Assembly (NCBI RefSeq): GCF_004134825.1
Contig: NZ_SDPN01000006.1
Coordinates: forward strand, 1 to 64,000
Source of the DNA: Agromyces albus
GTDB taxonomy: Bacteria; Actinomycetota; Actinomycetes; Actinomycetales; Microbacteriaceae
Reading direction: 5' to 3'
Length of the DNA stretch: 64,000 nt
Below the pieces are notes generated by a model. The model worked only from the letters and a program-made list of their open reading frames with translations, made no database searches and had not been told where the DNA came from. This document shows, one piece after another, positions 1 to 64,000 of this stretch; the stretch's first letter is position 1, and each line of letters begins with the position of its first letter. The position numbers and the translations under genes were made by a program.

Positions 1-236
1 AGCACCGCGGCGTCGGCGAGGGATGCCGCGGCGGGCACCGCGCGGGCGCCGCCGCCCGGCTGCGCCGGCTCCCCCACATGGCTCCACGCCGTCGATGCCG
101 AGACGCCCGCAGCGAGCAGCACGGCCAACCGCTCGGTGATCGCGGCGATCGCATCGACCTCCGCGGCGGGATCGGGCCGTCGCCGGAGGGCGATGACGCC
201 TCTGATGGCGCGAGCAGCGAGCCCGTGCATGCTCAT
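1..236 (-). CDS. TadB-like type II/IV secretion membrane protein (5' part, runs off the window)
   Basis: Translating the minus strand from the ATG at 236 gives an open frame to the window edge (78 codons): MSMHGLAARAIRG..., then a hydrophilic stretch and LAVLLAAGVSAST. The start overlaps the tadA stop in an ATGA junction, so the two are translationally coupled. In actinobacterial tad loci the gene directly after the TadA ATPase encodes TadB, an inner-membrane platform protein of the GspF type that works with TadA to assemble Flp pili or a related secretion apparatus. Only the N-terminus is visible and the GspF domain itself is outside the window, so the identity rests on position and the coupled start. 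Confidence 0.6.
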   Translation of the reverse strand, partial: MSMHGLAARAIRGVIALRRRPDPAAEVDAIAAITERLAVLLAAGVSASTAWSHVGEPAQPGGGARAVPAAASLADAAV

Positions 237-1321
237 AACGGCTCGACAGCGAGCCGGTCGCCGTCTTGCCGGAACCGGCCGAGCTGGGCGAGCCGGCGCT
301 TGCCCCCTGCCCGTTCGAGGTGGAGCACGAGATCGAAGGCGCTCACGGTCTGGCGCGCGACCGCGTCGGGCGAGAGCCCGGCGATGGAACCGAGTGCCTC
401 GAGCCGCGCCGGAACGTCGGCGAGCGAGTTCGCGTGCAGCGTGCCCGCGCCGCCGTCGTGGCCCGTGTTGAGCGCGGCGAGCAGCTCGCGGAGCTCGGCA
501 CCACGACACTCGCCGACGACGAGCCGGTCGGGGCGCATGCGCAATGCCTCGCGAAGCAGGGCGTCGAGTCCGACCCGGCCGCTGCCCTCGAGGTTCGCCT
601 GCCGGGCTTCGAGGCCGACGACATGCTGGTGGGCGACCTGGAGCTCGGCGACGTCTTCGATCACGACGATGCGCTCACGCGCGGGCGCCTCGCCGAGCAG
701 TGCCGAGAGCAGCGTGGTCTTCCCGGTGCCGCCGGCCCCCGTGACGAGCAGGTTCTCGCGCGCCGCGACCGCCTCGCGGAGCCTGGCCTCTTGCGCGGCG
801 TCGAGCATGCCGGCACGGGCGAGCGCGGCGAGTGAGAAGCCGGCAGCCCGGGGCACGCGCACCGAGATGAGGGTTCCGCTGCTCGACACCGGCGGGAGCA
901 CGGCGTGAACGCGGATGCCGCGCCGGAGGCGCACGTCGACGGCGGGGGTCGCCTCGTCGATGTGCCGGCCCCCGCGAGCGATGAGCCGCACGGCGAGCGA
1001 GCGCACCTCGGCCTCGTCGGCCGACCAGGCCGACGCCCGCTCAGCGCCTGCGCCGCGATCGATCCACAGGCCGAATGCGCCGTTCACGAAGAGGTCGGTG
1101 ACCGGACCGGCCGCCGCGAACGGCTCGAGTGCTCCGAGCACGGAGAGGTCGGTCGCCGCGGCGCCCGGCGCTCCGTTGCGAGGGGTCGATGAGGCGGCAC
1201 CGGATGCCGCGGCGGCTCCCGGCCCGGCCTCCGCCGGCATTGCGGTGCGCGCGGAGAGACCCGGCGTCGACTCGGCCGGCTCAGGTTGCCACGACGGGGT
1301 GGCGACGAAGGGAATGCTCAT
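233..1321 (-). CDS. tadA: TadA/CpaF-family secretion ATPase
   Basis: 362 aa cytoplasmic ATPase that powers Flp-type pilus or Tad secretion assembly. The N-terminus is a low-complexity Ala/Gly-rich leader. Then come the VTDLFVNG and RGIRVHAVLPPVSSSG segments typical of CpaF, a Walker A GAGGTGKTT near residue 195, a Walker B-like IVVIEDVAELQ, and the His-box GTLHANS. I start at ATG 1321 (MSIPFVATP) rather than at the upstream in-frame start at 1396, because the extra residues are unlike the family. It overlaps the following tadB-like gene by 4 nt. The remaining tad genes would lie to the left, outside the window. Confidence 0.88.
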   Translation of the reverse strand: MSIPFVATPSWQPEPAESTPGLSARTAMPAEAGPGAAAASGAASSTPRNGAPGAAATDLSVLGALEPFAAAGPVTDLFVNGAFGLWIDRGAGAERASAWSADEAEVRSLAVRLIARGGRHIDEATPAVDVRLRRGIRVHAVLPPVSSSGTLISVRVPRAAGFSLAALARAGMLDAAQEARLREAVAARENLLVTGAGGTGKTTLLSALLGEAPARERIVVIEDVAELQVAHQHVVGLEARQANLEGSGRVGLDALLREALRMRPDRLVVGECRGAELRELLAALNTGHDGGAGTLHANSLADVPARLEALGSIAGLSPDAVARQTVSAFDLVLHLERAGGKRRLAQLGRFRQDGDRLAVEPL

Positions 1322-1613
1322 GCGGCGAGCGTAGGCACGCGCATCGGCGCCGAGGCATCCGTCGCCGGGCAGATACGGAAAGAGCCTCCCCCACACCGTT
1401 GTGGAGGAGGACTCGACCCGCCGGCACCACCGAAGCAGTGCCCGTTAACGAAAGGGGGCGGCACCCATTGGGGGGAACAGGTGCCGCCTCGGCAGCGCAG
1501 GGATTGGGGGGAATCACAAGCGCTGCAGGCCACGAAACGAGTGTTCGGGCGGTACTCAGCATACGGCCTGAGAACCAATGCGCAAGCATTTTTTGTCCTC
1601 ATTTGTGCCGACA

Positions 1614-1627
1614 CACAGAATTCTGTG
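1614..1627. promoter_or_regulatory. 14-bp perfect palindrome CACAGAATTCTGTG upstream of acs
   Basis: A perfect palindrome in the AT-richest part of the tadA-acs intergenic region, about 75 bp upstream of the putative acs -35. Its size and symmetry suit a dimeric regulator, but I do not recognise the factor. acs is commonly regulated (carbon state, acetate), so an operator here is plausible; the assignment is inference. Confidence 0.35.
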
Positions 1628-1698
1628 GGCAAAGGCACAGGTAGCCCCCGTTTGGGTGGCATAGGTACAGCGTACGACGTCGGCTGAACGAGCGGTTA

Positions 1699-1726
1699 CT
1701 GAACGCGCCGAAGCGGCGGGTAAGGT
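1699..1726 (+). promoter_or_regulatory. Putative acs promoter
   Basis: A -35-like CTGAAC (1699-1704) and a -10-like TAAGGT (1721-1726, fits TANNNT) are separated by 16 nt. This would start transcription roughly 50 nt before the acs ATG. The acs ribosome site GAAGGAG lies about 11 nt before the ATG. The assignment rests on sequence resemblance only. Confidence 0.4.
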
Positions 1727-1785
1727 GCTGATTGGGGCAGGCGACCCAACCATGAATTCATTCGCGAAGGAGCGACCGGACAATC

Positions 1786-3738
1786 ATGACCGTTCAGATC
1801 GATCACGCGCTCGAAGAGATCAGGCGATTCCGCCCGAGTCCCGAGTTCGCCGCCCAAGCCGTCGCCGACGAGCACCTCGCCGAAGCCGCGCGCACCGACC
1901 GCCTCGGCTTCTGGGCCGACCAGGCCCGTGAGCTGCTCGATTGGGAGAAGCCGTTCACCCGCACCCTCGACTGGTCGAACCCACCCTTCGCGAAGTGGTT
2001 CGACGACGGCGAGCTCAACGTCGCGGTGAACTGCCTCGACCGGCATGTCGCGGCGGGCCTCGGCGACCGCGTCGCCATCCACTGGGAGGGCGAGCCCGGC
2101 GACAGCCGCGACATCACCTATGCCGAACTCACCGCCGAGGTGAAGCAAGCGGCGAACGTGCTCACCGAGCTCGGCGTCGGAGAAGGCGACCGCGTCGCGA
2201 TCTACCTGCCGATGATCCCCGAGGCGATCGTCTCGATGCTCGCCGTCGCCCGCATCGGCGCCATCCACTCGGTCGTGTTCGGCGGGTTCAGCGCAGACAG
2301 CCTCGCATCCCGCATCGACGACGCCGAGGCATCCCTCGTGATCACCGCCGACGGCGGCTACCGCAAGGGCAAGGTCTTCCCCCTGAAGCCCACCGTCGAC
2401 GAGGCGATCGCGAAGACCGCCGGGAGCGTGCAGCACGTGCTCGTCGTGCGCCGCGGTGAGAACGAGGTGCCGTGGACCGACGGTCGCGACCTCTGGTGGC
2501 ATGAGACGGTGGCGGATGCCTCGGCACAGCACGAGGCGCAGGGCTTCACGGCTGAGCATCCGCTGTTCATCCTCTACACGAGCGGCACCACCGGCAAGCC
2601 GAAGGGCATCCTGCACACGAGCGGCGGATACCTCACGCAAGTCGCGTTCACGCACAAGAACGTCTTCGACCTGCACCCAGAGACCGACGTCTACTGGTGC
2701 ACCGCCGACGTCGGCTGGATCACCGGGCACTCCTACGTCGTCTACGGTCCGCTCGCGAACGGGGCCACCCAAGTGGTCTACGAGGGAACGCCCGACACGC
2801 CGCATCCGGGCCGCTGGTGGGAGATCGTCGAGAAGTACAAGGTCTCGATCCTCTACACGGCGCCCACCGCCATCCGCTCGTTCATGAAGCTCGGGCGGCA
2901 GATCCCGCAGGCGTTCAACCTGCGCTCGCTCCGCCTCCTGGGGTCGGTCGGCGAGCCGATCAACCCCGAGGCCTGGATCTGGTACCGCCACGTCATCGGC
3001 GGCGGCTCCATTCCCGTGGTCGACACGTGGTGGCAGACCGAGACCGGCGCGATCATGATCTCGGCGCTGCCCGGCATAACCGACCTGAAACCCGGCAGCG
3101 CGCAAGTGCCGATCCCGGGCATCTCGGTCGACATCCTGAGTGACGACGGCACTCCCGTCGAGGGCGAGGGCGGCGGACTCCTCGTCGTCACCGAGCCGTG
3201 GCCATCGATGCTCCGCGGCATCTGGGGCGATCCCGAGCGGTTCAAGGAGACCTACTGGGAGAAGTTCGGCGACAAGTACTTCGCCGGCGACGGGGCCCGC
3301 CGCGATGAGGACGGCGACATCTGGTTGCTCGGCCGCGTCGACGACGTCATGAACGTGTCGGGCCACCGGCTCTCGACCGCCGAGATCGAGTCGTCGCTGG
3401 TTGCACACCCGTGGACCGCCGAGGCCGCCGTCGTCGGCGCCTCAGACGAGACCACGGGGCAAGCGGTCGTCGCGTTCGTGATCCTGAAGGCGAGCCAGGC
3501 CGAGCGCATCAACGATCCCGCCGAGGCGAGCGAAGAGCTGCGCCGGCACGTCTCCGCCCAGATCGGCGCGATCGCCCGTCCGCGCCAGGTCTTCATCGTC
3601 AACGAGCTGCCGAAGACGCGCTCGGGAAAGATCATGCGCCGGCTCCTCCGCGACCTCGCCGAGGGCCGCGAGATCGGCGACACGACGACGCTCGCCGACA
3701 CGTCGATCATGCAGGTCATCAGCGCGCAGGTGCGCTGA
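1786..3738 (+). CDS. acs: Acetyl-CoA synthetase (AMP-forming)
   Basis: 650 aa, the usual length of Acs (EC 6.2.1.1). It activates acetate to acetyl-AMP and then acetyl-CoA in the cytoplasm. The ANL-superfamily core motif [11 protein letters not shown] lies near residue 263, followed by [14 protein letters not shown] and WWQTETG. The C-terminal [11 protein letters not shown] (around residues 610-620) carries the catalytic, acetylatable lysine. The ATG is preceded by GAAGGAG at good spacing. It is transcribed alone: a large palindrome follows the stop and the next gene is convergent. Propionyl-CoA synthetase is a less likely alternative. Confidence 0.95.
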
Positions 3739-3780
3739 CCCGGGTCGGGGCGAGGCGACAGATGCCGCGGCCGGCCGACT

Positions 3781-3856
3781 GATTGCATGACTTCGGCCTG
3801 ATTGCATGACGTGTGCAGGTGCACACGTCCGACAATCAGGCCGTCGTCATGCAATC
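3781..3856. repeat. 76-bp near-perfect palindromic element (left copy)
   Basis: Nested inverted repeat between the convergent ends of acs and the DUF559 gene. The outer arms 3781-3791 and 3846-3856 (GATTGCATGAC/GTCATGCAATC) are perfect. After a 2-nt mismatch the arms continue at 3794-3804 and 3833-3843 (CGGCCTGATTG/CAATCAGGCCG). The inner arms 3808-3817 and 3820-3829 (GACGTGTGCA/TGCACACGTC) close a 2-nt loop. The left arm contains GATTGCATGAC twice (3781 and 3800). The core TTGCATGACGTGT recurs in the palindrome at 4911-4948. It could act as a bidirectional terminator, but it lacks a T-tract and its complexity is unusual. Confidence 0.8.
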
Positions 3857-3907
3857 CACCGCACGCCACGACGAACCGAGGGCGCGCAAGCACCCGGGGA
3901 CCAACCG

Positions 3908-4777
3908 TCACCAGAGGTGGCGGCCTTGCGCCATGATCGCGAGCACGGTGGTCTCGATGAGACGCCACTCGTACTGGAACTGATCGCCGCTGTAGCGCAG
4001 CACGATGTAGCCCGACCGCACCAGCCGACCATCTTCGCGGTGGTCCTTGTTCCGTTGCTTCCGCTCACGATGCGGACCGAACCCGTCGAATTGCAGCAGG
4101 AGCCGCTCTCCGATCATCCCGTCGACGTGATGCCCGTCGACGACGACCTGCGGAATCATCACGATCCCGCGCTGCCCGAAACGCACGCGCGGAATCGACT
4201 CGATACCGGTATCGGCCAGGGGATGCACCTCATCAACAATTCGCAAGATCGCGGCGTCGGATGCTGCGAGTGCGCGTAGCTCAGGCATACTCGTCTTGCC
4301 TCGCCGAACCGCCGAGTCGAAGACCGCTACAGCTTGGTCGAGCGGCTGGCACCTGGCGATCTGTCCCAACACCCGGGGTAGGCCGTCGACGATCGCTCGT
4401 GCCCGAGGCGCCGCACCCCGCGTCGGATGACGCGTCCAGTGCACGAGGAGCTCTGGCTGCTTGCTGCCGAGGCGCGGCAGCGGTGAACGGTCAACCCGCG
4501 AGCACTGCCGGGACGCCGTCACGTGCACCTCAGGAGTCGCGACATGCCACAGGCCGAGCACCGCGGCGGCAGAAGTGCAGGCGAGCGTGGTTCCGGCGTG
4601 GAGCGAACGCACGACGCGCACGTCGCAGTCGGGAGCGATGAACCAGTCGCGGCGGAGTTGCCGGATGGTGCCGTCGTCCAACGCGCGGCGCAGTTCGCGC
4701 GGTCGCACTCCTGCCGCGCGAAGCGTATTGCGGTGCGCTGCCTTGAACGGACCGAGGACTGCGATGAGTCGGCTCAC
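3908..4777 (-). CDS. DUF559-type (VSR-like endonuclease fold) protein with AbiEi-like N-terminus
   Basis: 289 aa, no signal peptide. The N-terminal ~60 residues (RAAGVRPRELRRALDDGTI, then RQLRRDWFIAP) look like the winged-helix start of AbiEi-type antitoxin-like proteins. The C-terminal ~90 residues (IPQVVVDGHHVDGMIGERLL, LQFDG, KDHREDGRLVRSGYIVLRYS) match DUF559, a restriction-endonuclease-like fold related to Vsr. The acidic residues expected for metal binding (HVDG, QFDG) are present. Genes of this kind are frequent in Microbacteriaceae and their role is unknown to me. It stands alone, bracketed by two related palindromes (3781-3856 and 4911-4948). Confidence 0.75.
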   Translation of the reverse strand: MSRLIAVLGPFKAAHRNTLRAAGVRPRELRRALDDGTIRQLRRDWFIAPDCDVRVVRSLHAGTTLACTSAAAVLGLWHVATPEVHVTASRQCSRVDRSPLPRLGSKQPELLVHWTRHPTRGAAPRARAIVDGLPRVLGQIARCQPLDQAVAVFDSAVRRGKTSMPELRALAASDAAILRIVDEVHPLADTGIESIPRVRFGQRGIVMIPQVVVDGHHVDGMIGERLLLQFDGFGPHRERKQRNKDHREDGRLVRSGYIVLRYSGDQFQYEWRLIETTVLAIMAQGRHLW

Positions 4778-4910
4778 ACGGAGAGTCTCCGCGCCGTGTC
4801 ACGTCGATTCGGGTGGATCGGCGCCGACTGTGCGAGCATCGTGCCCGCGCCGACCTGTACAGGACAGCACGCGGCCGACGCATATGACGTACTTCACATG
4901 ACATTTCCCG

Positions 4911-4948
4911 GTTTGCATGACGTGTTCACGTGAACACGTCATGCAAAC
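4911..4948. repeat. 38-bp perfect palindrome (right copy)
   Basis: A perfect palindrome without spacer: arms 4911-4929 and 4930-4948, beginning GTTTGCATGACGTGTTCAC. It shares TTGCATGACGTGT with the left element at 3781-3856. Single GTCATGC half-sites follow at about 4957 and 4988. It lies between the start of the DUF559 gene and the end of the RidA gene, so it could terminate ridA transcription, but a spacer-less 19-bp arm is atypical for a terminator. Confidence 0.85.
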
Positions 4949-5005
4949 AGCGCGAAGTCATGCCAACCACCCACGCGCAGGCAGGCTGTCATGCAGCGCG
5001 TGTGG

Positions 5006-5482
5006 CTACGCGAACTCGACCACGAGGTCGAGCTCGACGGGCGAGTCGAGCGGGAGCACCGCGACGCCGACCGCCGAGCGGGCGTGGCGCCCGGCCTCGC
5101 CGAAGATCTCACCGAGCAGCTCGGAGGCGCCGTTGATGACACCCGGCTGGCCCGTGAACGCGGGATCGGATGCCACGAACCCGACGAGCTTCACGATGCG
5201 CGTCACGCGATCGAGCGAGCCGATCTCGGCCCGCACCGCGGCGAGCGCGTTGAGCGCGCACGTGCGGGCGTAGCCCTTCGCGGCGGCAGCGGACACGAGC
5301 CCCTCGCGGTCGCCGACCTTGCCCGTCGCGGGCAGGCCGCCGGCCGTGAACGGCAGCTGTCCGGAGGTGTACACGTAGCTGCCGGTGATGACGGCCGGGA
5401 CGTAGGCGGCCACGGGCGGGGCGACCTCCGGCAGTTCGATGCCGAGCTGCGCGATGCGGGCTTCGTATGCCGCCACGCTCAC
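5006..5482 (-). CDS. RidA family protein (YjgF/YER057c/UK114)
   Basis: 158 aa, as expected for the family. RidA proteins hydrolyse reactive enamine/imine intermediates in the cytoplasm, though many longer paralogs have other or unknown roles. Visible features are SYVYTSGQLPF near the N-terminal third, the TCALNALAAVRAEIGSLDRV helix, VKLVGFVASDPAFTGQ and the C-terminal SAVGVAVLPLDSPVELD. I start at GTG 5482 (VSVAAYEARI), which overlaps the stop of the upstream DUF4177 gene in GTGA. The conserved arginine of canonical RidA is not obvious in this variant, so enzymatic activity is uncertain. Confidence 0.85.
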   Translation of the reverse strand: MSVAAYEARIAQLGIELPEVAPPVAAYVPAVITGSYVYTSGQLPFTAGGLPATGKVGDREGLVSAAAAKGYARTCALNALAAVRAEIGSLDRVTRIVKLVGFVASDPAFTGQPGVINGASELLGEIFGEAGRHARSAVGVAVLPLDSPVELDLVVEFA

Positions 5483-5703
5483 TCCCCCTCGAACTGCTTG
5501 GCCGCCTGGGCGGCGGCGGCAGCGCCGGCGGATGCCGCAGACGACGATTCCCCGCCCACCGGGCGCTTCAGGTAGGCGACGAGGCCGCCCTCTGGGCCCG
5601 ACACGATCTGCACGAGTTCCCAGCCCTCCGAGCCCCAGTTGTTCAGGATCGCAGCGGTGTTGTGGATCAGCAGCGGGGTGGTGATGTACTCCCAGGCCGG
5701 CAT
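5479..5703 (-). CDS. Small DUF4177 domain protein
   Basis: 74 aa. MPAWEYITTPLLIHNTAAIL, then NNWGSEGWELV and a conserved GLVAYLKRP, fit DUF4177, a small actinobacterial family of unknown function. An Ala-rich tail follows (SSSAASAGAAAAAQAAK). Two ATGs are in frame; I use the inner one (5703) because GAGGAAT sits at the right distance before it, while nothing suitable precedes the ATG 12 nt upstream. It is coupled to the RidA gene by a 4-nt overlap. It is divergent from the PBP gene, so the 5704-5817 gap carries both promoters. Confidence 0.75.
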   Translation of the reverse strand: MPAWEYITTPLLIHNTAAILNNWGSEGWELVQIVSGPEGGLVAYLKRPVGGESSSAASAGAAAAAQAAKQFEGE

Positions 5704-5804
5704 GGGATTCCTCATCTCTGGTGTGGGGTTGAAGGCGGGAGACGGCGGGTCGCGCCGGATTCCGGCATGCGCCGTGCATAGCGCGATTTGCCAGCCTTCT
5801 CCGT

Positions 5805-5810
5805 TAAGCT
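5805..5810 (+). promoter_or_regulatory. -10 element for a leaderless PBP transcript
   Basis: TAAGCT (fits the actinobacterial TANNNT) ends 7 nt before the ATG at 5818, the spacing expected when transcription starts at the A of the start codon. No Shine-Dalgarno sequence is seen before that ATG, which supports leaderless translation. No strong -35 is visible. Confidence 0.45.
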
Positions 5811-5817
5811 CCACTAT

Positions 5818-8391
5818 ATGTCTGCCCAAAAACGTACGTTGAGCGACGTCGGCACGGGAATCCTCGGTTTCGTCGGCATGAGTGCTCTCGCCGGTGTACT
5901 CGTCACGGCAGCCGTGACCCCGGCCCTCGCTGTCACCGGCATGGCCGCGAACAACAGCATCTCGATGTTCGAGAACCTGCCCGGATACCTCAACATCGGC
6001 GAGCTCTCCGAGAAGACGGACATCTACGCGGCCGCACCAGACGGCACGCCGTACCACCTCGCCTCGTTCTTCGACGAGAACCGCGAGGAGGTCCCCTGGG
6101 AGGCGATCTCGCAGTACGTGAAAGACGCCGCGATCGCCGGTGAGGACCCCCGGTTCTACGAGCACGGCGGCATCGACATCCAGGGCACGCTGCGCGCCGC
6201 CCTCAACGAATACGTGATCGGCGGCGCCACGCAGGGTGGCTCCTCGATCACCCAGCAGTACGTGAAGAACGTGCTCATCAACAACGGCGTGCGCGAGGCG
6301 ACGACCGAGGAGGAGAAGGAGGCCGCCTACGATGCGGCCACCGAGACCTCGCCCGATCGCAAGCTCAAGGAGATGCGCTACGCGATCGCGCTCGAGAAGG
6401 AGTTCTCGAAAGACGAGATCCTGATGGGCTACCTGAACATCGCGGCCTTCGGCGGCCGGGTCTACGGCATCGAGTCGGCCTCGCAGTACTACTTCGGCGG
6501 CAAGCACGCCTCCGAGCTCACACTTCCCGAAGCGGCGAGCCTCATCGCCATCGTGAACCACCCCGAGAAGTTCCGGCTCGACTACCCCGAGAGCGAGACC
6601 AACGGCGTCAACTCCGTCAACGACAAGGGCGAGCCCACGCCGTACGCCGCGAACAAGGAGCGGCGCGACTACATCCTCGAGCAGATGCTCAAAGAGAAGA
6701 AGATCACGCAAGAGGAGCACGACGCCGCGGTCGCGACGCCCGTGACTCCTGTCATCAAGGAGCCGAGCACCGGTTGCCAGTCGGCCGGCGGCAGCGCCTA
6801 CTTCTGCGACTACGTCACCTGGGTCATCCTGAACCAGTACGACGACCCCGCGACCGAGAAGGACGAGGGCCGGGAGCTCCTGCAGCAGCGCGGCCTGCAG
6901 ATCTTCACGACGCTCGACCTCGAGCTGCAGGGCGCCGCCGAGACGGCGATCGCCGAGAACGTGCCCACCACCGACCCCCGCTTCGACGTCGGCTCGGTCG
7001 CCGTCACCGTGGAGCCGGGAACCGGCCGCATCCTCGCGATGGCGCAGAACAAGAAGTTCTCGAGCGACCCCGAGGTGACCGCGACGAGCGCGGAGTACAC
7101 CTCGGTCAACTACAGCACCGACTTCAACTACGGCGGCTCGAGCGGACTCCAGCCCGGATCGACCTACAAGGTGTTCACGCTCGCCGAGTGGCTGAACTCC
7201 GGGCACTCCCTCACCGAGCGGTTCAATGGCTCGCGCCGGGCCTTCACCTCGTTCACCGACAGCTGCACCGGCAACTGGACCGGCAGCTACAACCCGAGGA
7301 ACGACGACGGCCGCGTCGCCAGCAACGCCGTCGACGCGACGGCGTGGTCGGTGAACACGAGCTTCATGGCCATGGCGCAGCAGCTCGACCTGTGCAAGAT
7401 CAAGCAGACCGCGCAGGCCTTCGGCATCCACCGCGCCGACAACTCCGAGCTGGCGATGAACCCGTCCGACGTGCTCGGCACCCAGGAGATCGCTCCGGTC
7501 ACGATGGCCGCTGCGTTCGCGGGCATCGCGAACAAGGGCAACACCTGCACGCCGATCGCGATCGACAAGATCCTCGACGCCGACGGCGTCGAGATCCCGC
7601 CGCCCGCTTCGACGTGCACCCAATCGGTACCCGAGAACGTCGCCGCCGGTATGACCTTCGCGATGCAGCGTACGTTCGCGGGCGGCGGCACCGCGACCGC
7701 CTCGAACACCGGCACCGACGTTCCGCACATCGGCAAGACCGGAACGACCGACGGCGCGAAGGACACGTGGATGATCGGCGCGAGCACCAAGGCCGCGACC
7801 GCGGTCTGGGTGGGCAATGTCGTCGGCGACGCGAACCTCCGTGACCTGGAGTTCGACAGCGGCGCAGCCTCGACGGCGCGCCACCGGATGTGGCGGTCGA
7901 TCATGCAGGTCGCCGACAACAAGTACGGCGGCGACGCCTTCCCCGAGCCCGACGCGGCCGCGTTCCGCCAGGTGATGGTCGCCGTTCCGCAGGTCGCCGG
8001 GCTCTCGCTCGACGCCGCGAAGCAGGCCATCGAGCAGGCCGGTTTCGCCTTCGAAGACGGCGGACAGCAGGACTCGAACCTCCCTGCGGGCACGGTCTCC
8101 GGCACCGACCCCACGGGTGAGGCGGGCCGCGGCAGCACGATCCGGGTCTTCACGAGCAACGGCCAGGGCACGACGGTGCCAGACCTCACCGGTATGAATG
8201 CGCTACAGGCCAAGGCGGCACTCGACCAAGCCGGACTCACGATGAAGTCGTCGGGCAACCCCGGGCCCACCGACGTCGTCGCGAGTCAGGACCCGGCGCC
8301 GGGCACCGCCCTCAAGCGCGGCAGCGAAGTCACGGTCACGTTCAGCAACGGCGGGCCGGGCAACGGCATCGTGCCGCCGGGCGACGATTGA
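5818..8391 (+). CDS. Class A penicillin-binding protein (transglycosylase/transpeptidase) with PASTA domains
   Basis: 857 aa bifunctional peptidoglycan synthase at the membrane. Order: one N-terminal membrane helix (about residues 15-40); a GT51 glycosyltransferase domain with GEDPRFYEHGG near 107 and GGSSITQQYVKN; a transpeptidase domain with the SxxK serine in PGSTYK near 448, SVN near 511 and KTG in GKTGTTDG near 640; and two C-terminal PASTA repeats (VPQVAGLSLDAAKQA and VPDLTGMNALQAKAA). I prefer the ATG at 5818 (MSAQKRTL) to an in-frame TTG at 5788, because of the well-placed -10. The stop overlaps the TTG start of the next gene, indicating coupling. Confidence 0.93.
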   Translation: MSAQKRTLSDVGTGILGFVGMSALAGVLVTAAVTPALAVTGMAANNSISMFENLPGYLNIGELSEKTDIYAAAPDGTPYHLASFFDENREEVPWEAISQYVKDAAIAGEDPRFYEHGGIDIQGTLRAALNEYVIGGATQGGSSITQQYVKNVLINNGVREATTEEEKEAAYDAATETSPDRKLKEMRYAIALEKEFSKDEILMGYLNIAAFGGRVYGIESASQYYFGGKHASELTLPEAASLIAIVNHPEKFRLDYPESETNGVNSVNDKGEPTPYAANKERRDYILEQMLKEKKITQEEHDAAVATPVTPVIKEPSTGCQSAGGSAYFCDYVTWVILNQYDDPATEKDEGRELLQQRGLQIFTTLDLELQGAAETAIAENVPTTDPRFDVGSVAVTVEPGTGRILAMAQNKKFSSDPEVTATSAEYTSVNYSTDFNYGGSSGLQPGSTYKVFTLAEWLNSGHSLTERFNGSRRAFTSFTDSCTGNWTGSYNPRNDDGRVASNAVDATAWSVNTSFMAMAQQLDLCKIKQTAQAFGIHRADNSELAMNPSDVLGTQEIAPVTMAAAFAGIANKGNTCTPIAIDKILDADGVEIPPPASTCTQSVPENVAAGMTFAMQRTFAGGGTATASNTGTDVPHIGKTGTTDGAKDTWMIGASTKAATAVWVGNVVGDANLRDLEFDSGAASTARHRMWRSIMQVADNKYGGDAFPEPDAAAFRQVMVAVPQVAGLSLDAAKQAIEQAGFAFEDGGQQDSNLPAGTVSGTDPTGEAGRGSTIRVFTSNGQGTTVPDLTGMNALQAKAALDQAGLTMKSSGNPGPTDVVASQDPAPGTALKRGSEVTVTFSNGGPGNGIVPPGDD

Positions 8392-9365
8392 GCCGTTCCT
8401 CCCTCCCGCCGGCTGCGCGGATCGCCCTGGCGATCGGCGCAGCCGGCGCTGCGGCGTTCGCGTGGGGCAGCCTCGTCGAGCGCACGAGGTGGACCCTTCG
8501 CCGAGCGGATGTCGCGGTGCTGCCGCCCGGTGCCGCACCCATCCGGGTGCTGCACCTCTCCGACCTGCACATGGCGCCCTGGCAGCGTGACAAGCAGGAG
8601 TGGGTGCGCTCCCTTGCCACGCTCGAACCCGACCTCATCGTCGACACGGGCGACAACCTCGGGCACGAGCGCGGCCTCGACGGCATCCGCCGGGCGTTCG
8701 AGCCGTTCCGGGGCATCGCGGGCGTCTTCGTGAACGGCTCGAACGACTACTTCGGGCCCACCATCAAGAACCCGTTCGCGTACTTCGGCGGCCCCTCCGG
8801 TTACGTTCCCCGTGCGAAGCCGCTCGACATCGGCGCCCTGCACTCGTACCTCGCCGACCTCGGCTGGAGCGACCTCGACAACACTGCCGCGAGCCTCGAC
8901 CTGCGCGGCACGCACTTCGAGTTCTTCGGCGTCGACGACCCGCACAGGGGCTTCGACCGGCTCGACCTCATCACGGGCGCGATCGACGAGCTCCGAGCCG
9001 AAGACCCGCTCGGCGACGAGACGTGGCCCGACGCGGCATCCGGCTCCACTCGACGCCCCACCATCACGATCGGCGTGACCCACGCGCCCTACCAGCGGGT
9101 GCTCAACTCATTCGTGAACCACGGCGCCGAGCTGATCCTCGCCGGCCACACCCACGGCGGTCAGGTCTGCGTTCCCGGCCTTGGGGCGCTCGTCACGAAC
9201 TGCGACATCCCCCGCTCACAGGCGAAGGGGCTGAGCGTGTGGCGGCACGGCCTCCGCTCCGCGTTCCTCAACGTGTCGGCCGGGCTCGGCACCTCGATCT
9301 ACGCGCCGGTGCGCTTCGCCTGCCCGCCCGAGGCGACCCTGCTCACGCTCCTGCCGACGGAGTAG
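8388..9365 (+). CDS. Metallophosphoesterase (calcineurin-like, YkuE-type)
   Basis: 325 aa with an N-terminal hydrophobic anchor (ALAIGAAGAAAFAWGS). All metal-binding blocks are visible: LHLSDLHMAP (DxH), DLIVDTGDNLGH (GD), VNGSNDYFGP (the GN[H/D] block in the variant seen in this subgroup), VTHAPYQR, and LAGHTHGGQVCVPG. Proteins like this are membrane-tethered phosphodiesterases acting on lipid or nucleotide substrates; the substrate here is unknown. The TTG start overlaps the PBP stop (TTGA). This PBP-metallophosphoesterase pair is a recurrent neighbourhood in actinobacteria. Confidence 0.88.
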   Translation: MSRSSLPPAARIALAIGAAGAAAFAWGSLVERTRWTLRRADVAVLPPGAAPIRVLHLSDLHMAPWQRDKQEWVRSLATLEPDLIVDTGDNLGHERGLDGIRRAFEPFRGIAGVFVNGSNDYFGPTIKNPFAYFGGPSGYVPRAKPLDIGALHSYLADLGWSDLDNTAASLDLRGTHFEFFGVDDPHRGFDRLDLITGAIDELRAEDPLGDETWPDAASGSTRRPTITIGVTHAPYQRVLNSFVNHGAELILAGHTHGGQVCVPGLGALVTNCDIPRSQAKGLSVWRHGLRSAFLNVSAGLGTSIYAPVRFACPPEATLLTLLPTE

Positions 9366-9479
9366 CGATCGCCCGATCGGATGCCGCGACATCCGATCGC
9401 CGTCGGCCGCGCAAACGGCTCGCGGTGGTCTGCCGGGCCTGAATTATCGGCTATCCTTGTGGAGGCCCGTGAGGGTCAC

Positions 9480-9556
<77 letters not shown>

Positions 9557-9575
9557 ATCGCCGCAAGGCACGAGC

Positions 9576-9604
9576 AGAACCCTCGCCCTCGGGCGGGGGT
9601 TCTT
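9576..9604 (+). terminator. Terminator after tRNA-Pro
   Basis: GC-rich stem AGAACCC-TCGCCC / GGGCGG-GGGTTCT with a short loop, followed by TTCTCGTT. It is 20 nt after the tRNA and separates it from the convergent GH15 gene. Confidence 0.7.
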
Positions 9605-9655
9605 CTCGTTCCGGCAGGCCGGTGCCGAGGGCGTCGACGCCGCCGGGCAAGAGCC

Positions 9656-11494
9656 TCAGCGCGCCGGCGCCATTCGTCGCGAACTGCGCGCGATGCTCGC
9701 CCGGGCCGACTCGGCGACGACACCGCGAGCATGTGCGATCGCGTCGGCCGCACGCACGAGCGCGAGGTGCGACAGCGCCTGCGGCGTATTGCCCGCGTGC
9801 CGTCGATGCCGCACGTCGAACTCCTCGGAGAGCAGGCCGAGCTCGTTGCGGAAGCCGAGGAGGCGCTCCATGAGCGACTCGGCCTCGGGCAGGCGCCCGC
9901 TGTGCGCGTACTGCTCGACGAGCCAGAACGAGCACGCGAGGAACGCATTCTCGTCGCCGGGCACTCCGTCGACGTCGGTCTCAGTGCGATAGCGGCGCAC
10001 GAGTCCGTCGCGCAGCAGGGTCTGCTCGATGCGAGCGACCGTGCCGAGCATGCGCGGGTCGTCGTAGGCGACGTAGCCGATCTGCGCGAGCTGCAGGAGC
10101 GCGGCGTCGACCTCGCGAGCGCCGGCGAACTGCACGTAGCTGCCGAGCTCGGCGTCGAACCCGGTCTGCTCGATCTCCGAGGCGAGCCGATCTCGCAGCT
10201 TCCTCCAGCGCTCGGCCGGCCCGGGCCGGCCCTCGTGCTCGACGGCGCAGACGCCGCGGTCGAACGCGGCCCACAGCATGGCCCGCGAGTGCGTGAAGTG
10301 CCGCTCGTCGCCGCGGATCTCCCAGATGCCACTGTCGGGCCGGTCGAGGCTATGCTCGACCTGCCCCAGCAGCGCGACCTGCAACGACCACGAGAAGTCG
10401 TCGTCGTCGAGCCCGACGTGACGAGCCGCGTCGAGCGCGATCATCACCTCGCCGAACACGTCGGCCTGGTACTGCTCGGATGCCGCGTTGCCGGCCCGCA
10501 CCGGCGAGCTGCCGCCATACCCGGGCAACGACGACACCTCCCACTCGGGCAGGCGCCGCTCCCCCGCGAGGCCGTACATGATCTGCACGTCGGCGGGGTC
10601 GCCCGCGATGGCCCGCAGCAGCCACTGGCGCCACGCCTGCGCCTCTCGCGTGTAGCCGTGGTGCATGAGCGCCTCGAGGGTGAGCGCAGCGTCACGGAGC
10701 CACACGTAGCGGTAGTCCCAGTTGCGGGAGCCGCCGAGCTCCTCGGGCAGGCTCGTCGTCGCGGCCGCGACGATTCCGCCGGTGTCCTCGTGCGTGAGCA
10801 AGCGCAGCACGAGCAGCGAGCGGCGCACGGCGTCGTCGTAGGCGCCGGGCTCCAGGCATCCGCTCACCCACGAACGCCACCAGCGCTCGGTGCCGGCGAT
10901 CGCCTCGTCGACGTCGAGCGGCGCCGGCATCTGCTCGTGCGGGGCGAACCACGAGAGCTGGAGGTCGAGGGTCTCGCCGGCATCGAGCGTGAAGTCGGCG
11001 ACGTGGCTGTGCCCGTGGGCTTCGAGCTCGGCCCCGCGCACGACGAGGGCATCGGGGCCGGCCACGGCGAGCAGGGCGGGCGCCTCGGCGGTGCCGACCT
11101 GCCGCATCCACGGCAGCGAAGCAGCATAGTCGAAGCGCACCCGAAGGGACTGCCGCATCGGCACGCGACCCCGGATGCCGCGGACCCGGCGGATCACGTC
11201 GCTCCGCCCATCGGTGCGCGGCATGAGGTCGGTGACCTCCACCTCGCCGTCGGGCGTCGTCCAGCGGGTCACGAGCGTGAACGTGTCACGTGCATACGCC
11301 CGCATCATCGTGGCCGCGGCATCCGTGGGCCTCAGGATCCAGCCGCCATGGTCGGCTCCGCCGAGGATCGCGCCGAAGACCGAGGCAGAATCGAAGCGAG
11401 GCAGGCACAGCCAATCGATGCTGCCGTCGACGCCCACGAGCGCGGCGGTGCGGCAGTCGCCGATGACGGCGTACCCCTCGATCGGCTGGGGCAT
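9656..11494 (-). CDS. Glycoside hydrolase family 15 protein (trehalase/glucoamylase-like)
   Basis: 612 aa, no signal peptide, so cytoplasmic. The N-terminus EGYAVIGDCRTAALVGVDGS, then IDWLCLPRFDS, is the hallmark of the bacterial GH15 branch. The (alpha/alpha)6 barrel follows, with RNWDYRYVWLRDAALTLEAL, MHHGYTREAQAW and, near the C-terminus, LLSEEFDV with the expected catalytic-base glutamate and GNTPQALSHLALV. Members hydrolyse alpha-linked glucose (alpha,alpha-trehalose or maltodextrins). I start at ATG 11494, 4 nt after the ugd stop, so it is in an operon with ugd. Whether it serves trehalose metabolism or the EPS pathway cannot be told. Confidence 0.88.
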   Translation of the reverse strand: MPQPIEGYAVIGDCRTAALVGVDGSIDWLCLPRFDSASVFGAILGGADHGGWILRPTDAAATMMRAYARDTFTLVTRWTTPDGEVEVTDLMPRTDGRSDVIRRVRGIRGRVPMRQSLRVRFDYAASLPWMRQVGTAEAPALLAVAGPDALVVRGAELEAHGHSHVADFTLDAGETLDLQLSWFAPHEQMPAPLDVDEAIAGTERWWRSWVSGCLEPGAYDDAVRRSLLVLRLLTHEDTGGIVAAATTSLPEELGGSRNWDYRYVWLRDAALTLEALMHHGYTREAQAWRQWLLRAIAGDPADVQIMYGLAGERRLPEWEVSSLPGYGGSSPVRAGNAASEQYQADVFGEVMIALDAARHVGLDDDDFSWSLQVALLGQVEHSLDRPDSGIWEIRGDERHFTHSRAMLWAAFDRGVCAVEHEGRPGPAERWRKLRDRLASEIEQTGFDAELGSYVQFAGAREVDAALLQLAQIGYVAYDDPRMLGTVARIEQTLLRDGLVRRYRTETDVDGVPGDENAFLACSFWLVEQYAHSGRLPEAESLMERLLGFRNELGLLSEEFDVRHRRHAGNTPQALSHLALVRAADAIAHARGVVAESARASIARSSRRMAPAR

Positions 11495-11498
11495 CGGC

Positions 11499-12800
11499 TC
11501 AGGGACGCCCGAGACCCCGATAGGTCCAGCCGGCCGCGCGCCATGCGGCGGGGTCGAGGACGTTCCTGCCGTCGATGATGCTCCGGCCGGCGACGAGCCG
11601 TGCGGTTTCCTCGGCGTCGAGCGCGCGGTATTCGCGCCACTCGGTGGCGAGCACGACGAGGTCGGCGCCGCGCAACGCCTCGCGCGTCGACTCCACGTAT
11701 GTGAGCTGCGGATGCTTCCGCTTCGCGTTCTCGATCCCCTCGGGATCGGTCGCGACCACCTCGGCCCCGAGGCCCTTGAGCTGCACGGCGACGTCGAGCG
11801 CAGGCGAGTCGCGCACATCGTCGGACTCGGGTTTGAACGTGACGCCGAGCACGGCGATCCTCGCGCGGTGCGCCGAACCGCCGAGCGCTGCGACGGCGAG
11901 GTCGACCACTCGCTTTCGCTGCCGCAGGTTGATCGTGTCGACCTCCTTCAGGAACTCGAGCGAATCGCCGCGACCGAGCTCTTCGGCGCGGGCCGTGAAC
12001 GCCCGGATGTCTTTCGGCAGGCAGCCGCCGCCGAAGCCGATGCCCGCGTTGAGGAAGCGCCGGCCGATGCGCGCATCGTGCCCGATCGCGTCGGCGAGGG
12101 CCGTGACATCCGCTCCGGTGGCGTCGGCGATCTCGGCCATGGCGTTGATGAAGCTGATCTTGGTCGCGAGGAAGGCGTTCGCCGCGACCTTCACGAGCTC
12201 GGCGGTCGCGTAGTCGGTCACGAGTCGCGGCGTGCCGGCCTCGATCGCCGCCCGGTAGACCTGGTCGAGCACGGAGGTCACGTGCTCATGCGCCACGCCG
12301 TAGACGAGCCGATCGGGCTCGAGCGTGTCTTTCACGGCGAATCCCTCGCGCAGGAACTCGGGATTCCATGCCAGGCTCGCGTGCGGCGCCGACTCGGCGA
12401 GCCGGCCGGCGAGCCGCGCGGCGGTGCCGACGGGCACGGTGCTCTTGCCGACGACGAGGGCGCCCTCGGCGAGGTGCGGGAGCAGTCCCTCGAACGCGGC
12501 GTCGACGTACGAGACGTCGGCGGCGTTGGTGCCGGCGGTCTGCGGGGTGCCGACCGCGAGGAAATGCACCTCGGCGGCTGCGGCATCCGCGATGTCGGTG
12601 CTGAATCGCAAGCGACCGGTGGCGGTCGCCGAGGTGAGGATCTCGGGGAGGCCGGGCTCGAAGAACGGCGGGCGCCCTGCGGCGAGTGCGGCGATCTTGC
12701 GCTCGTCGACGTCGATGCCGATCACCTCATGGCCGAGTTCGGCCATCGCCGAGGCATGCACGGCACCGAGATAGCCGCAACCGATCACCGAGATTCGCAT
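11499..12800 (-). CDS. ugd: UDP-glucose 6-dehydrogenase (copy 1)
   Basis: 433 aa, oxidises UDP-glucose to UDP-glucuronate with 2 NAD+. The N-terminal Rossmann motif GCGYLGAVHA is at residues 7-16. The central domain has NAFLATKISFINAMAEI, and the catalytic cysteine lies in FGGGCLPKDI near 258. The C-terminal domain has LGVTFKPESDDVRDSPAL. The Shine-Dalgarno GAAGGAG precedes the ATG. It is nearly identical in length and sequence to the copy at 36424-37725. It sits upstream of the GH15 gene in one transcription unit and should feed glucuronate into the EPS made by this locus. Confidence 0.95.
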   Translation of the reverse strand: MRISVIGCGYLGAVHASAMAELGHEVIGIDVDERKIAALAAGRPPFFEPGLPEILTSATATGRLRFSTDIADAAAAEVHFLAVGTPQTAGTNAADVSYVDAAFEGLLPHLAEGALVVGKSTVPVGTAARLAGRLAESAPHASLAWNPEFLREGFAVKDTLEPDRLVYGVAHEHVTSVLDQVYRAAIEAGTPRLVTDYATAELVKVAANAFLATKISFINAMAEIADATGADVTALADAIGHDARIGRRFLNAGIGFGGGCLPKDIRAFTARAEELGRGDSLEFLKEVDTINLRQRKRVVDLAVAALGGSAHRARIAVLGVTFKPESDDVRDSPALDVAVQLKGLGAEVVATDPEGIENAKRKHPQLTYVESTREALRGADLVVLATEWREYRALDAEETARLVAGRSIIDGRNVLDPAAWRAAGWTYRGLGRP

Positions 12801-12853
12801 AGTGCTCCTTCGAGAAGTCGTGCCCGCGCGCGCACAGGCGTGTCAATTGTCCA

Positions 12854-13372
12854 CTACGAGCCGTCGAATGCGCCCGATTGTCGGTCGACCTTGCGGTTCG
12901 CCGGTCGGATGACCGCGAACGCGATCAGCCACCCGAGCGCACCGCCGATCGTGTTGGCGATCACGTCGCTCACCGTGGTGAACCGGTGTGGCAGCAGGGT
13001 GAACTGCACGAGCTCGATGAGCGTCGACGCGACGAAGCACGCGAGCGGCGGCACCCATCGTGCCGGTCGGGGGCGCAGCGCCAGCGTGAGAAGCAGGCCG
13101 AGGGGGATGAACATGAGCAGGTTCGCGATGAACTCGATGTGTTCGTACTGCAGTCCGATCAGCCCGTTGGCGCGCACGAACGCCGCGAACCGGAGCACGC
13201 CGACGCGCATCCCCTGGTCGACCGGGACGGGCCAGAATGCGATGACGGTCACGGCGGCGGCGTACACGGCGAGCAGGAGCCGGACGAGAAATCGGCCTCC
13301 TGGGACGCGTTCAGTTGGCGAGGAATCGGGCGAATCGGGCACCGGATCCAGCTGCGATTCAGCAGTGTGCAT
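12854..13372 (-). CDS. VanZ-family membrane protein
   Basis: 172 aa with about four hydrophobic segments (VRLLLAVYAAAVTVIAFW, LLMFIPLGLLLTLAL, VPPLACFVASTLIELVQF, GGALGWLIAFAVI). The pattern IEFIANLLMFIPLG...STLIELVQF...VSDVIANTIGG is the VanZ signature. The family is named for teicoplanin resistance but most members are of unknown function and are common in EPS loci. Its start overlaps the end of the DUF4012 gene by 14 nt, so the two are cotranscribed. The tail RKVDRQSGAFDGS is hydrophilic. Confidence 0.85.
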   Translation of the reverse strand: MHTAESQLDPVPDSPDSSPTERVPGGRFLVRLLLAVYAAAVTVIAFWPVPVDQGMRVGVLRFAAFVRANGLIGLQYEHIEFIANLLMFIPLGLLLTLALRPRPARWVPPLACFVASTLIELVQFTLLPHRFTTVSDVIANTIGGALGWLIAFAVIRPANRKVDRQSGAFDGS

Positions 13373-15059
13373 CGTAGATCCGCAGCCGCGACTGCCTCAC
13401 CATGGGGGTGTCGCGCACGCGCAGTTCGCCGTAGTCGAGTCCCTCGCCCTCGAAGAGCACCTCGAACGCGACCGTCTGGCCCGGCTGCAGGAGGATCGGG
13501 ATGGTCACGACGGAGCGACCGTCGAGTGCTGAGACGTCGGCGTTGTCGAACGGCTGGCCTCCGATCCGCGCGCCCGTCATCGCGGCGCCGCTCGGCCCGA
13601 CGACCTCGATGCGGGTGAGCACCTCGCCCGGCGGGAGCACCGGACTCGTGAGGCTCCCCGGCAGTCCCGACGCCGGCACGGTCGACGTGAGCGACCCGGC
13701 GACGGAGAACTGCGTCTGCGCGCTCTCGCAGCGATTGGCGCTCACGTCGAGCGTGGCGTCGAGGTAGTAGTCGAGCTTCGTCTTGCTGTAGTCGTTGAAG
13801 AGCACACCGATCGTCGTCGCCGTGTCGTCATCGGGTGCGAAGGCGCCCTCGAGCCCGGTTCGCGCGACCAGCTCCTGCTCAGTCGGATCGGCGAGCCAGA
13901 ACCGGAGGCGATCCTCTTCTGCCGCTCGGGCGAGCTGCTCGATGAGGTCGACGAACGATCCCTGGCCGGCCGCGACCGCGATGAAGACGAGTGAGCTCGC
14001 ACCGGCGAAGTACGCGTCTTGCGCCGCGCCGTCGGGATAGCGGGCATAGACGTCGGAGAGGAGCGCTCGCGTGACGTTGTCGGATGCGAGTTGACCGCCG
14101 TCGTCGAGCGTGACCGGCCCGATCGCCTCGAGCACATAGCTGAGGGCGACGGGGTCGACCGAGAGCACGCCATCGAACTGCTTGCCTGCTGCGTCATTCC
14201 AGAGGCCCGCGGCCAGTGCCGCCGTGGTCGGGAAGTCGGGCGACATGGTCACGGAGTCCATCGCGCGCCCGGTCTCCGCGCCGAAGAGCTCGAGGAGCTC
14301 GTCGTCGACGGGCATCGGCGGCTGGTCGAGCATCGCCGTCTCGGCGAACGGATTCAGGCTCGGCTCGATGGTCATCACGCCGCGGTCGACGGACAGGATC
14401 GCGAACGCCGTGACATTGCCGCCCTGGCTGCGAAGTTCCGCGTTGTTCGGGAACATGAGCAGGTAGCTGCGGGGCTCCGACGCGCCCATCGCCTCGGGCA
14501 GGATCTGCGCCGCCAGGGAGAGTCCTGCGGTGATGTCGCCGACCCGGTGCAGCTCCGACCGCAGCTGCAGCACGGAGACGGCGACCGGTCCGATGAGTTC
14601 GTCGGTGTCGATCTCGTCCATGAGCTTGGCGGCTTTGTGAATGGTCTCGTCGGCCGACGTGACCGCCGGCTGGGTGCGCAGCACGGCCTCGATGTCGAGA
14701 CGTCCCCCCTGCGGGCGGAACGCGTTCAGTTCGATGTCGGATGCCCCGCGCACGGCGCCCTTGGCGACCGCCTCGGCGACGCTCGTCGTGACGGTGATCG
14801 CCTCGAGGTTGGGGCCGAGCAGCGGCATCCGCTCGCCGAGCTTCCAGAACGGGTTGTCGAGTGCGCGCGACGCCGCCTCGGTGTGGTCGATGAACGCGTC
14901 GACGTCGACCTCGAGCTGCTCGGTCTCGCCGGTGACGAGGCCGGCCTGGATGGATGCCGCGAGCGGGAGCGCCCGCTCGAGCTCACCGCGCGCCGAGACA
15001 CCGGAGACGATGATGCCCGCCGCGCCGATCGCCACCGCCACCGAGACGGCACCGAGCAC
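13359..15059 (-). CDS. DUF4012 membrane-anchored extracellular protein (paralog 1)
   Basis: 566 aa from the GTG at 15059. One N-terminal membrane helix (LGAVSVAVAIGAAGIIVSGV) is followed by a large exported DUF4012 domain: LFPNNAELR-type block (LLMFPNNAELRSQGGNVTAF), AMDSVTMSPDFPTTAALAAG, SVDPVALSYVLEAIGPV, NVTRALLSDVYARYPD. The GTG would start inside the membrane helix without the basic cytoplasmic tail seen in the paralogs. The frame stays open upstream, and an ATC at 15113 follows a GGGGG ribosome-binding site and adds ISQQTERALHVVRTVAWW, restoring the tail; I think that is the true start. Function unknown; family members occur in EPS clusters. Confidence 0.85.
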   Translation of the reverse strand: MLGAVSVAVAIGAAGIIVSGVSARGELERALPLAASIQAGLVTGETEQLEVDVDAFIDHTEAASRALDNPFWKLGERMPLLGPNLEAITVTTSVAEAVAKGAVRGASDIELNAFRPQGGRLDIEAVLRTQPAVTSADETIHKAAKLMDEIDTDELIGPVAVSVLQLRSELHRVGDITAGLSLAAQILPEAMGASEPRSYLLMFPNNAELRSQGGNVTAFAILSVDRGVMTIEPSLNPFAETAMLDQPPMPVDDELLELFGAETGRAMDSVTMSPDFPTTAALAAGLWNDAAGKQFDGVLSVDPVALSYVLEAIGPVTLDDGGQLASDNVTRALLSDVYARYPDGAAQDAYFAGASSLVFIAVAAGQGSFVDLIEQLARAAEEDRLRFWLADPTEQELVARTGLEGAFAPDDDTATTIGVLFNDYSKTKLDYYLDATLDVSANRCESAQTQFSVAGSLTSTVPASGLPGSLTSPVLPPGEVLTRIEVVGPSGAAMTGARIGGQPFDNADVSALDGRSVVTIPILLQPGQTVAFEVLFEGEGLDYGELRVRDTPMVRQSRLRIYDAHC

Positions 15060-15110
15060 CCACCATGCGACCGTGCGGACGACATGCAGAGCGCGCTCTG
15101 TCTGCTGTGA

Positions 15111-15157
15111 GATGCCGGTCCCCCTCGAATTCGTCGCCCCGCCAGTTGTCCATCATA
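15111..15157 (-). promoter_or_regulatory. Promoter, poly-G ribosome site and possible ATC start of the DUF4012 gene
   Basis: On the minus strand TATGAT (15157-15152) is a good -10. About 30 nt further downstream comes GAGGGGGACCGGC and then ATC (15113-15111), in frame with the DUF4012 gene and at normal ribosome-site spacing. No ATG, GTG or TTG lies in frame between the upstream stop and the GTG at 15059. Initiation at ATC is inference from spacing and from the shape of the resulting N-terminus. Confidence 0.45.
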
Positions 15158-15191
15158 TGGCCGCAACAATCGCCCATTAATATCGGGGTCC

Positions 15192-16475
15192 ATGCCTGAA
15201 CGACGCGTCCGCGCACGACGAGCACTCGCAGCGCTCGCAGTACTGGCGAGCCTGCTGCTCGCGGGCTGCTTCCCTGGCGACACGGACGAACTCGTGCCGC
15301 CTGTCGACGGTCCTCGAGCGGGCCGCCTGGCCGACTACAGCTTCGGCCACACCGCGACGGTTGCGAAGCAGTTCGCCGACGCACCGCTCGACGCCGTGCA
15401 GCGTCTCCCGTTCACGCTCGCCGCCGACGCGACGAGTTTCCGCGTCCACATCCGCAACTGGAACTACCTCACCGATGAGCCCGTGCCGGGCGCACTCGAG
15501 ATCACCGGGGTCTGGATGGGTCCGCAGGGCGACGATCCCGGGAGCTCCGCCTACGCGGAGAAGCCCGCCTACCTGGCTGAAGGCGGCACCATCACCGACG
15601 GCGCCACCTACACGAGTCCCTGGATCTCCGCGAGCGATGTCCCGCTCGACGCCGCGACGCCGATGCTGCTCTCGGTTGGGCTCCGTGCCGACACCGGCAT
15701 CCCCCTCGCCGTGACGGGGGGAGTCTCGTGGCTCGACCTCCTCGGCGCCTCGAAGCTCGGCGGCGCCGAGGACGCACTCGGCACGTGGAATCCGAGCGCC
15801 TCACTCCTCGACATCTGGATCGAGCACACGGTCGCCCCTGAGACGCCGGTGCTCTTCTCGATCGGGCACTCGCTCAATGCCCCCGGCAATGTCGACCCCG
15901 TTGCCAGCCCCCACGAGGGCGAGATCACGTCGTGGCCCCAGCAGTGGGCCCGGGCGGTGGGTGGCGTGGCCTCCACCCTCGCGGTATCCGGGGCGTGGAC
16001 CACGAGCTTCGGCCCGCAGTCGCCGAAATGGATGACGTACGGCAACGCGGATCCCGATTACGTGAGCATCTGGAGCAGCTCGAGTGATCTCGCATCCGGT
16101 CGCTCGCTCGTCGACGTACAGGCCTCGATGAAGGTGCTCGTCGACCGGGCTCGGAAGATGTGGCCCGAGGCGCGGATCATCGGGTTCACGGAGCCGCCAC
16201 GTTCGAACAGCGCCGACGTCGACGTGTCGCGCACCGCGTACAACGTGTGGATGCGCACGAAGCCGCTCGGCATCGATGCGGTGGTCGACGCCGACGCCGC
16301 CCTGACCGATCGCGCCAACCCGCTCGCGCTCGAGGCGGGCATGACCGCCGATGGCGCCCACTTCAACGCCGCCGGCCACGAGCTGATGGCGAAGCTGTTC
16401 ACCGAGGCGGTCGACGCCCTCGAAGGCACCGGCACCGGAGCGAGCGGCGTGGGCGCGGCCACCGTCACACCGTGA
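15192..16475 (+). CDS. SGNH/GDSL-type hydrolase lipoprotein
   Basis: 427 aa. An N-terminal lipobox signal (RRALAALAVLASLLLAGC) indicates a membrane-anchored lipoprotein with Cys at about residue 25. The body contains LFSIGHSLNAPG, a variant of the catalytic serine block, and DGAHFNAAGHELMAK near the C-terminus, the Asp-x-x-His block of SGNH hydrolases. These enzymes remove or transfer acyl (often acetyl) groups on polysaccharides; an EPS esterase is a reasonable guess given the location. A -10-like TAATAT lies 8 nt before the ATG, suggesting a leaderless transcript. Its 3' end overlaps the convergent acyltransferase by 11 nt. Confidence 0.75.
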   Translation: MPERRVRARRALAALAVLASLLLAGCFPGDTDELVPPVDGPRAGRLADYSFGHTATVAKQFADAPLDAVQRLPFTLAADATSFRVHIRNWNYLTDEPVPGALEITGVWMGPQGDDPGSSAYAEKPAYLAEGGTITDGATYTSPWISASDVPLDAATPMLLSVGLRADTGIPLAVTGGVSWLDLLGASKLGGAEDALGTWNPSASLLDIWIEHTVAPETPVLFSIGHSLNAPGNVDPVASPHEGEITSWPQQWARAVGGVASTLAVSGAWTTSFGPQSPKWMTYGNADPDYVSIWSSSSDLASGRSLVDVQASMKVLVDRARKMWPEARIIGFTEPPRSNSADVDVSRTAYNVWMRTKPLGIDAVVDADAALTDRANPLALEAGMTADGAHFNAAGHELMAKLFTEAVDALEGTGTGASGVGAATVTP

Positions 16476-17751
16476 CGGACTCCTTCTCCTTCGCCTTGCC
16501 ACGGTCGCGCACGCCGCCGCGCCTGCGCGCCGCCAGCAGTTGGGCCGGCCGCTCGATCAGCCAGTACGTCACCGTCGAGATCGCGACGCTCAGCACGGTC
16601 ACCACGGCGAAGCTCTGCAGCGCCCCGAGCGGCGTGTCGGTGCCGTACCAGCCGAGCCGGATGACGGTGAGCAGCACCGGGTAGTGCCACAGGTAGGTAC
16701 TGAGCGAGATGAGTCCTACATAGTGCAACGGTGCCACGTCGAGCGTCGATGCGGCGACCGGCACCTTGTCCTTCGCGGTCGGCAGGAGGAGCGTGAGGAA
16801 CAGCCCGGCGGATGCCACGGCCACCGCCGTGCTGATGAACCTCGGCAGCACGAAGAGGGCGATGCCGGCGAACAGGATCGCGAAGACCATCACGAGCACC
16901 GCCACTGTGCGCAGCCGCAGCCTGCCGACGTGCGTGAGCACGCCCTTCTTCGCCGCGATGAAGACGACGACCGCCACCATGCCCGCACCGAAGTTGTCGG
17001 ACCAGACGAAGAAGCTGCGGGAGAAGACGCCGAGCCAGTTGGGGCCCCACTCGGCTTCGAGGAGCGTCAGGTCGGAGAGGGCGAAGGCCACCCAGCCGAG
17101 CACGCGCATGAGGATGCCGAACCCGAAGAGCACGAGACCCGGCATGGCCGCGACGAGGTACCGGTTGCGGCCGCCGCGGGCTGCGGCGCGGGCGGCGAGC
17201 AGCGCGATGAGCGGCAGCACGGCGTAGAACGTGATCTCCACCGTGAGGGTCCACGACGAGTTGACGCCCGTCTGCAGCTCGCTCGGCACGTAGTTCTGCA
17301 TGAGCGTGAGGTGGAGCAGCACCTCGAACGGGTTCGTGATCGTGCCGGTGCCGTCATCGGTGTATGGGACCATCGTCTCCATCGCGTTCCCGAGGAACAG
17401 GCCGGAGAGCAGGTAGTTCGCGATGAGGAAGATGGCGATGTAGGCCGGGTAGACCCGGAACGCACGGGCGAGGTAGTAGCCGCGTAGCGACGGAGCGTCG
17501 CGGCCGTCGATGATGCGCGTGGCGAACGGCAGGTAGATGAGGAAGCCCGAGAGGGCGAAGAAGATCACGATCACCTGCCCGGCGAGATCGAGATGGGTCT
17601 GCGCCATCACGACGGGTGCGACCGCGCCGAGCGTGTGCACCATGATGACGGAGAGCGCGAGCACCCCGCGCATGCCATCGAGGCCGATCAGGCGGCTGCG
17701 AGGTGCGATTCGCGGTGCACCGGACACCGCCGTCTCAGTGGTGCCGGTCAT
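16465..17751 (-). CDS. Acyltransferase 3 family (OafA/YrhL-like) membrane O-acyltransferase
   Basis: 428 aa with about ten membrane helices. The N-terminal signature is LIGLDGMRGVLALSVIMVHT, with the catalytic His, followed by FFALSGFLIYLPF and the Arg-rich LARAFRVYPAYIAIF. The C-terminus is ISLSTYLWHYPVLL and YWLIERPAQ. These proteins move acetyl or other acyl groups from the cytoplasm onto surface glycans. I start at ATG 17751 after GGGAGG. It is the last gene of the line A operon, overlapping the polymerase gene by ATGA. Confidence 0.9.
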   Translation of the reverse strand: MTGTTETAVSGAPRIAPRSRLIGLDGMRGVLALSVIMVHTLGAVAPVVMAQTHLDLAGQVIVIFFALSGFLIYLPFATRIIDGRDAPSLRGYYLARAFRVYPAYIAIFLIANYLLSGLFLGNAMETMVPYTDDGTGTITNPFEVLLHLTLMQNYVPSELQTGVNSSWTLTVEITFYAVLPLIALLAARAAARGGRNRYLVAAMPGLVLFGFGILMRVLGWVAFALSDLTLLEAEWGPNWLGVFSRSFFVWSDNFGAGMVAVVVFIAAKKGVLTHVGRLRLRTVAVLVMVFAILFAGIALFVLPRFISTAVAVASAGLFLTLLLPTAKDKVPVAASTLDVAPLHYVGLISLSTYLWHYPVLLTVIRLGWYGTDTPLGALQSFAVVTVLSVAISTVTYWLIERPAQLLAARRRGGVRDRGKAKEKESVTV

Positions 17752-19157
17752 GTCAGAACCTCCCGGGTTCGTCGGATGCTGCGCGGCAGCTCTTCCCGCT
17801 CGGTGACGGGGATCGCCGCCGGGCGGGCCAGGTAGTTGTCGGTGGTCGGCAGATTCGCGAGGAAGAAGGCGAAGAGCGCCGCCACCGAGGGAATGGTGAT
17901 CACCGGGAAGTCGAGTTGCAGCGCGACGAGCGTGAACCCGATGAATCCGGCGCCGATGAAGCCGTGACGGGCCTCGGATCGCCGGAGCCCCCGATAGGAG
18001 AGCACGAGGCCGTAGATGAGCACGGCGCAGAAGAACAGGCCGACGATGATGCCGCCCCGGTAGACGGAGAGCAGCGGCGCATTCGCCACGTGGTTCACCG
18101 CCATGCCCACGGAACCGTCGCGGAACTCGATTCGCCCCCAGCCGAGCCCGAACAGCCAGTTGCCGTCCATGTGCTTGGGGTAGTCGCGAAGGGCGTCGGC
18201 ACGTGCCGAGGATCCGACGTCGTTCGAGCCGAAGGATCCGAGGATGCGTTCCTGGATCGCCGGGATCGCGAGCAGCACCGCACCGGCGATCGCGGCGAAG
18301 CCGAACATGCGCAGCTTGCCGCCGAACCGCATGTTCTGCACGGCCAGGAAGACGAGGAACGCGACCGCGATCGAGAGCAGTGCCGACCGGCTCAGCGTGA
18401 GGGTCATCGCGAGCAGCACGATTCCCGTGTACACGACCTGCCAGAGCCCGCGGAACAGCGCAAGTGCGAGCAGCACGCCGACGAAGAGGAAGAGCCCCCC
18501 GGCGTTCGGGTCGACGTAGGTGCCGGTCAACCGCACGGTCATCTCGCCCTCGCCGACGACGTACCGGAGGTTGGTGCCGCCGGCCGTGCCGTAGCCGAGG
18601 AACGAGAGCAGGGAGAGCATGTTCCCGGCACGATCGAACAACAGCATCGCCAGTGCGAACAGGCTCGCGGCGACTGCTCCGAAGACGTACCAGCGGCCGA
18701 CGATATCGAGCGCGTCGGGTTGGAGCCGGAGCAGCGCGAAGAGGGTCGAGGTGGCGATGAGCCACTTGGAGAACTCGGTGAGGTCGTAGCTCGTCGAGAA
18801 CGTCACGGCGAGCGACAGCATGGAGGTCACGACGAGGCCGAGCACCCACCACTCCATGCTCGTGAACGGGCGCGAGCGACCCGACGGGAGCTGGAGCACC
18901 GCGGTCGCCCCGATGCTCACGCCGAGCAGCAGCACGAGCGGGAGCGGCGACGACGGCAGCACCCCGAACGGCACGAACGCGAGGCTGAAGGCGTACACGC
19001 AATAGATCCACAGCGGTCGGCGGAGGGCGACCCAGATGCCGAGCGGGAACCCCATCGCGAGCAGCGCGATGATGCGGGGCCCGGGCGCGGCATCGCTCGC
19101 GAGGAACGCCGCGACGAGCGGCGTCATCACGGCGATGATCCAGATGACGATTCTCAC
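17748..19157 (-). CDS. O-antigen ligase/polymerase family protein (line A Wzy candidate)
   Basis: 469 aa, polytopic with about twelve helices. It has the large outer loop seen in Wzy/WaaL proteins (GSNDVGSSARADALRDYPKH, then MDGNWLFGLGWGRIEF) and LTGTYVDPNAGGLFLFVG plus LSRSALLSIAVAFLVF, which match the Wzy_C pattern. It should polymerise lipid-linked repeat units on the outer face of the membrane. The GTG start (19157) overlaps the stop of the upstream glycosyltransferase; the stop overlaps the next ATG. Polymerase is preferred over ligase, because a Gram-positive has no lipid A acceptor. Confidence 0.82.
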   Translation of the reverse strand: MRIVIWIIAVMTPLVAAFLASDAAPGPRIIALLAMGFPLGIWVALRRPLWIYCVYAFSLAFVPFGVLPSSPLPLVLLLGVSIGATAVLQLPSGRSRPFTSMEWWVLGLVVTSMLSLAVTFSTSYDLTEFSKWLIATSTLFALLRLQPDALDIVGRWYVFGAVAASLFALAMLLFDRAGNMLSLLSFLGYGTAGGTNLRYVVGEGEMTVRLTGTYVDPNAGGLFLFVGVLLALALFRGLWQVVYTGIVLLAMTLTLSRSALLSIAVAFLVFLAVQNMRFGGKLRMFGFAAIAGAVLLAIPAIQERILGSFGSNDVGSSARADALRDYPKHMDGNWLFGLGWGRIEFRDGSVGMAVNHVANAPLLSVYRGGIIVGLFFCAVLIYGLVLSYRGLRRSEARHGFIGAGFIGFTLVALQLDFPVITIPSVAALFAFFLANLPTTDNYLARPAAIPVTEREELPRSIRRTREVLT

Positions 19158-20260
19158 GGCGCCAGCCAATCGCCCACGCGGGCGTGCGGCACCTTGCGGT
19201 CCCATCGGTCCTGGTTCAGGTCGTAGAGCCGGTCGCCCTCCGCCGCGGCGGCAGCGCGATCGACCAGGAAGCGGCGGCACTGCTCCACGAAGGCCTCGCG
19301 GCCGTCGCTCGTGTCGATGCCGAAGATCGGCGCGTGCGAGCCCAGCGCGGCGCTCGTTCCGACGACCGGAAGACCGCGGCTCGCCGCCTCGAGGAGCTTC
19401 ACGCGCACGCCCCCACCCGTGAGCACGGGCGCGATCAACGCGCGGCAGGAGTTGAGCACGCTCTCGAGGTCGTCGGCGAAGCCGAGATCCGTCATCCCGT
19501 CGGGCAGGGGCACCGGCGTATATCCGGCGGCCTGCTTGCCGACGACGACGAGCTCGGCACCGGGAATCCCGCGGGCGATGTCGGGCCACCACTGCACCAG
19601 CTGCTCGAAGGCCTCCTGGTTCGGCGGCCAGGTGCGATCTCCGAGGAAGACGAGCCGAGTGCCGGATGCCGCGATCGGCGCCTTCCGGGCCGGCGGCAGC
19701 GTGATGTCGAGCCAGTGCACCCGGCCGACCCCGCCGCGCCGGTAGAAGTCGACTTCCTCGCGATCGTAGGTGCCCACGGATCGGGCGGATCGGGCGGTGC
19801 GCAACTCGTCGGCGGCGATGCGCGGCGCTTCGATCCGCCCGCCGAGTCCGCGGTTCGCCCGGAACACGATCGACTCGGAGTTCACCGTGTTCAGCGCGAG
19901 CGGCGTCACTCCTCGGTGGCGCGTTCGGAGGAACGACTCGACCATGTAGTTGTGCTCGGCCACGAACAGGTCGGGCTGCCGACGGTCGATCTCCTCGCGC
20001 AACGCGGCGACGTCGAATCTCGAGTGCACGACGCTCCGCCGATCGCGCAGGCTCCGCAGCATGAGCTTCGGCACCGACACGGGCGGCTTGGTCACACGGG
20101 TCACGGTCGGATCGGGCGACGGCTCCCCTGCACGCGAGAGGCAGATCGACTCGACCGTGAGCGAGGCGCGGGCGAGCTCCATCACGAGGCGGGCGAGCGC
20201 GATGTCGCCGCCGTGGTCGATCGTCGGGTCTTTCGCGAGCAGGAAGGTGGCGACTCTCAC
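19154..20260 (-). CDS. Glycosyltransferase (GT4-like)
   Basis: 368 aa, cytoplasmic. A GT-B fold is suggested by the N-terminal VRVATFLLAKDPTIDHGG with a glycine-rich acceptor loop, LFVAEHNYMVESF, and the C-terminal donor half IVFLGDRTWPPNQEAFEQL, ELVVVGKQA, MTDLGFADDLESVLNSCRAL and PVLTGGGVRVKLLEAASRGL, the motif that binds the nucleotide sugar. It extends the lipid-linked repeat unit; the sugar is unknown. GTG start at 20260, with GTGA overlaps on both sides within the line A chain. Confidence 0.88.
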   Translation of the reverse strand: MRVATFLLAKDPTIDHGGDIALARLVMELARASLTVESICLSRAGEPSPDPTVTRVTKPPVSVPKLMLRSLRDRRSVVHSRFDVAALREEIDRRQPDLFVAEHNYMVESFLRTRHRGVTPLALNTVNSESIVFRANRGLGGRIEAPRIAADELRTARSARSVGTYDREEVDFYRRGGVGRVHWLDITLPPARKAPIAASGTRLVFLGDRTWPPNQEAFEQLVQWWPDIARGIPGAELVVVGKQAAGYTPVPLPDGMTDLGFADDLESVLNSCRALIAPVLTGGGVRVKLLEAASRGLPVVGTSAALGSHAPIFGIDTSDGREAFVEQCRRFLVDRAAAAAEGDRLYDLNQDRWDRKVPHARVGDWLAP

Positions 20261-21486
20261 AGCGGGCCCCCTTCGACGATCGGCGGGATGATGGGCGTCG
20301 ACTCGCCGGGCTTCTCCGCGCGCATCCGGCTCCGCTCCGGCGACCAGGAGTAGACGACACGGAAATACCAGATGACGAGCACGAGCTCCGCGGCGATGCT
20401 CGCGAACGCGGCACCGAGCGCGTCGAGCCCGAGGAGCACGAGGAGCGTGAGCAGCCCGAGCTTCACCGCTCCGGCGATCCATCCGGCAGCGACCCGATGA
20501 CCGTCGCGGTGCTGCACGTAGAGGATCGTCGTGAGCACGAGCGAGATCGAGCGCAGCACGACGAAGAAACTCATGGCCACGAGGACCGCTCCGACGTTCT
20601 CCTCGTTTCCGAGCGCCATCGCCACGAGCCCGACGGCGAGCACCGCTCCCCCGAGGAGCAGCGAGATCGCGACCGTGATCGCGGGCTTCGGGCCCACGCC
20701 GGGGTTCCCGTCGGCGCTGCGGAGTCGCTCATGATAGGTGTGCACGAACATCTGCGCGAACGCGGATGCCGCGAGCGAGACCACCGATGCGAGGGAATAC
20801 GCTCCGGCGACCTCATCGTTCGTGAGGATGCCGAGCAGCAGCACATCGCCCTGCAGGTAGAGGGCGAGCGCCATCGCATCGAACCAGAGCAAGAGCATCT
20901 CACGCCATGATCCGGGCACCGCAGCACGGCTGCCCCGGGCCTTCAGGATCGCCATGACGAGGACGACGAGGTAGGGAATGCTGTACAGCGCAACGGTGAT
21001 CTCGAGCCGCGGATCGGGCACGGTGAACAGGTAGGCGGCCGCGATCGCGACGGATGCCGCCTGCCGGATCGCGTCGTACCGCATGACGATGTTCGGATGC
21101 CCGTCGCGAAGGAACGAGCTCTTCACGCTGTTGAAGAGGATCTCGCCGCCCGCCACGATGAAGGCGAAGCCGACGATGAAGCTCGGCAGGAACAGCGCGC
21201 ACCCCACGATGAGCAGCGCTGCGCCCACCCAGACGCGCGTGGCACGTTCTGAACGGAACGTCTCGTCGCTCACGCGAAGCGAGCGCACGAGGAAGATGTT
21301 GTCGAGCGGGGCGGCGATCATGGCCGAGATCGCGTAGGCGATGGCATAGGCGCCGTAGTCGCCGAGACCGAGCGAGAAGATCAGGAACGCGGTCCACAGC
21401 AGTCCCATGACCCGCCCGCCGAGCACCCAGCCCGAGGCGACGCCCGCCTTGATCAGGTTCGGGCTGAAGAGTCGAGTGAGAATCAT
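20257..21486 (-). CDS. Polysaccharide flippase (line A Wzx candidate, MOP superfamily)
   Basis: 409 aa with about twelve hydrophobic helices. The N-terminal LIKAGVASGWVLGGRVMGLL, then GLGDYGAYAIAYAISAMIAA, fits the polysaccharide biosynthesis/MATE-like fold, with WFDAMALALYLQGDVLLLGI at the start of the second half. It should flip undecaprenyl-linked repeat units across the membrane. ATGA/GTGA overlaps join it to both neighbouring glycosyltransferases, which supports an assembly-line role. Confidence 0.85.
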   Translation of the reverse strand: MILTRLFSPNLIKAGVASGWVLGGRVMGLLWTAFLIFSLGLGDYGAYAIAYAISAMIAAPLDNIFLVRSLRVSDETFRSERATRVWVGAALLIVGCALFLPSFIVGFAFIVAGGEILFNSVKSSFLRDGHPNIVMRYDAIRQAASVAIAAAYLFTVPDPRLEITVALYSIPYLVVLVMAILKARGSRAAVPGSWREMLLLWFDAMALALYLQGDVLLLGILTNDEVAGAYSLASVVSLAASAFAQMFVHTYHERLRSADGNPGVGPKPAITVAISLLLGGAVLAVGLVAMALGNEENVGAVLVAMSFFVVLRSISLVLTTILYVQHRDGHRVAAGWIAGAVKLGLLTLLVLLGLDALGAAFASIAAELVLVIWYFRVVYSWSPERSRMRAEKPGESTPIIPPIVEGGPL

Positions 21487-22562
21487 CCTGCCCTCCAGAT
21501 CTCGAGGTAGTCGTCGATGACGCGTTCCGCCGAGTGCTCCGCGCGGAGGCGATCGGCCTCGCCCTGAAGCCGGCTCAAGCGAGCTGTGTCGTTGAGGAGC
21601 TCGTTCGCCGCATCCGCGAGCTCGGCCGCGCCGCCGTCGACGACCACTGCCCCGCCGTCCTCCGCCAGCTCGCGGAGTGCGCCGTGGCCGCGGCAGAGCA
21701 CGGGAGTGCGGTACGCCATCGCACGACTCACGGTGCTCGCCGCGGGGAAGGCCTCGCGACCGTAGATGTGACGTGGGTTGTAGGGCACGAGCAGCACCCT
21801 GATGGAGTTGAAGAAGGCGTCTTCATCTTCATCGAGCACTTCGCCGAGGATCTCGACACCCTCGAGCGGCGGCAACTCCTCGGTGCCGCGCCCCGCGATG
21901 CGGATCGTGATCTGCGGATCGAGGTGTTCACGCAAGTCGGCGAGCACGTCGAACCCCTTGCCGCGGTAGACGTAGCCGAACAGACCGATCGCCATGGGCC
22001 GATCGTTCACCGGATCGAGGTCGGGGCGCTTCGGAACGAACAGGGACGACGACGCGATCGTCGATCCCTTCATCACGCGGGCGAGTTCACGTGCGCCGGT
22101 CCGGCTCAGCGCAATGAGGGTTCGTCCTCGATTGACCCTCGCTTCGAGCCGGGCCATCGGCCGACGAAGCGTGTAGTGGATCCCGTGACCGAGGACTCGG
22201 ATGCGTGCAGCGATGCGGGTGCGGAACGGCCACCACACGGTGAGGGGCGGATCGTGCACCGTCGACGTGACCTGCACGTCGCGAAGTCCGAACGGACCCC
22301 AGAACGGCAGGAGGGCCCCGCCGCTCTGTTCGGTGTGCACGATCGTGTGCCGATCGGAGTCGCGCACGATCCGGTGCACCTCACGACACTGCCGGACCAG
22401 TTGCCAGAGGGTCGCCCATCCCGGCCCACGGTGCCGGAGCTCGACGGTCTCACCGAAGTACGGCCGCACCGCATCGATGAACTCGTCGGCATAGTCGCCG
22501 ACACCGCTCTCCCCTGCCCGGGGAGCGATGTAGACGAGTCGAGCCTGGCTGAGGTCGATCAC
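21483..22562 (-). CDS. Glycosyltransferase (GT-B, GT4-like)
   Basis: 359 aa from GTG 22562 (VIDLSQARLVYIAPRAGESG). The N-terminal part has GVGDYADEFIDAVRP as in GT4 proteins and IVHTEQSGGALLPFWGPFGL. The donor half has IGLFGYVYRGKGFDVLADL, ITIRIAGRGTEEL, LVPYNPRHIYGREAFPAAST and AMAYRTPVLCRGHGALRE. Substrate unknown. The longer reading frame upstream is rejected because it overlaps the acyltransferase gene in another frame. One base separates it from the upstream acyltransferase stop. Confidence 0.88.
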   Translation of the reverse strand: MIDLSQARLVYIAPRAGESGVGDYADEFIDAVRPYFGETVELRHRGPGWATLWQLVRQCREVHRIVRDSDRHTIVHTEQSGGALLPFWGPFGLRDVQVTSTVHDPPLTVWWPFRTRIAARIRVLGHGIHYTLRRPMARLEARVNRGRTLIALSRTGARELARVMKGSTIASSSLFVPKRPDLDPVNDRPMAIGLFGYVYRGKGFDVLADLREHLDPQITIRIAGRGTEELPPLEGVEILGEVLDEDEDAFFNSIRVLLVPYNPRHIYGREAFPAASTVSRAMAYRTPVLCRGHGALRELAEDGGAVVVDGGAAELADAANELLNDTARLSRLQGEADRLRAEHSAERVIDDYLEIWRAG

Positions 22563-22563
22563 G

Positions 22564-23160
22564 TCAGAAGAACGGGGGCTTGTAGGTCGGGCGGTAGGCG
22601 AGGGCCGATTCGCGTTGTCCGCGCACCTTCGCCGGAACGCCGGCGACGATCTCCATGTCGGCGACGTCGTCGCGCACGAGCGACGTGGCACCGACGACGG
22701 CGCCCCGCCCGATGGTCACATCGGGCAGCACCGTCGCACGGCTCGCGATCCACGCATGGTCGCCGATGGCGATCGGCAGCAGCGTGTACTCGAAGGTGTC
22801 GGAGTCGGGGAAGTGGGTCCCGGTGATGAAGTGCACGTCGCTGGCGATCACGACGCTGTTGCCGATCGTCAGCCCGCCTCGGGCATCGAGCAGGCAGCGG
22901 AAGCTGATCACCGTGGCCTCTCCGATGCGGAGCTTGTCGATGCCGAGCACGGTCGTGCCGCGGAAGACCGAGGTGTCCTTGCCGATCTTGGCACCCCATA
23001 GGCGCAGCACGCCGAGGCGCAGCCAGTGTCCTGGCATGTAGGTGATGAAGAAGTTGTAGAAGACGACGCCCAATCGGTCCCAGACTCGTTTCACGATCGA
23101 TGCCCCTTTCGCTGTTTCGGTGGATGCTGCACGTTCGGCGGGCGCTGCGAGCTCGGTCAT
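22564..23160 (-). CDS. Hexapeptide-repeat acyltransferase (LbH fold), tandem copy 2
   Basis: 198 aa. Left-handed beta-helix hexapeptides run from about residue 60 on (AKIGKDTSVFRGTTVLGIDK, LRIGEATVISFRCLLDARGG, LTIGNSVVIASDVHFI, VTIGRGAVVGATSLV), with the usual active-site His in DVHF and a C-terminal IVAGVPAKVRG. It resembles WcaF/NodL-like O-acetyltransferases using acetyl-CoA. It has a Thr/Ala-rich N-terminal extension of about 20 residues absent from its neighbour, with which it otherwise aligns along its length. The TGATG junction (1 nt) indicates coupling. Confidence 0.88.
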   Translation of the reverse strand: MTELAAPAERAASTETAKGASIVKRVWDRLGVVFYNFFITYMPGHWLRLGVLRLWGAKIGKDTSVFRGTTVLGIDKLRIGEATVISFRCLLDARGGLTIGNSVVIASDVHFITGTHFPDSDTFEYTLLPIAIGDHAWIASRATVLPDVTIGRGAVVGATSLVRDDVADMEIVAGVPAKVRGQRESALAYRPTYKPPFF

Positions 23161-23693
23161 CAGAAGAGCTTCGGCCGGTACACGGGTCGGTAGGTGAGGG
23201 CCGAGCGGCGCACGGCCACGGGCTTCGCCGGAATGCCGGCGGCGATCTGCATCGGCTCGACGGACTTGCGCACGAGCGAGCAGGCGCCCACGACGGCACC
23301 TCGGCCGATGGTGACGTTCTCGAGCACGGTCGCCCGGCTCGCGATCCAGACGTAGTCCTCGACGACGGTCGGCTCGAGCACGTAGCCGAAGTCATCGGAG
23401 TTCGGCAGGTGGTGGCCGGCGATGAAGTGCACGTCGCTCGCTATCACGACGTTGTCTCCGATCGAGAGGCCGCCGCGACCGTCGAGCAGGCAACGGAATC
23501 CGATGACGGATGCCTCGCCGATGCGGATCCCGTCGATGCCGAGCACCGTCGTTCCGCGGAAGATCGCCGATTCGGGGCCGATCTGCGCACCCCACAGGCG
23601 GAGCACTGCCTGTCGCACACGGTGCGACGGAAAGTGCGTGAAGAAGTGGTTGAAGAACACGACCCCTGCGTGCTCCCAGACCTTGCGGATCAT
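23160..23693 (-). CDS. Hexapeptide-repeat acyltransferase (LbH fold), tandem copy 1
   Basis: 177 aa. Same architecture as the next gene: AQIGPESAIFRGTTVLGIDG, IRIGEASVIGFRCLLDGRGG, LSIGDNVVIASDVHFI, VTIGRGAVVGACSLV, IAAGIPAKPV. The pair clearly arose by tandem duplication followed by moderate divergence. They probably acetylate different positions or sugars of the line A repeat unit. The start overlaps the end of the chain-length gene in ATGA. Confidence 0.88.
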   Translation of the reverse strand: MIRKVWEHAGVVFFNHFFTHFPSHRVRQAVLRLWGAQIGPESAIFRGTTVLGIDGIRIGEASVIGFRCLLDGRGGLSIGDNVVIASDVHFIAGHHLPNSDDFGYVLEPTVVEDYVWIASRATVLENVTIGRGAVVGACSLVRKSVEPMQIAAGIPAKPVAVRRSALTYRPVYRPKLF

Positions 23694-25093
23694 ACGGATA
23701 CCCTTTCCCTGCGGCTCCGCCGCTTCGTTCGCATCGAATCCGCGATGCTCCCGCCGATCTCCTCCATGGCATCGACCCCGACTGACGGCTGGTCGTTGAC
23801 GAGGATTCCGACGAGCGTTCCAGTCGGTTCGAGGGCGTCGATCGCCGCCGTCAGGTGCGCTCGACGAAGGTGGCCTGCGCGTGCCACGAGCACGGTCGAG
23901 CCGACGACGCTCGCGAGCGCTGTCGCATCGGCGCTCGCGCTCGCCGAACCGCCGTCGATGACCACGTCGTCGAATCGATCGCAGAGCGCGTCGATGACCG
24001 CTCGCATGCGGCTGGAGCCCAGGACATCACGGGAGTTCGGGGGGATCCTGCCGGCGGTCATGACGAAGAGTTCGGGCACCTCGTCCCACGACTGGACCGC
24101 ATCGTGGTAACTCGCGTCTCCGATGAGCACCTCGGTGAGGCCGGGTGCCTGTGGCATGCCGAGCAGATCGAGGATCTCGGGGCTTCGCATCTGGGCGTCG
24201 ATGAGGAGGACGCGGCGTCCGAGTTGCGCGATCGAGAGCGCGAGGTTCACGGCGGCGGTCGTCGTGCCCTGGTCGGCTCGCGCGCCGACCACGAGCACGC
24301 TGCGGTTGCGCGCCTCGAAACCGAAGAACTGCAGGTTCGTGCGCAGGCTCCGGAACTGCTTCGCGATGCGGCTGTCATCGTCGTCGAGCGCAATCGTCAT
24401 GAGGTCGGCCTTGCGGTCGCGGGAGATCGTGCCGATGACTCGCAGCGACGTGACGATCTGTACGTCGCGCAGTCCGCGCACCCGGGCATCGAAGCTGTGC
24501 CGGAGCAGCATCACCCCGAGTCCCATGATGAATCCGACGACCGAACCCACCGATACGGACGGTATGAGGTGCGGGTAGGCGGCGGCCATGGGAACGTCGG
24601 GGTTCTCGACGACGGTGACCCGCAGCGCACTGCCCTCGGCGGTCATCTCCGATTCGAGCTGCAGCTCGATCACCTGCACGAGCTCGCGTGCGACCGCGCT
24701 CGCGATCGCTGGCGCCTCGGTGTTGAACCGGCTCGCGGCGACGATCTCGATGAGCAGGCTGTCGGGCACCGGCGTCGCGGTCACGCTCGAGGCGAGCTCC
24801 TCGACGCTCGCATCGAGATCGAGTTCGAGCGCGACGGGGCGAAGCACGGCCGGCGAGCTCACGACCTCGGCGTAGGACTGGAGACGCTGGCGCGCGTAGA
24901 TCGTCAGCGCGAGGCTGTCGAGCGGCGTGTCGGCTTCGGTCGCGGTGATGAACACCCGCGCGGTCGCCTCGAACCGCGGCGTCGCGAGCAACGCGGTCGA
25001 GAGCCCGCCGAGGAGCCCGAGCCCGGTGAACATGACCAGCACGGGCCAGCCGCGTCCGAGCACGGCGATGACTCCGCGGAGGGCGAGTCTCAT
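23690..25093 (-). CDS. Wzz/CpsCD-like chain-length protein with degenerate BY-kinase domain
   Basis: 467 aa. A Wzz domain (GRGWPVLVMFTGLGLLGGLS membrane helix, then ATARVFITATEADTPL, and a second helix VGSVVGFIMGLGVML) is fused to a P-loop domain. In the P-loop region the expected GK[S/T] is replaced by DQGTTTAAVNLA, so the Walker A lysine is missing. The following A' motif reads VLLIDAQMRSP instead of DADLRRP. There is no tyrosine-rich tail. It is probably a non-catalytic partner of the intact kinase at 26236-27597. I start at ATG 25093 (MRLALRGV), in ATGA overlap with the upstream GT4 gene. Confidence 0.87.
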   Translation of the reverse strand: MRLALRGVIAVLGRGWPVLVMFTGLGLLGGLSTALLATPRFEATARVFITATEADTPLDSLALTIYARQRLQSYAEVVSSPAVLRPVALELDLDASVEELASSVTATPVPDSLLIEIVAASRFNTEAPAIASAVARELVQVIELQLESEMTAEGSALRVTVVENPDVPMAAAYPHLIPSVSVGSVVGFIMGLGVMLLRHSFDARVRGLRDVQIVTSLRVIGTISRDRKADLMTIALDDDDSRIAKQFRSLRTNLQFFGFEARNRSVLVVGARADQGTTTAAVNLALSIAQLGRRVLLIDAQMRSPEILDLLGMPQAPGLTEVLIGDASYHDAVQSWDEVPELFVMTAGRIPPNSRDVLGSSRMRAVIDALCDRFDDVVIDGGSASASADATALASVVGSTVLVARAGHLRRAHLTAAIDALEPTGTLVGILVNDQPSVGVDAMEEIGGSIADSMRTKRRSRRERVSV

Positions 25094-26199
25094 TGCATGA
25101 CCATCGGCGCCATCGCGGCCACGGCGTTGTGGAGCGCTTGCTGGAATCGCACCTCCGAGAAGCGGTCGGTCGCCGCGATGATCGACTCGCGGTTCCAGTC
25201 GGTCACCTCGAGGCGATCGAGGGCGTCGCGGATCGCGCCCGGTGTGGGCTCCTCGAAGAAGACGCCGGTGGTGCCCTCGACGACGGTGTCGAGGAATCCG
25301 CCCCACCGGAGCACAGCGCTCGGCTTTCCGAATGCCGCGCCCTCGATGGGCGTGAGTCCGAAGTCCTCGTAGCTCGCGGCGATGACCGCACGGCAGCGGC
25401 GGTAGAGCCAGTGCAGCTGGCCGTCGCTCAGGTCTTTGAGCATCGTGACGTTCCGCGGCAGCCGGTGCGCGAGTCGTGCCTCTTCGGGGCCGGAGCCGAC
25501 GATCACGAGGCGACGCTCGGGCGTCTCGGACACGGCCTCGATGATGCGGTCGACGTTCTTGTACGGCAGCAGTCGCGAGATGCAGAGGTAGAAGTCCTCG
25601 CCGACCCCGAGCACGGGCTCTTCGTCGCGCATCGTGTCGATCGAGTGGGGCGCGGCGAGCACCGACGCGGTGATGCCATAGGCATCGAGGATCCGGTCCT
25701 GCACCGCCGACGAGATCGCCAGGTAGCGAGCAGCGGATGCCGCGGCCCGACGGTCCCAGGCGCGAAGCGCCGGCCCGACCGCCGCGAGGATCGCCCGCTT
25801 CACACCGCCGCTTTCGCCGAGGTAGACGTCGCTCTGGTAGAGCCAGCGGGCGGGCGAATAGCAGTACACGATCTTCTGGCCGCGGGTACGGAATCCGTGC
25901 GCCCAGCCACTGCTGCTCGTGAGCACGATGTCGGCGTCGATCGTGATGGAGTTCGACACGAACGGAAGCGCGAGCAGCGCACCCCGGTGATTGCGCCGGA
26001 GGGGCGCGACGACATTCAGCGCGGATGGCCGAACGTCGAGCGACGCGAACTCGGGGAACGTGGTCTCGGGTTCGTACAGGGTGGTGTAGATCGGCGCGTC
26101 GGGGAATGCCCGCGCCATCGCGAGCACCACCTTCTCGGCGCCACCTCGTTGCGTGAGGTAGTCGTGAGCGATCGCCACTCGGGTGCGGCTCTCCATCAT
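25090..26199 (-). CDS. Glycosyltransferase family 4 (WbaZ/mannosyltransferase-like)
   Basis: 369 aa. RVAIAHDYLTQRGGAEKVVL is the classic GT4 N-terminus. KIVYCYSPARWLYQSD is the segment typical of WbaZ-type mannosyltransferases, and the donor-binding half has LCISRLLPYKNVDRIIEAV, RLVIVGSGPEEARL and ASYEDFGLTPIEGAAFGKPS (the E-x7-E motif). With gmd and an rmd-like gene nearby, GDP-mannose or GDP-deoxymannose as donor is plausible. Two ATGs (26199 and 26196) follow GGAGACCGAG. Only 36 bp separate it from the upstream BY-kinase gene. Confidence 0.9.
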   Translation of the reverse strand: MMESRTRVAIAHDYLTQRGGAEKVVLAMARAFPDAPIYTTLYEPETTFPEFASLDVRPSALNVVAPLRRNHRGALLALPFVSNSITIDADIVLTSSSGWAHGFRTRGQKIVYCYSPARWLYQSDVYLGESGGVKRAILAAVGPALRAWDRRAAASAARYLAISSAVQDRILDAYGITASVLAAPHSIDTMRDEEPVLGVGEDFYLCISRLLPYKNVDRIIEAVSETPERRLVIVGSGPEEARLAHRLPRNVTMLKDLSDGQLHWLYRRCRAVIAASYEDFGLTPIEGAAFGKPSAVLRWGGFLDTVVEGTTGVFFEEPTPGAIRDALDRLEVTDWNRESIIAATDRFSEVRFQQALHNAVAAMAPMVMQ

Positions 26200-26235
26200 C
26201 TCGGTCTCCCGTTTCTCCAACCCCCCATATGCCAC

Positions 26236-27597
26236 CTACTTCTCCACGTACTCGTAGCCGTAGGCGCCGTACGAATCCGGACCTCGGGTCGGCAGCATGT
26301 TCACCACCAGGCCCAGCACCTTGGCATCGATGTTCTCGAGTCCCCCCAAGGCGTGTGCTAGCTGGGTCGTACGTGTGAGGCCGACGGCGCAGACCACGAG
26401 GGCGCCGTCGGTGACCTTGCTGAGCACGGCGGCGTCGGTCACCGGCAGCAGCGGCGGTGCGTCGATGATGATCTGCTCGAACTCGCCGCGGAGCGTCTCG
26501 AGGAGCTCCGCCATCGAATCCGACCCGAGCAGCTCGCTCGGGTTCGGCGGCCGCGACCCCGCCGGAAGCACGAAGAGACGCCCCTCCTCACCCCAGGGCT
26601 GGAGCGTCTCGGTGAGCGTGGCACGGCCTACGAGCACGTCGCTGAGTCCCACGCCGCCCTCGAGGGCCATGTACTCGGCGACCTTCGGGCGCCGCAGGTC
26701 GGCGTCGATGAGCAGCGTCGACTTGCCGGCATCCGCGAGCGCGATCGCGAGGTTCGCCGCGATGGTCGACTTGCCCTCTGATGCGAGCGACGAGGTCACG
26801 ACGAGCGTTCGGCTCTTGGCGCCGAAATCGATGAACTGCAGGCTCGTTCGGAGCGACCGGAATGCCTCTGCGCGGGGACTGCGCGGCCCCGCGTGCACGG
26901 TGAGGGGCTCTTTCGCGGCGGTCGGATCGAAGAGGAAGCCCGCGAGCACGGGATGCTTGGTGGTGGCGGCGACATCGCGCTCGCTGTGCACCCGGGTGTC
27001 GAGCGCCTGGCGCGCGAAGGCGAATGCGAGGCCGGCGATGAGCCCGAGCACCCCGCCGACGACGAGGAAGAGGGGAATCGACGGCGACGTCGGGCTCTGC
27101 GGCTCCGTCGCTCGCTTGACCACCGTGAGGTTCACGAGCGAGCTGTCATCGCCGACCTGCTCCTCGAGGTCACCGATGACGACCTCGCGCAAGTGGTGCG
27201 CCACCGAGTTGCTGATCTCCGCGGCCTCCTCAGCGGACTCGTTGGAGGCGACGACCTCGATGAGCACCGTGTCGGGAATGACCCGCGCGCTGATCTTGCC
27301 GGCGAGGGTCTCGGCGCTCATGTCCAGGTTGAGTTCCTTGATGACACGATCGAGTACCAAGGGGTCGGTCGTCACTTCGACGTACGACTGCATCCGCGCT
27401 TGGGTGTAGCTCGACCCCTGGAATGCCTCGACCGCGGAGCCGACGGACTGCGTTGAGACGAAGATGCGGGTCGTGGCCTGGTAGATCGGGGTGGCGGTGA
27501 ATGCGAACATCGCCGCGACCGCGAGCCCCAGCGCCGTCAATATGACGACACTCAGCCAACGTCGTCGCAATGTGTCGACGAAATCCCGCAACTCCAC
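26236..27597 (-). CDS. Wzz-BY-kinase fusion, chain-length regulator and tyrosine autokinase (line A)
   Basis: 453 aa. The N-terminal Wzz domain has two helices (RRRWLSVVILTALGLAVAAM; LVVGGVLGLIAGLAFAF). It is followed by a CpsD-like kinase: Walker A SSLASEGKSTIAANLA near 275, A' LLIDADLRRPK, Walker B QIIIDAPPLLPVTDA, and a C-terminal Tyr cluster YGAYGYEYVEK that would be autophosphorylated. It regulates polymer length with the phosphatase encoded just upstream. I start at GTG 27597 (VELRDFVDTL), which matches the start of the line B paralog (VELRDYIRIL). First gene of the line A chain. Confidence 0.93.
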   Translation of the reverse strand: MELRDFVDTLRRRWLSVVILTALGLAVAAMFAFTATPIYQATTRIFVSTQSVGSAVEAFQGSSYTQARMQSYVEVTTDPLVLDRVIKELNLDMSAETLAGKISARVIPDTVLIEVVASNESAEEAAEISNSVAHHLREVVIGDLEEQVGDDSSLVNLTVVKRATEPQSPTSPSIPLFLVVGGVLGLIAGLAFAFARQALDTRVHSERDVAATTKHPVLAGFLFDPTAAKEPLTVHAGPRSPRAEAFRSLRTSLQFIDFGAKSRTLVVTSSLASEGKSTIAANLAIALADAGKSTLLIDADLRRPKVAEYMALEGGVGLSDVLVGRATLTETLQPWGEEGRLFVLPAGSRPPNPSELLGSDSMAELLETLRGEFEQIIIDAPPLLPVTDAAVLSKVTDGALVVCAVGLTRTTQLAHALGGLENIDAKVLGLVVNMLPTRGPDSYGAYGYEYVEK

Positions 27598-27786
27598 GGA
27601 TCGTACCCCTTCCGCCCATGAGGCAGCTCTTGTCTCACCGACGGCAACATCGGCACGAACAGGCGCCCTCCCCACAGCGGTTGCTGCGGTCGCCTTCGAT
27701 CACCGTCTTCAGCGATCTACGAACGGCCGCCCAGACCGAGCGGCCGCTCCGTGTATGACTCGTAAGTGTATCCGTACTGAGGGGTG

Positions 27787-28503
27787 TCAGCGACGCGCGA
27801 GTTCGGTCAACGCGTTCACGATGTCATCGACCGACTTCGAGATCGTGTCGGCCACCGCTGCGTAGACATCGGCCTTGCGGCGGTACGGATCGGTGATATC
27901 AAAGGCCTTGGCGTCGGACGGCGGCGGAACCATTCCGCGCCGGCGACTTGCGCGCGTGCTCGTCAGGCGAAGGAATGTCGCGACATCAGGTGCCTCGAAT
28001 TGGGGGGTCGACGCGTCGACGGGCAGCGCCCGGAACGAGTCGACGATGCGAGCGTATTCCACGAGGGTGAACGCCTTCGTGACGAGTCTCGGCGCGAGCT
28101 TCACCGCGGCCCTGCGGTGCTCCCGCGTCATGCCGATCACGAGATCGACGTCGTCGAGCAGCTCGGCGGTCAGCGCCCTGGTGGTGTGCGGCACGATCGG
28201 GGCGCCGAGTCGCTGCAACTGCTCGGCGACCTCGGACGGCTGCTCGAGCGCGGCATCGATCGCGGTGCCGGCACTGCGCACGACAAAGGGCTTCGACCCG
28301 GCCCAGAGTGCGTCGACTCCTGCGGTGCCCTTGGGCCACGACGAGCGGATCGAGCGCTCGAGACGATCGGCGAACAGGGTCTCGGCCATCGGCGAACGGC
28401 AGATGTTGCCGGTGCACACGAAGAGCACGACGAACGGCGCGATACCAACGCTTGAGTAGGGTTCGGATCGGTCGACCCGATCTGCGAGGTGCTGCGAGGA
28501 CAT
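27787..28503 (-). CDS. Low-molecular-weight protein tyrosine phosphatase (Wzb-like)
   Basis: 238 aa. The active-site P-loop is CTGNICRS (Cys30, Arg36) and the general-acid Asp lies in DITDPYRRK near the C-terminus. At 238 aa it is well above the usual ~150, with an N-terminal extension (MSSQHLADRVDRSEPYSS) and an enlarged middle that includes an Arg-rich LTSTRASRRRGMVPPPS loop. It should dephosphorylate the Tyr tail of the BY-kinase encoded 190 bp downstream. It is divergent from gmd. Confidence 0.92.
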   Translation of the reverse strand: MSSQHLADRVDRSEPYSSVGIAPFVVLFVCTGNICRSPMAETLFADRLERSIRSSWPKGTAGVDALWAGSKPFVVRSAGTAIDAALEQPSEVAEQLQRLGAPIVPHTTRALTAELLDDVDLVIGMTREHRRAAVKLAPRLVTKAFTLVEYARIVDSFRALPVDASTPQFEAPDVATFLRLTSTRASRRRGMVPPPSDAKAFDITDPYRRKADVYAAVADTISKSVDDIVNALTELARR

Positions 28504-28720
28504 GGGTTACACAATAGGCCACGCGCGACCCCACGTTCGCGGGTGATTCTCGCGGCGACATCCCCGATCGATGCGGAGATTTTCCTCCGCCTCGGGCTGC
28601 ACCGCGGCAGTGACTAGGAAGCTTGCGCACGCACACTGCATACTGTCCGTACGATCAAACACCCTCACGTCAACGCCGACAGGGTCACGGGGAATCACCA
28701 ACCACAGCAATCGGGGAGCG

Positions 28721-29722
28721 ATGGCAGGCGAACGCAAGGCACTTCTGACGGGAATCACGGGGCAAGACGGCGGCCACCTCGCCGAGCTGCTCCACGAAGA
28801 GGGGTACGAGGTCTTCGGCCTCATCCGCGGGCAGAACAACCCGCGACGTGAGACGATCTCGCGTGAGCTGCCCTACGTGCGGCTCATCGAGGGCGACCTC
28901 ACCGATCCCACCTCCATCGTGCGGGCCGTCGAGGCGTCACAGCCCGACGAGCTCTACAACCTCGCGGCGATCAGCCACGTCGGCTACTCGTTCAAGAACC
29001 CGACGCTCACCGCCTCCGTCACCGGCCTCGGCGTGCTCAACGTGCTCGAAGCGGTGCGCGTCGCCGGCCTCGCCGATACCACGAAGGTCTACCAGGCGTC
29101 GACCTCCGAGATGTTCGGCGGCCTCGACTACAACCGCCCCGGCGCAGGCTACAACGAAGACTCGCTCTTCCACCCGCGCAGCCCCTACGGCGTCGCGAAG
29201 CTCTACGGCCACTGGATCGCGAAGAACTATCGCGAGAGCTACGGCATGTTCGTCTCGTGCGGCATCCTCTTCAACCACGAGGGCGAGCGACGTGGCCTCG
29301 AGTTCGTCACCCGAAAGATCACCGACGCCGTCGCGCGCATCAGCCTCGGGCTCCAGGAGACGATCGAACTCGGCGACCTCTGGCCGAAACGCGACTGGGG
29401 CTATGCCGGCGACTTCGTACGCGGCATGTGGCTGATGCTCCAGCACGATGTTCCCGACGACTTCGTGCTCGCGACCGGCGAGACGCATTCGATCGAGGAG
29501 TTCCTCACCCTCGCCTTCGCCGAGATCGGCATCGACGACTGGCGGCCGTACGTCGTGCAGAACCCCGAGTTCATGCGGCCCGCCGAGGTCGACATCCTGC
29601 TCGGTGACCCCACCAAGGCAGAGCGAGAGCTCGGATGGACGCGCGAGGTCGACTTCCCGGGCCTCGTCTCCCGCATGGTGGCGCACGATCTCAGCATGCA
29701 ATCGTCTGCCGTTCGGGTATGA
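28721..29722 (+). CDS. gmd: GDP-mannose 4,6-dehydratase
   Basis: 333 aa, extended SDR family. It converts GDP-D-mannose to GDP-4-keto-6-deoxy-D-mannose. The NADP-binding LTGITGQDGGHLAELL is N-terminal. The catalytic set is TSE in ASTSEMFG plus YGVAK in SPYGVAKLYGHW near residue 157. RRGLEFVTRKIT and KRDWGYAGDFV are GMD signatures. The ATG at 28721 follows GGGGAG; in-frame upstream codons are rejected. The stop overlaps the next gene in ATGA, coupling it to the reductase that uses its product. Confidence 0.95.
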   Translation: MAGERKALLTGITGQDGGHLAELLHEEGYEVFGLIRGQNNPRRETISRELPYVRLIEGDLTDPTSIVRAVEASQPDELYNLAAISHVGYSFKNPTLTASVTGLGVLNVLEAVRVAGLADTTKVYQASTSEMFGGLDYNRPGAGYNEDSLFHPRSPYGVAKLYGHWIAKNYRESYGMFVSCGILFNHEGERRGLEFVTRKITDAVARISLGLQETIELGDLWPKRDWGYAGDFVRGMWLMLQHDVPDDFVLATGETHSIEEFLTLAFAEIGIDDWRPYVVQNPEFMRPAEVDILLGDPTKAERELGWTREVDFPGLVSRMVAHDLSMQSSAVRV

Positions 29723-30666
29723 CGAGGTCGAACTCAGGTAGCCCCAAGCGCAGGATCACGATCACCGGAGCCGACGGCTTCGTGGGCCGGCACCTGGCGC
29801 GCGCCGCGACCGCGGCCGGCCACCACGTCATCGGCATCGGCCACCGGCCGCTCGCCGATCCCACGCTCGGCGGTTCGCTCGACGAATCGTTCGTGGCCGA
29901 TCTCCGCGAGGGATGGCCTGACGACGCGCTCGGCGACGTCGTCGTGCACCTCGCCGGCCGGGCCGCAGTGGGGCCGTCGTTCGACGATCCGCAAGGGTAC
30001 ATCTGCGACAACAGCGCGATGGTGACGAGTCTCGGCGAGGCCATCCTGAAGCGGCCGCGCGAGGAATGGCCCCGAGTCGTGCTCGCGAGCACCGGCGCGG
30101 TCTACGACGCGGCCGGCGAAGCGACGCCGCGCACGGAGCAGTCACCGATCAGGCACGCGTCGCCGTATGTCGTCAGCAAGCTCCTCGTCGAGAGCCAACT
30201 GCTCTACTATCGCGAACGCGGCATGGATTGCGTGATCGTGCGCCCGTTCAACCACATCGGGCCCGGCCAGGCGGGCGGCTTCCTCGTGCCCGACCTCACG
30301 GCGGCACTCGCCGCCCTGCCGGCCGACGAACCGCTCCTCGTCGGAGATCTCGACACGCAACGCGACTACACCGACGTGCGCGACGTCGTCGACGCCTACC
30401 TGCTGCTCGCGACGGCTCCGACGACCTCCGAGGTCATCTACAACGTCGCGTCGGGTCGTTCGCGTGCCGGCGTCGAGTTGCTCGGCTACATCTGCGAGGC
30501 GCTCGGACGCCCCGTGCCCGAGCTCGAGATCGATCAGCGCCGCATCCGCGCCACCGATGCCCGAGTCATCGTGGGGTCGGCCGACCGGCTCCGCGACGAG
30601 TTCGGCTGGGAGCCCAGCATCCCGATCCGCCGATCGGTCGAGGAGTTCGTCGCGTCACGAGGCTGA
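29719..30666 (+). CDS. SDR-family NAD(P)-dependent reductase/epimerase (GDP-6-deoxy-D-mannose reductase-like)
   Basis: 315 aa. GADGFVGRHLARA binds the cofactor, and the catalytic motifs are STGAVYD and YVVSK (Y-x3-K). FNHIGPGQAGGFLVPDL and RDYTDVRDVVDAYLLLA are typical of Rmd. The coupling to gmd makes the product GDP-D-rhamnose the best guess; GDP-L-fucose synthesis would need the bifunctional epimerase/reductase and is less likely. A short fragment of this gene is repeated at 32535-32576. Confidence 0.82.
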   Translation: MTRSNSGSPKRRITITGADGFVGRHLARAATAAGHHVIGIGHRPLADPTLGGSLDESFVADLREGWPDDALGDVVVHLAGRAAVGPSFDDPQGYICDNSAMVTSLGEAILKRPREEWPRVVLASTGAVYDAAGEATPRTEQSPIRHASPYVVSKLLVESQLLYYRERGMDCVIVRPFNHIGPGQAGGFLVPDLTAALAALPADEPLLVGDLDTQRDYTDVRDVVDAYLLLATAPTTSEVIYNVASGRSRAGVELLGYICEALGRPVPELEIDQRRIRATDARVIVGSADRLRDEFGWEPSIPIRRSVEEFVASRG

Positions 30667-30689
30667 GCGAGCGGATGCGCCGGTCGGGA

Positions 30690-32462
30690 TCATCCGCACG
30701 GGGCATCTTGCATCGTCACGGTCATCGGGTTGATCATCGGCGTGCTGCGCACGAGGGTCGGCCCGTACTCCCCCGGCACGCCGGCGAAGGCCGCTCGCAC
30801 GACGCCCGTCTGCCCGCGAACGAGGTCGACCTGGTACTTCACCGCGGGCCGGCCGAGATCGTCGACGATCGGTCCCGTCGCGGTGGCGGTTCCCGCCTCA
30901 AGCACGGCCGCATCGATGACGGAGCCCCCGACCGGACCGTAGGCGAACACCTCGGTGCGGTAGAAGTCGTACAGCTCTCCCACCACGAACACGGGAAGCT
31001 CGATGCCCGGCGGGAAGTCGAACCAGATCCTGGTCTCGACGGTGTAGGTGGGCGCGTCGGCGTCGCACGTGTTCGTGGTCACGACGGTGTCGGCGTGGAG
31101 GTAGAAGTCGACCTTCGACGACGAGCGGTCGCGGAAGTACACGCCGAGCACCGTCTCGGAGTCGTTCGTGGTCGGCAGGGTGCCCTGCAGCCGCGTTCCG
31201 GCGGTGAGCGCATTCGTATCCGGATCGGAGCTCCACACCATCAGGCTGCCGTTCTCGGCCGCGCGGGCGAGCGCTTCGGCCATGGCCCAGAGGTCGTAGT
31301 CGGCGGCCAGCACCCGCGTGAAGACCGCGTTCGCGGCCCTCTGGAAGAAATCGTCGGCCTCGGTCCGGCCGTCGTAGAGGAAGTACGCCTGGTTCAGCAA
31401 CAGGCTCACCGCATTGTCGGAATCGAGCACCTCTCCTGACGAGATCGTCACGGGTCCGGTCACCTCGAGCATCATCGCGAGCGCGATCGGGTCGAGCGAG
31501 ATGACACCGTCGGGCTGGATGCCGCGGATCCGCTGCCACTGCGCGCCGAGGATCTTCGCTGCCGTCGGGAGATCGGGCCGACTGAACGCCCCGTTGATGT
31601 GGGCCGTCAGGATCTCGTTGTAGAGCAGATGCGCGCTCTCGTCGACCAGGACGTCGGCCGGCACGCCCTGGGGGAAGTCGTAGCTCGTCACGTGCTCGAC
31701 GACCGTGACGGTTCCATTGTCGACGGTCAGCAGTGTCTGCGCGGCCGGCCCGCCACCGAGCGCCGCCAGTTCCGCGTTGTTGAGGAATGCCAGGACGATG
31801 GTGGCCGGTCCGTCGACGCCGAGCAGGGCGCTCAGTGCTGCGACCCCCGACCCCGCCTGGTCGAGCAGTTCCGCCATTTCACCGAGCATGGACTCGTACT
31901 GTGCAACAGCCTCGCCGACGGGTACCAGCGTGAGATCGGTGTTCACGCCGGCAAGCGCCGTCGAGGCATCCGACACGTTCCGCGTCGCCGCCTCGAGGAT
32001 GTCGCGTGCGGCTGAGATCGGTGCGGTGTCGAACGCACCGGTGGCAGGGTCGCGGGTGAGCGTGAACGAGCTCACGAACTCGACTGCGGGCGACACGACC
32101 TGGCGTGAGAACCCGTCGACGCTCTCGGCGACGATGCGCACTGCGCGGAGGTTCTCGCCGAGCGCCGGCACGAACTCGCCGGCGCGCCACAGCGGACTCT
32201 CGGTGCGCGCGACGGCACGGGCGGTGGCATTCTCGAGTTCGTCGCTGAGCTGGGGCAGGCTCTCGATGTCACGTTGAGCCGTGGCGACCTGGATCCGGGC
32301 GGCGCTGGCCTGCGCATCCTCGAGATCGTCTCGCACGGCGGATGCCTCGAAGGCGATCACGGCGCCGCAGGCCACCAGCCCGAGAAGCACAGCGCCGATC
32401 GAGGTCGGCACCCAGAAGCGTGCGGTGCGGAACCATGGACGTCGGGTACGGCAGCGGTTCAT
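30690..32462 (-). CDS. DUF4012 membrane-anchored protein (paralog 2, tandem duplicate)
   Basis: 590 aa. A basic cytoplasmic tail (MNRCRTRRPWFRTARFW) precedes one membrane helix (VPTSIGAVLLGLVACGAVIA) and a long exported domain with IVLAFLNNAELAALGGGPAA, DLPTAAKILGAQWQRIRG, SLDPIALAMMLEVTGPV and a C-terminal STPMINPMTVTMQDAPCG. It is very similar along its whole length to the next gene. Convergent with the rmd-like gene. Function unknown; a role in EPS attachment or transfer outside the membrane is conjecture (some DUF4012 relatives resemble LytR-type context). Confidence 0.85.
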   Translation of the reverse strand: MNRCRTRRPWFRTARFWVPTSIGAVLLGLVACGAVIAFEASAVRDDLEDAQASAARIQVATAQRDIESLPQLSDELENATARAVARTESPLWRAGEFVPALGENLRAVRIVAESVDGFSRQVVSPAVEFVSSFTLTRDPATGAFDTAPISAARDILEAATRNVSDASTALAGVNTDLTLVPVGEAVAQYESMLGEMAELLDQAGSGVAALSALLGVDGPATIVLAFLNNAELAALGGGPAAQTLLTVDNGTVTVVEHVTSYDFPQGVPADVLVDESAHLLYNEILTAHINGAFSRPDLPTAAKILGAQWQRIRGIQPDGVISLDPIALAMMLEVTGPVTISSGEVLDSDNAVSLLLNQAYFLYDGRTEADDFFQRAANAVFTRVLAADYDLWAMAEALARAAENGSLMVWSSDPDTNALTAGTRLQGTLPTTNDSETVLGVYFRDRSSSKVDFYLHADTVVTTNTCDADAPTYTVETRIWFDFPPGIELPVFVVGELYDFYRTEVFAYGPVGGSVIDAAVLEAGTATATGPIVDDLGRPAVKYQVDLVRGQTGVVRAAFAGVPGEYGPTLVRSTPMINPMTVTMQDAPCG

Positions 32463-32534
32463 GCGCTCTCGCGCTCACTCTAGCCCCGGCACCGGACGAG
32501 CATCCTACGGAGTGAGGGGCTTGCGTATCAGCCC

Positions 32535-32576
32535 ACCGACGTGCGTGACGTCGTCGACGCCTACCGACTGGCCTGA
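32535..32576 (+). pseudogene. Fragment of the rmd-like reductase gene (duplication scar)
   Basis: The plus strand reads TDVRDVVDAYRLA then TGA. This matches TDVRDVVDAYLLLA of the intact gene (around 30370-30410), and about 30 of the first 31 bases are identical. It lies between the two tandem DUF4012 genes, exactly where a copy of the reductase 3' region would fall if a unit containing the reductase end and the DUF4012 gene had been duplicated and then trimmed by a deletion. It is too short to function. Confidence 0.75.
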
Positions 32577-32592
32577 CGAGCGCGGGTGGGGA

Positions 32593-34371
32593 TCACCCGC
32601 ACGGGGCATCCTGCATCGTGATGCGCATCGGGTTGATCATCGGCGTGCTGCGCACGATGGTGGGCCCGTACTCCCCCGGCACGCCGGCGAAGGTCGATCG
32701 CACGACGCCCGTCTGCCCGCGCACGAGGTCGACCTGGTACTTCACCGCGGGCCGGCCGAGATCGTCGACGATCGGTCCCGTCGCGGTGGCGGTTCCCGCC
32801 TCAAGCACGGTCGCATCGACGACGGAGCCCCCGACCGGACCGTAGGCGAACACCTCGGTGCGGTAGAAGTCGAAGAACTCGCCCTCGACGAAGTCGGGGA
32901 GCTCGATGCCCGGCGGGAAGTCGAACCAGATCCTGGTCTCGACGGTGTACGTCGGTGCCTTGGCGTCGCACGAGTTCGTGGTCACGACGGTGTCGGCGTG
33001 GAGATAGAAGTCGACCTTCGACGACGAACGGTCGCGGAAGTACACGCCGAGCACTGTCTCGGGGTCGTTCGTCTTCGGCAGGGTGCCCTGCAGCCGTGTT
33101 CCGGTCGTGAACGCCTCGATCTTGGGGTCGGCGCTCCACACCATGAGGCTGCCGTAGTCGGCTGCGTGCATGAGCGCGTCGGCCATCGCCCAGACGTCGT
33201 AGTCGGCGGCCATCACCCGATCGAAGACCGCAGAGGTGGCTCGCTCGAAGAAGTCGTCGGCCTCGGTGTGGCCGTCATAGCGCAGATACGACTCGTTCAG
33301 CAGCATGCTGACCGCGTTGCTCGAGTCGAGCACCTCTCCTGACGAGACCGTCACCGGTCCGGTCGCCTGGAGCATCATCGCGAGCGCGATCGGGTCGATC
33401 GAGATGACGCCGTCGAGCTGGATGCCGCGGATCCGCTGCCACTGCGCATCGAGGATCTTCGCCGCCGTCGGGAGATCGGGCCGGCTGAAGGAGGCGTTGA
33501 TGTTCGACGTCAGGATCTCGTCGTACAACTGGCGCGCGCTCTCGTCGACCTCGACCGGGGCCGGTGTGCCCACGGCGAAGTCCCAGCTCGACACCTGTTC
33601 GACGACCTGGACGCGCCCGCTATCGACCGTCAGCAGCAGTTGCGCGGCCGGCCCTCCGCCGAGGGGGGCCAGTTCCGCGTTGTTGAGGAACGCGAGGACG
33701 ATGGTTGCCGGCCCGTCGACTCCAAGCAGCGTGCTGAGCGCGGTGATGCCCGCCTCCGACTGGTCGAGTATTCGCCCCATGTCGCCGAGCACGCCGGCGT
33801 ACTCGTCGACCGCCTCGCCGACGGGCTGCAGGGTGAGATCGGTGTTCACGCCGTCGAGCTCGGCAGCGGCATCCGACACATTCTGCTTCGCTGCGGCGAG
33901 GATGTCTCGTGCCGCGGAGACCGGCGACGTGTCGAACGCGCCGGTGGCAGGGTCGCGAGTGAGCGTGAACGAGCTCGCGAGCTCGATCGCCGGCGACACG
34001 AGCTCGCGTGACAGGCCGTCGACGCTCTCGGCGACGAACCTCACTCCACGCAGGTTCTCGCCGAGCACGGGAACGAACTCGCCGGCGCGCCACAGCGGGC
34101 TCTCGGTGCGCTCGGCGGCACGGGTGGCCGAGTCGGCGAGATCGTCGCCGAGTTCGGGCAGGCTGGCCATGTCGCGTTGCGCAGCGGCCACCTGCAGCTG
34201 CGCCACGGTCGCCCGCGCGTGCTCGATGTCTCCACGAACGGAGTACGCCTCGAAGGCGAGCACGGACCCGAAGACGACGAATGCGAGGAGTGTCGCACCG
34301 AGAGCGGTCGGTACCCAGAAGCGTGCGGTGCGGAAGCGCGATGGACGTGGTGTGGGGCGGCGGCGGCTCAT
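32593..34371 (-). CDS. DUF4012 membrane-anchored protein (paralog 3, tandem duplicate)
   Basis: 592 aa. MSRRRPTPRPSRFRTARFW is the basic tail, then the helix VPTALGATLLAFVVFGSVLA, and the same exported domain as its neighbour (IVLAFLNNAELAPLGGGPAA, SIDPIALAMMLQATGPV, STPMINPMRITMQDAPCG). Differences concentrate in the middle of the exported part, while the last ~120 residues are almost identical, so the duplication is recent or kept similar by gene conversion. It has its own promoter region in the short gap before the HAD gene. Confidence 0.86.
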   Translation of the reverse strand: MSRRRPTPRPSRFRTARFWVPTALGATLLAFVVFGSVLAFEAYSVRGDIEHARATVAQLQVAAAQRDMASLPELGDDLADSATRAAERTESPLWRAGEFVPVLGENLRGVRFVAESVDGLSRELVSPAIELASSFTLTRDPATGAFDTSPVSAARDILAAAKQNVSDAAAELDGVNTDLTLQPVGEAVDEYAGVLGDMGRILDQSEAGITALSTLLGVDGPATIVLAFLNNAELAPLGGGPAAQLLLTVDSGRVQVVEQVSSWDFAVGTPAPVEVDESARQLYDEILTSNINASFSRPDLPTAAKILDAQWQRIRGIQLDGVISIDPIALAMMLQATGPVTVSSGEVLDSSNAVSMLLNESYLRYDGHTEADDFFERATSAVFDRVMAADYDVWAMADALMHAADYGSLMVWSADPKIEAFTTGTRLQGTLPKTNDPETVLGVYFRDRSSSKVDFYLHADTVVTTNSCDAKAPTYTVETRIWFDFPPGIELPDFVEGEFFDFYRTEVFAYGPVGGSVVDATVLEAGTATATGPIVDDLGRPAVKYQVDLVRGQTGVVRSTFAGVPGEYGPTIVRSTPMINPMRITMQDAPCG

Positions 34372-34391
34372 ACTCCCCTTACCCTAACCCG

Positions 34392-35150
34392 CTACGCCGC
34401 CTCAGCCTCGACGAGTTCGTCGATGACGTCGACGGTGGCCTCCCACCCTTCGACCGCGATGCAGGCGACTCCGAGCGCCTTGACCGGGTAGTCGTTGCCT
34501 GCCGGGTCGAGCCGGTCGCCGATGAAGAGCATGTCGGAGAGCGGCATCCCCGTGGCTTCGGCGAGCTTTCGCATGCCGTACGCCTTGTCGACACCGCGTC
34601 GTGTGATGTCGATCGAGGTCGAGCCGCCCGAGCGCACCTCGAGGTCGGGAAGGTCGAGCGCCACGGCGTCACGGAGCGCCGACTTCTTCTCGCCGCTCGG
34701 GTCCCAAGCCGCCTTCGCGACGACGGGCGCCGCCTGGCCGAGGGCCGAGAACGTCACTTGCGATCCTCGGTCCTCGAGAACGGGACCCCAGGTCTGCATC
34801 TCCCAGTACCCGAGTGCCCGTGCATGGCCCTCGACCGAGGTGAGCGCCCTGCTCTTCTCGTCGTCGGTCAGCGTCTCGGCGTACTGCTCGCGCCACTCAC
34901 CGCCCACGAATCGCAGGTACTGCGTGCCGCACGTCGGCATGAGGTGAAGGCGCTCGAAGCGAGCGGATGCCCCGTCGCCGAGCCGATCGAGCACTTGGGC
35001 ACTGAACTGCCCGAAGTGGCCACCCGAGATGATGCACACGTCGACGACGTCGAGCAATCTGGTGAGGGCGTCGACCATGGCGGGTTCGAGCGGTGACTTC
35101 GACGGTGCGAGGGTGTCGTCGAGGTCGAAGGCGATGAGGCGAGGGCTCAC
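34392..35150 (-). CDS. HAD-IIB family phosphatase (phosphomannomutase/sucrose-phosphatase-like)
   Basis: 252 aa, cytoplasmic. HAD motif I is LIAFDLDDTLAPSK (Asp9, Asp11), motif II is CIISGG, and the late motifs are STSIDITRRGVDKAYGMRKL and MLFIGDRLDPAGNDYPVKAL. HAD-IIB includes eukaryotic-type phosphomannomutase and trehalose/sucrose phosphatases. Given the GDP-mannose-derived pathway, a hexose-phosphate mutase or phosphatase role is possible but unproven. The GTG start at 35150 overlaps the stop of the upstream gene (GTGA), so the two are coupled. Confidence 0.8.
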   Translation of the reverse strand: MSPRLIAFDLDDTLAPSKSPLEPAMVDALTRLLDVVDVCIISGGHFGQFSAQVLDRLGDGASARFERLHLMPTCGTQYLRFVGGEWREQYAETLTDDEKSRALTSVEGHARALGYWEMQTWGPVLEDRGSQVTFSALGQAAPVVAKAAWDPSGEKKSALRDAVALDLPDLEVRSGGSTSIDITRRGVDKAYGMRKLAEATGMPLSDMLFIGDRLDPAGNDYPVKALGVACIAVEGWEATVDVIDELVEAEAA

Positions 35151-36304
35151 GGGTCTCCATTCAATCTTGGGAGGCTGGCGGGTTGGTCGGTGGCGGGCGA
35201 AGCGTCGGGGCTGCTCAGCCGATCGGTCGGGGCTCGGCTCCGCCCGCTCGCCCAGCGCAGCAGGCGCTCGAGCGGGCCCCGCCCGAGGTAGCGACGCCAC
35301 AGCCACGCGAACACCATCGAACCGACGATGAGCGCGATGAGGAGCGGCCACGAGTCGTCGGTGACGACGCCGTCTTCGACGTGCTTCGCCAGCCCGATGA
35401 TGACGAGGTGGATCGTGTAGATGCTGAGCGGCATCGACCCCATTGCGGTGATCGGCGACAACAGCGTGCCGGCCACGCGCCGCACCGCGGGCCTGGCGAG
35501 GGCCGTGAGCGTGAGCATCGCCGCGACGGTGAGCACTCCCACGCCGACGTTGCCGAGCGTCTCGAGCGAGGCGCGCAAGGGCACCGACCACGCCATGTCG
35601 GCCACCATCTCGGGCGCGGGCAGCAGTCTCGAGATCGGCAGGAACACGGATGCCGCCGCGGTGCCGGCGAGCGCGGTGACGCCGATCACTCGAGCCGACG
35701 TGAGGTCGTAGCGGGCGAGCGCGAGGCCGATGAGCATGACGGAGACCCACACGATCACGGGGTAGGCGCCACCGACCGCCCAGTCGGCGAGGAACTTCAG
35801 CGGCGTCTGGCGCACCGCGTTCACGAATTCGCTGTGTGCGCCGATCGAGGCGACGGCCGGGGTCACAGCGAGCAGCGCGATGCCCGCGCCGAGCGTGACG
35901 TGCCGCGAGACGAAGATGAGGGGCAGCATCACGAGGAAGGCGACGCCGTAGACGTCGAGGATGATGAACACGAGCGGGTTCAGCGTCGACCAGATGAGCA
36001 TGCCGAGCGCGATGAGGATGACGGCGCGCACGGCGATCTGCCGCCGCAGTTCGCCGCGCTCTTCCGAAATGGGTCGCATGCCGCCCGACATGAATCCGAG
36101 CCCGATGCCAGCCGTGAGGGCGAAGAGCAGCCGCGGGCGTTCATCGGCGAGGGCGAGGAACTCCGCGGCGGGGAGCGCCTCGACGGCGGGCGCCACATGC
36201 GCGATGAACATGCCGATGAGCGCGAGGCCGCGGGCCGCGTCGACACCGTCGATGCGCCGGGGCATTCGTGCCGCCGCCACGAGGTTGGACGCGTCAGCCC
36301 TCAT
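35147..36304 (-). CDS. Membrane acyltransferase of the heparan-alpha-glucosaminide N-acetyltransferase/DUF418 type
   Basis: 385 aa with roughly ten helices. The N-terminal RIDGVDAARGLALIGMFIAH is the HGSNAT-catalytic pattern with the expected His. The C-terminal part has MGSMPLSIYTIHLVIIGL, as in DUF418 proteins, and ends in a Ser/Pro-rich cytoplasmic tail. Such proteins are thought to carry acyl groups across the membrane onto glycans. I start at ATG 36304 (MRADASNL); the longer frame upstream runs into the intergenic region before ugd. It is coupled to the HAD gene. Confidence 0.78.
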   Translation of the reverse strand: MRADASNLVAAARMPRRIDGVDAARGLALIGMFIAHVAPAVEALPAAEFLALADERPRLLFALTAGIGLGFMSGGMRPISEERGELRRQIAVRAVILIALGMLIWSTLNPLVFIILDVYGVAFLVMLPLIFVSRHVTLGAGIALLAVTPAVASIGAHSEFVNAVRQTPLKFLADWAVGGAYPVIVWVSVMLIGLALARYDLTSARVIGVTALAGTAAASVFLPISRLLPAPEMVADMAWSVPLRASLETLGNVGVGVLTVAAMLTLTALARPAVRRVAGTLLSPITAMGSMPLSIYTIHLVIIGLAKHVEDGVVTDDSWPLLIALIVGSMVFAWLWRRYLGRGPLERLLRWASGRSRAPTDRLSSPDASPATDQPASLPRLNGDP

Positions 36305-36423
36305 GCAGCCACTCTCGCATGGCAGCGGGCAATTGCGGCCGCATGCACAAACGCTTGGGCGCGCGGTGCCGCGTCCTCGCGTGAGATCCCGCGCATGACC
36401 ATCTTCATCTGAATGCCGCCCCG

Positions 36424-37725
36424 CTACGGTCGCCCGAGCCCCTGATATGCCCACCCGGCTGCACGCCAGGCGGCGGGATCGAGCACGTTCCGCCCGTCGA
36501 TGATCGATGTGCTCGACACCAGCTGTGCGGTCGCCACCGGGTCGAGCGAGCGGTACTCGCTCCACTCGGTCACGAGCACGACGAGTTCGGCCTCGCGCAA
36601 TGCATCCTCGGTCGAGGTCACGTATTCGAGCTGCGGGTGCCGCACCCGAGCGTTTTCGATGCCCTGGGGATCAGTCGCCACAACGTGGGCGCCGAGGCCC
36701 TTCAGCTGCACTGCCACATCGAGGGCGGGCGAGTCTCGTACGTCATCGGAATCGGGCTTGAACGAGACGCCGAGCACGGCGACCTTCCGCTCATTGACGG
36801 ACCCGCCGAGCGCCTCGATCGCAAGATCGACGACCCGCTGGCGACGTCGCAGGTTGATTGCGTCGATCTCCCGGAGGAAGCCCACGGACTCACCGCGGCC
36901 CAACTCCTCGGCGCGAGCCGCGAACGCGCGGATGTCCTTGGGAAGGCATCCGCCGCCGAAGCCGACTCCGGCGTTGAGGAAGCGACGCCCGATGCGCGCA
37001 TCGTGCCCGATCGCGTCGGCCAGTTGCGTGACATCCGCCCCTGTGACCTCTGCGATCTCGGCCATCGCGTTGATGAAGCTGATCTTCGTCGCGAGGAATG
37101 CGTTGGCGGCTACCTTGACGAGCTCGGCGGTGGCGTAGTCGGTGACGATGCGAGGCGTGCCGGCCTCGATCGCTGCGTGATACACCCGGTCGAGAACGGA
37201 TGCCGCATGATCATCGCCGACGCCGTAGACGAGCCGGTCGGGTTCGATCGTGTCTTTCACCGCGAATCCCTCCCGTAGGAACTCGGGGTTCCAGGCGAGG
37301 GTGGCGTGTGGGGCGGCGTCCGCGATCCTCGCGGCGAGGCGCGCGGCGGTGCCGACGGGCACGGTGCTCTTGCCCACGACGAGCGCACCTTCGGCGAGAT
37401 GCGGTATCAGTGCCTCGAAGGCGGCATCGACGAACCGCAGGTCGGCCGCGTTCGTGTCGGGCGATTGGGGCGTGCCGACGGCGACGAAGTGCACGTCGGC
37501 GTCGGCGGCGTCCGCCATGTCTGTGCTGAAACGCAGCCGTCCCGACGCCGTCGCCGAGGTGAGGATCTCGGGAAGGCCGGGTTCGAAGAACGGCGGCCTG
37601 CCTGAGGCGAGCTCGCCGATCTTGTGTTCATCGACGTCGATGCCGATGACGTCGTGCCCGAGTTCGGCCATCGCCGACGCGTGCACGGCGCCGAGATACC
37701 CGCAACCGATGACTGAAATGCGCAT
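36424..37725 (-). CDS. ugd: UDP-glucose 6-dehydrogenase (copy 2)
   Basis: 433 aa, the same length as the copy at 11499-12800 and near-identical to it: GCGYLGAVHASAMAELGHDV, NAFLATKISFINAMAEI, VGFGGGCLPKDIRAF with the catalytic Cys, LGVSFKPDSDDVRDSPAL. I start at ATG 37725 (MRISVIGCG); GGGGGGAGCGCT precedes it as ribosome site, unlike the GAAGGAG of copy 1. It has its own transcription unit. Confidence 0.95.
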   Translation of the reverse strand: MRISVIGCGYLGAVHASAMAELGHDVIGIDVDEHKIGELASGRPPFFEPGLPEILTSATASGRLRFSTDMADAADADVHFVAVGTPQSPDTNAADLRFVDAAFEALIPHLAEGALVVGKSTVPVGTAARLAARIADAAPHATLAWNPEFLREGFAVKDTIEPDRLVYGVGDDHAASVLDRVYHAAIEAGTPRIVTDYATAELVKVAANAFLATKISFINAMAEIAEVTGADVTQLADAIGHDARIGRRFLNAGVGFGGGCLPKDIRAFAARAEELGRGESVGFLREIDAINLRRRQRVVDLAIEALGGSVNERKVAVLGVSFKPDSDDVRDSPALDVAVQLKGLGAHVVATDPQGIENARVRHPQLEYVTSTEDALREAELVVLVTEWSEYRSLDPVATAQLVSSTSIIDGRNVLDPAAWRAAGWAYQGLGRP

Positions 37726-37781
37726 AGCGCTCCCCCCGGATTGTTTCTGACCGACGCGATTCATCCCCCGCGCAGACAGAC

Positions 37782-37817
37782 CGAAGGCCCGGATCCATTG
37801 TGCGGTCCGGGCCTTCG
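37782..37817 (-). terminator. Strong hairpin between the LPXTG gene and ugd copy 2
   Basis: Perfect 12-bp arms CGAAGGCCCGGA (37782-37793) and TCCGGGCCTTCG (37806-37817) with a 12-nt loop. It lies 70 bp beyond the stop of the minus-strand LPXTG gene and ahead of ugd. No clear T-tract follows on the minus strand, so it is terminator-like by structure and position. Confidence 0.65.
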
Positions 37818-37886
37818 ATCGTCTTCATGTGCGAGTCGTGCTGCACCTGAATTCAGTGCATCCGAGCCTCGCGGGCGCTGCCCTGG

Positions 37887-38387
37887 TTACGCCGAAGCGC
37901 GGTTGCGGCGAACGGTCGTGAGCACGGCGACGAGTGCGCCACCGAGGATGACTGCTCCGACGCCGCCCCAAAGCAGGGCGATCGGGAAGTCGTAGCCGGT
38001 GCTCGGGAGGCCACCCGTGCTGCTCGAGTCTGCGGGAACGACGGTGAGCGTTGCGGTTGCGACCGCTTGGCCTGCCGTGACGGTGATGGTGTAGGTGCCT
38101 GCTTGCGTGGACATAGCCGTGTACGTGACGGCGCCCGAGGCACTGGTCGGCTTGGAAGCCGTCGACGCCTTCAGCACGCTGAGTGTGACTGCGTCGTCGG
38201 CCGTGGCCGTCGAGGGCGTGTTCGGCGGAAGATCGGAGAAGGTCAGCGAGACCGTCTCACCGACGTCCACCGTGACGACCCCCGGGCCATCTCCGGTGTA
38301 GCCTGCCTCCCCCGCGTTGGCGACGGTCGGTATTGCAAAGACTGCTGCCAGCGCGAGCAGCGCGGCAGCGACAAGCTTGCGTGTCAT
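37887..38387 (-). CDS. Secreted protein with LPXTG cell-wall anchor
   Basis: 166 aa. Signal peptide MTRKLVAAALLALAAVFAIP with a likely cut after ANA. A small beta-rich domain follows (VVTVDVGETVSLTFSDLPPN, GTYTITVTAGQAVATATLTV) that resembles an Ig-like fold. Then comes the sorting signal LPSTG (residues 127-131), a hydrophobic helix (ALLWGGVGAVILGGALVAVL) and the basic tail RRNRASA. It is expected to be linked to peptidoglycan by a sortase, but no sortase gene is in the window. The ribosome site is GGGGGAGAAT and a -10-like TTATCT lies just upstream. Function unknown. Confidence 0.85.
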   Translation of the reverse strand: MTRKLVAAALLALAAVFAIPTVANAGEAGYTGDGPGVVTVDVGETVSLTFSDLPPNTPSTATADDAVTLSVLKASTASKPTSASGAVTYTAMSTQAGTYTITVTAGQAVATATLTVVPADSSSTGGLPSTGYDFPIALLWGGVGAVILGGALVAVLTTVRRNRASA

Positions 38388-38422
38388 ATTCTCCCCCTAG
38401 ATAAACGGTGCTGTTGCGCGTC

Positions 38423-38444
38423 CCCCGGCGCACGAACGCCGGGG
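38423..38444 (-). terminator. GC hairpin after the fourth DUF4012 gene
   Basis: Perfect 8-bp arms CCCCGGCG and CGCCGGGG with a 6-nt loop, about 20 bp beyond the stop of the minus-strand DUF4012 gene and upstream of the LPXTG gene promoter. It has no T-tract. Confidence 0.5.
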
Positions 38445-38464
38445 TCTGCACCTCGGCGTACGAC

Positions 38465-40282
38465 CTACCATAGAGCAGATTCACAGGAAACGGGAAGCCC
38501 GTCGATTTCCGTTGCGTAAACTAATGGCGTCGAACGTACGTCGATCGTGCGATCTCCGGGTGCTCCGGCGAGGAATCCGAACTCGTACGTCGCTCGCTCG
38601 CCGGGAGCGAGTCGAGTCTCGATCTTGCTGAGGGTGTACCCGTGGTCGGATGTCGGGTGATACCCGACCGGAGCGCCGTCCTGTGCGACGCCGAGGTTGT
38701 AGCTGCCCGGTGTGCCGTAGACGAGCACCGAAGTCGCGATCACTCCCGGAGGGGTGCCGTAGGTGCCGAGTCCCCTGACATATCGGGGAAGCGAGGTCGC
38801 GGCATCCGCCGGCGCGGTGTTCTCGAGCGTCACCGAGATCAGGTAATTCTGGCGGCCGTCTTCGCGGCAGGTGACGGCGCCGGCCTCGATCTTGACGTCG
38901 AGGTACGGGCCCATCTTCGCGCCCGTCGCGTCGTTCAGGTAGACGCCGAACGACTGCTCCTCGTCGGTGCTCACCGGGAGTCCGCCGGCCAGGGAAGTGC
39001 CGTCGAGAACGGCTTGCTCTGCGGCATCCGCGTTCCAGATGAGAATCCGGTGCTCCTCACCGGACTTGATGAACGCGTCAATCAGCTTTCGGGCGTCGAC
39101 GTTGTCCCCCGAAATGCCGCCGACAACGCTCGCGGCGGCCGCGGCGAAGAAGGCGTCCTGATCGGCGGTGTTCTCGTAGCGCTCGTAGACGTCGCGGAGC
39201 AGCAACTGCACGGCGTTCTCGCTCGTGAGCGTGTCACCGGTAGGAAGGGTGATCGGCCCGGTCGCCTCCAGCAGGTGACTGAGCACGACAGGGTCGAGCG
39301 CAACGACGCTGTCGACCTCGTCGCCGAACCTCTGCTTCCACATCTCACGGGCGAGGGATGCGGTGAGCGGGAACTGCGGCGTGAAGTTCACGTCTTGGAT
39401 GTACGACGCCGTGTTGTCGCCATACAGGGCACGCGTCTCTAACGGGAGATCCGCAACCGGCGGTTCGAACTTGGGGAAGTCCTGCGAGTTCGCTTGCTTC
39501 GTGAGCGCGAATGCCCCTTGATCGGTGTGCACGAGCGCGAGTGCACCCGTGATGCCGCCGGTGGAGCGCAGCTCGGCGTTGTTCTGGAAGAGCAGCAGGG
39601 TGTCGCGAGGGCCATCGGCCCCGAGCATGATCGGTACCAGGCGGACCGCCCGGTCGAGCGCGCCCACTGTCGCATTCGCCTCGGCGAGCACGTCGGTCAG
39701 CTCGTCGCGCGCGTCGGCGAGGGGACCGATGAGATCGGCGGATGCCACCGACTCGTCCTGCATCATCGCCAGCGCATGAGAGAGGGCGACGGATGCCTCG
39801 CCCAGTGGCTCCTGGACGTCGAGCAAGGGCCGCAGGTCGACCTGCCCGCCCGTGGGCTTGAACGATGCGAGGTCGATTGCGCCCGCGGCATCCGCAAGCG
39901 GCTTCACGCCGCCCTTCGCCACGAGTTGGACTGATGCGGCCATCACGCGCGTGCTTTCGAGGTTCGGGCCGACCCAGGGGATCACCTCGCCGGCGCGCCA
40001 AACCGGATCGCTCGTGAGCGCCGCCGCCGATTCCGCTCGACGTGCGAGCTGCTCCGCAGTGGCTGCTGCCGCATCCGAGTCGCCGGCAACAACCTGCTTC
40101 TGCACTGCTTTTGCGAGGGGAAGCGCGGCCTCGAGCTCTTGCTTGGCGAGCAAGCCCCGCACTCCGATCCAGGCGACAGTTGTGAGGAGCACGAGCACAA
40201 GGCCGCCGATGATCCACCACACCCGGCGGCGTCGGTTCCGTGCACGGCGACGTTGGCGAGAGGGCGGCAGGTCGATGGTCAC
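38465..40282 (-). CDS. DUF4012 membrane-anchored protein (paralog 4)
   Basis: 605 aa. The cytoplasmic tail is very basic (RQRRRARNRRRRVWW), followed by the helix IIGGLVLVLLTTVAWIGV and the exported DUF4012 domain (LLLFQNNAELRSTGGITGAL, VNFTPQFPLTASLAREMW, ALDPVVLSHLLEATGPI, AVQLLLRDVYERYEN). It is more distant from paralogs 2 and 3 than they are from each other. I start at GTG 40282 (VTIDLPPS) after AAGGTGG; a GTG at 40312 is a weaker option. It follows galU by under 50 bp, probably in the same transcript. Confidence 0.86.
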   Translation of the reverse strand: MTIDLPPSRQRRRARNRRRRVWWIIGGLVLVLLTTVAWIGVRGLLAKQELEAALPLAKAVQKQVVAGDSDAAAATAEQLARRAESAAALTSDPVWRAGEVIPWVGPNLESTRVMAASVQLVAKGGVKPLADAAGAIDLASFKPTGGQVDLRPLLDVQEPLGEASVALSHALAMMQDESVASADLIGPLADARDELTDVLAEANATVGALDRAVRLVPIMLGADGPRDTLLLFQNNAELRSTGGITGALALVHTDQGAFALTKQANSQDFPKFEPPVADLPLETRALYGDNTASYIQDVNFTPQFPLTASLAREMWKQRFGDEVDSVVALDPVVLSHLLEATGPITLPTGDTLTSENAVQLLLRDVYERYENTADQDAFFAAAAASVVGGISGDNVDARKLIDAFIKSGEEHRILIWNADAAEQAVLDGTSLAGGLPVSTDEEQSFGVYLNDATGAKMGPYLDVKIEAGAVTCREDGRQNYLISVTLENTAPADAATSLPRYVRGLGTYGTPPGVIATSVLVYGTPGSYNLGVAQDGAPVGYHPTSDHGYTLSKIETRLAPGERATYEFGFLAGAPGDRTIDVRSTPLVYATEIDGLPVSCESALW

Positions 40283-40330
40283 CCGAGCCACCTTACGGCG
40301 CCGAGATCTCACCGCAGACGACGATCCACG

Positions 40331-41293
40331 TCATCGGTCGCCCCTCACGGCATCGGCTCGGCCCGGCAGTTTCAGGGCTAGCGCCTGGATCCAGGGTTCG
40401 AGTTCGGGCCCCAGATCATCACGCGTGAGCGCCAGCTGCACGATTGCCTTGATGTAGTCGAGTCGATCCCCGGTGTCGTAGCGGCGACCCGAGAACACGA
40501 CGCCGTACACACCGCCGGCGATCGCATCGTCGGCTGCCAATACCTGCAAGGCATCGGTGAGCTGGATCTCGCCGCCTTTGCCGGGCGGTGTGGTCTCGAG
40601 TACATCGAAGATCTCCGGTCGCAGCACGTAGCGCCCGATGATGGCCAGGTTCGACGGCGCATCGGCAACCGACGGCTTCTCGACCAAGCCCGTGACCTTC
40701 ACGACGTGTGGGTCATCGGTTGACTCGACAGCGGCACATCCGTACAGGTGAATGGACTCCGCTTCGACCTCCATGAGCGCGATAACAGTCGCCCCGCGCG
40801 TCTCGCTCTGCTCGATCATCGTCGTGAGCAGTTCGTCGCGCTCGTCGATTAGATCATCACCCAGCAGTACCGCGAATGATTCCCCGCCGACATGTTTGCG
40901 CGCGCGCAGCACCGCATGCCCGAGTCCCTTCGGGTCACCCTGACGTACGAAGTGGATGTCGGCGAGCGCGTTAGGGTGGTTCACCCGCTGGAGCCTCGCG
41001 TGGTCACCCTTCTGGGCCAGCGCCATCTCGAGCTCGGTGACGCGATCGAAGTGATTCGCCAGCGCATTCTTGTTGCGCCCGATGATCATGAGAATGTCGT
41101 CAAGCCCCGACGCCACGGCTTCCTCAACCACATACTGTATCGCCGGCTTGTCGACAACCGGCAGCATCTCCTTCGGCATAGCCTTCGTCGCCGGCAGGAA
41201 GCGGGTGCCGAGTCCCGCCGCCGGAATGACAGCTTTGGTGATGATGATTGATCCCCCCAGATCTCTTCGATTGTCGAAATACAGAACTCGCAC
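40331..41293 (-). CDS. galU: UTP-glucose-1-phosphate uridylyltransferase
   Basis: Makes UDP-glucose, the substrate of both ugd copies. The family core is complete: ITKAVIPAAGLGTRFLPATK, PKEMLPVVDKPAIQYVVEEA, FAVLLGDDLIDE, GLVEKP, GKGGEIQLTDALQ. From GTG 41293 the protein is 320 aa, but its first 16 residues (VRVLYFDNRRDLGGSI) are foreign to the family. The run GGGGGG at 41253-41258 followed by ATC codons at 41248, 41245 and 41242 sits where a ribosome site and start should be. Real initiation may be at one of these ATC codons, giving about 303 aa. Confidence 0.92.
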   Translation of the reverse strand: MRVLYFDNRRDLGGSIIITKAVIPAAGLGTRFLPATKAMPKEMLPVVDKPAIQYVVEEAVASGLDDILMIIGRNKNALANHFDRVTELEMALAQKGDHARLQRVNHPNALADIHFVRQGDPKGLGHAVLRARKHVGGESFAVLLGDDLIDERDELLTTMIEQSETRGATVIALMEVEAESIHLYGCAAVESTDDPHVVKVTGLVEKPSVADAPSNLAIIGRYVLRPEIFDVLETTPPGKGGEIQLTDALQVLAADDAIAGGVYGVVFSGRRYDTGDRLDYIKAIVQLALTRDDLGPELEPWIQALALKLPGRADAVRGDR

Positions 41294-41378
41294 AATTCTG
41301 CGTTACGGATGATGAACCCGGGCTCTTTCGACCCTCTGGCGCGAGGTAGTCAGAATTACTTGAGGATCGGCATCGGAA

Positions 41379-42506
41379 TCACTTGAGGATCGGCTCCGGC
41401 TGCCGCTCACGGGATTTTGCCTCGAGCTTCACCCTCAAGCGTTGCGCGGGGAGTTCGATCGCATAGTACATGGCGATGCCGAGGGCGATCCCGAGCCCGA
41501 GAATGACGCCGAAGCTCACATAGCTCGGCAGCGTTAGGAGGACGCCGCGCATCGCTGAGGCCGCAACAAGATGAACGAGATAGATCGAATAACTGGCCAG
41601 CCCGACGAGCGCGATGGGGCGCCACAAGCTCATTGCATAGAACGCGCGCCGAATCGGCCCGGACCCGGGTAGAAGTCCGTAGACGATGACGACAGCCGCA
41701 GCAATGCTCTGCAATGTGAATCGGAATGTCTCGCGGAACCATTCGTCACGCAGCAGCAAGCTTGCTACATACAAGAGAATCGCGGCGATCAACAGGAGAT
41801 CGCTCGCCAACATCTTGGAGTACCACGTCGGGCGTTCTCCGCGCTTCACCCACATGAAGTATCCGACTGCAAGGAGCATGCCCCAGGCGATGCCGTCGAG
41901 GCGAGTGTCGGAGCCATAGTAGATCCGCGATTCCTGCCCCTCCATCGAGGCGAGGAAGATGCGCAGCGAGGTTGATGCGAGGATCGCGAATACCGCGATC
42001 GCCACGGTCGCCTGCGCCCAGTACCGGCGGCGTACCAGGAGGAGCCAGACGATCGCGAAGATGATATAGAACTGCTCCTCGATGGAGAGGCTCCACACGA
42101 CACCGCTCCCGGGGAGGACGTCGGGGACCCCATCGATCTTCAGCCAGTTGAAGACGAAGAACACCTGTGCGAGGGACGCGTTCCAATTCAGGGCTCCCCC
42201 GGCCGCCGCGAAGAGGATCGTAGGTATGACGATGGCAACGAGGAACGGTGGCGCGATCTTGAACGCCCGACGCCGATAGAACCCCACCACCGAGAAGCCT
42301 CCGGTCTTGTCCCGCTCGCGGAGCAAGAGGAAGGTGATGATGAACCCGGAGATCGTGAAGAAGATCGTGACGCCGCTCCCGCCCGGAACGACCGCCCCAG
42401 CACCGGCATGCGCAACAACGACGACGAGCACGGCGTAAGCGCGCATCGCATCGATGTGTGCGAATCGGTGGGCACCGTTCACGGGCACGGTTGTGGTAGA
42501 TGACAT
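41379..42506 (-). CDS. Acyltransferase 3 family membrane O-acyltransferase
   Basis: 375 aa with about ten helices. HRFAHIDAMRAYAVLVVVVA contains the catalytic His region, followed by VTIFFTISGFIITFLLLRER, RRRAFKIAPPFLVAIVIPTI, WSLSIEEQFYIIFAIVWLLL and the C-terminal VGLASYSIYLVHL. It is closer to the OafA/YrhL subgroup than the gene at 16465. I start at ATG 42506 (MSSTTTVPV) behind GGGGGACGTC; upstream in-frame codons lack a ribosome site. It probably decorates the line B polymer. Base composition here becomes noticeably more AT-rich than in the flanks. Confidence 0.88.
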   Translation of the reverse strand: MSSTTTVPVNGAHRFAHIDAMRAYAVLVVVVAHAGAGAVVPGGSGVTIFFTISGFIITFLLLRERDKTGGFSVVGFYRRRAFKIAPPFLVAIVIPTILFAAAGGALNWNASLAQVFFVFNWLKIDGVPDVLPGSGVVWSLSIEEQFYIIFAIVWLLLVRRRYWAQATVAIAVFAILASTSLRIFLASMEGQESRIYYGSDTRLDGIAWGMLLAVGYFMWVKRGERPTWYSKMLASDLLLIAAILLYVASLLLRDEWFRETFRFTLQSIAAAVVIVYGLLPGSGPIRRAFYAMSLWRPIALVGLASYSIYLVHLVAASAMRGVLLTLPSYVSFGVILGLGIALGIAMYYAIELPAQRLRVKLEAKSRERQPEPILK

Positions 42507-42633
42507 GACGTCCCCCTCGTCTTGTCGCGTGCTCGAGAGCCTAAGGCATCGACGATGCCATTGAAGACATTGCATTGAAACGGTCTTGTGAACACTCTGC
42601 CGCAGCCGGGAAGGCATCGCGTAGCCTCAGAGC

Positions 42634-43083
42634 ATGGGCCCAGAATTCGTGTGGAAACTTTCAAACAGGGCGTACGCCCGCCGCCTCCGCGTTATCGCAT
42701 GGGCGTTAAAGTTCTTCAATTACGTGGCGTTCCGGGCCGTTCTGCCCTACGAAGTCAAGACGGGCCCGGGCCTACAGCTCTGGCACCGCGGGCTCGGTAC
42801 TGTCGTTCACCCCAACGTCGAGATCGGATCGGGAGTTCGAATCGCGCACGGCGTGACCATCTCGGGCACGCCCAGCGCGCTCAGCGTTATCGAAGACAAC
42901 GTCATCATCGCCGCGGGAGCGATCGTCATACCGAGACGCGCATTGCCCTATCGCATCGGTGCAGGAGCGGTAATCGGCGCGGGAGCCGTTGTCGTCGGTG
43001 ACGTACCCGCCGGTGCGATCGTTCGTGGTGAGCCCGCAAGAATCCATCTGCCAGAGGCGGCCGCCGGGCACGCTGGTTCCTAA
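42634..43083 (+). CDS. Serine acetyltransferase-like hexapeptide transferase
   Basis: 149 aa. After ~45 N-terminal residues (LRVIAWALKFFNYVAF), hexapeptide coils begin: TGPGLQLWHRGLGTVVHPNV, EIGSGVRIAHGVTISG (with the catalytic-type His), VIEDNVIIAAGAIVI, IGAGAVIGAGAVVVGDVPAG. It matches the CysE-like group that acetylates sugars in EPS clusters rather than true serine acetyltransferase. It is the only plus-strand gene between 31 and 56 kb, which suggests separate insertion or regulation. Confidence 0.82.
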   Translation: MGPEFVWKLSNRAYARRLRVIAWALKFFNYVAFRAVLPYEVKTGPGLQLWHRGLGTVVHPNVEIGSGVRIAHGVTISGTPSALSVIEDNVIIAAGAIVIPRRALPYRIGAGAVIGAGAVVVGDVPAGAIVRGEPARIHLPEAAAGHAGS

Positions 43084-43185
43084 GCCGCGACGGCCTCGGC
43101 CCGAACCGGGTCGCGCTACATGCGCACTCGCGGGGCCGACGCACGGCGCGCACGTTCGCATTTCGAACTCGGTTCGGTCATGGGA

Positions 43186-44466
43186 TCAGTCGCGTGCCAG
43201 TCGGCGCAACACGCCCACGAAGTCGCGTCCGCGCGGTAAGAGCTTGCCCACGGGCAACTTGAGGGCAGCCATGAGGATCGTCAGCAATACCAAGTACGAG
43301 AGCGTCGATGCGAGCGCTGCCCCGATAGCGCCGAGGAGTGGGCCGAGGACGATGAGGCCCCCGATGCCGACTCCAAGTGAGATGACCTGGGCGATCGTCA
43401 TCCGAATGCCTTTCGAGTCCGCCGCAAGAGCCATCGAGATGACGTAACCGGCGATCATGGCGGCGCTGCCCACGAGAGAGACCACGGTCACCGGGACCGC
43501 ACTCACGAAGTCAGGGCCGAAGACGAACGGAATTATCACGACGGACAACGCGACCGCGGGGACGTATGAGAGGATTCCGGCCGCGATTCCCGCGCGCGCG
43601 GCCTCACTCTGCGCACCCTTGCGGTTGTCGCCGTCCGCTTGGGCGATCGTTGGAAAATGGCTCGCCCCGAGCGCTTGGCCGATCGCCAGGGGCACCGAAG
43701 CGATGGTCGCGGCCACGGAATAGATCCCTGCTTGGAAGGCACCGAGGAGCGGAAGCGCGATCACCTGATCGAGCTTGTTCGACGCTGCTTCCGCGATCGC
43801 GCTGCCGACGTAGTGGAAGCCAGCCCGGAGTGTCGCGCCGATCGGGGCGAGTGTGCCCCGCCAAGGTACGCGTACCAGAGCAGCGCCGAGCACGAACGTC
43901 GTGAGCGAGCCGATGACATTAGCCGCGAGCACCGAGGCGACAGATGCAGCACCGAACAACCACGCGATCACCACGAGGACGAGGTATACGAGCGGCTGCA
44001 GTACCTGCATGGCGAACACCGCACGATATCGCCGGTGCGCCACAAGGAGTCCGACATCGAGCGCCCAGCTTGCTGAAAGCGGAGCGAGGAAGATCCCAGC
44101 GGCCGCGACTACCCGAGCTTCGGGTTCGAAACCCGAGAACACCGTGTAGGCGGCTCCGACGGCAAGCGGGGCCGCGATGATGATCGTCAGTGCGACAATG
44201 CGGCGCGCTGTACGCAGGGCCACGTGCCCGTCGCTCGTGGCCGCCTGCCTGCGAACCTCCAGCGGGAGCCCGATCGCGAGGAGAACCGGGACGATGACAT
44301 ACAGCGCGATCGCGGCAGCAGTCTCACCTCGCCCTGCCGGACCGATCGCACGCGCGACGATCGGTGCCGTCGCGAGAGCGATGAAGGCCGACCCGGTCCT
44401 TCCGAGAACGATGAGCGATGGCGACTGGATGGCGAAGAGCTGCCGGACGCGTTGCCACCACTTCAA
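43186..44466 (-). CDS. Oligosaccharide flippase (line B Wzx candidate)
   Basis: 426 aa, about twelve helices. [20 protein letters not shown], then [15 protein letters not shown], is the typical start of Wzx-like MOP proteins. [20 protein letters not shown], the conserved [20 protein letters not shown] and [12 protein letters not shown] follow in the second half. It moves the lipid-linked repeat outwards. It is the last gene of the line B chain, overlapping the CatB-type gene by ATGA. Confidence 0.87.
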
Positions 44467-45098
44467 CGACCTGCCTGCTCTTCCCGAATGTCCTCGAGTG
44501 CCTTCCGCGCCGCGTCAGGCTGCAGGCTCCACGGCGCTCGAGCTCTCAGCGCAATCCGCTCCTCCTCGGTTAGCCGCTCGCCGATGACCCGAGCGGGGTT
44601 GCCTGCGACGATCGTGAATGCAGGAACCGGGCGGGTCACGACCGACCCTGCTCCGATGACCGAGCCGTCGCCGATCTGATCGCACCCAGGAAGAATCGTC
44701 ACGTTCGCGCCGATCCAGACGTCATTGCCGATCACGCAGGATTTCCTCGGAACGTCATCCGCGGCATCCACGAAACCAAGGCGGGGGTTATACCAGAACG
44801 GGTGGAGGCTCAGCGATTCGATCGGGTGCGCTGCACCGAACCTTCGCACGTTCGGACCTATCGACACGTACGCGCCGATTGTGGTGTTTCGATCCGCCAT
44901 ACCCGGTTCGAGCAGTGATCCATACGAATACGGACCGACCTCGACACCGTATTGCGCGAGGAGTACGCGACGCAAGGTCCGCGAGTAGAGTTGGCCGCCC
45001 TCACGGCGCATGACCATGCGGAGCAAGCGCTCGCGGGCTGGAAGCTTGTCGAAGTACTTGGTGAGCACTGTCCCCAGCCACGTTTCACGCATTCGCAT
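44463..45098 (-). CDS. CatB-related O-acetyltransferase
   Basis: 211 aa. [13 protein letters not shown] and [20 protein letters not shown] are followed by the xenobiotic-acetyltransferase type insertion ([14 protein letters not shown]), and then [34 protein letters not shown] and [13 protein letters not shown]. This is the pattern of CatB-like enzymes found in capsule loci, where they acetylate sugars. The start is either ATG 45098 or the ATG two codons on. It overlaps the polymerase gene by 14 nt. Confidence 0.9.
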
Positions 45099-46578
45099 GC
45101 GAACCTCCAGTGCGGTGCGCGACTGCGCCTAGGTGCAGCTCGATGTCGCCGGACGCCTGACTCCCCGTCGCGAGGCCCGCACAGGCGCCCGCGAGCAGAC
45201 CGACAAGGAATCCCGTTGGCACACCGAGCGGCATCGGAGCGACGAACGCGGCGGCGAGCAGGCCAAGGAGACCGGCGGCGGCACCGATTCCGGCACCTGT
45301 ACGCAGCCGCATCGAAGCGATTGCCGGCGCCACGGTGGCGACGAGGAACAGTACCAAGCCGACTGCGCCCGCCTTGACCCAGGCCCACAGATAGAAGTTA
45401 TGCGCGAATCGGCTCAGGGCCTCCGCTTCTGCTTCAGAAGCGAAGCGGCCCGTGAACAAGGGCTTGTATGGATGGCCGAATCCGTGGCCGAAAACTGGTT
45501 GCTGCGCGATCGACGACAACAGGAACGGATTCTCCTGGCCGAGTCGGTACTGGGCAGACGTATCGTTCGAGATCGCATTCAAGGAGATGCCTTCGATGAC
45601 GCGCCCCGTGAAGGAATTTACCTGCTGCAAGGCCCATGCACTCACGGGCAGGCTCGACGTCGCCGAAAGGAGCACCCAGGCAGCCGCTCCGACCACGACT
45701 GCGATCGCGGCGTAAGAGACGGCGCGCATCCACGTCGATGCCGAGCCACCCGCAATGAGCCCGACCAACGCGGCCACGGCGACGGAGATGATCGCGTTCC
45801 TCGAGAAGCTCAGAGCGGCGATGAAGATCGCGGGAATCATCCACGGGAGGGTTCTCTTGAACGGCACCCGGCCAGCAATGACCACAGATGCGGCGATGCA
45901 TACCACCGCGACGGACAGATACGTTGAAGGTGACAGGATCCGAGTCGCGGCATCGGCGGAGAGCGAGAGTGAAGCGTATTCTTCTCGACCGGCAATCGGG
46001 ATTCCCGCGACAGAGCCCAGGAGGGTGAACGCAGCTGAGATCCAAAGCAAAGGAAGGAGCAAGCGGACTATGCCCGCGACCATTGACGTCCGCATGATCC
46101 GACTCGCGATGCTGTAAGCCAGTGCAAGATACACGAGCATGCGAACGTCCGCGATGATGAAGGCGATGTCGGATCCGTTCGTCAGGCCGACGATCGACCA
46201 GATAACGACGAAGCCGAAGAGCGCGACTTCGAGTGCTCTCACCTTCGAGGTTGCGGGGAACGCAGAGACGACGTAGACCGCTGCCGCTATGAGCAGGGGT
46301 TCGTAGAGCCGGAAGGAGTACGGCCCGATGGCATAGGTCATGGGGATTGCCGAGGGCAACGTCACGAATGCCGAAGCCACGGCTGCGTAGACCAGCACGC
46401 GTGGCATCCGAAGGACCACCGGAACGACGAGGAGGAGCGCCACGACGGCAAGCCCGAGCACTGGCGAGTACACCGCGACGGCCACCAGCGCGACGACAAG
46501 TAGAGCGGCGCCAACGAACAGCGCTGGGCGCGCGAGGTAGTCGAACGGCTGGCGTTTGAGCAACTGTTGTGGGATCAC
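45085..46578 (-). CDS. O-antigen ligase/polymerase family protein (line B Wzy candidate)
   Basis: 497 aa, polytopic (about twelve helices). After the central helices, the large loop contains [20 protein letters not shown] and [13 protein letters not shown]; the segment [20 protein letters not shown] is the H-N-x-Y-L motif of the Wzy_C domain. [20 protein letters not shown] and [20 protein letters not shown] correspond to blocks in the line A polymerase. It is coupled upstream to the F420-hydrogenase-beta-like gene by ATGA. Confidence 0.83.
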
Positions 46579-47786
46579 TGCCGGACCCCCACGGTTCGCG
46601 CGAAAGTGCCGGCAGCTGCCCGCACATTATCGAAGAGGTTCGTCGCAAGGCGATGCAGGATTCCGTAGCCTCGATATCGAGGAATCCGCACTCCCCCGAT
46701 CATTCGGCCGACAAGACGTCCTCCGATCGTCCGCCTGCGGAGCTTCTGAAGCGGCTGGACGCTGGCGACGTCATCGAGATCTATCGACGAGAGCATAATG
46801 ACACCATCCTCGGATGCCGCCCGCAGGATCTCGGCGCCACGCTGGGTTCGCGCGATCACGACGGAGTTGCCGAACGCCTCCGTGAACATCGGGAAGCCAT
46901 TCTCGTCAGCGTCCCAGTAGTCGCCTACCGCGATGTCGGCGTGTTCACCAGTACCATCCGGGCAGATCTTGCAACGAAGTTGAACCTCCCGCCCGAGACG
47001 CTTGCCCCACGACATCTGATACGACATCTCACCCACGACACCGTCGGATGTGCTGAACTTGAACGAGCCCGGCCAGCCGTCCCCTCGATAGCGTAGGTTC
47101 GATACCCGATCTGCATGCCCGCCGAGCTCCTCAACCAGTCGATCTGTCGCCTTCTGACTCGGCGTGCCTGCACAGAAGAAGCTCAGCAAGAGGGGCGGTT
47201 CAGATCCGCTGCCACCCTGCGTGGCGAGGTTGTGCATCGCCGAGACTTCGCAGGGCTTCCCGACGAACGGGTCCGGTTCATCGTCGCGGCGAGCATTGGA
47301 GACCGGTGCATATCGCGAACCGGCTGATGCGATCGCCTCCTCGCGAGTCGTGATCCGCACCGACACGGTGGTGGTCGGGCGCTCAGCTCCCATGCCACTT
47401 GCGCGAACCGCCGGAGCGCGGCCCGACGAGACCAGCCAATCGCTGAGGGCGGTGAGGACACCACCGCTCGAACCGGCTCGGCGGATCTCCTCATCGACGG
47501 CCCAGCCTTGCCATGCTTCGACATATCGCCCAAGGATCGGGTGCTGCTGCTGCTCGGGCAAGCGCCGGGCCGTCAGCCTCATGCCCGGGCACACCTTCGC
47601 GAACAGTGACGCTTCAGCGGCATCGTCATCGCGGTCTGTCGGAGTGTCGCGGACCGAAGGGCGGAGGAATCCGTCGTCGCTGAGCTCCATCTCCAAACGA
47701 TCGCTGATCAGCGGACAGACACCACAACCGGCGCAATTCTCGGCTCGCACGACCCTTTGGACGGCCCGTTCCAGCTTCGTCGTCAT
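46575..47786 (-). CDS. Coenzyme F420 hydrogenase/dehydrogenase beta-subunit family protein
   Basis: 403 aa. The N-terminal NCAGCGVCPLI is a ferredoxin-like cysteine cluster. The FrhB N- and C-domain motifs follow: RRAGSSGGVLTALSDWLV, YAPVSNA, VGKPCEVSAMHNLA, LLLSFFCAGTPS, and CKICPDGTGEHADIAVGDYW. Members in EPS loci travel with polysaccharide pyruvyltransferases, which are encoded next door here. The reaction is unknown; a redox role in ketal or sugar modification using F420 or flavin is inference. I start at ATG 47786 (MTTKLERAV), 4 nt after the neighbour's stop. Confidence 0.83.
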   Translation of the reverse strand: MTTKLERAVQRVVRAENCAGCGVCPLISDRLEMELSDDGFLRPSVRDTPTDRDDDAAEASLFAKVCPGMRLTARRLPEQQQHPILGRYVEAWQGWAVDEEIRRAGSSGGVLTALSDWLVSSGRAPAVRASGMGAERPTTTVSVRITTREEAIASAGSRYAPVSNARRDDEPDPFVGKPCEVSAMHNLATQGGSGSEPPLLLSFFCAGTPSQKATDRLVEELGGHADRVSNLRYRGDGWPGSFKFSTSDGVVGEMSYQMSWGKRLGREVQLRCKICPDGTGEHADIAVGDYWDADENGFPMFTEAFGNSVVIARTQRGAEILRAASEDGVIMLSSIDLDDVASVQPLQKLRRRTIGGRLVGRMIGGVRIPRYRGYGILHRLATNLFDNVRAAAGTFARTVGVRQ

Positions 47787-47790
47787 GTCA

Positions 47791-49911
47791 TCACGCCGCT
47801 GCAATGGGCGCATCAACTGCGGCGCGTCGGGCGCTGCTCCCGTCCGCCCTCTGCACTGTGAACCACGACGCGAACACGTCCACGCACGCGGCCATTGAAT
47901 CGCGCGCCGACGCCGCAACGTCGAGGGCCTCCGCGGCGAGAACCGCGCTCTGGACAGGATCGAGGATCATCTCGATTGTGCTCGTTGCGACATCGTCCTT
48001 CTCGCGCAGGTCGAAGACATGAGTCCAGCGGACCGCCGAGAGCAGCGGCGCGAACTTCCGCGAGTACGCCCACGGGATGGCCGGCACACCTTGCGAGAGC
48101 GCGTTGAGGCACGCGTGCATACGTGCTCCGACGAGGACCCTTCCAGAGGCGATGTATGCCCGCGCCTCATCCAGATCGGTGGGAATGAGGAGTTCGATGC
48201 CGGGGCGGTCGAGCGATCGACTCACCGCATCGATCGCGTCGATATCGTCGTTGCCGCTCGGACTGTTGACGACGTGTGCCAGAAGGCTCACTCTCCTGCC
48301 CGCGTCGAGAAGGCCTTCGATCAACTGGCGCACCTGCGCCTGATAGTAAGTGGAATCGACGTGGTCGTCGCCGAACCACAACAGCCCTGAGACGTTCACG
48401 ATCACGTCCCTTGTGCCCATCGGCTCTTCGCGCGTCGGCAGCATGAAGACGACATCAGTGCCGACCGCATCGACAGAACGCTTGAGGACGGTTCGGGCGT
48501 ACTCAGCGCTCGCCATGTCGCGACTCGTCACGAGTTCCGCCTGTCTCAGGGAGCGCCGCGCGATTGCTCGGCCGATGACCGTGTTGAACGGGCCGATCGT
48601 CTGCGGTCCGAGCGCAAGGGGAATGCGGAGCCGCCTCGCCATCCAGTGTGCGTAAGCGATGAACGAGAGCCGCTTCAGACCGTAGATGTCGGCGAAGCTG
48701 TCGCCCGCACCCGAGTCGAGGATGAGATCGTATTGGCGCAGTTTGGTCTTGATCGGCCCGTTCCGACGCCCGATGTCACGAAGGATCGATCGGGTACCGA
48801 ACGAGACGCGCGAATCGCCAGGACCAAAGTCTTGGAAGTCGACCTCGACACCTTGGGCTGCTTCACGGACGAGCTCGGCGTTTCCCTGAGCAAGTACGCG
48901 CAGTCCGAGGTTGGCGGCGCTGTTGTCCGCCCAGAGCACGAGCACTCGATTCGGCGACGGAGGGCCGTCCGATGAAGAGCGGGAGTCAGTGACTCTTGGT
49001 GTACTCATCTGGCGCTGGAGTTCCTGTTCGGTCAACGCACCCGGGTCGGCGAATCGGCTATTTGCCCATCGACGCATCGCTGACCTGTGAGCCTCGCCGT
49101 CGGTAGCCCGCCGCAACACGGTCTTCACCGTGTCTACCATTAACGTGTCAAGGGCGAAGAGAGCGGCACCGAGCCTGCCGAAACGCCGAAGCGCAACACG
49201 CAGCGCCCCGTCCGTTTTGGCGGTCTCGACAAGGCGTGAAACGGACGTTCCGCTGAGTCCTCCGATATGCGTGATCTCCACATCGGCGGCGAACGTGATC
49301 GGCAGACGGCGGGCGCGCACCCGATCTGTGAGATCGCGGTCCTCTGCGTAGAGGAAGAACGCCGTATCGAACGGTGCGTCCAGATCGAGGGCGACGCCCC
49401 GCTCCAGACCGATGAACGCCCCCGGAATCTTTGCGAACGAGGGAAGGGTCCCGCCTCGGTACTTCGAGAGCTCCCGTCGGCACCTCAGCTCGGCGATCTT
49501 CCGACCGATCGAGTATGTCCAATTCTCGTACGGCAGGTAGTCGAACGACCCGTCTTCAGCCAACAGCCTCGGCACGACGACGCCGCAACCGGGGCGCAGA
49601 TAGTTGAAGAATCGGGCAAGGGCCGCCTCGTCAGCAAGGCAGTCAGGGTTGACCACAACGACGAAGTCGGCGTCGCTCGCAGCCACTCCGAGCTTTACTC
49701 CCGCCGCGAACCCGATATTCCCATGCCCCTGGATCACGAGCCGCTGACCGGTTGCCGTGTACGCATCGTCGTCGTTCGCGACAACGATGACCCGTGAGGC
49801 ATGATTGTTCCGATTGGCGGAACTCACCAGCGATTCCGCCAGTTGTTCAATGTCGCTCAGCGAATTCCTGAATGCGACGATGATGAAGTCGATCGAGGCC
49901 TTGGACGTCAC
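47791..49911 (-). CDS. Bifunctional GT2 glycosyltransferase-polysaccharide pyruvyltransferase fusion
   Basis: 706 aa in one uninterrupted frame. Residues ~1-300 are a GT2/rhamnosyltransferase-like domain: IDFIIVAFRNS, VVNPDCLADEAALARFF, AFIGLERGVAL, FDTAFFLYAEDRDLTDRVRA, ITHIGGLSG. After a linker (SRFADPGALTEQELQRQMST, PRVTDSRSSSDGPPSP) residues ~330-690 are a polysaccharide pyruvyltransferase (WcaK/CsaB type): RVLVLWADNSAANLGLRVLA, LILDSGAGDSFADIYGLKRL, LALGPQTIGPF, GARMHACLNALSQGVPAI. It would add a sugar and a pyruvate ketal. GTG start 49911 in GTGA overlap. These are normally separate proteins. Confidence 0.85.
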   Translation of the reverse strand: MTSKASIDFIIVAFRNSLSDIEQLAESLVSSANRNNHASRVIVVANDDDAYTATGQRLVIQGHGNIGFAAGVKLGVAASDADFVVVVNPDCLADEAALARFFNYLRPGCGVVVPRLLAEDGSFDYLPYENWTYSIGRKIAELRCRRELSKYRGGTLPSFAKIPGAFIGLERGVALDLDAPFDTAFFLYAEDRDLTDRVRARRLPITFAADVEITHIGGLSGTSVSRLVETAKTDGALRVALRRFGRLGAALFALDTLMVDTVKTVLRRATDGEAHRSAMRRWANSRFADPGALTEQELQRQMSTPRVTDSRSSSDGPPSPNRVLVLWADNSAANLGLRVLAQGNAELVREAAQGVEVDFQDFGPGDSRVSFGTRSILRDIGRRNGPIKTKLRQYDLILDSGAGDSFADIYGLKRLSFIAYAHWMARRLRIPLALGPQTIGPFNTVIGRAIARRSLRQAELVTSRDMASAEYARTVLKRSVDAVGTDVVFMLPTREEPMGTRDVIVNVSGLLWFGDDHVDSTYYQAQVRQLIEGLLDAGRRVSLLAHVVNSPSGNDDIDAIDAVSRSLDRPGIELLIPTDLDEARAYIASGRVLVGARMHACLNALSQGVPAIPWAYSRKFAPLLSAVRWTHVFDLREKDDVATSTIEMILDPVQSAVLAAEALDVAASARDSMAACVDVFASWFTVQRADGSSARRAAVDAPIAAA

Positions 49912-50771
49912 GCGCTCACTCCATAAGTCTCTCGCAGCCAATTCCGCGGTGATCTCGACGCCAACTTCAGCTTCTGCCGTTGTTCTGCGGCATGAGCGGA
50001 GCGAAGCTCGGCGGGGTACGGTCCGGAGCCGGCCCTGACATAGCCGGCGAGCATCGCAAACGAACCGACGACGTAGGGCTTCCGGAAGAGATACCTGCCG
50101 GCATGGAGCATGAAATACGGCGTCCAATACCCTGTCCACCTGCAGACCAGCCCATTACGACGCCTCCCGTGCACAAGGCCTTGGCTTGCACCGATCGCGC
50201 GTCGCACAGTAAACGGCATGTCCTTCCGAACCATCACTCGCAGTCCGGCCGCCTTGATGGCAAGCTCATCCATGACGTCGAACCCGACGACGCGGGGCAC
50301 AAAGCTCAACGCGTCGAATCCGGCCTTCGAGTACAACTTCACTGGACCAGGTACGTGCAGCATTTGCTCGCGGTCGCCCTTACCCGTCAAGATCCCACCG
50401 GCCAGGCCGACGACCGGATCCGACTCGAGTGCCCCAAGAGCCTCCATCAGATACGTCGCTGGCAGATTGACGTCTGCATCCAGCTTCATGATCGCGTCGA
50501 ACTGCTCACCAAGCGAAATGGCATGATCGACGCCGTACTGCCATGCAGTGAACGCGGACCCCCCGATGAGACCACCGCCATTGGCTCGTTCGATCACGAG
50601 CGTGTCGAACGGAAGCTGTGCCTCGCGGACGAGCTCTGCACCGCGATCCGTGCTCCCGTCGTCGACGACGACCCAGAGGTCTGGCCGACGTGTCGAAGCT
50701 GCGAGCTGCTGGGCCAGTTGCCCGATATTGCCGACCTCGTTGTGTATCGGTGTGACGATTACCAGTCTCAT
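49908..50771 (-). CDS. Glycosyltransferase family 2
   Basis: 287 aa, GT-A fold. MRLVIVTPIHNEVGNIGQLA is followed by the DDGSTD donor loop, then KLDADVNLPATYLMEALGAL with the metal-binding DAD-type motif, VGLAGGILTG and VKLYSKAGFDALSFV. The C-terminal part (YFMLHAGRYLFRKPYVVGSF, AMLAGYVRAG) is hydrophobic and may touch the membrane. ATG 50771 overlaps the wecG-like gene's stop (ATGA). Line B repeat-unit assembly; the sugar is unknown. Confidence 0.9.
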   Translation of the reverse strand: MRLVIVTPIHNEVGNIGQLAQQLAASTRRPDLWVVVDDGSTDRGAELVREAQLPFDTLVIERANGGGLIGGSAFTAWQYGVDHAISLGEQFDAIMKLDADVNLPATYLMEALGALESDPVVGLAGGILTGKGDREQMLHVPGPVKLYSKAGFDALSFVPRVVGFDVMDELAIKAAGLRVMVRKDMPFTVRRAIGASQGLVHGRRRNGLVCRWTGYWTPYFMLHAGRYLFRKPYVVGSFAMLAGYVRAGSGPYPAELRSAHAAEQRQKLKLASRSPRNWLRETYGVSA

Positions 50772-51544
50772 GCTCCGCCTCGTTTGTTCTGAAGGGCCAG
50801 CGGCACGAGCGCCATCGCATCCCCGAGATACCTTGGCCCAAGTCGAGTTGGCTCTTGCAGCGCGCGAAACGCCCATTCGAGCCCGACTGTCCGGACCGGC
50901 ACGGGTGCCCGATGAACGTCGCCGGTGCTGAAGTTGATCGACATGCCGAGGCAGAGGATCATCCCTTCGCCGCCGAAACGGGACATGTCACGCGCGAGGA
51001 TCTCCTGACGAGGCGCCCCCACTCCGATGACGACAATTCCACCGTCGGCGGCTGCGGTGACGCGCGCCATGAGTGCCGTGCGTCGCCCCTCGTCGACGAG
51101 TTCTTCGCGTGGTGCTGGCTCCACAATCGTGCGCCAGCCGTTCGCACCGGTGACGCTCACCAATCGCCTCATTCCGTCACCAGGTACTCCTCCGATGATC
51201 GCGAGTGGCCGGCCTCGTCCCTCCGACGCGAGCAACCGATCGAAGAGATCCGACCCTGCGACTCTCTGGACCCGCTCACGCGCCACCCGAGACGCGAGCC
51301 AGGCAACGGGCCAACCATCGGGAAGGCTGAGCGTCGCCTCTTCATAGAGCTCCGCCATTGATGGATCTCGACGCACAAGATCGAGATGGTGGAGGTTGGG
51401 CGTGACGACGTAGCCCCATCCTGATTGGGGCCTATCGAGAATCGCTTGCAGTGTTTCCTCCATCGTGAGCAGATCGATCGGGACCCTTGATACCCCCGCG
51501 CCGATCCACGTCCGCTTGATTGTTGATTCGATGGTCTTCGACAT
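50768..51544 (-). CDS. WecG/TagA/CpsF family glycosyltransferase
   Basis: 258 aa. The family blocks are clear: VPIDLLTMEETLQAIL, VVTPNLHHLDLVRRDP, LSLPDGWPVAW with the catalytic-type Asp, LAIIGGVPGDG, VVIGVGAPRQEILARD, and the C-terminal VRTVGLEWAFRALQEPTRLG, PRYLGDA. Members transfer ManNAc, ManNAcA or glucuronate-like residues to a lipid-linked sugar, usually as the second transfer after the initiating enzyme, which is encoded directly upstream here. The ribosome site is GGGGGGAACC. Confidence 0.93.
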   Translation of the reverse strand: MSKTIESTIKRTWIGAGVSRVPIDLLTMEETLQAILDRPQSGWGYVVTPNLHHLDLVRRDPSMAELYEEATLSLPDGWPVAWLASRVARERVQRVAGSDLFDRLLASEGRGRPLAIIGGVPGDGMRRLVSVTGANGWRTIVEPAPREELVDEGRRTALMARVTAAADGGIVVIGVGAPRQEILARDMSRFGGEGMILCLGMSINFSTGDVHRAPVPVRTVGLEWAFRALQEPTRLGPRYLGDAMALVPLALQNKRGGA

Positions 51545-51597
51545 GGTTCCCCCCTGGACGTCGATTCACCCGAGATTTCGTGTACTGCCTGCCCCGC

Positions 51598-53085
51598 CTA
51601 GTACGCCCCCTCGCTTCCTAGGACGGCTTTCGCCGTGCGCCACAGAATGACGACATCACCCGTGATCGACCAGTTCTCGACGTAGTAGAGATCGAGTCGC
51701 ACCGTGTCTTCCCACGAGAGGTTCGACCTGCCGCTCACCTGCCAGAGGCCGGTGATGCCGGGCTTCACGAGGAAGCGTCGGTGCACGTGCGTCGCATAGT
51801 GCTCGATCTCTCGGAAGAGGGGCGGCCGCGGGCCGACGAGCGACATCTGGCCGCCGAACACGTTGAACAGCTGCGGGAGCTCATCGAGACTGTAGCGACG
51901 GAGGATGCGTCCGATCGGCGTCACCCGCGGGTCGTCCTTCATCTTGAACATGACGGTGTTGCCGGCGTCGCGTTGTGTGGTCGCGAGGGCGTCGAGGAGC
52001 GCCTCGGCATCGACGACCATCGAGCGGAACTTGAGCATGTGGAACTCCGAGCCGTTGAGGCCGACGCGCTTCTGCTTGAACAGCACGGGCCCGGGCGACG
52101 CGAGCTTCACGGCGATGGCGATGAAGATGAGCAGCGGTGAGAGCACCAGGATGAGCCCGCCCGACGCGACGACGTCGAAGGCCCGCTTCGCGAATGACTT
52201 GCGGCCGCCGAGCTTCGGCGTCTCGACGTGGATCAACGGCAGGCCCGCCACCGGGCGAGTGTGGATTCGCGGGCCGCCGATGTCGATGAGACTCGGCGCG
52301 ACCACGAGATGCTCGTCGCCGGGTACGAGGCCCCAGCTGAGCTCGCGAACCCGCTCGTGGTCGAGCTCGTCGGCGCTCGTCACGATGATCGTGTCGGCCC
52401 CGAGCTCGCGCATCACCTCGAGTGACCGCTCCAGGCCGCGCGAGGTCGGCACGTCGAGCCCCGGCAGAGTGCCGCCGATCACCTCGGTGGGAACGCACGC
52501 ACCGACGACCTTGTAGCCGGCCTCGGGCGCTCGAGCGAGCTCGCGGGCGATCGTCACCGCTGACTCGGACGAGCCGACGAGGAGCACGCGCGAGGAGTAC
52601 TCACCGTTGCGCCGTTTGACGACGAGCCATTGGCGCCACATCCACCGCGAGAAGATCAACGTCGCGAGCCCGAGCGGGAACGCGATGAGGAAGTACCCGC
52701 GCGCGAGGTCGAGCTTGAAGAGGAACGCGACGATCGCCACGATGCCGAACAAGCGGATCGTGGCGTCGGCAATCGCGCGATACTCCTGCGTACCGACCCC
52801 GAGCACACGCACCGAACGAGTGTCGAAGAGCTCGAGGGTGAGTATCCATGCCGCGATGATCGCTATCGAGACCGACGTGTAGCTGATCGTGATCCGATCG
52901 CTCGGCCCGCTGACGCCGTAGACCGAGCTGTCGAGTCCGAGCCACACGATCTGCGTGCCGAACACGACCCAGATCAGCACCGCAATGTCGGTGAGCGTCA
53001 CCCGATTCGCATAGTGCGTCGACCACTTCGAGCTCACGTGCCGTTCGGGCACCTGACGATCTGAAGGTGCGGTGAGTGTCACCAT
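51598..53085 (-). CDS. Initiating sugar phosphotransferase (WbaP/exopolysaccharide polyprenyl glycosylphosphotransferase)
   Basis: 495 aa. Four or five N-terminal helices are followed by a Rossmann-like central domain (VLLVGSSESAVTIARELARA) and the catalytic bacterial sugar transferase domain: KRAFDVVASGGLILVLSPLL, VLFKQKRVGLNGSEFHMLKF, RSM, LRRYSLDELPQLFNVFGGQM, SLVGPRPP, and PGITGLWQVSGRS. It loads the first sugar phosphate onto undecaprenyl phosphate. I start at ATG 53085 behind GGGGGGACCAC. It is the only enzyme of this type in the window, so both assembly lines may depend on it. Confidence 0.95.
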   Translation of the reverse strand: MVTLTAPSDRQVPERHVSSKWSTHYANRVTLTDIAVLIWVVFGTQIVWLGLDSSVYGVSGPSDRITISYTSVSIAIIAAWILTLELFDTRSVRVLGVGTQEYRAIADATIRLFGIVAIVAFLFKLDLARGYFLIAFPLGLATLIFSRWMWRQWLVVKRRNGEYSSRVLLVGSSESAVTIARELARAPEAGYKVVGACVPTEVIGGTLPGLDVPTSRGLERSLEVMRELGADTIIVTSADELDHERVRELSWGLVPGDEHLVVAPSLIDIGGPRIHTRPVAGLPLIHVETPKLGGRKSFAKRAFDVVASGGLILVLSPLLIFIAIAVKLASPGPVLFKQKRVGLNGSEFHMLKFRSMVVDAEALLDALATTQRDAGNTVMFKMKDDPRVTPIGRILRRYSLDELPQLFNVFGGQMSLVGPRPPLFREIEHYATHVHRRFLVKPGITGLWQVSGRSNLSWEDTVRLDLYYVENWSITGDVVILWRTAKAVLGSEGAY

Positions 53086-54017
53086 GTGGTCCCCCCGTCT
53101 GAAGAACGAGCGACGGCGTCGCCCGACCAGAGCCACACCGTGCCGTCGGCGGCGGTGGCGAGCACCGTCGATCCGTCGGGGGCCACAGTGGGCACGCAGG
53201 TGCCGGGCACGCCCGGCTCGAGGGCAGCGGAGAGCGTCACGACGCGTGCGCCCTCGCAGCCCTCGCCTCCGGTCACGGCAAGCACGTAGCCGTTGGCTGC
53301 CGGAGCGACGGATGCCGCGCCCGGCACGGGCGCCGAGTTCGACCACGTGGCACCGGCATCCGTCGTCGCCGATACCGTCGCTCCGTCGCAGAGCACGGCC
53401 GCCTCGGTCGGCGTGCGCGCAGCGACCTGCACGGGCGTTGTGCACGGAGTGGACGAAGCGCCGCCCGGAGCGATGACCTGACCGGCGTCGAGATGCCACA
53501 CGGTGCCGATTTCTGCGGTGACCTGCCAGTCGGCGCCCTGCACGAAACTGCGAAGCAGAACGGGTGCACAGCTCACGGGATCGGCGGCAACCACGTTGAC
53601 GACGTCGGTGGCGGCAGCGATCGCTTGCACGGTGCGAGCCTCATCGGCGGCCACCGGCGTCCAGGTCACGCCGGCGTCGGTCGTGACCTCGAGAGCGGCC
53701 GGTGTCTCGGGGCAACCGCCGGTCAACGATCGGTACGCGGTGTTGACGTCGAACGCGGCGAGCACCGCGGCGAGCGGCGCAACCGACACATCGGGCTCGA
53801 TCGCTGGCGCGCTCGGCGTCGGCGTCGGCGTCGCGGTGATGCTCGCGGTGGGCAACGCCGGCAACACCTCTCGTCGAACCTCACTGGCACCGGCAGATCT
53901 GGTCGACGACATCGCGAACACCACGAGCGCGATGTCGATGAGCACGAACGCCACGACTGCCGCGATCACGAACCAGCCCGTGCGCTCCTCGCGCACGCCG
54001 CCCCTACGCCGCGCCAC
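53079..54017 (-). CDS. Membrane-anchored BNR/YCF48-like beta-propeller protein
   Basis: 312 aa. A short basic tail (ARRRGGVREERTGW), one helix (FVIAAVVAFVLIDIALVVFA), a Pro/Thr-rich linker (TASITATPTPTPSAPA), then an exported domain with BNR Asp-box repeats: TTDAGVTWTP, TTDAGATWSNS and the C-terminal SSDGGTTW. Four or more cysteines suggest disulfides. I take GTG 54017, overlapping the phosphatase stop by 14 nt. It overlaps the WbaP gene by 7 nt, so it is built into the line B operon. Function unknown. Confidence 0.8.
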   Translation of the reverse strand: MARRRGGVREERTGWFVIAAVVAFVLIDIALVVFAMSSTRSAGASEVRREVLPALPTASITATPTPTPSAPAIEPDVSVAPLAAVLAAFDVNTAYRSLTGGCPETPAALEVTTDAGVTWTPVAADEARTVQAIAAATDVVNVVAADPVSCAPVLLRSFVQGADWQVTAEIGTVWHLDAGQVIAPGGASSTPCTTPVQVAARTPTEAAVLCDGATVSATTDAGATWSNSAPVPGAASVAPAANGYVLAVTGGEGCEGARVVTLSAALEPGVPGTCVPTVAPDGSTVLATAADGTVWLWSGDAVARSSDGGTTW

Positions 54018-54606
54018 GACTGCCGAGCCTCGACGCGGTGGACAGTGCCCGAACGACAGCGGTGACCGCGGCGTCGATGACGCGGGCTGATGCCTCGTAG
54101 ATCTCGGCCGGGCGGCCGTAGGGGTCGACGATGTCATCGTCGGTCGGCTGGGCCGGCGGTGCAGCGAAGCCACGGTTCATCGAGATGGCGGCGATGACGT
54201 CGACGGGTGAGGCCACTGACGCGAGGCTCTCAGCGCCCTCGGGGCTGCTCTCGAGGAACTCCGCGATGCGCGCGAACTCGGCGAGCGTGTAGGCGCGCCG
54301 TGCTGACCTCGGCACGAGCGAGGCCACAGCAGCTCGGTGCTCCCGCGTAGCAGTGAGCACCAGGTCGGCGTCGTCGATGAGCGACGCGGTGAGTTGTCTC
54401 GCGACGTGGCGGTCGGGAACGCCGCCGTAGCGAAGCGACAGGGCGGATGCCTCCTGCGGCATTGCCTGCCCTACGAGCGCGGCGGTGCCGCCACTGCTCA
54501 CCGAGGCGTCGATCCCAGCCGTCGCCAAACGCGCCGCGAGCAGCTGCTCTGCGAGCGGCGAACGGCACACGTTTCCCGTGCACACGACGAGGATCGAAAA
54601 GCTCAT
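54004..54606 (-). CDS. Low-molecular-weight protein tyrosine phosphatase (line B)
   Basis: 200 aa. Active-site CTGNVCRS with Cys9 and Arg15; general-acid Asp in DDIVDPYGRPAE. Like the other copy (27787-28503), it has an extra middle segment compared with the ~150-aa standard. Its start overlaps the BY-kinase stop in ATGA, which is strong evidence that the two form a kinase/phosphatase pair controlling line B polymerisation. Confidence 0.93.
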   Translation of the reverse strand: MSFSILVVCTGNVCRSPLAEQLLAARLATAGIDASVSSGGTAALVGQAMPQEASALSLRYGGVPDRHVARQLTASLIDDADLVLTATREHRAAVASLVPRSARRAYTLAEFARIAEFLESSPEGAESLASVASPVDVIAAISMNRGFAAPPAQPTDDDIVDPYGRPAEIYEASARVIDAAVTAVVRALSTASRLGSRGAA

Positions 54607-56006
54607 GCCGTCGCCGCCCCAGGCGCCGAGGTGTAGCCGTAGCCATAGCCGTAGCCATAGCGGCCGTAGCCGTAGGCATCGGGCCCCTTGGTCGGCATCA
54701 TCGTGAGCACCACTCCCGAGACCGGCGCATCGACGTTCGCGAGAGCGGCGAGCGCACCCTTCAGCTGGCCCTTGTGCGCGCGACCCGCGGAGACCACGAC
54801 GATCGTGCCACCCACGGCCTGCGCCAGCACCGCGGCATCCGTCACCGGAAGCAGCGGCGGAGCATCGAACAGCACGACGTCGAACGCGCGGCCGAGCTCG
54901 GCGATCGTCGTCGCCATCGCCTTCGAGCCGAGCAGCTCGCTGGGGTTCGGGGGAACTCGCCCCGCGGGCAGCACGTAGAGGTTGTTGCGGCCCCAGTGCT
55001 GCACGACATCTTGCAGTTCGGCGCGACCGATGAGCAGGTCGCTGAGTCCCACTGCGCCCTCGATGCCGAGGTACTCAGCGAGCTTCGGTCGCCGAAGGTC
55101 GGCGTCGACGAGGAGCACCCGCCCGCCGGCATCGGCGAGCGCGATGGCGAGGTTCGACGCCGTCGTCGACTTACCCTCGGCCTCGACGGAGGAGGTCACC
55201 ACGAACGATCGGTTCTCGCGCCCGGCGTCGAGGAACTGCAGGTTCGTGCGCAACGTGCGGAACGATTCCGCGCGCGGTGAGTGCGGGTCGGCGTGCACGA
55301 TGAGCGGGCGCTCTTTCGCCTTCGGGTCGAACACGATGCCGCCGATGATCGGTGCATCGGTGACGGCCTCGACATCGCGTTCGTTGCGGATGCGGGTGTC
55401 GAGGGTCTCGCGGAGCACCGAGAGGCCGACGCCGAGTGCGAGCCCCACGAGTGCGCCGAGCGCGACGTTGAGCGGCACGTTCGGGCTCATCGGCACCTGC
55501 GGCACCGCGGCGTGCTGCACGAGCGTGAGCCTCACTGGGGAGCTCGCGGCGGATTCATCCGTGGCCTCGGTCGTCTCGATCGACTGCACCACCTCGGTGA
55601 GGCTCTCGGATACGGCCGTGGCGATCTCTGCCGCGAGGGCCGGGTCTTCGTCGATGACGGTGATGTCGATGAGCGTGGTGTCGAGCGGCGCCGTGGCCGT
55701 GACTTGGGCGGTGAGCTGCTCACTGGTGCGGTCGATGCCGAGCGTCGAGATCACGGGCAGCAGCACGATCGGCGTGGTCGCGAGGTCGGCGTAGGTCTTC
55801 ACCCGCTGCTGCGTGAAGGTGTTGCCCTGCTGCAGGTCGGCCGTGCTCGTGCCACCCGAAGTCGAGACGAACACCTTGGCCGACGAGCTGAACTTCGGCG
55901 TCTGCATCAGCGAGTAGGTCGCCGCCGCGGCGACGCCCACGAGCGTCAGCATGACGATCAGGACCCAGCTCTTCTGCAGAATGCGGATGTAGTCGCGTAG
56001 CTCCAC
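54603..56006 (-). CDS. Wzz-BY-kinase fusion, chain-length regulator and tyrosine autokinase (line B)
   Basis: 467 aa. Wzz domain with helices (LIVMLTLVGVAAAATYSLM; VALGALVGLALGVGLSV), then the kinase: SSVEAEGKSTTASNLA (Walker A), LLVDADLRRPKLAEYLGIEG, VVLFDAPPLLPVTDAAVLAQ, and a C-terminal tail with about eight tyrosines (YGYGRYGYGYGYGY). It aligns with the line A kinase throughout. The GTG start (VELRDYIRIL) lies 14 nt downstream of a GGGGGG run; a second G-run is at 56050-56055. First gene of the line B operon, divergent from the CPBP gene. Confidence 0.94.
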   Translation of the reverse strand: MELRDYIRILQKSWVLIVMLTLVGVAAAATYSLMQTPKFSSSAKVFVSTSGGTSTADLQQGNTFTQQRVKTYADLATTPIVLLPVISTLGIDRTSEQLTAQVTATAPLDTTLIDITVIDEDPALAAEIATAVSESLTEVVQSIETTEATDESAASSPVRLTLVQHAAVPQVPMSPNVPLNVALGALVGLALGVGLSVLRETLDTRIRNERDVEAVTDAPIIGGIVFDPKAKERPLIVHADPHSPRAESFRTLRTNLQFLDAGRENRSFVVTSSVEAEGKSTTASNLAIALADAGGRVLLVDADLRRPKLAEYLGIEGAVGLSDLLIGRAELQDVVQHWGRNNLYVLPAGRVPPNPSELLGSKAMATTIAELGRAFDVVLFDAPPLLPVTDAAVLAQAVGGTIVVVSAGRAHKGQLKGALAALANVDAPVSGVVLTMMPTKGPDAYGYGRYGYGYGYGYTSAPGAATA

Positions 56007-56156
56007 TCAGACCCCGTGTTCCCCCCTACGAGCGCGAATGTCGCGCCCGCCCCCCTGTAACCCGATACGGCTATGTTCGCATCGAATACGACCGATCTTG
56101 TCACCACTCGATGACGTGCAGATTAACGCATGACGAGCGGGGTATAGCTCATCTGA

Positions 56157-56984
56157 ATGAGCTCCCCCGAAAGCAATACGCTGTCCCCCGTGACCAAAGA
56201 TGCCCCGGAAGCCGACGGCCTGTCAACTTCACAGGACGTTCCGGGTCACTCAGCCCCGAAGTGGGGGGTGGCTGATGCCGCCACGGGCACGGTACTTTCG
56301 ATCCTCTGTGTGCTCGGCTGGACCGCGCTCGTGCGCACCGTCATCATCGATCCGGCGCTGCAGGTGCTCGGGGCGTACCTCGCAGTGTGGGTCCCGCTCC
56401 TCGGCGCAGTGCTCGTGGCGAGCTTCGTGCGCGGGCGACGGTCGCTCACCCTCGACTTCGGCCTGCGCTTCACGTGGCTCGACCTTTGCTGGGGCGTCGG
56501 CCTCGGTCTGCTCGCGCGCGCTGCTGTGAGCGGCATCGAGCTCGCGACATCCGGTCGCGTCGCCGGTTTCGGCGTGCGACTCGAGCTGCCGACCGGCTTC
56601 GAGCTGTGGTTCGGGCTGCTCCTCGCCCCTATCGTGCTCGGCCCGCTCGTGGAGGAGTTGTTCTTCCGCGGACTCGTGCTCCGCGCGGTGGAACGCGGTG
56701 CGGGCGGCGGCGACCGCGGTGACGGCGGTGATCGCCGCTCGCGCGTCGCCGGGGCATCCGTCGCCGCGGCATCCGTCGCCGTGCTCACCTCGGCGCTCGT
56801 GTTCGCGCTGCTGCACATGACGCAGGCGACAACAGGGGCTGAGGCGTGGAGGCTGGGGGCAGGCAGTCTCGTGTTCGGCCTCGCCGCCGGAGTCGCGACC
56901 GTGCTGACCGGGCGGCTCGGCGCGGCGATCATCGGTCACATGGTCTTCAACGGCGTGCTGATCGCGGCGGTGCTCAGCGCGTGA
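56157..56984 (+). CDS. CPBP family intramembrane metalloprotease
   Basis: 275 aa, about six to eight helices after a hydrophilic N-terminus. The CPBP (Abi/CAAX-protease-like) motifs are EELFFRGL (Glu-Glu-x3-Arg), FALLHM (His) and IGHMVFNGV (His-x3-Asn). A Gly/Asp/Arg-rich insertion (GAGGGDRGDGGDRRSR) follows the first motif. Substrates are unknown. A -10-like TATAGC lies 8 nt before the ATG, compatible with leaderless translation. It marks the right edge of the EPS locus. Confidence 0.9.
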   Translation: MSSPESNTLSPVTKDAPEADGLSTSQDVPGHSAPKWGVADAATGTVLSILCVLGWTALVRTVIIDPALQVLGAYLAVWVPLLGAVLVASFVRGRRSLTLDFGLRFTWLDLCWGVGLGLLARAAVSGIELATSGRVAGFGVRLELPTGFELWFGLLLAPIVLGPLVEELFFRGLVLRAVERGAGGGDRGDGGDRRSRVAGASVAAASVAVLTSALVFALLHMTQATTGAEAWRLGAGSLVFGLAAGVATVLTGRLGAAIIGHMVFNGVLIAAVLSA

Positions 56985-57011
56985 GTCGCGAGCCGCGCGC
57001 CGTCGATCGCG

Positions 57012-57653
57012 TCAGTGGCGCCCGTTGAGCACGCCGCCGCTCTCTTCGAGGTAACAGACGCCGCAGAGCGATTCGTAGGTGACCTCGTGCACTCGGCCAC
57101 CGCTCAGTTCGGTCGAGGCGTCGATGGCGACCTGGTCGCCGGTGAACACGAAGGCGCCGTCGATCTTGCGCGCGTTGAAGATCGCCTTGCGACCGCAGCG
57201 GCAGATCGTCTTCAGCTCTTCAACGGCATGCGCGATCTCGAGGAGGCGGCGGCTGCCGGGGAAGGCGACCGTCTGGAAGTCGGTGCGGATGCCGTAGGCG
57301 AGCACCGGGATGTCGTCGAGCAGCGCGATGCGCAGCAGGTCGTCGACCTGGTCGGAGCTGAGGAACTGCGCCTCGTCGATGAGCAGGCAGCTCACGTCAC
57401 GGCCGTGGTCTTCGATGACTCGCGTGCGGTGCTGCTGGAATCGCTCGATGATGCTCGTGTCGGGCTCGATCGTGAAGTCGACCTCACGCACGTTGCCGAG
57501 CCGCGAGACGATGTCGCGGTCGCCCTTGGTGTCGACCGCGGGCTTCGCGAGCAGTACTCGATGGCCTCGTTCCTCGTAGTTGAACGCCGCCTGGAGCAAT
57601 GCCGTCGATTTGCCGGAGTTCATCGCCCCATAGCGGAAGTACAGCTTCGCCAT
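57012..57653 (-). CDS. tdk: Thymidine kinase
   Basis: 213 aa, type II TK of the nucleotide salvage pathway. P-loop GAMNSGKST at residues 9-17, LLIDEAQFL (Walker B with Glu-Ala-Gln-Phe), the zinc cysteines CRCG and CGVC, and the lasso segment RVHEVTYESLCG. Its ATG directly follows the stop of the response regulator (TAGATG, no gap), so it is the last gene of the two-component operon. Confidence 0.96.
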   Translation of the reverse strand: MAKLYFRYGAMNSGKSTALLQAAFNYEERGHRVLLAKPAVDTKGDRDIVSRLGNVREVDFTIEPDTSIIERFQQHRTRVIEDHGRDVSCLLIDEAQFLSSDQVDDLLRIALLDDIPVLAYGIRTDFQTVAFPGSRRLLEIAHAVEELKTICRCGRKAIFNARKIDGAFVFTGDQVAIDASTELSGGRVHEVTYESLCGVCYLEESGGVLNGRH

Positions 57654-58349
57654 CTATTCGAGGTATCCATCCTCCGCCGCACGGCGGATCAGCTCCGACT
57701 TGCGGCTCGCAGGGCGGTCGGCCTTCGCGTACTTCTCGCGAACGCGCCGGAGGTAGGTCTTCGCCGTCTCATAACCGACGCCCATTCGGCGGCTCACCTC
57801 AACAGTACTGAGGCCCTGGACGTAGTACCGCAGCGCTTGCTCCTCGGCGGGGCTGAGGTGCACGCCCTCGAGCGCGTTGAGCGGTTTGGTCGCCGTGTCG
57901 GCCGAATGCCCGTGGGGGGCTGCGTCGATTCGAGACGGATGCCGCGGCATCCGCTCGCCGTGAACTGCTCGCCGTGCCATCTCGACGAGCTCGTCGGCCT
58001 GGAGTGTCTTCGACACGAACCCCGCCGCGCCCGCTGAGAGCGATCGTTCGCGCGACTCCTCGTCGTCGAGCGCCGTGACGACGAGCACCTTGGCGCCCGC
58101 GGCCCGGCAGGCGCGGATGCGCGATTCGATCGAGACGGTGTCGCCGAGCTGCAGGTCCATCAGCACGAGATCGACGGGGAACTCGGGGCTTCTGATCAGG
58201 TCCATCCAGCTGGTGGCGCGCAAGACGACTTCGAAGTCGGGGGCACGATCTTCGAACCATCGGGCGAGGCTGTCGACGATGAGTCCGTGATCGTCGAGCA
58301 GGGCAAGTCGGTACGGGTTGGTCGCCGCTTGGGACTCATTCGGCGACAT
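57654..58349 (-). CDS. NarL/LuxR-family response regulator
   Basis: 231 aa. The receiver domain has ALLDDHGLIVDSL, the phospho-acceptor Asp in LVLMDLQLGD (near 57-60), VVTALDD and FVSKTLQADEL (Lys). The C-terminal HTH is LSPAEEQALRYYVQGLSTVE, then VSRRMGVGYETAKTYLRRVR. I start at ATG 58349 (MSPNESQ) behind GGAG, overlapping the upstream membrane protein gene by 14 nt. Target genes are unknown. Confidence 0.93.
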   Translation of the reverse strand: MSPNESQAATNPYRLALLDDHGLIVDSLARWFEDRAPDFEVVLRATSWMDLIRSPEFPVDLVLMDLQLGDTVSIESRIRACRAAGAKVLVVTALDDEESRERSLSAGAAGFVSKTLQADELVEMARRAVHGERMPRHPSRIDAAPHGHSADTATKPLNALEGVHLSPAEEQALRYYVQGLSTVEVSRRMGVGYETAKTYLRRVREKYAKADRPASRKSELIRRAAEDGYLE

Positions 58350-59478
58350 AACTGAACTCCACCGTGACATTCTCTCGCGTTTGGGTCGATTCCGCGCGCA
58401 ATGCCACGGCACGAGCCACGACGACGAACCGCTCGAGCTCGCGACGGGACGGCGGAGCCCCGCCCGTCTGGGTCGTGAGGGTGATCTTCCGGAGTTCGCC
58501 GTCACGCGCGAGCACGATACGGATGGCGGTCGAGCGTGCAGCATCGCCGAGCCACGAGATGAGGGCGGTGAGCGCAGAGCGCTGGTCGCCGCCGAGATCG
58601 GCCGCCGCTCCCGCCGGATCGACGACGACCGTCTCGACACCCCGGCTCTGCTGCACGTTCGCGGCGAGATCGTCGAGCCACGTGGACTCGATGCCGGCCT
58701 TCAGCGCGTGACGCAAGGCCTCGGCGAGTTCGCGGGCACGATCGGCGTCGGCCACCGAGATGCGATCGGCGGTCATCACACCGGCGAGGAACGGCAGCAC
58801 TTCCCGACCGAGCACCGAGACCCGGCTCTGCTGCACCGAGCGCGCGATGCCGGCGCGCAACTCTGTATCGCGCTGCAGTGCCGCCCGGTTCGCCTCGCGC
58901 TGCCATGCGAGCGTCTCGCCGACGATCGAATACGAGTAGGCCGCCGCCGCCGCCGACATCGCGAGCGTCGGCGCAGAGTTCACGGCGATGAGGGCGCCGA
59001 TCGGAGCGAGCGCGGCCATGTACGTGGAGGTGCCGATCACGAGGATGGAGAGCACTGTCGACGCCAGCATCCCGGCCATGACCAGCGAGACCCACGTGCA
59101 GTACGGTGCGACGGAGAGGATGAGCAGTCCGATCACCGCCGGCCCGAAGTTGTCGTAGAGGTACTTGTCGGCGCCGATCGTGCTCACGTACTCGGCGATC
59201 GCTGCAGCGACTGCGAAGGACACCACGAGCCAGAGTCGGTCGGTCGTGAACGGCGCCCGGGCCGGTGTGGCGGAGAACGCCGCGGCGATGCCGGCAGCAG
59301 CGACGAGCGCGATCGCGAACACCGCGGCGAATGGCGACCCTACTTCTCCCCAGTGCAGCCACGTCAGCACGATCGCGGTGCCGACCGCGACCACCGCGCC
59401 GATCGTGACGATCGGCGCAGCGGTGATGCCACCGATCGGGTCGGCCTCCTGCTGCGTCAGGCGCATTCTCGCGCTCAT
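58336..59478 (-). CDS. Multi-spanning membrane protein of a two-component operon (function unknown)
   Basis: 380 aa. About seven hydrophobic helices fill residues 20-185, then comes a soluble part with a coiled helix (WQREANRAALQRDTELRAGI, ARSVQQ) and a C-terminal domain (GVETVVVDPAGAAADLGGD, IRIVLARDGELRKITLTTQT) that resembles the shape of a histidine kinase core but lacks the N, G1 and G2 ATP-binding motifs and a clear H-box. It could be a degenerate sensor modulating the true kinase encoded upstream. ATGA overlap with that kinase. Confidence 0.7.
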   Translation of the reverse strand: MSARMRLTQQEADPIGGITAAPIVTIGAVVAVGTAIVLTWLHWGEVGSPFAAVFAIALVAAAGIAAAFSATPARAPFTTDRLWLVVSFAVAAAIAEYVSTIGADKYLYDNFGPAVIGLLILSVAPYCTWVSLVMAGMLASTVLSILVIGTSTYMAALAPIGALIAVNSAPTLAMSAAAAAYSYSIVGETLAWQREANRAALQRDTELRAGIARSVQQSRVSVLGREVLPFLAGVMTADRISVADADRARELAEALRHALKAGIESTWLDDLAANVQQSRGVETVVVDPAGAAADLGGDQRSALTALISWLGDAARSTAIRIVLARDGELRKITLTTQTGGAPPSRRELERFVVVARAVALRAESTQTRENVTVEFSYVAE

Positions 59479-60692
59479 TCGCCGCCCTCCGGCACGGTCA
59501 ACACGATCGTCGTGCCGATGCCCTTCGTCGACCAGAGGCGCACGGCGCCCTGCTCCTGCTCGATGCGGGCCCGGATCGAGGTGCGGAGCCCGATGCGGTC
59601 TTGGGGCACCTCGCGCTCGTCGAAGCCGACCCCGCTGTCCATGACGGCGACCGTCACCTCCCCGCCGCCGAGCCCGACGGCGACCTCGGCCTCGTCGACG
59701 CCCGCGTGCCGTGCGACGTTGATGAGGCATTGGGCCACGGCCGCATCGAGCGCAGCCGCTCGCCGGGGCCCGAGCACTCCGAGCACCGCGAGGTCACCGG
59801 TCACGCGAATCTCGAGCCCGGCATTGGCCGCCGCCGCCACGGCGTGCGGCAATCGTTCGACGTCGACGGATGCCGGTGCGCGGGCGCCCACTCGCACCCG
59901 CAGGTCATCCCGGCCATCCGTCTCGGCGTGGTCGGTCGCCCAGTCGCGGCCGACGATGAGGCCCAGATCCTGCCGGATGCCCACGCGCAGCCGCTCGTCG
60001 ACGGGCCCCGAGCCCGCAGCGGCGATCGCGACGAGGTGGCTGAGCGCGGTGTCGTGAAGCCTGGCGGTGGCGCGGAGCTCGTAGTCGTGACGGATCTCGA
60101 GTTCATGTGACTGCTGACTCGCACGATGAAGCCCGGCCTTGTGGCGGGTGTCCGATCGGCGACTCAGGCCGTCGAAGGTGCGCACCACGACGACGAGCCC
60201 GAAGGCCGCCGCCGCAGCCAGGTTCGGCGCGTACGCGCCGCCGACAAGTGCGACCCCGAGGAAGGTCGCGGCCTCGCCCAGGCCGTACCCGAGCGCCGCC
60301 CAGATGAGTGCGGTCACCGAACCGCTCCCCGCACCGCCGACGAGGAGCAGCGCGATGAGCGGGAGCGCGCTGATCGCATTGTTCGTGTTCGCGAATCCGC
60401 CGTCGGGGCCCATGACGATGACGGTAAGTGAGCACACGACGGCCGCACCAACGACCAGGTAGACGACGGTGAGCGTCACGGTCGGCACCATCGTGACGCC
60501 GACGAGGAACACGGCCATGGCGAGTGTGAGGACGAACGCCGCCCAGTCGTCGATGTCGCCGAACATCACCGCCGAGGTGAACGCGACGGTCGCGGCTGCT
60601 GCAAGACACGTGAATGCTGCGAAGTGGCCCGCGGTCGCGAGGGAGCGGCTCATGGAATCGCGCGCGAGGTGGCCGGGTAAGCCCAACGTCAT
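59475..60692 (-). CDS. Sensor histidine kinase (NarX/DesK-like)
   Basis: 405 aa. About six N-terminal membrane helices, then an H-box of the HisKA_3 type (RLHDTALSHLVAI) and a HATPase domain: N-box AAVAQCLINVARHAGVDEAE, G1 MDSGVGFDE, and GLRTSIRARIEQEQGAVRLW with GTTIVLTVP. It should phosphorylate the LuxR-type regulator two genes downstream. ATG 60692 follows GGGGGAGG. The signal is unknown. Confidence 0.9.
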   Translation of the reverse strand: MTLGLPGHLARDSMSRSLATAGHFAAFTCLAAAATVAFTSAVMFGDIDDWAAFVLTLAMAVFLVGVTMVPTVTLTVVYLVVGAAVVCSLTVIVMGPDGGFANTNNAISALPLIALLLVGGAGSGSVTALIWAALGYGLGEAATFLGVALVGGAYAPNLAAAAAFGLVVVVRTFDGLSRRSDTRHKAGLHRASQQSHELEIRHDYELRATARLHDTALSHLVAIAAAGSGPVDERLRVGIRQDLGLIVGRDWATDHAETDGRDDLRVRVGARAPASVDVERLPHAVAAAANAGLEIRVTGDLAVLGVLGPRRAAALDAAVAQCLINVARHAGVDEAEVAVGLGGGEVTVAVMDSGVGFDEREVPQDRIGLRTSIRARIEQEQGAVRLWSTKGIGTTIVLTVPEGGE

Positions 60693-60832
60693 CGGGTTCC
60701 TCCCCCTTGCTTCCGCCCGCGCGCGACGATCTGCTTTCGGGCTTCTGCGGATTATCCCAGTTTGTGGGCGGCGGGCGCAGCCCGCGAGCTCGCCGCGCCG
60801 TCGCCGCGTTCCGATCGGTTCGGCGGATCACC

Positions 60833-62383
60833 TCAGAAGAGGGCCGCCGGATCCGCCGGGCTGCCGAAGACCTCGGGAAGCTCGACGGCCGCTCCCCCGG
60901 TGAGCGCAGTCGAGCGGATGCCGCCAGTGACCGGATCTTCGCGACCGCGCTCGAGCCCGTGCGCCCTGATCAGCGGATGGATCCGTTCGCCGAGCCAGCG
61001 CCGGTACGCCTTCGGAGCGTAGGCATTGTTGCCGTAGTACATCGACCGATACTTCGGCACGAGCTCGGGGTGTTCTCGTTCGAGCCACTGCATGAACCAG
61101 GGTTTCACGCCGGCCCTGAGATGCAACGCGGTGTAGAGCACACTCGTGGCGCCGGCGGCCTTCGCCTGCCGCAACGCATCGTCGAGGTGCGCCTTCGTGT
61201 CGGTGAGGTACGGCAGGATCGGCATCAGGAAGACCGCGCAATCGAGCCCGGCCTCCCGAACCGCCGAGACCGTGGCGAGCCTCGCCTTCGCACTGGGCGT
61301 GCCCGGCTCGACCGATTGCTGCAGCTCGTGATCGTAGATCGCGATCGACATGGCGACGTCGACGGGCACGAGCTTGGCCGCCTCGACGATGAGCGGCAGA
61401 TCGCGGCGCAGCAGCGTGCCCTTCGTGAGGATGCTGAACGGCGTGCCGCTCGTGGCGAGCGCGTCGATGATGCCGGGCATGAGCGAGTAGCGGCCCTCGG
61501 CTCGCTGGTACGGGTCGGTGTTCGTGCCGAGCGCCACCGCGTCGCGCCGCCACGACGGCTTCGCGAGCTCGGTGCGCAGCACGTCGGCGACGTTCACCTT
61601 CACGATGATCTGCCGATCGAAGTCGTCGCCGGCGTCGAGGTCGAGGTACGTGTGCGTGGGCCGCGCGAAGCAATTATGGCTGACGACTCCGTTCGCGATG
61701 AAGTCACCCGTCGTCGTCGTGATGTCGAGCATGTCGACGTCTTCGCCGAGGTCGTCGATCGCGACGATGCCGAGGTCGGAGGTGGTCTTCACCATTGCTC
61801 CGACAAGTTGCAACACGGATGGGGCGCGACCGACGCCTCGGCTCCCGAACCCGATCAGCGAGTTCGCCGTGGTGAGGTATGGGCGCTGCCCGGGGCCCGA
61901 CATCGCTCCGGTCACATGCTTCCACCCGCGATTCGTCAGGAATCGGTGATCGCCGCTGGCGATGAGCTCGGTGCCGTCGGCGAGCGATACGCGGTGCGCG
62001 CGTTTGCGCGTCTCCCACTTCGCGAGAACCTTCGAAGCCGTGTACCTGCGGAATCCGTCGACCACGTGCGTACCGAGCACTTCGTCGCCGACCTCGACCG
62101 ACCACAGCGGCTGTTGTCTACCGTCTGCCATCGTGATCGAGGTCTCGGGACCGAGGCAGTAGGCACAAGCATGGGTGCAGCCCCTGTAGGGGTTGATGGT
62201 CCAGCCGAAGGGCATCGCGGACTGGCCCGGAACTTTGTTGAGCGCGGACTTCGCGAGAACCTCGTGGAACGTCACCCCGGCGAAATCGGGGGTCTGCACC
62301 GAGCGCACGAGGTTGTTGAGCTTCGCGAGGCCCGGCAGCGCGTCGGACTGCTCCACGCCGAGTTCCTGCCCGCTCCACCTCAT
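60833..62383 (-). CDS. Rv2578c-family radical SAM protein interrupted by an intein
   Basis: 516 aa precursor. The host protein starts MRWSGQELGVEQ. It contains the radical SAM cluster loop CTHACAY/CFARPTHTYL (CxxxCxxC), the Rv2578c-type YRGCTH and TNTDPYQRAEGRYSLMPGII, TKGTLLRRDLPL, SIAIYDHELQQ and FLMPILPYLTDT. The two halves are separated by a 162-residue intein (61673-62158); splicing would restore CAYC. I choose ATG 62383 over 62401, because the latter lies inside the SOS box. The function of the Rv2578c group is unknown; it resembles spore photoproduct lyase-like/SPASM-free radical SAM repair candidates. Confidence 0.88.
   Translation of the reverse strand: MRWSGQELGVEQSDALPGLAKLNNLVRSVQTPDFAGVTFHEVLAKSALNKVPGQSAMPFGWTINPYRGCTHACAYCLGPETSITMADGRQQPLWSVEVGDEVLGTHVVDGFRRYTASKVLAKWETRKRAHRVSLADGTELIASGDHRFLTNRGWKHVTGAMSGPGQRPYLTTANSLIGFGSRGVGRAPSVLQLVGAMVKTTSDLGIVAIDDLGEDVDMLDITTTTGDFIANGVVSHNCFARPTHTYLDLDAGDDFDRQIIVKVNVADVLRTELAKPSWRRDAVALGTNTDPYQRAEGRYSLMPGIIDALATSGTPFSILTKGTLLRRDLPLIVEAAKLVPVDVAMSIAIYDHELQQSVEPGTPSAKARLATVSAVREAGLDCAVFLMPILPYLTDTKAHLDDALRQAKAAGATSVLYTALHLRAGVKPWFMQWLEREHPELVPKYRSMYYGNNAYAPKAYRRWLGERIHPLIRAHGLERGREDPVTGGIRSTALTGGAAVELPEVFGSPADPAALF
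61673..62158 (-). other. Mini-intein (162 aa) inside the radical SAM gene
   Basis: The intein starts with Cys (CLGPETSITMADG, block A) directly after the extein CAY. It has a block B-like LIASGDHRFLTNRGW with the conserved His, a block F VDMLDITTTTGDFIANG, and ends GVVSHN followed by extein Cys. All splicing residues (Cys1, B-block His, penultimate His, terminal Asn, +1 Cys) are present. There is no room for a homing endonuclease, so it is a mini-intein. The +1 Cys is the third iron-sulfur cysteine of the host. Confidence 0.93.
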
Positions 62384-62391
62384 ACCGACAT

Positions 62392-62407
62392 TCGAACACA
62401 TGTTCGA
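62392..62407. promoter_or_regulatory. LexA (SOS) box upstream of the radical SAM gene
   Basis: TCGAACACATGTTCGA is a perfect match to the Gram-positive/actinobacterial SOS consensus TCGAAC-N4-GTTCGA. It ends 8 nt before the chosen start codon (62383), a position where LexA would block transcription. To my recollection the mycobacterial homolog Rv2578c is also LexA-regulated. Confidence 0.85.
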
Positions 62408-62420
62408 ATCTGAGGCAAGC

Positions 62421-62468
62421 GGATGCCGCGGCGCGGCGGTTTCGAGGCGGCCGGGCGCCGCGGCATCC
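62421..62468. repeat. Inverted pair of GGATGCCGCGGCGC words
   Basis: Perfect 14-bp arms GGATGCCGCGGCGC (62421-62434) and GCGCCGCGGCATCC (62455-62468) with a 20-nt loop. The pair lies in the 117-bp gap between the radical SAM start and the ABC-F stop. It could act as a terminator for the ABC-F transcript and is also an inverted pair of the window-wide CGGATGCC word. Confidence 0.6.
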
Positions 62469-62500
62469 GTGGGGTGGTTTCGATACGCCTGCTTCGCTGG

Positions 62501-64000
62501 CTACTCAACCACCGAGAGGAGGCGCCCCGCCTCGAGGGCGACGCGCTCCCCCGCCCACCGGCGGCGCAGCCAGCGGTCGTGGCTCGCGATGACGACCGCG
62601 CCGGGGTAGGCGCCGAGCGCCTCCTCGAGGTCGGTCGCGAGCCCGAGCGAGAGGTGGTTCGTCGGCTCGTCGAGCAGGAACACGTGCGGAGGACGTGCGA
62701 TCACGAGCGCGAGCGCGAGCCGCCGTTGCTGCCCCACCGAGAGCGCGCCCACGGGGCGGCCCTCGTCGCGTGGCGCGATGAGTCCCAGGCTCGCGAGCGG
62801 AACCTGCTCGGCGCGTCGCTCACCGAGCGCTCGTTCGTAGAGGCGACGTGGCGAGGCATCCGGATCGGCGAACCGCACATCCTGCTCGAGGAGCCCGACA
62901 CGCAGCCCTTTTCGCCGGTGCACGATGCCGCGGTCGACGCTGAGCGTGCCCGCGAGCACGCCGAGCAGGGTCGACTTGCCTGCACCGTTCGCCCCCGTGA
63001 CGAGCAACCGCGTGAGCGGCGCCACCTGCAGCGCGCCGAGTTCGAGGCGGCCCGAGACCGCGACATCCGAGAGTTGCAGCAGCAGCCCCGACGCCTCCTC
63101 GAGCGCATGGGACCCCGACGGGATGCCCGCGAACTCCAATGGGGCGGGCGGCTTTCGCACCTGCTCCCGTTCGAGCGTGTCAAGGCGGAGCTCGGCGTTC
63201 CGCACGCGGCGCGACACCGCCTGGTCGACCCTCCCCCGCTTGAAGTGCTTGAGGAACTTGTCGTTGTCGGTCGCCGCCCGGCCGTGGTTGACGTTGCGCG
63301 CCGTCTCGACGACGCCGAGGCGAAGTCGCTTCAGCTCGTCCTGTTCGGCCTCGTACTGCCGGCGCCAGCGTTCGAGTTCCTCGGCCTTCACCGTGAGGAA
63401 CTCACTGAAGCCGCCGCCGAAGACGGTGCCACCGGCGGCCGCGAGCGCGTCGTCACGAGTCGAACCGCTCGCCGCCCCCGAGCCCGCGAGGGCGAGCGCG
63501 CCCGCGCGTCCCGGATCGAGGTCGAGGAGCCCGGTCGCGACCCGATCGAGGAACTCCCGATCGTGGCTCGCGAACACCACCGGTCCGCGCCACTCGCGGA
63601 GGCGGTCCTCGAGGAAGGCCGCGGCGTCGTCGTCGAGGTGATTCGTCGGCTCGTCGAGCAGGAGCGCGTCGGGAGCCCCGAGCAGCAGCGCCGCGAGCGC
63701 GAACCGGCTGCGTTGGCCTCCGGAGAGTTCGCCGATCGCCCGCTCGAGACCGAGCCCGGCGACGCCGAGCCCCTCGAGCAGCTCGTCACGCCGCGACTCG
63801 GCCGACCACACCTCGGCGCGTTCGGCCGCGTCGAGCGCCGCCGAATAGCGGTTCGCGGATGCCGCGGACTCGTCGTGTGCGAGCGCGGATGCCGCGGCGT
63901 CGAGCTCCCGCTCGATGGCGCGCACCTCGGCGAGCGCCGCTTCGAGCACCTCGCCGACGCGGTCGTGCGGGTGGAACGGCAGCTCTTGCGCGAGGAGCCC
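62501..64000 (-). CDS. ABC-F family ATPase (N-terminus outside the window)
   Basis: At least 500 aa visible, ending SVVE-stop at 62501; the frame is open to the window edge (reading GLLAQELPFHPHDRVGEVLE), so the first ~80-100 residues are missing. The end of NBD1 has ELSGGQRSRFALAALLLGAP and LLLDEPTNHLDDD, then a linker rich in Arg/Lys/Glu (KAEELERWRRQYEAEQDELK), then NBD2: VTGANGAGKSTLLGVLAGTL, LSVGQQRRLALALVIARPPH, VFLLDEPTNHLS. There are no membrane helices. ABC-F proteins act on the ribosome; some protect it from antibiotics, and which type this is cannot be told. Confidence 0.92.
   Translation of the reverse strand, partial: GLLAQELPFHPHDRVGEVLEAALAEVRAIERELDAAASALAHDESAASANRYSAALDAAERAEVWSAESRRDELLEGLGVAGLGLERAIGELSGGQRSRFALAALLLGAPDALLLDEPTNHLDDDAAAFLEDRLREWRGPVVFASHDREFLDRVATGLLDLDPGRAGALALAGSGAASGSTRDDALAAAGGTVFGGGFSEFLTVKAEELERWRRQYEAEQDELKRLRLGVVETARNVNHGRAATDNDKFLKHFKRGRVDQAVSRRVRNAELRLDTLEREQVRKPPAPLEFAGIPSGSHALEEASGLLLQLSDVAVSGRLELGALQVAPLTRLLVTGANGAGKSTLLGVLAGTLSVDRGIVHRRKGLRVGLLEQDVRFADPDASPRRLYERALGERRAEQVPLASLGLIAPRDEGRPVGALSVGQQRRLALALVIARPPHVFLLDEPTNHLSLGLATDLEEALGAYPGAVVIASHDRWLRRRWAGERVALEAGRLLSVVE

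Follow-up and report, generated by a model that had tools for sequence, protein, structure and literature searches.

An apparently freshly derived mini-intein at a cluster cysteine of a radical SAM gene, probably under SOS control, in Agromyces albus

The first 64,000 nt of contig NZ_SDPN01000006.1 of Agromyces albus (hereafter the window) encode a radical SAM protein whose cysteine motif is interrupted by an insert. The copies encoded there are referred to as the window gene and the window intein. An intein placed among cluster ligands raises the question of whether it is a control device kept by the host or a selfish element that survives at a sensitive site. Comparison with related loci suggests that the mini-intein is freshly derived from a mobile parent form and that the radical SAM gene is probably SOS-controlled.

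The insert and its host gene

The window gene lies in a stop-free ORF of 522 residues on the minus strand (60833-62401). The match to the family model NF038135 starts at residue 7 (MRW), which makes 62383-62381 the likely start codon, and the ATG at 62401, given as the start in the ORF list, falls within a LexA-type box (Table 1). The assignment to the Rv2578c family of radical SAM proteins was borne out, as the whole protein scored 507.6 bits against NF038135 (cut-off 430). It also scored 726.4 bits (cut-off 700) against NF038136, the NCBIfam model "intein-containing Rv2578c family radical SAM protein"; the intein–host pair was thus previously modelled by NCBI. The NF038136 model is 574 positions long and holds about 257 intein residues by difference from the 317 of NF038135. 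Host and site are alike in the model and the window, whereas the window copy, which passes the cut-off, lacks roughly profile positions 182-288. Among open-licence papers none was found that joined an intein with Rv2578c or an intein with Agromyces, and a PDB sequence search with an intein-free host protein (L040) gave nothing below E 0.047.

The junctions read C-THA-C-AY | C1 ... SHN | C-FARPTH, so that the insert directly precedes the third cysteine of a CX3CX2C motif, and removal of the insert from the protein leaves CTHACAY-C. On codon reading, 62158 to 61673 encode Cys1 ... His-Asn and the following codon, 61672-61670, encodes Cys+1; the boundaries and the site proposed in the initial annotation are therefore exact. 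The splicing residues that it claimed are present as well: Cys1, SGDH and DITT (blocks B and F), the terminal HN and Cys+1, the last being, as had been claimed for a cluster ligand, the third cysteine of CX3CX2C. The insert thus has the residues of a class 1 intein (Cys1, [T/S]xxH, block F Asp, penultimate His, terminal Asn and Cys+1), and Cys1 is its only cysteine. Its 162 residues (below about 200) contain no homing endonuclease domain, which agrees with the description as a mini-intein: LAGLIDADG families gave no match at E <= 1 and the LAGLIDADG motif is absent too.

Taken alone, the insert scored 31.6 bits against Pfam Intein_splicing, under the cut-off of 35.8, which explains why this profile had no match in the whole genome at E <= 0.001; family-specific models were used in its place. 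A search of the genome with the window intein returned only the self-match and no second copy. The AlphaFold model of the intein, built with 28 aligned relatives, had a mean pLDDT of 92.5 with the lowest confidence in residues 111-120. All 50 Foldseek matches listed were inteins, bacterial-intein-like or hedgehog Hint domains (best E 7.6e-9), the best among those listed being BIL2, gp41-1, M. smegmatis DnaB and Npu DnaB inteins. The PDB sequence search with the intein was weak (best gp41-1, E 0.00036) and it was Foldseek that settled the Hint fold. Among 53 inteins read at this site, all had the block F sequence D[ILV][ST]T and the terminal HN, the latter not required by the search pattern, and 47 had the block B sequence [ST]xxH. 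Judged by these features, the window insert is a class 1 mini-intein of a known kind.

Table 1. Features of the window around the interrupted radical SAM gene
Feature	Position	Strand	Basis
Intein-interrupted Rv2578c-family radical SAM gene	60833..62383	-	NF038135 and NF038136 scores
Cys+1, splicing nucleophile and third cysteine of CX3CX2C	61670..61672	-	sequence
Class 1 mini-intein, 162 residues, Cys1 ... His-Asn	61673..62158	-	splicing residues, family score, predicted Hint fold
Deletion scar, 555 bp (LAGLIDADG region) missing relative to L115	61810..61814	-	ungapped DNA comparison
Cys-3 in the N-extein, second cysteine of CX3CX2C, which may pair with Cys1 in a redox trap	62165..62167	-	sequence and precedent
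Cys-7, N-extein, first cysteine of CX3CX2C	62177..62179	-	sequence
LexA-type SOS box TCGAACN4GTTCGA, palindromic, 24 bp before start codon	62392..62407	.	motif search and relatives

Full-length, shortened and empty alleles at one site

The genus set comprised 60 genomes, the window's included; all were searched and a family match was obtained in 59. Intact full-length inteins of 344-350 residues were found in 15 genomes and mini-inteins in five (the window intein, 162 residues; L113, 170; L117, 196; L125, 167; L128, 154). In 36 of the 60 the gene is intact and empty, with zero residues at the site, which answers the concern that homologues might hold a continuous segment belonging to the fold. 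Four genomes remain. In G051 the gene is truncated at a contig end, and in G056, a draft of 97% completeness, no family match was obtained. At the empty locus of G011 (L144) the frame changes about 20 nt past the intein site, within a short run of C; as slippage or a sequencing error would look no different there, we make no claim of a scar left by endonuclease mis-repair. In G045 (L121, about nt 1199-2266) a full-length intein has a single frame change within the endonuclease, both halves being otherwise well kept; a recent break or a sequencing error may account for this, a split form being less likely. Genome G030 has, on a different contig (C2), a second, divergent radical SAM copy (L145) with neither an intein nor a LexA-type box (best site with 6 mismatches).

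At the level of the phylum, 82 of 396 genomes matched the intein model at E <= 1e-5, many of these matches being weak, partial or perhaps to other inteins, and 36, window included, scored below 1e-20. Of the 29 phylum loci fetched (window excluded), 28 had the intein at the CX3CX2|C site; in four of the 28 (L161, L168, L171 and L174) the reading stopped at an internal HN, and the site was verified from the N-side junction only. L182 was truncated by a contig end. Two loci outside the genus escaped the pattern and were left uncounted: L048, with Phe for Tyr at -1, and L056, truncated ahead of its N-side junction; the pieces of both belong to this type of intein. All seven mycobacterial loci in the set were empty.

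The origin of the shortened form is best seen in L115 (G020, same genus), whose intein of 347 residues is full-length with both LAGLIDADG motifs and a LAGLIDADG_3 match of 33.2 bits (cut-off 22.5). The two inteins occupy the same site and are 94.4% identical in amino acids over the 162 residues (exteins 98.4%), and the window intein corresponds to that of L115 minus 555 bp in frame, which explains the whole length difference. In an ungapped DNA comparison 444 of 486 bases were identical and the break lay between nt 345 and 348 of the intein, inside the model block of lowest confidence. The deletion ends in L115 share CTG (3 bp), where the window reads TTG. The comparison suggests that the window endonuclease was lost recently, most simply by one in-frame deletion of 555 bp.

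The other four genus mini-inteins have deletions of 531, 453, 543 and 570 bp relative to the nearest full-length form, and the five have five differing endpoint pairs, those of the window and L113 being near-identical at the 5' end and not at the 3' end. A deletion common to L113 and L117 was rejected, as neither nests in the other when both are compared with L119, which is not necessarily their exact parent form. The 196-residue mini-intein of L117 (G036) keeps the first LAGLIDADG motif, and the LexA-type box of this locus is decayed (3 mismatches). Both motifs (RGD and DAEG) are kept in all 15 intact full-length genus inteins; a stricter motif pattern had overlooked the second motif of L127. 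Of all 53 inteins read, whether from the genus or beyond it, 22 have both motifs, 11 have a second motif without its Glu, two have only the first and 18 have none. The 11 are all from Pseudonocardiaceae (L065, L072, L075, L077, L079, L085, L086, L088, L089, L090 and L096), with 283-349 residues and the endonuclease region kept, and are likely dead endonucleases heading for deletion. The site presents a graded series of endonuclease decay.

A comparable situation is described for the PRP8 inteins of fungi, where full-length, mini and empty alleles occur at one site in related species, as here; in the available text of that paper, intermediate lengths or endonuclease remnants are not reported, in contrast to the five endpoint pairs and the remnant motif of L117 (PMC1508164). 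How a full-length form becomes a mini-intein is a question raised in the same text (PMC1508164), and the answer from this genus is ordinary in-frame deletions with scattered ends and no single precise event. Full, decayed and empty alleles are what the homing-cycle model leads one to expect, and all three kinds occur here at one site in one genus of 60 sequenced species. The five separate endonuclease deletions, one leaving a motif behind, make a clear natural series, and we regard this allele series as the valuable part of the finding.

For the inheritance of the intein, an extein tree was made of 57 genus rows and one outgroup; L121 and L144 (frame changes) and L146 (contig edge) were left out of the genus trees and the dN/dS analysis, and L145 was retained in the extein tree, where it has a long branch. 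Presence and absence of the intein took 16 changes on this tree, at least 12 of them forced by starred branches, while shuffled data took 16.8 on average and 187 of 500 shuffles were as low as 16. The five mini-inteins alone took five changes. Presence of the intein is thus unclustered on the genus tree, so usefulness need not be invoked; the proposal that the element has been retained for being useful becomes superfluous, given a full-length sister, five deletions, 15 intact and 36 empty alleles. On the extein tree the nearest relatives of the window gene are L115 and then L017, the nearest empty relative. The extein of the window is 98.4% identical in amino acids to each, and these matched natural alleles (empty, full-length and mini) allow a clean test of host regulation by an intein at a cluster cysteine.

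The intein and extein trees were concordant near the tips, and distances in the two were correlated (Mantel r 0.69, a value reached in 0 of 9999 permutations), a correlation compatible both with homing and with vertical descent accompanied by many losses. Neither topology survived an AU test on the data of the other tree (p 0.00018 and 2.4e-6), which calls for some transfer or recombination. Our reading is that the intein has mainly been passed on vertically and often lost, probably through recombination with an empty allele, and that some transfers took place as well. Intein dS exceeded extein dS in 188 of 190 genus pairs, the exceptions by ratio being L124/L125 (0.49) and L113/L117 (0.92); recent interspecies transfer is therefore unseen, except perhaps for L124/L125. 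A recent transfer between the window and L115 was likewise unsupported (intein dS 0.333, extein dS 0.167).

Between the window and L115, dN/dS was 0.09 for the splicing domain and 0.047 for the extein. The endonuclease had a median of 0.25 (104 of 105 pairs), about equal to that of the splicing domain (0.25), with 0.10 for the pair L029-L126. Purifying selection appears to act on splicing and, where the allele is full-length, on the endonuclease as well, which according to the accessible part of PMC1654191 is expected while an element spreads in the homing cycle. Most of the low dN/dS of the window intein may predate the deletion, so that continued splicing of the shortened form is only inferred. 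If the mini-intein had lost splicing, the gene would be a pseudogene with a dead insert. The gene may indeed be dispensable, as one of the 60 genomes (G056) has no match and two (G045 with L121, G011 with L144) carry frame changes; nevertheless, the intact reading frame, catalytic residues and extein, the low extein dN/dS to the sister L115 and the high confidence of the Hint model make such decay highly improbable.

Altogether, these data make it very probable that the insert is a selfish class 1 intein at a fixed site of Rv2578c-family genes in Actinomycetota, which in this species lost its LAGLIDADG endonuclease, most simply through the one recent 555-bp deletion, and survives because it presumably still splices. 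Read directly from the data are the site, the splicing residues, the predicted Hint fold, the full-length sister, the deletion point, the patchiness and the purifying selection. Splicing would proceed by an N-S acyl shift at Cys1, transthioesterification to Cys+1 and cyclisation of Asn162, then an S-N shift. It would restore CX3CX2C, so that the enzyme, presumably produced under LexA control, could take its cluster.

Cluster ligands and the control of splicing

According to the initial annotation, the unspliced precursor could not assemble the cluster and splicing acted as an on-switch. The sequence does not give that: in the precursor (CTHACAY-C1) Cys1 takes the place of the third cysteine, and CX3CX2C is found before and after splicing, in the window as in every intein with a readable N-side junction. 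Cys-7, Cys-3, Tyr-1, Cys1 and Cys+1 were found in all 53 inteins read, a circular result, as the search pattern required them. A non-circular check is that the pattern lost no intact genus allele (the rows missed were L121, L144 and L146), and in the 80 named loci the only inteins that escaped it were that of L048, where Phe stands at -1 with the same cysteines, and that of L056, where the N-side junction is cut.

The precursor is probably inactive simply through a 162-residue domain in the cluster loop. A switch in which the precursor is short of its third ligand and splicing is an activation step kept by evolution could point to this very likely inactive state of the unspliced enzyme and to Cys+1 being the third cysteine of the motif. 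We consider it very unlikely, since that cysteine is provided by Cys1 in the precursor, splicing activates any host with an active-site intein, and the patchy presence across the genus speaks against a kept function; the claim of an on-switch finds no support here.

Control by oxidation has more in its favour. MoaA is a radical SAM enzyme, as is the protein encoded in the window. In the MoaA intein of Pyrococcus abyssi a native disulfide between Cys-3 and Cys1 blocks splicing under oxidation, as described in reviews (PMC10663303, PMC3922620). The N-extein Cys-3 adjoins Cys1 in the window too, as this type of redox trap requires, and the pairing of the two in a CX3CX2C enzyme would imply the same intein position in MoaA and in the window. 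The two differ in that the P. abyssi protein is archaeal, another enzyme, and with reported redox control, while for the window such control is only possible. By analogy, this MoaA intein appears a closer redox precedent than those cited initially, and redox control of window splicing is chemically plausible.

A switch of this kind would join Cys-3 (or Cys+1) to Cys1 upon oxidation and halt splicing, so that an oxygen-labile enzyme would be freed only in reducing cells. Besides the placement of the cysteines as in the P. abyssi natural redox trap, Cys1 being the sole intein cysteine means that any disulfide must involve extein cysteines, and the redox-trap structure 3nzm is among the Foldseek matches listed (rank 49). 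On the other hand, these cysteines are required for catalysis and cluster binding and accordingly occur in every allele, which makes them uninformative about regulation; 36 of 60 genus genomes encode this enzyme uninterrupted by an intein, and intein presence is unclustered on the tree. We therefore regard a redox switch as unlikely, if worth keeping in mind, and the window intein as no evidence for a maintained switch.

A LexA-type box ahead of the gene

No site in the window other than TCGAACACATGTTCGA at 62392-62407 comes within one mismatch of TCGAACN4GTTCGA, the actinobacterial LexA box. Taken for the window by itself this carries little weight, as 23 of 100 shuffles had such a site too. 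The genome (4,291,429 bases) has five exact sites and none for the reversed pattern. Another exact site precedes imuA' (NF058630). The other three adjoin a GTP diphosphokinase gene and two genes of no clear family, none of which was recognised as having an SOS role. The box upstream of recA has one mismatch and that of lexA two, the latter being weak as other two-mismatch sites occur by recA.

The conserved place of the box in relatives is stronger evidence than these window or genome counts. The best site at the radical SAM gene stands 23-25 bp ahead of the start codon in 56 of 57 genus rows, the exception being the second copy L145, and in 77 of 85 others, among which L040 was counted, probably the same gene as genus row L026. 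The box is exact in 42/57 and 37/85 rows and has at most one mismatch in 54/57 and 66/85, respectively, while single-base shuffles gave 0 or 1 mismatch in 0/1140 (genus) and 0/1700 (others). Five of the seven mycobacterial loci have the exact box.

The LexA boxes printed in the available part of PMC9380542 agree with TCGAACN4GTTCGA. In the same text, the LexA regulon of S. venezuelae includes a radical SAM gene, vnz_31145, induced 20-fold by mitomycin C and with a LexA ChIP peak, which is only a possible relative of the window gene (PMC9380542). The LexA-type box ahead of the radical SAM gene is new here. From its position and its retention in most relatives, the enzyme, the intein and, in full-length alleles, the endonuclease are probably SOS-induced, and we infer that DNA damage would induce the window gene; the earlier idea of testing DNA-damaging conditions would thus gain support at the level of transcription.

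A combined form of control can be envisaged, in which LexA gates transcription while splicing is gated by Cys-3, Cys1 and Cys+1 as a triad, or else by iron or zinc bound to the precursor motif CX3CX2C1, together with SOS-coupled homing of full-length alleles. If true, an oxygen-labile, repair-type enzyme would be made upon DNA damage and released only in a reducing cell, and the LexA box would time the endonuclease of full-length alleles to the abundance of RecA. We give this combination a small chance. In the open-licence literature searched, no paper that joins inteins and homing with LexA and the SOS response appeared, from its listing, to deal with such coupling. The kept LexA-type box also bears on the function of Rv2578c-family enzymes, for which a link to DNA repair is called speculative in the available part of PMC12924846. 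That text also names the integration site of phage Samy, the Rv2578c-family gene SAM40697_5543 of Streptomyces ambofaciens (PMC12924846), so that two kinds of mobile element target this gene family.
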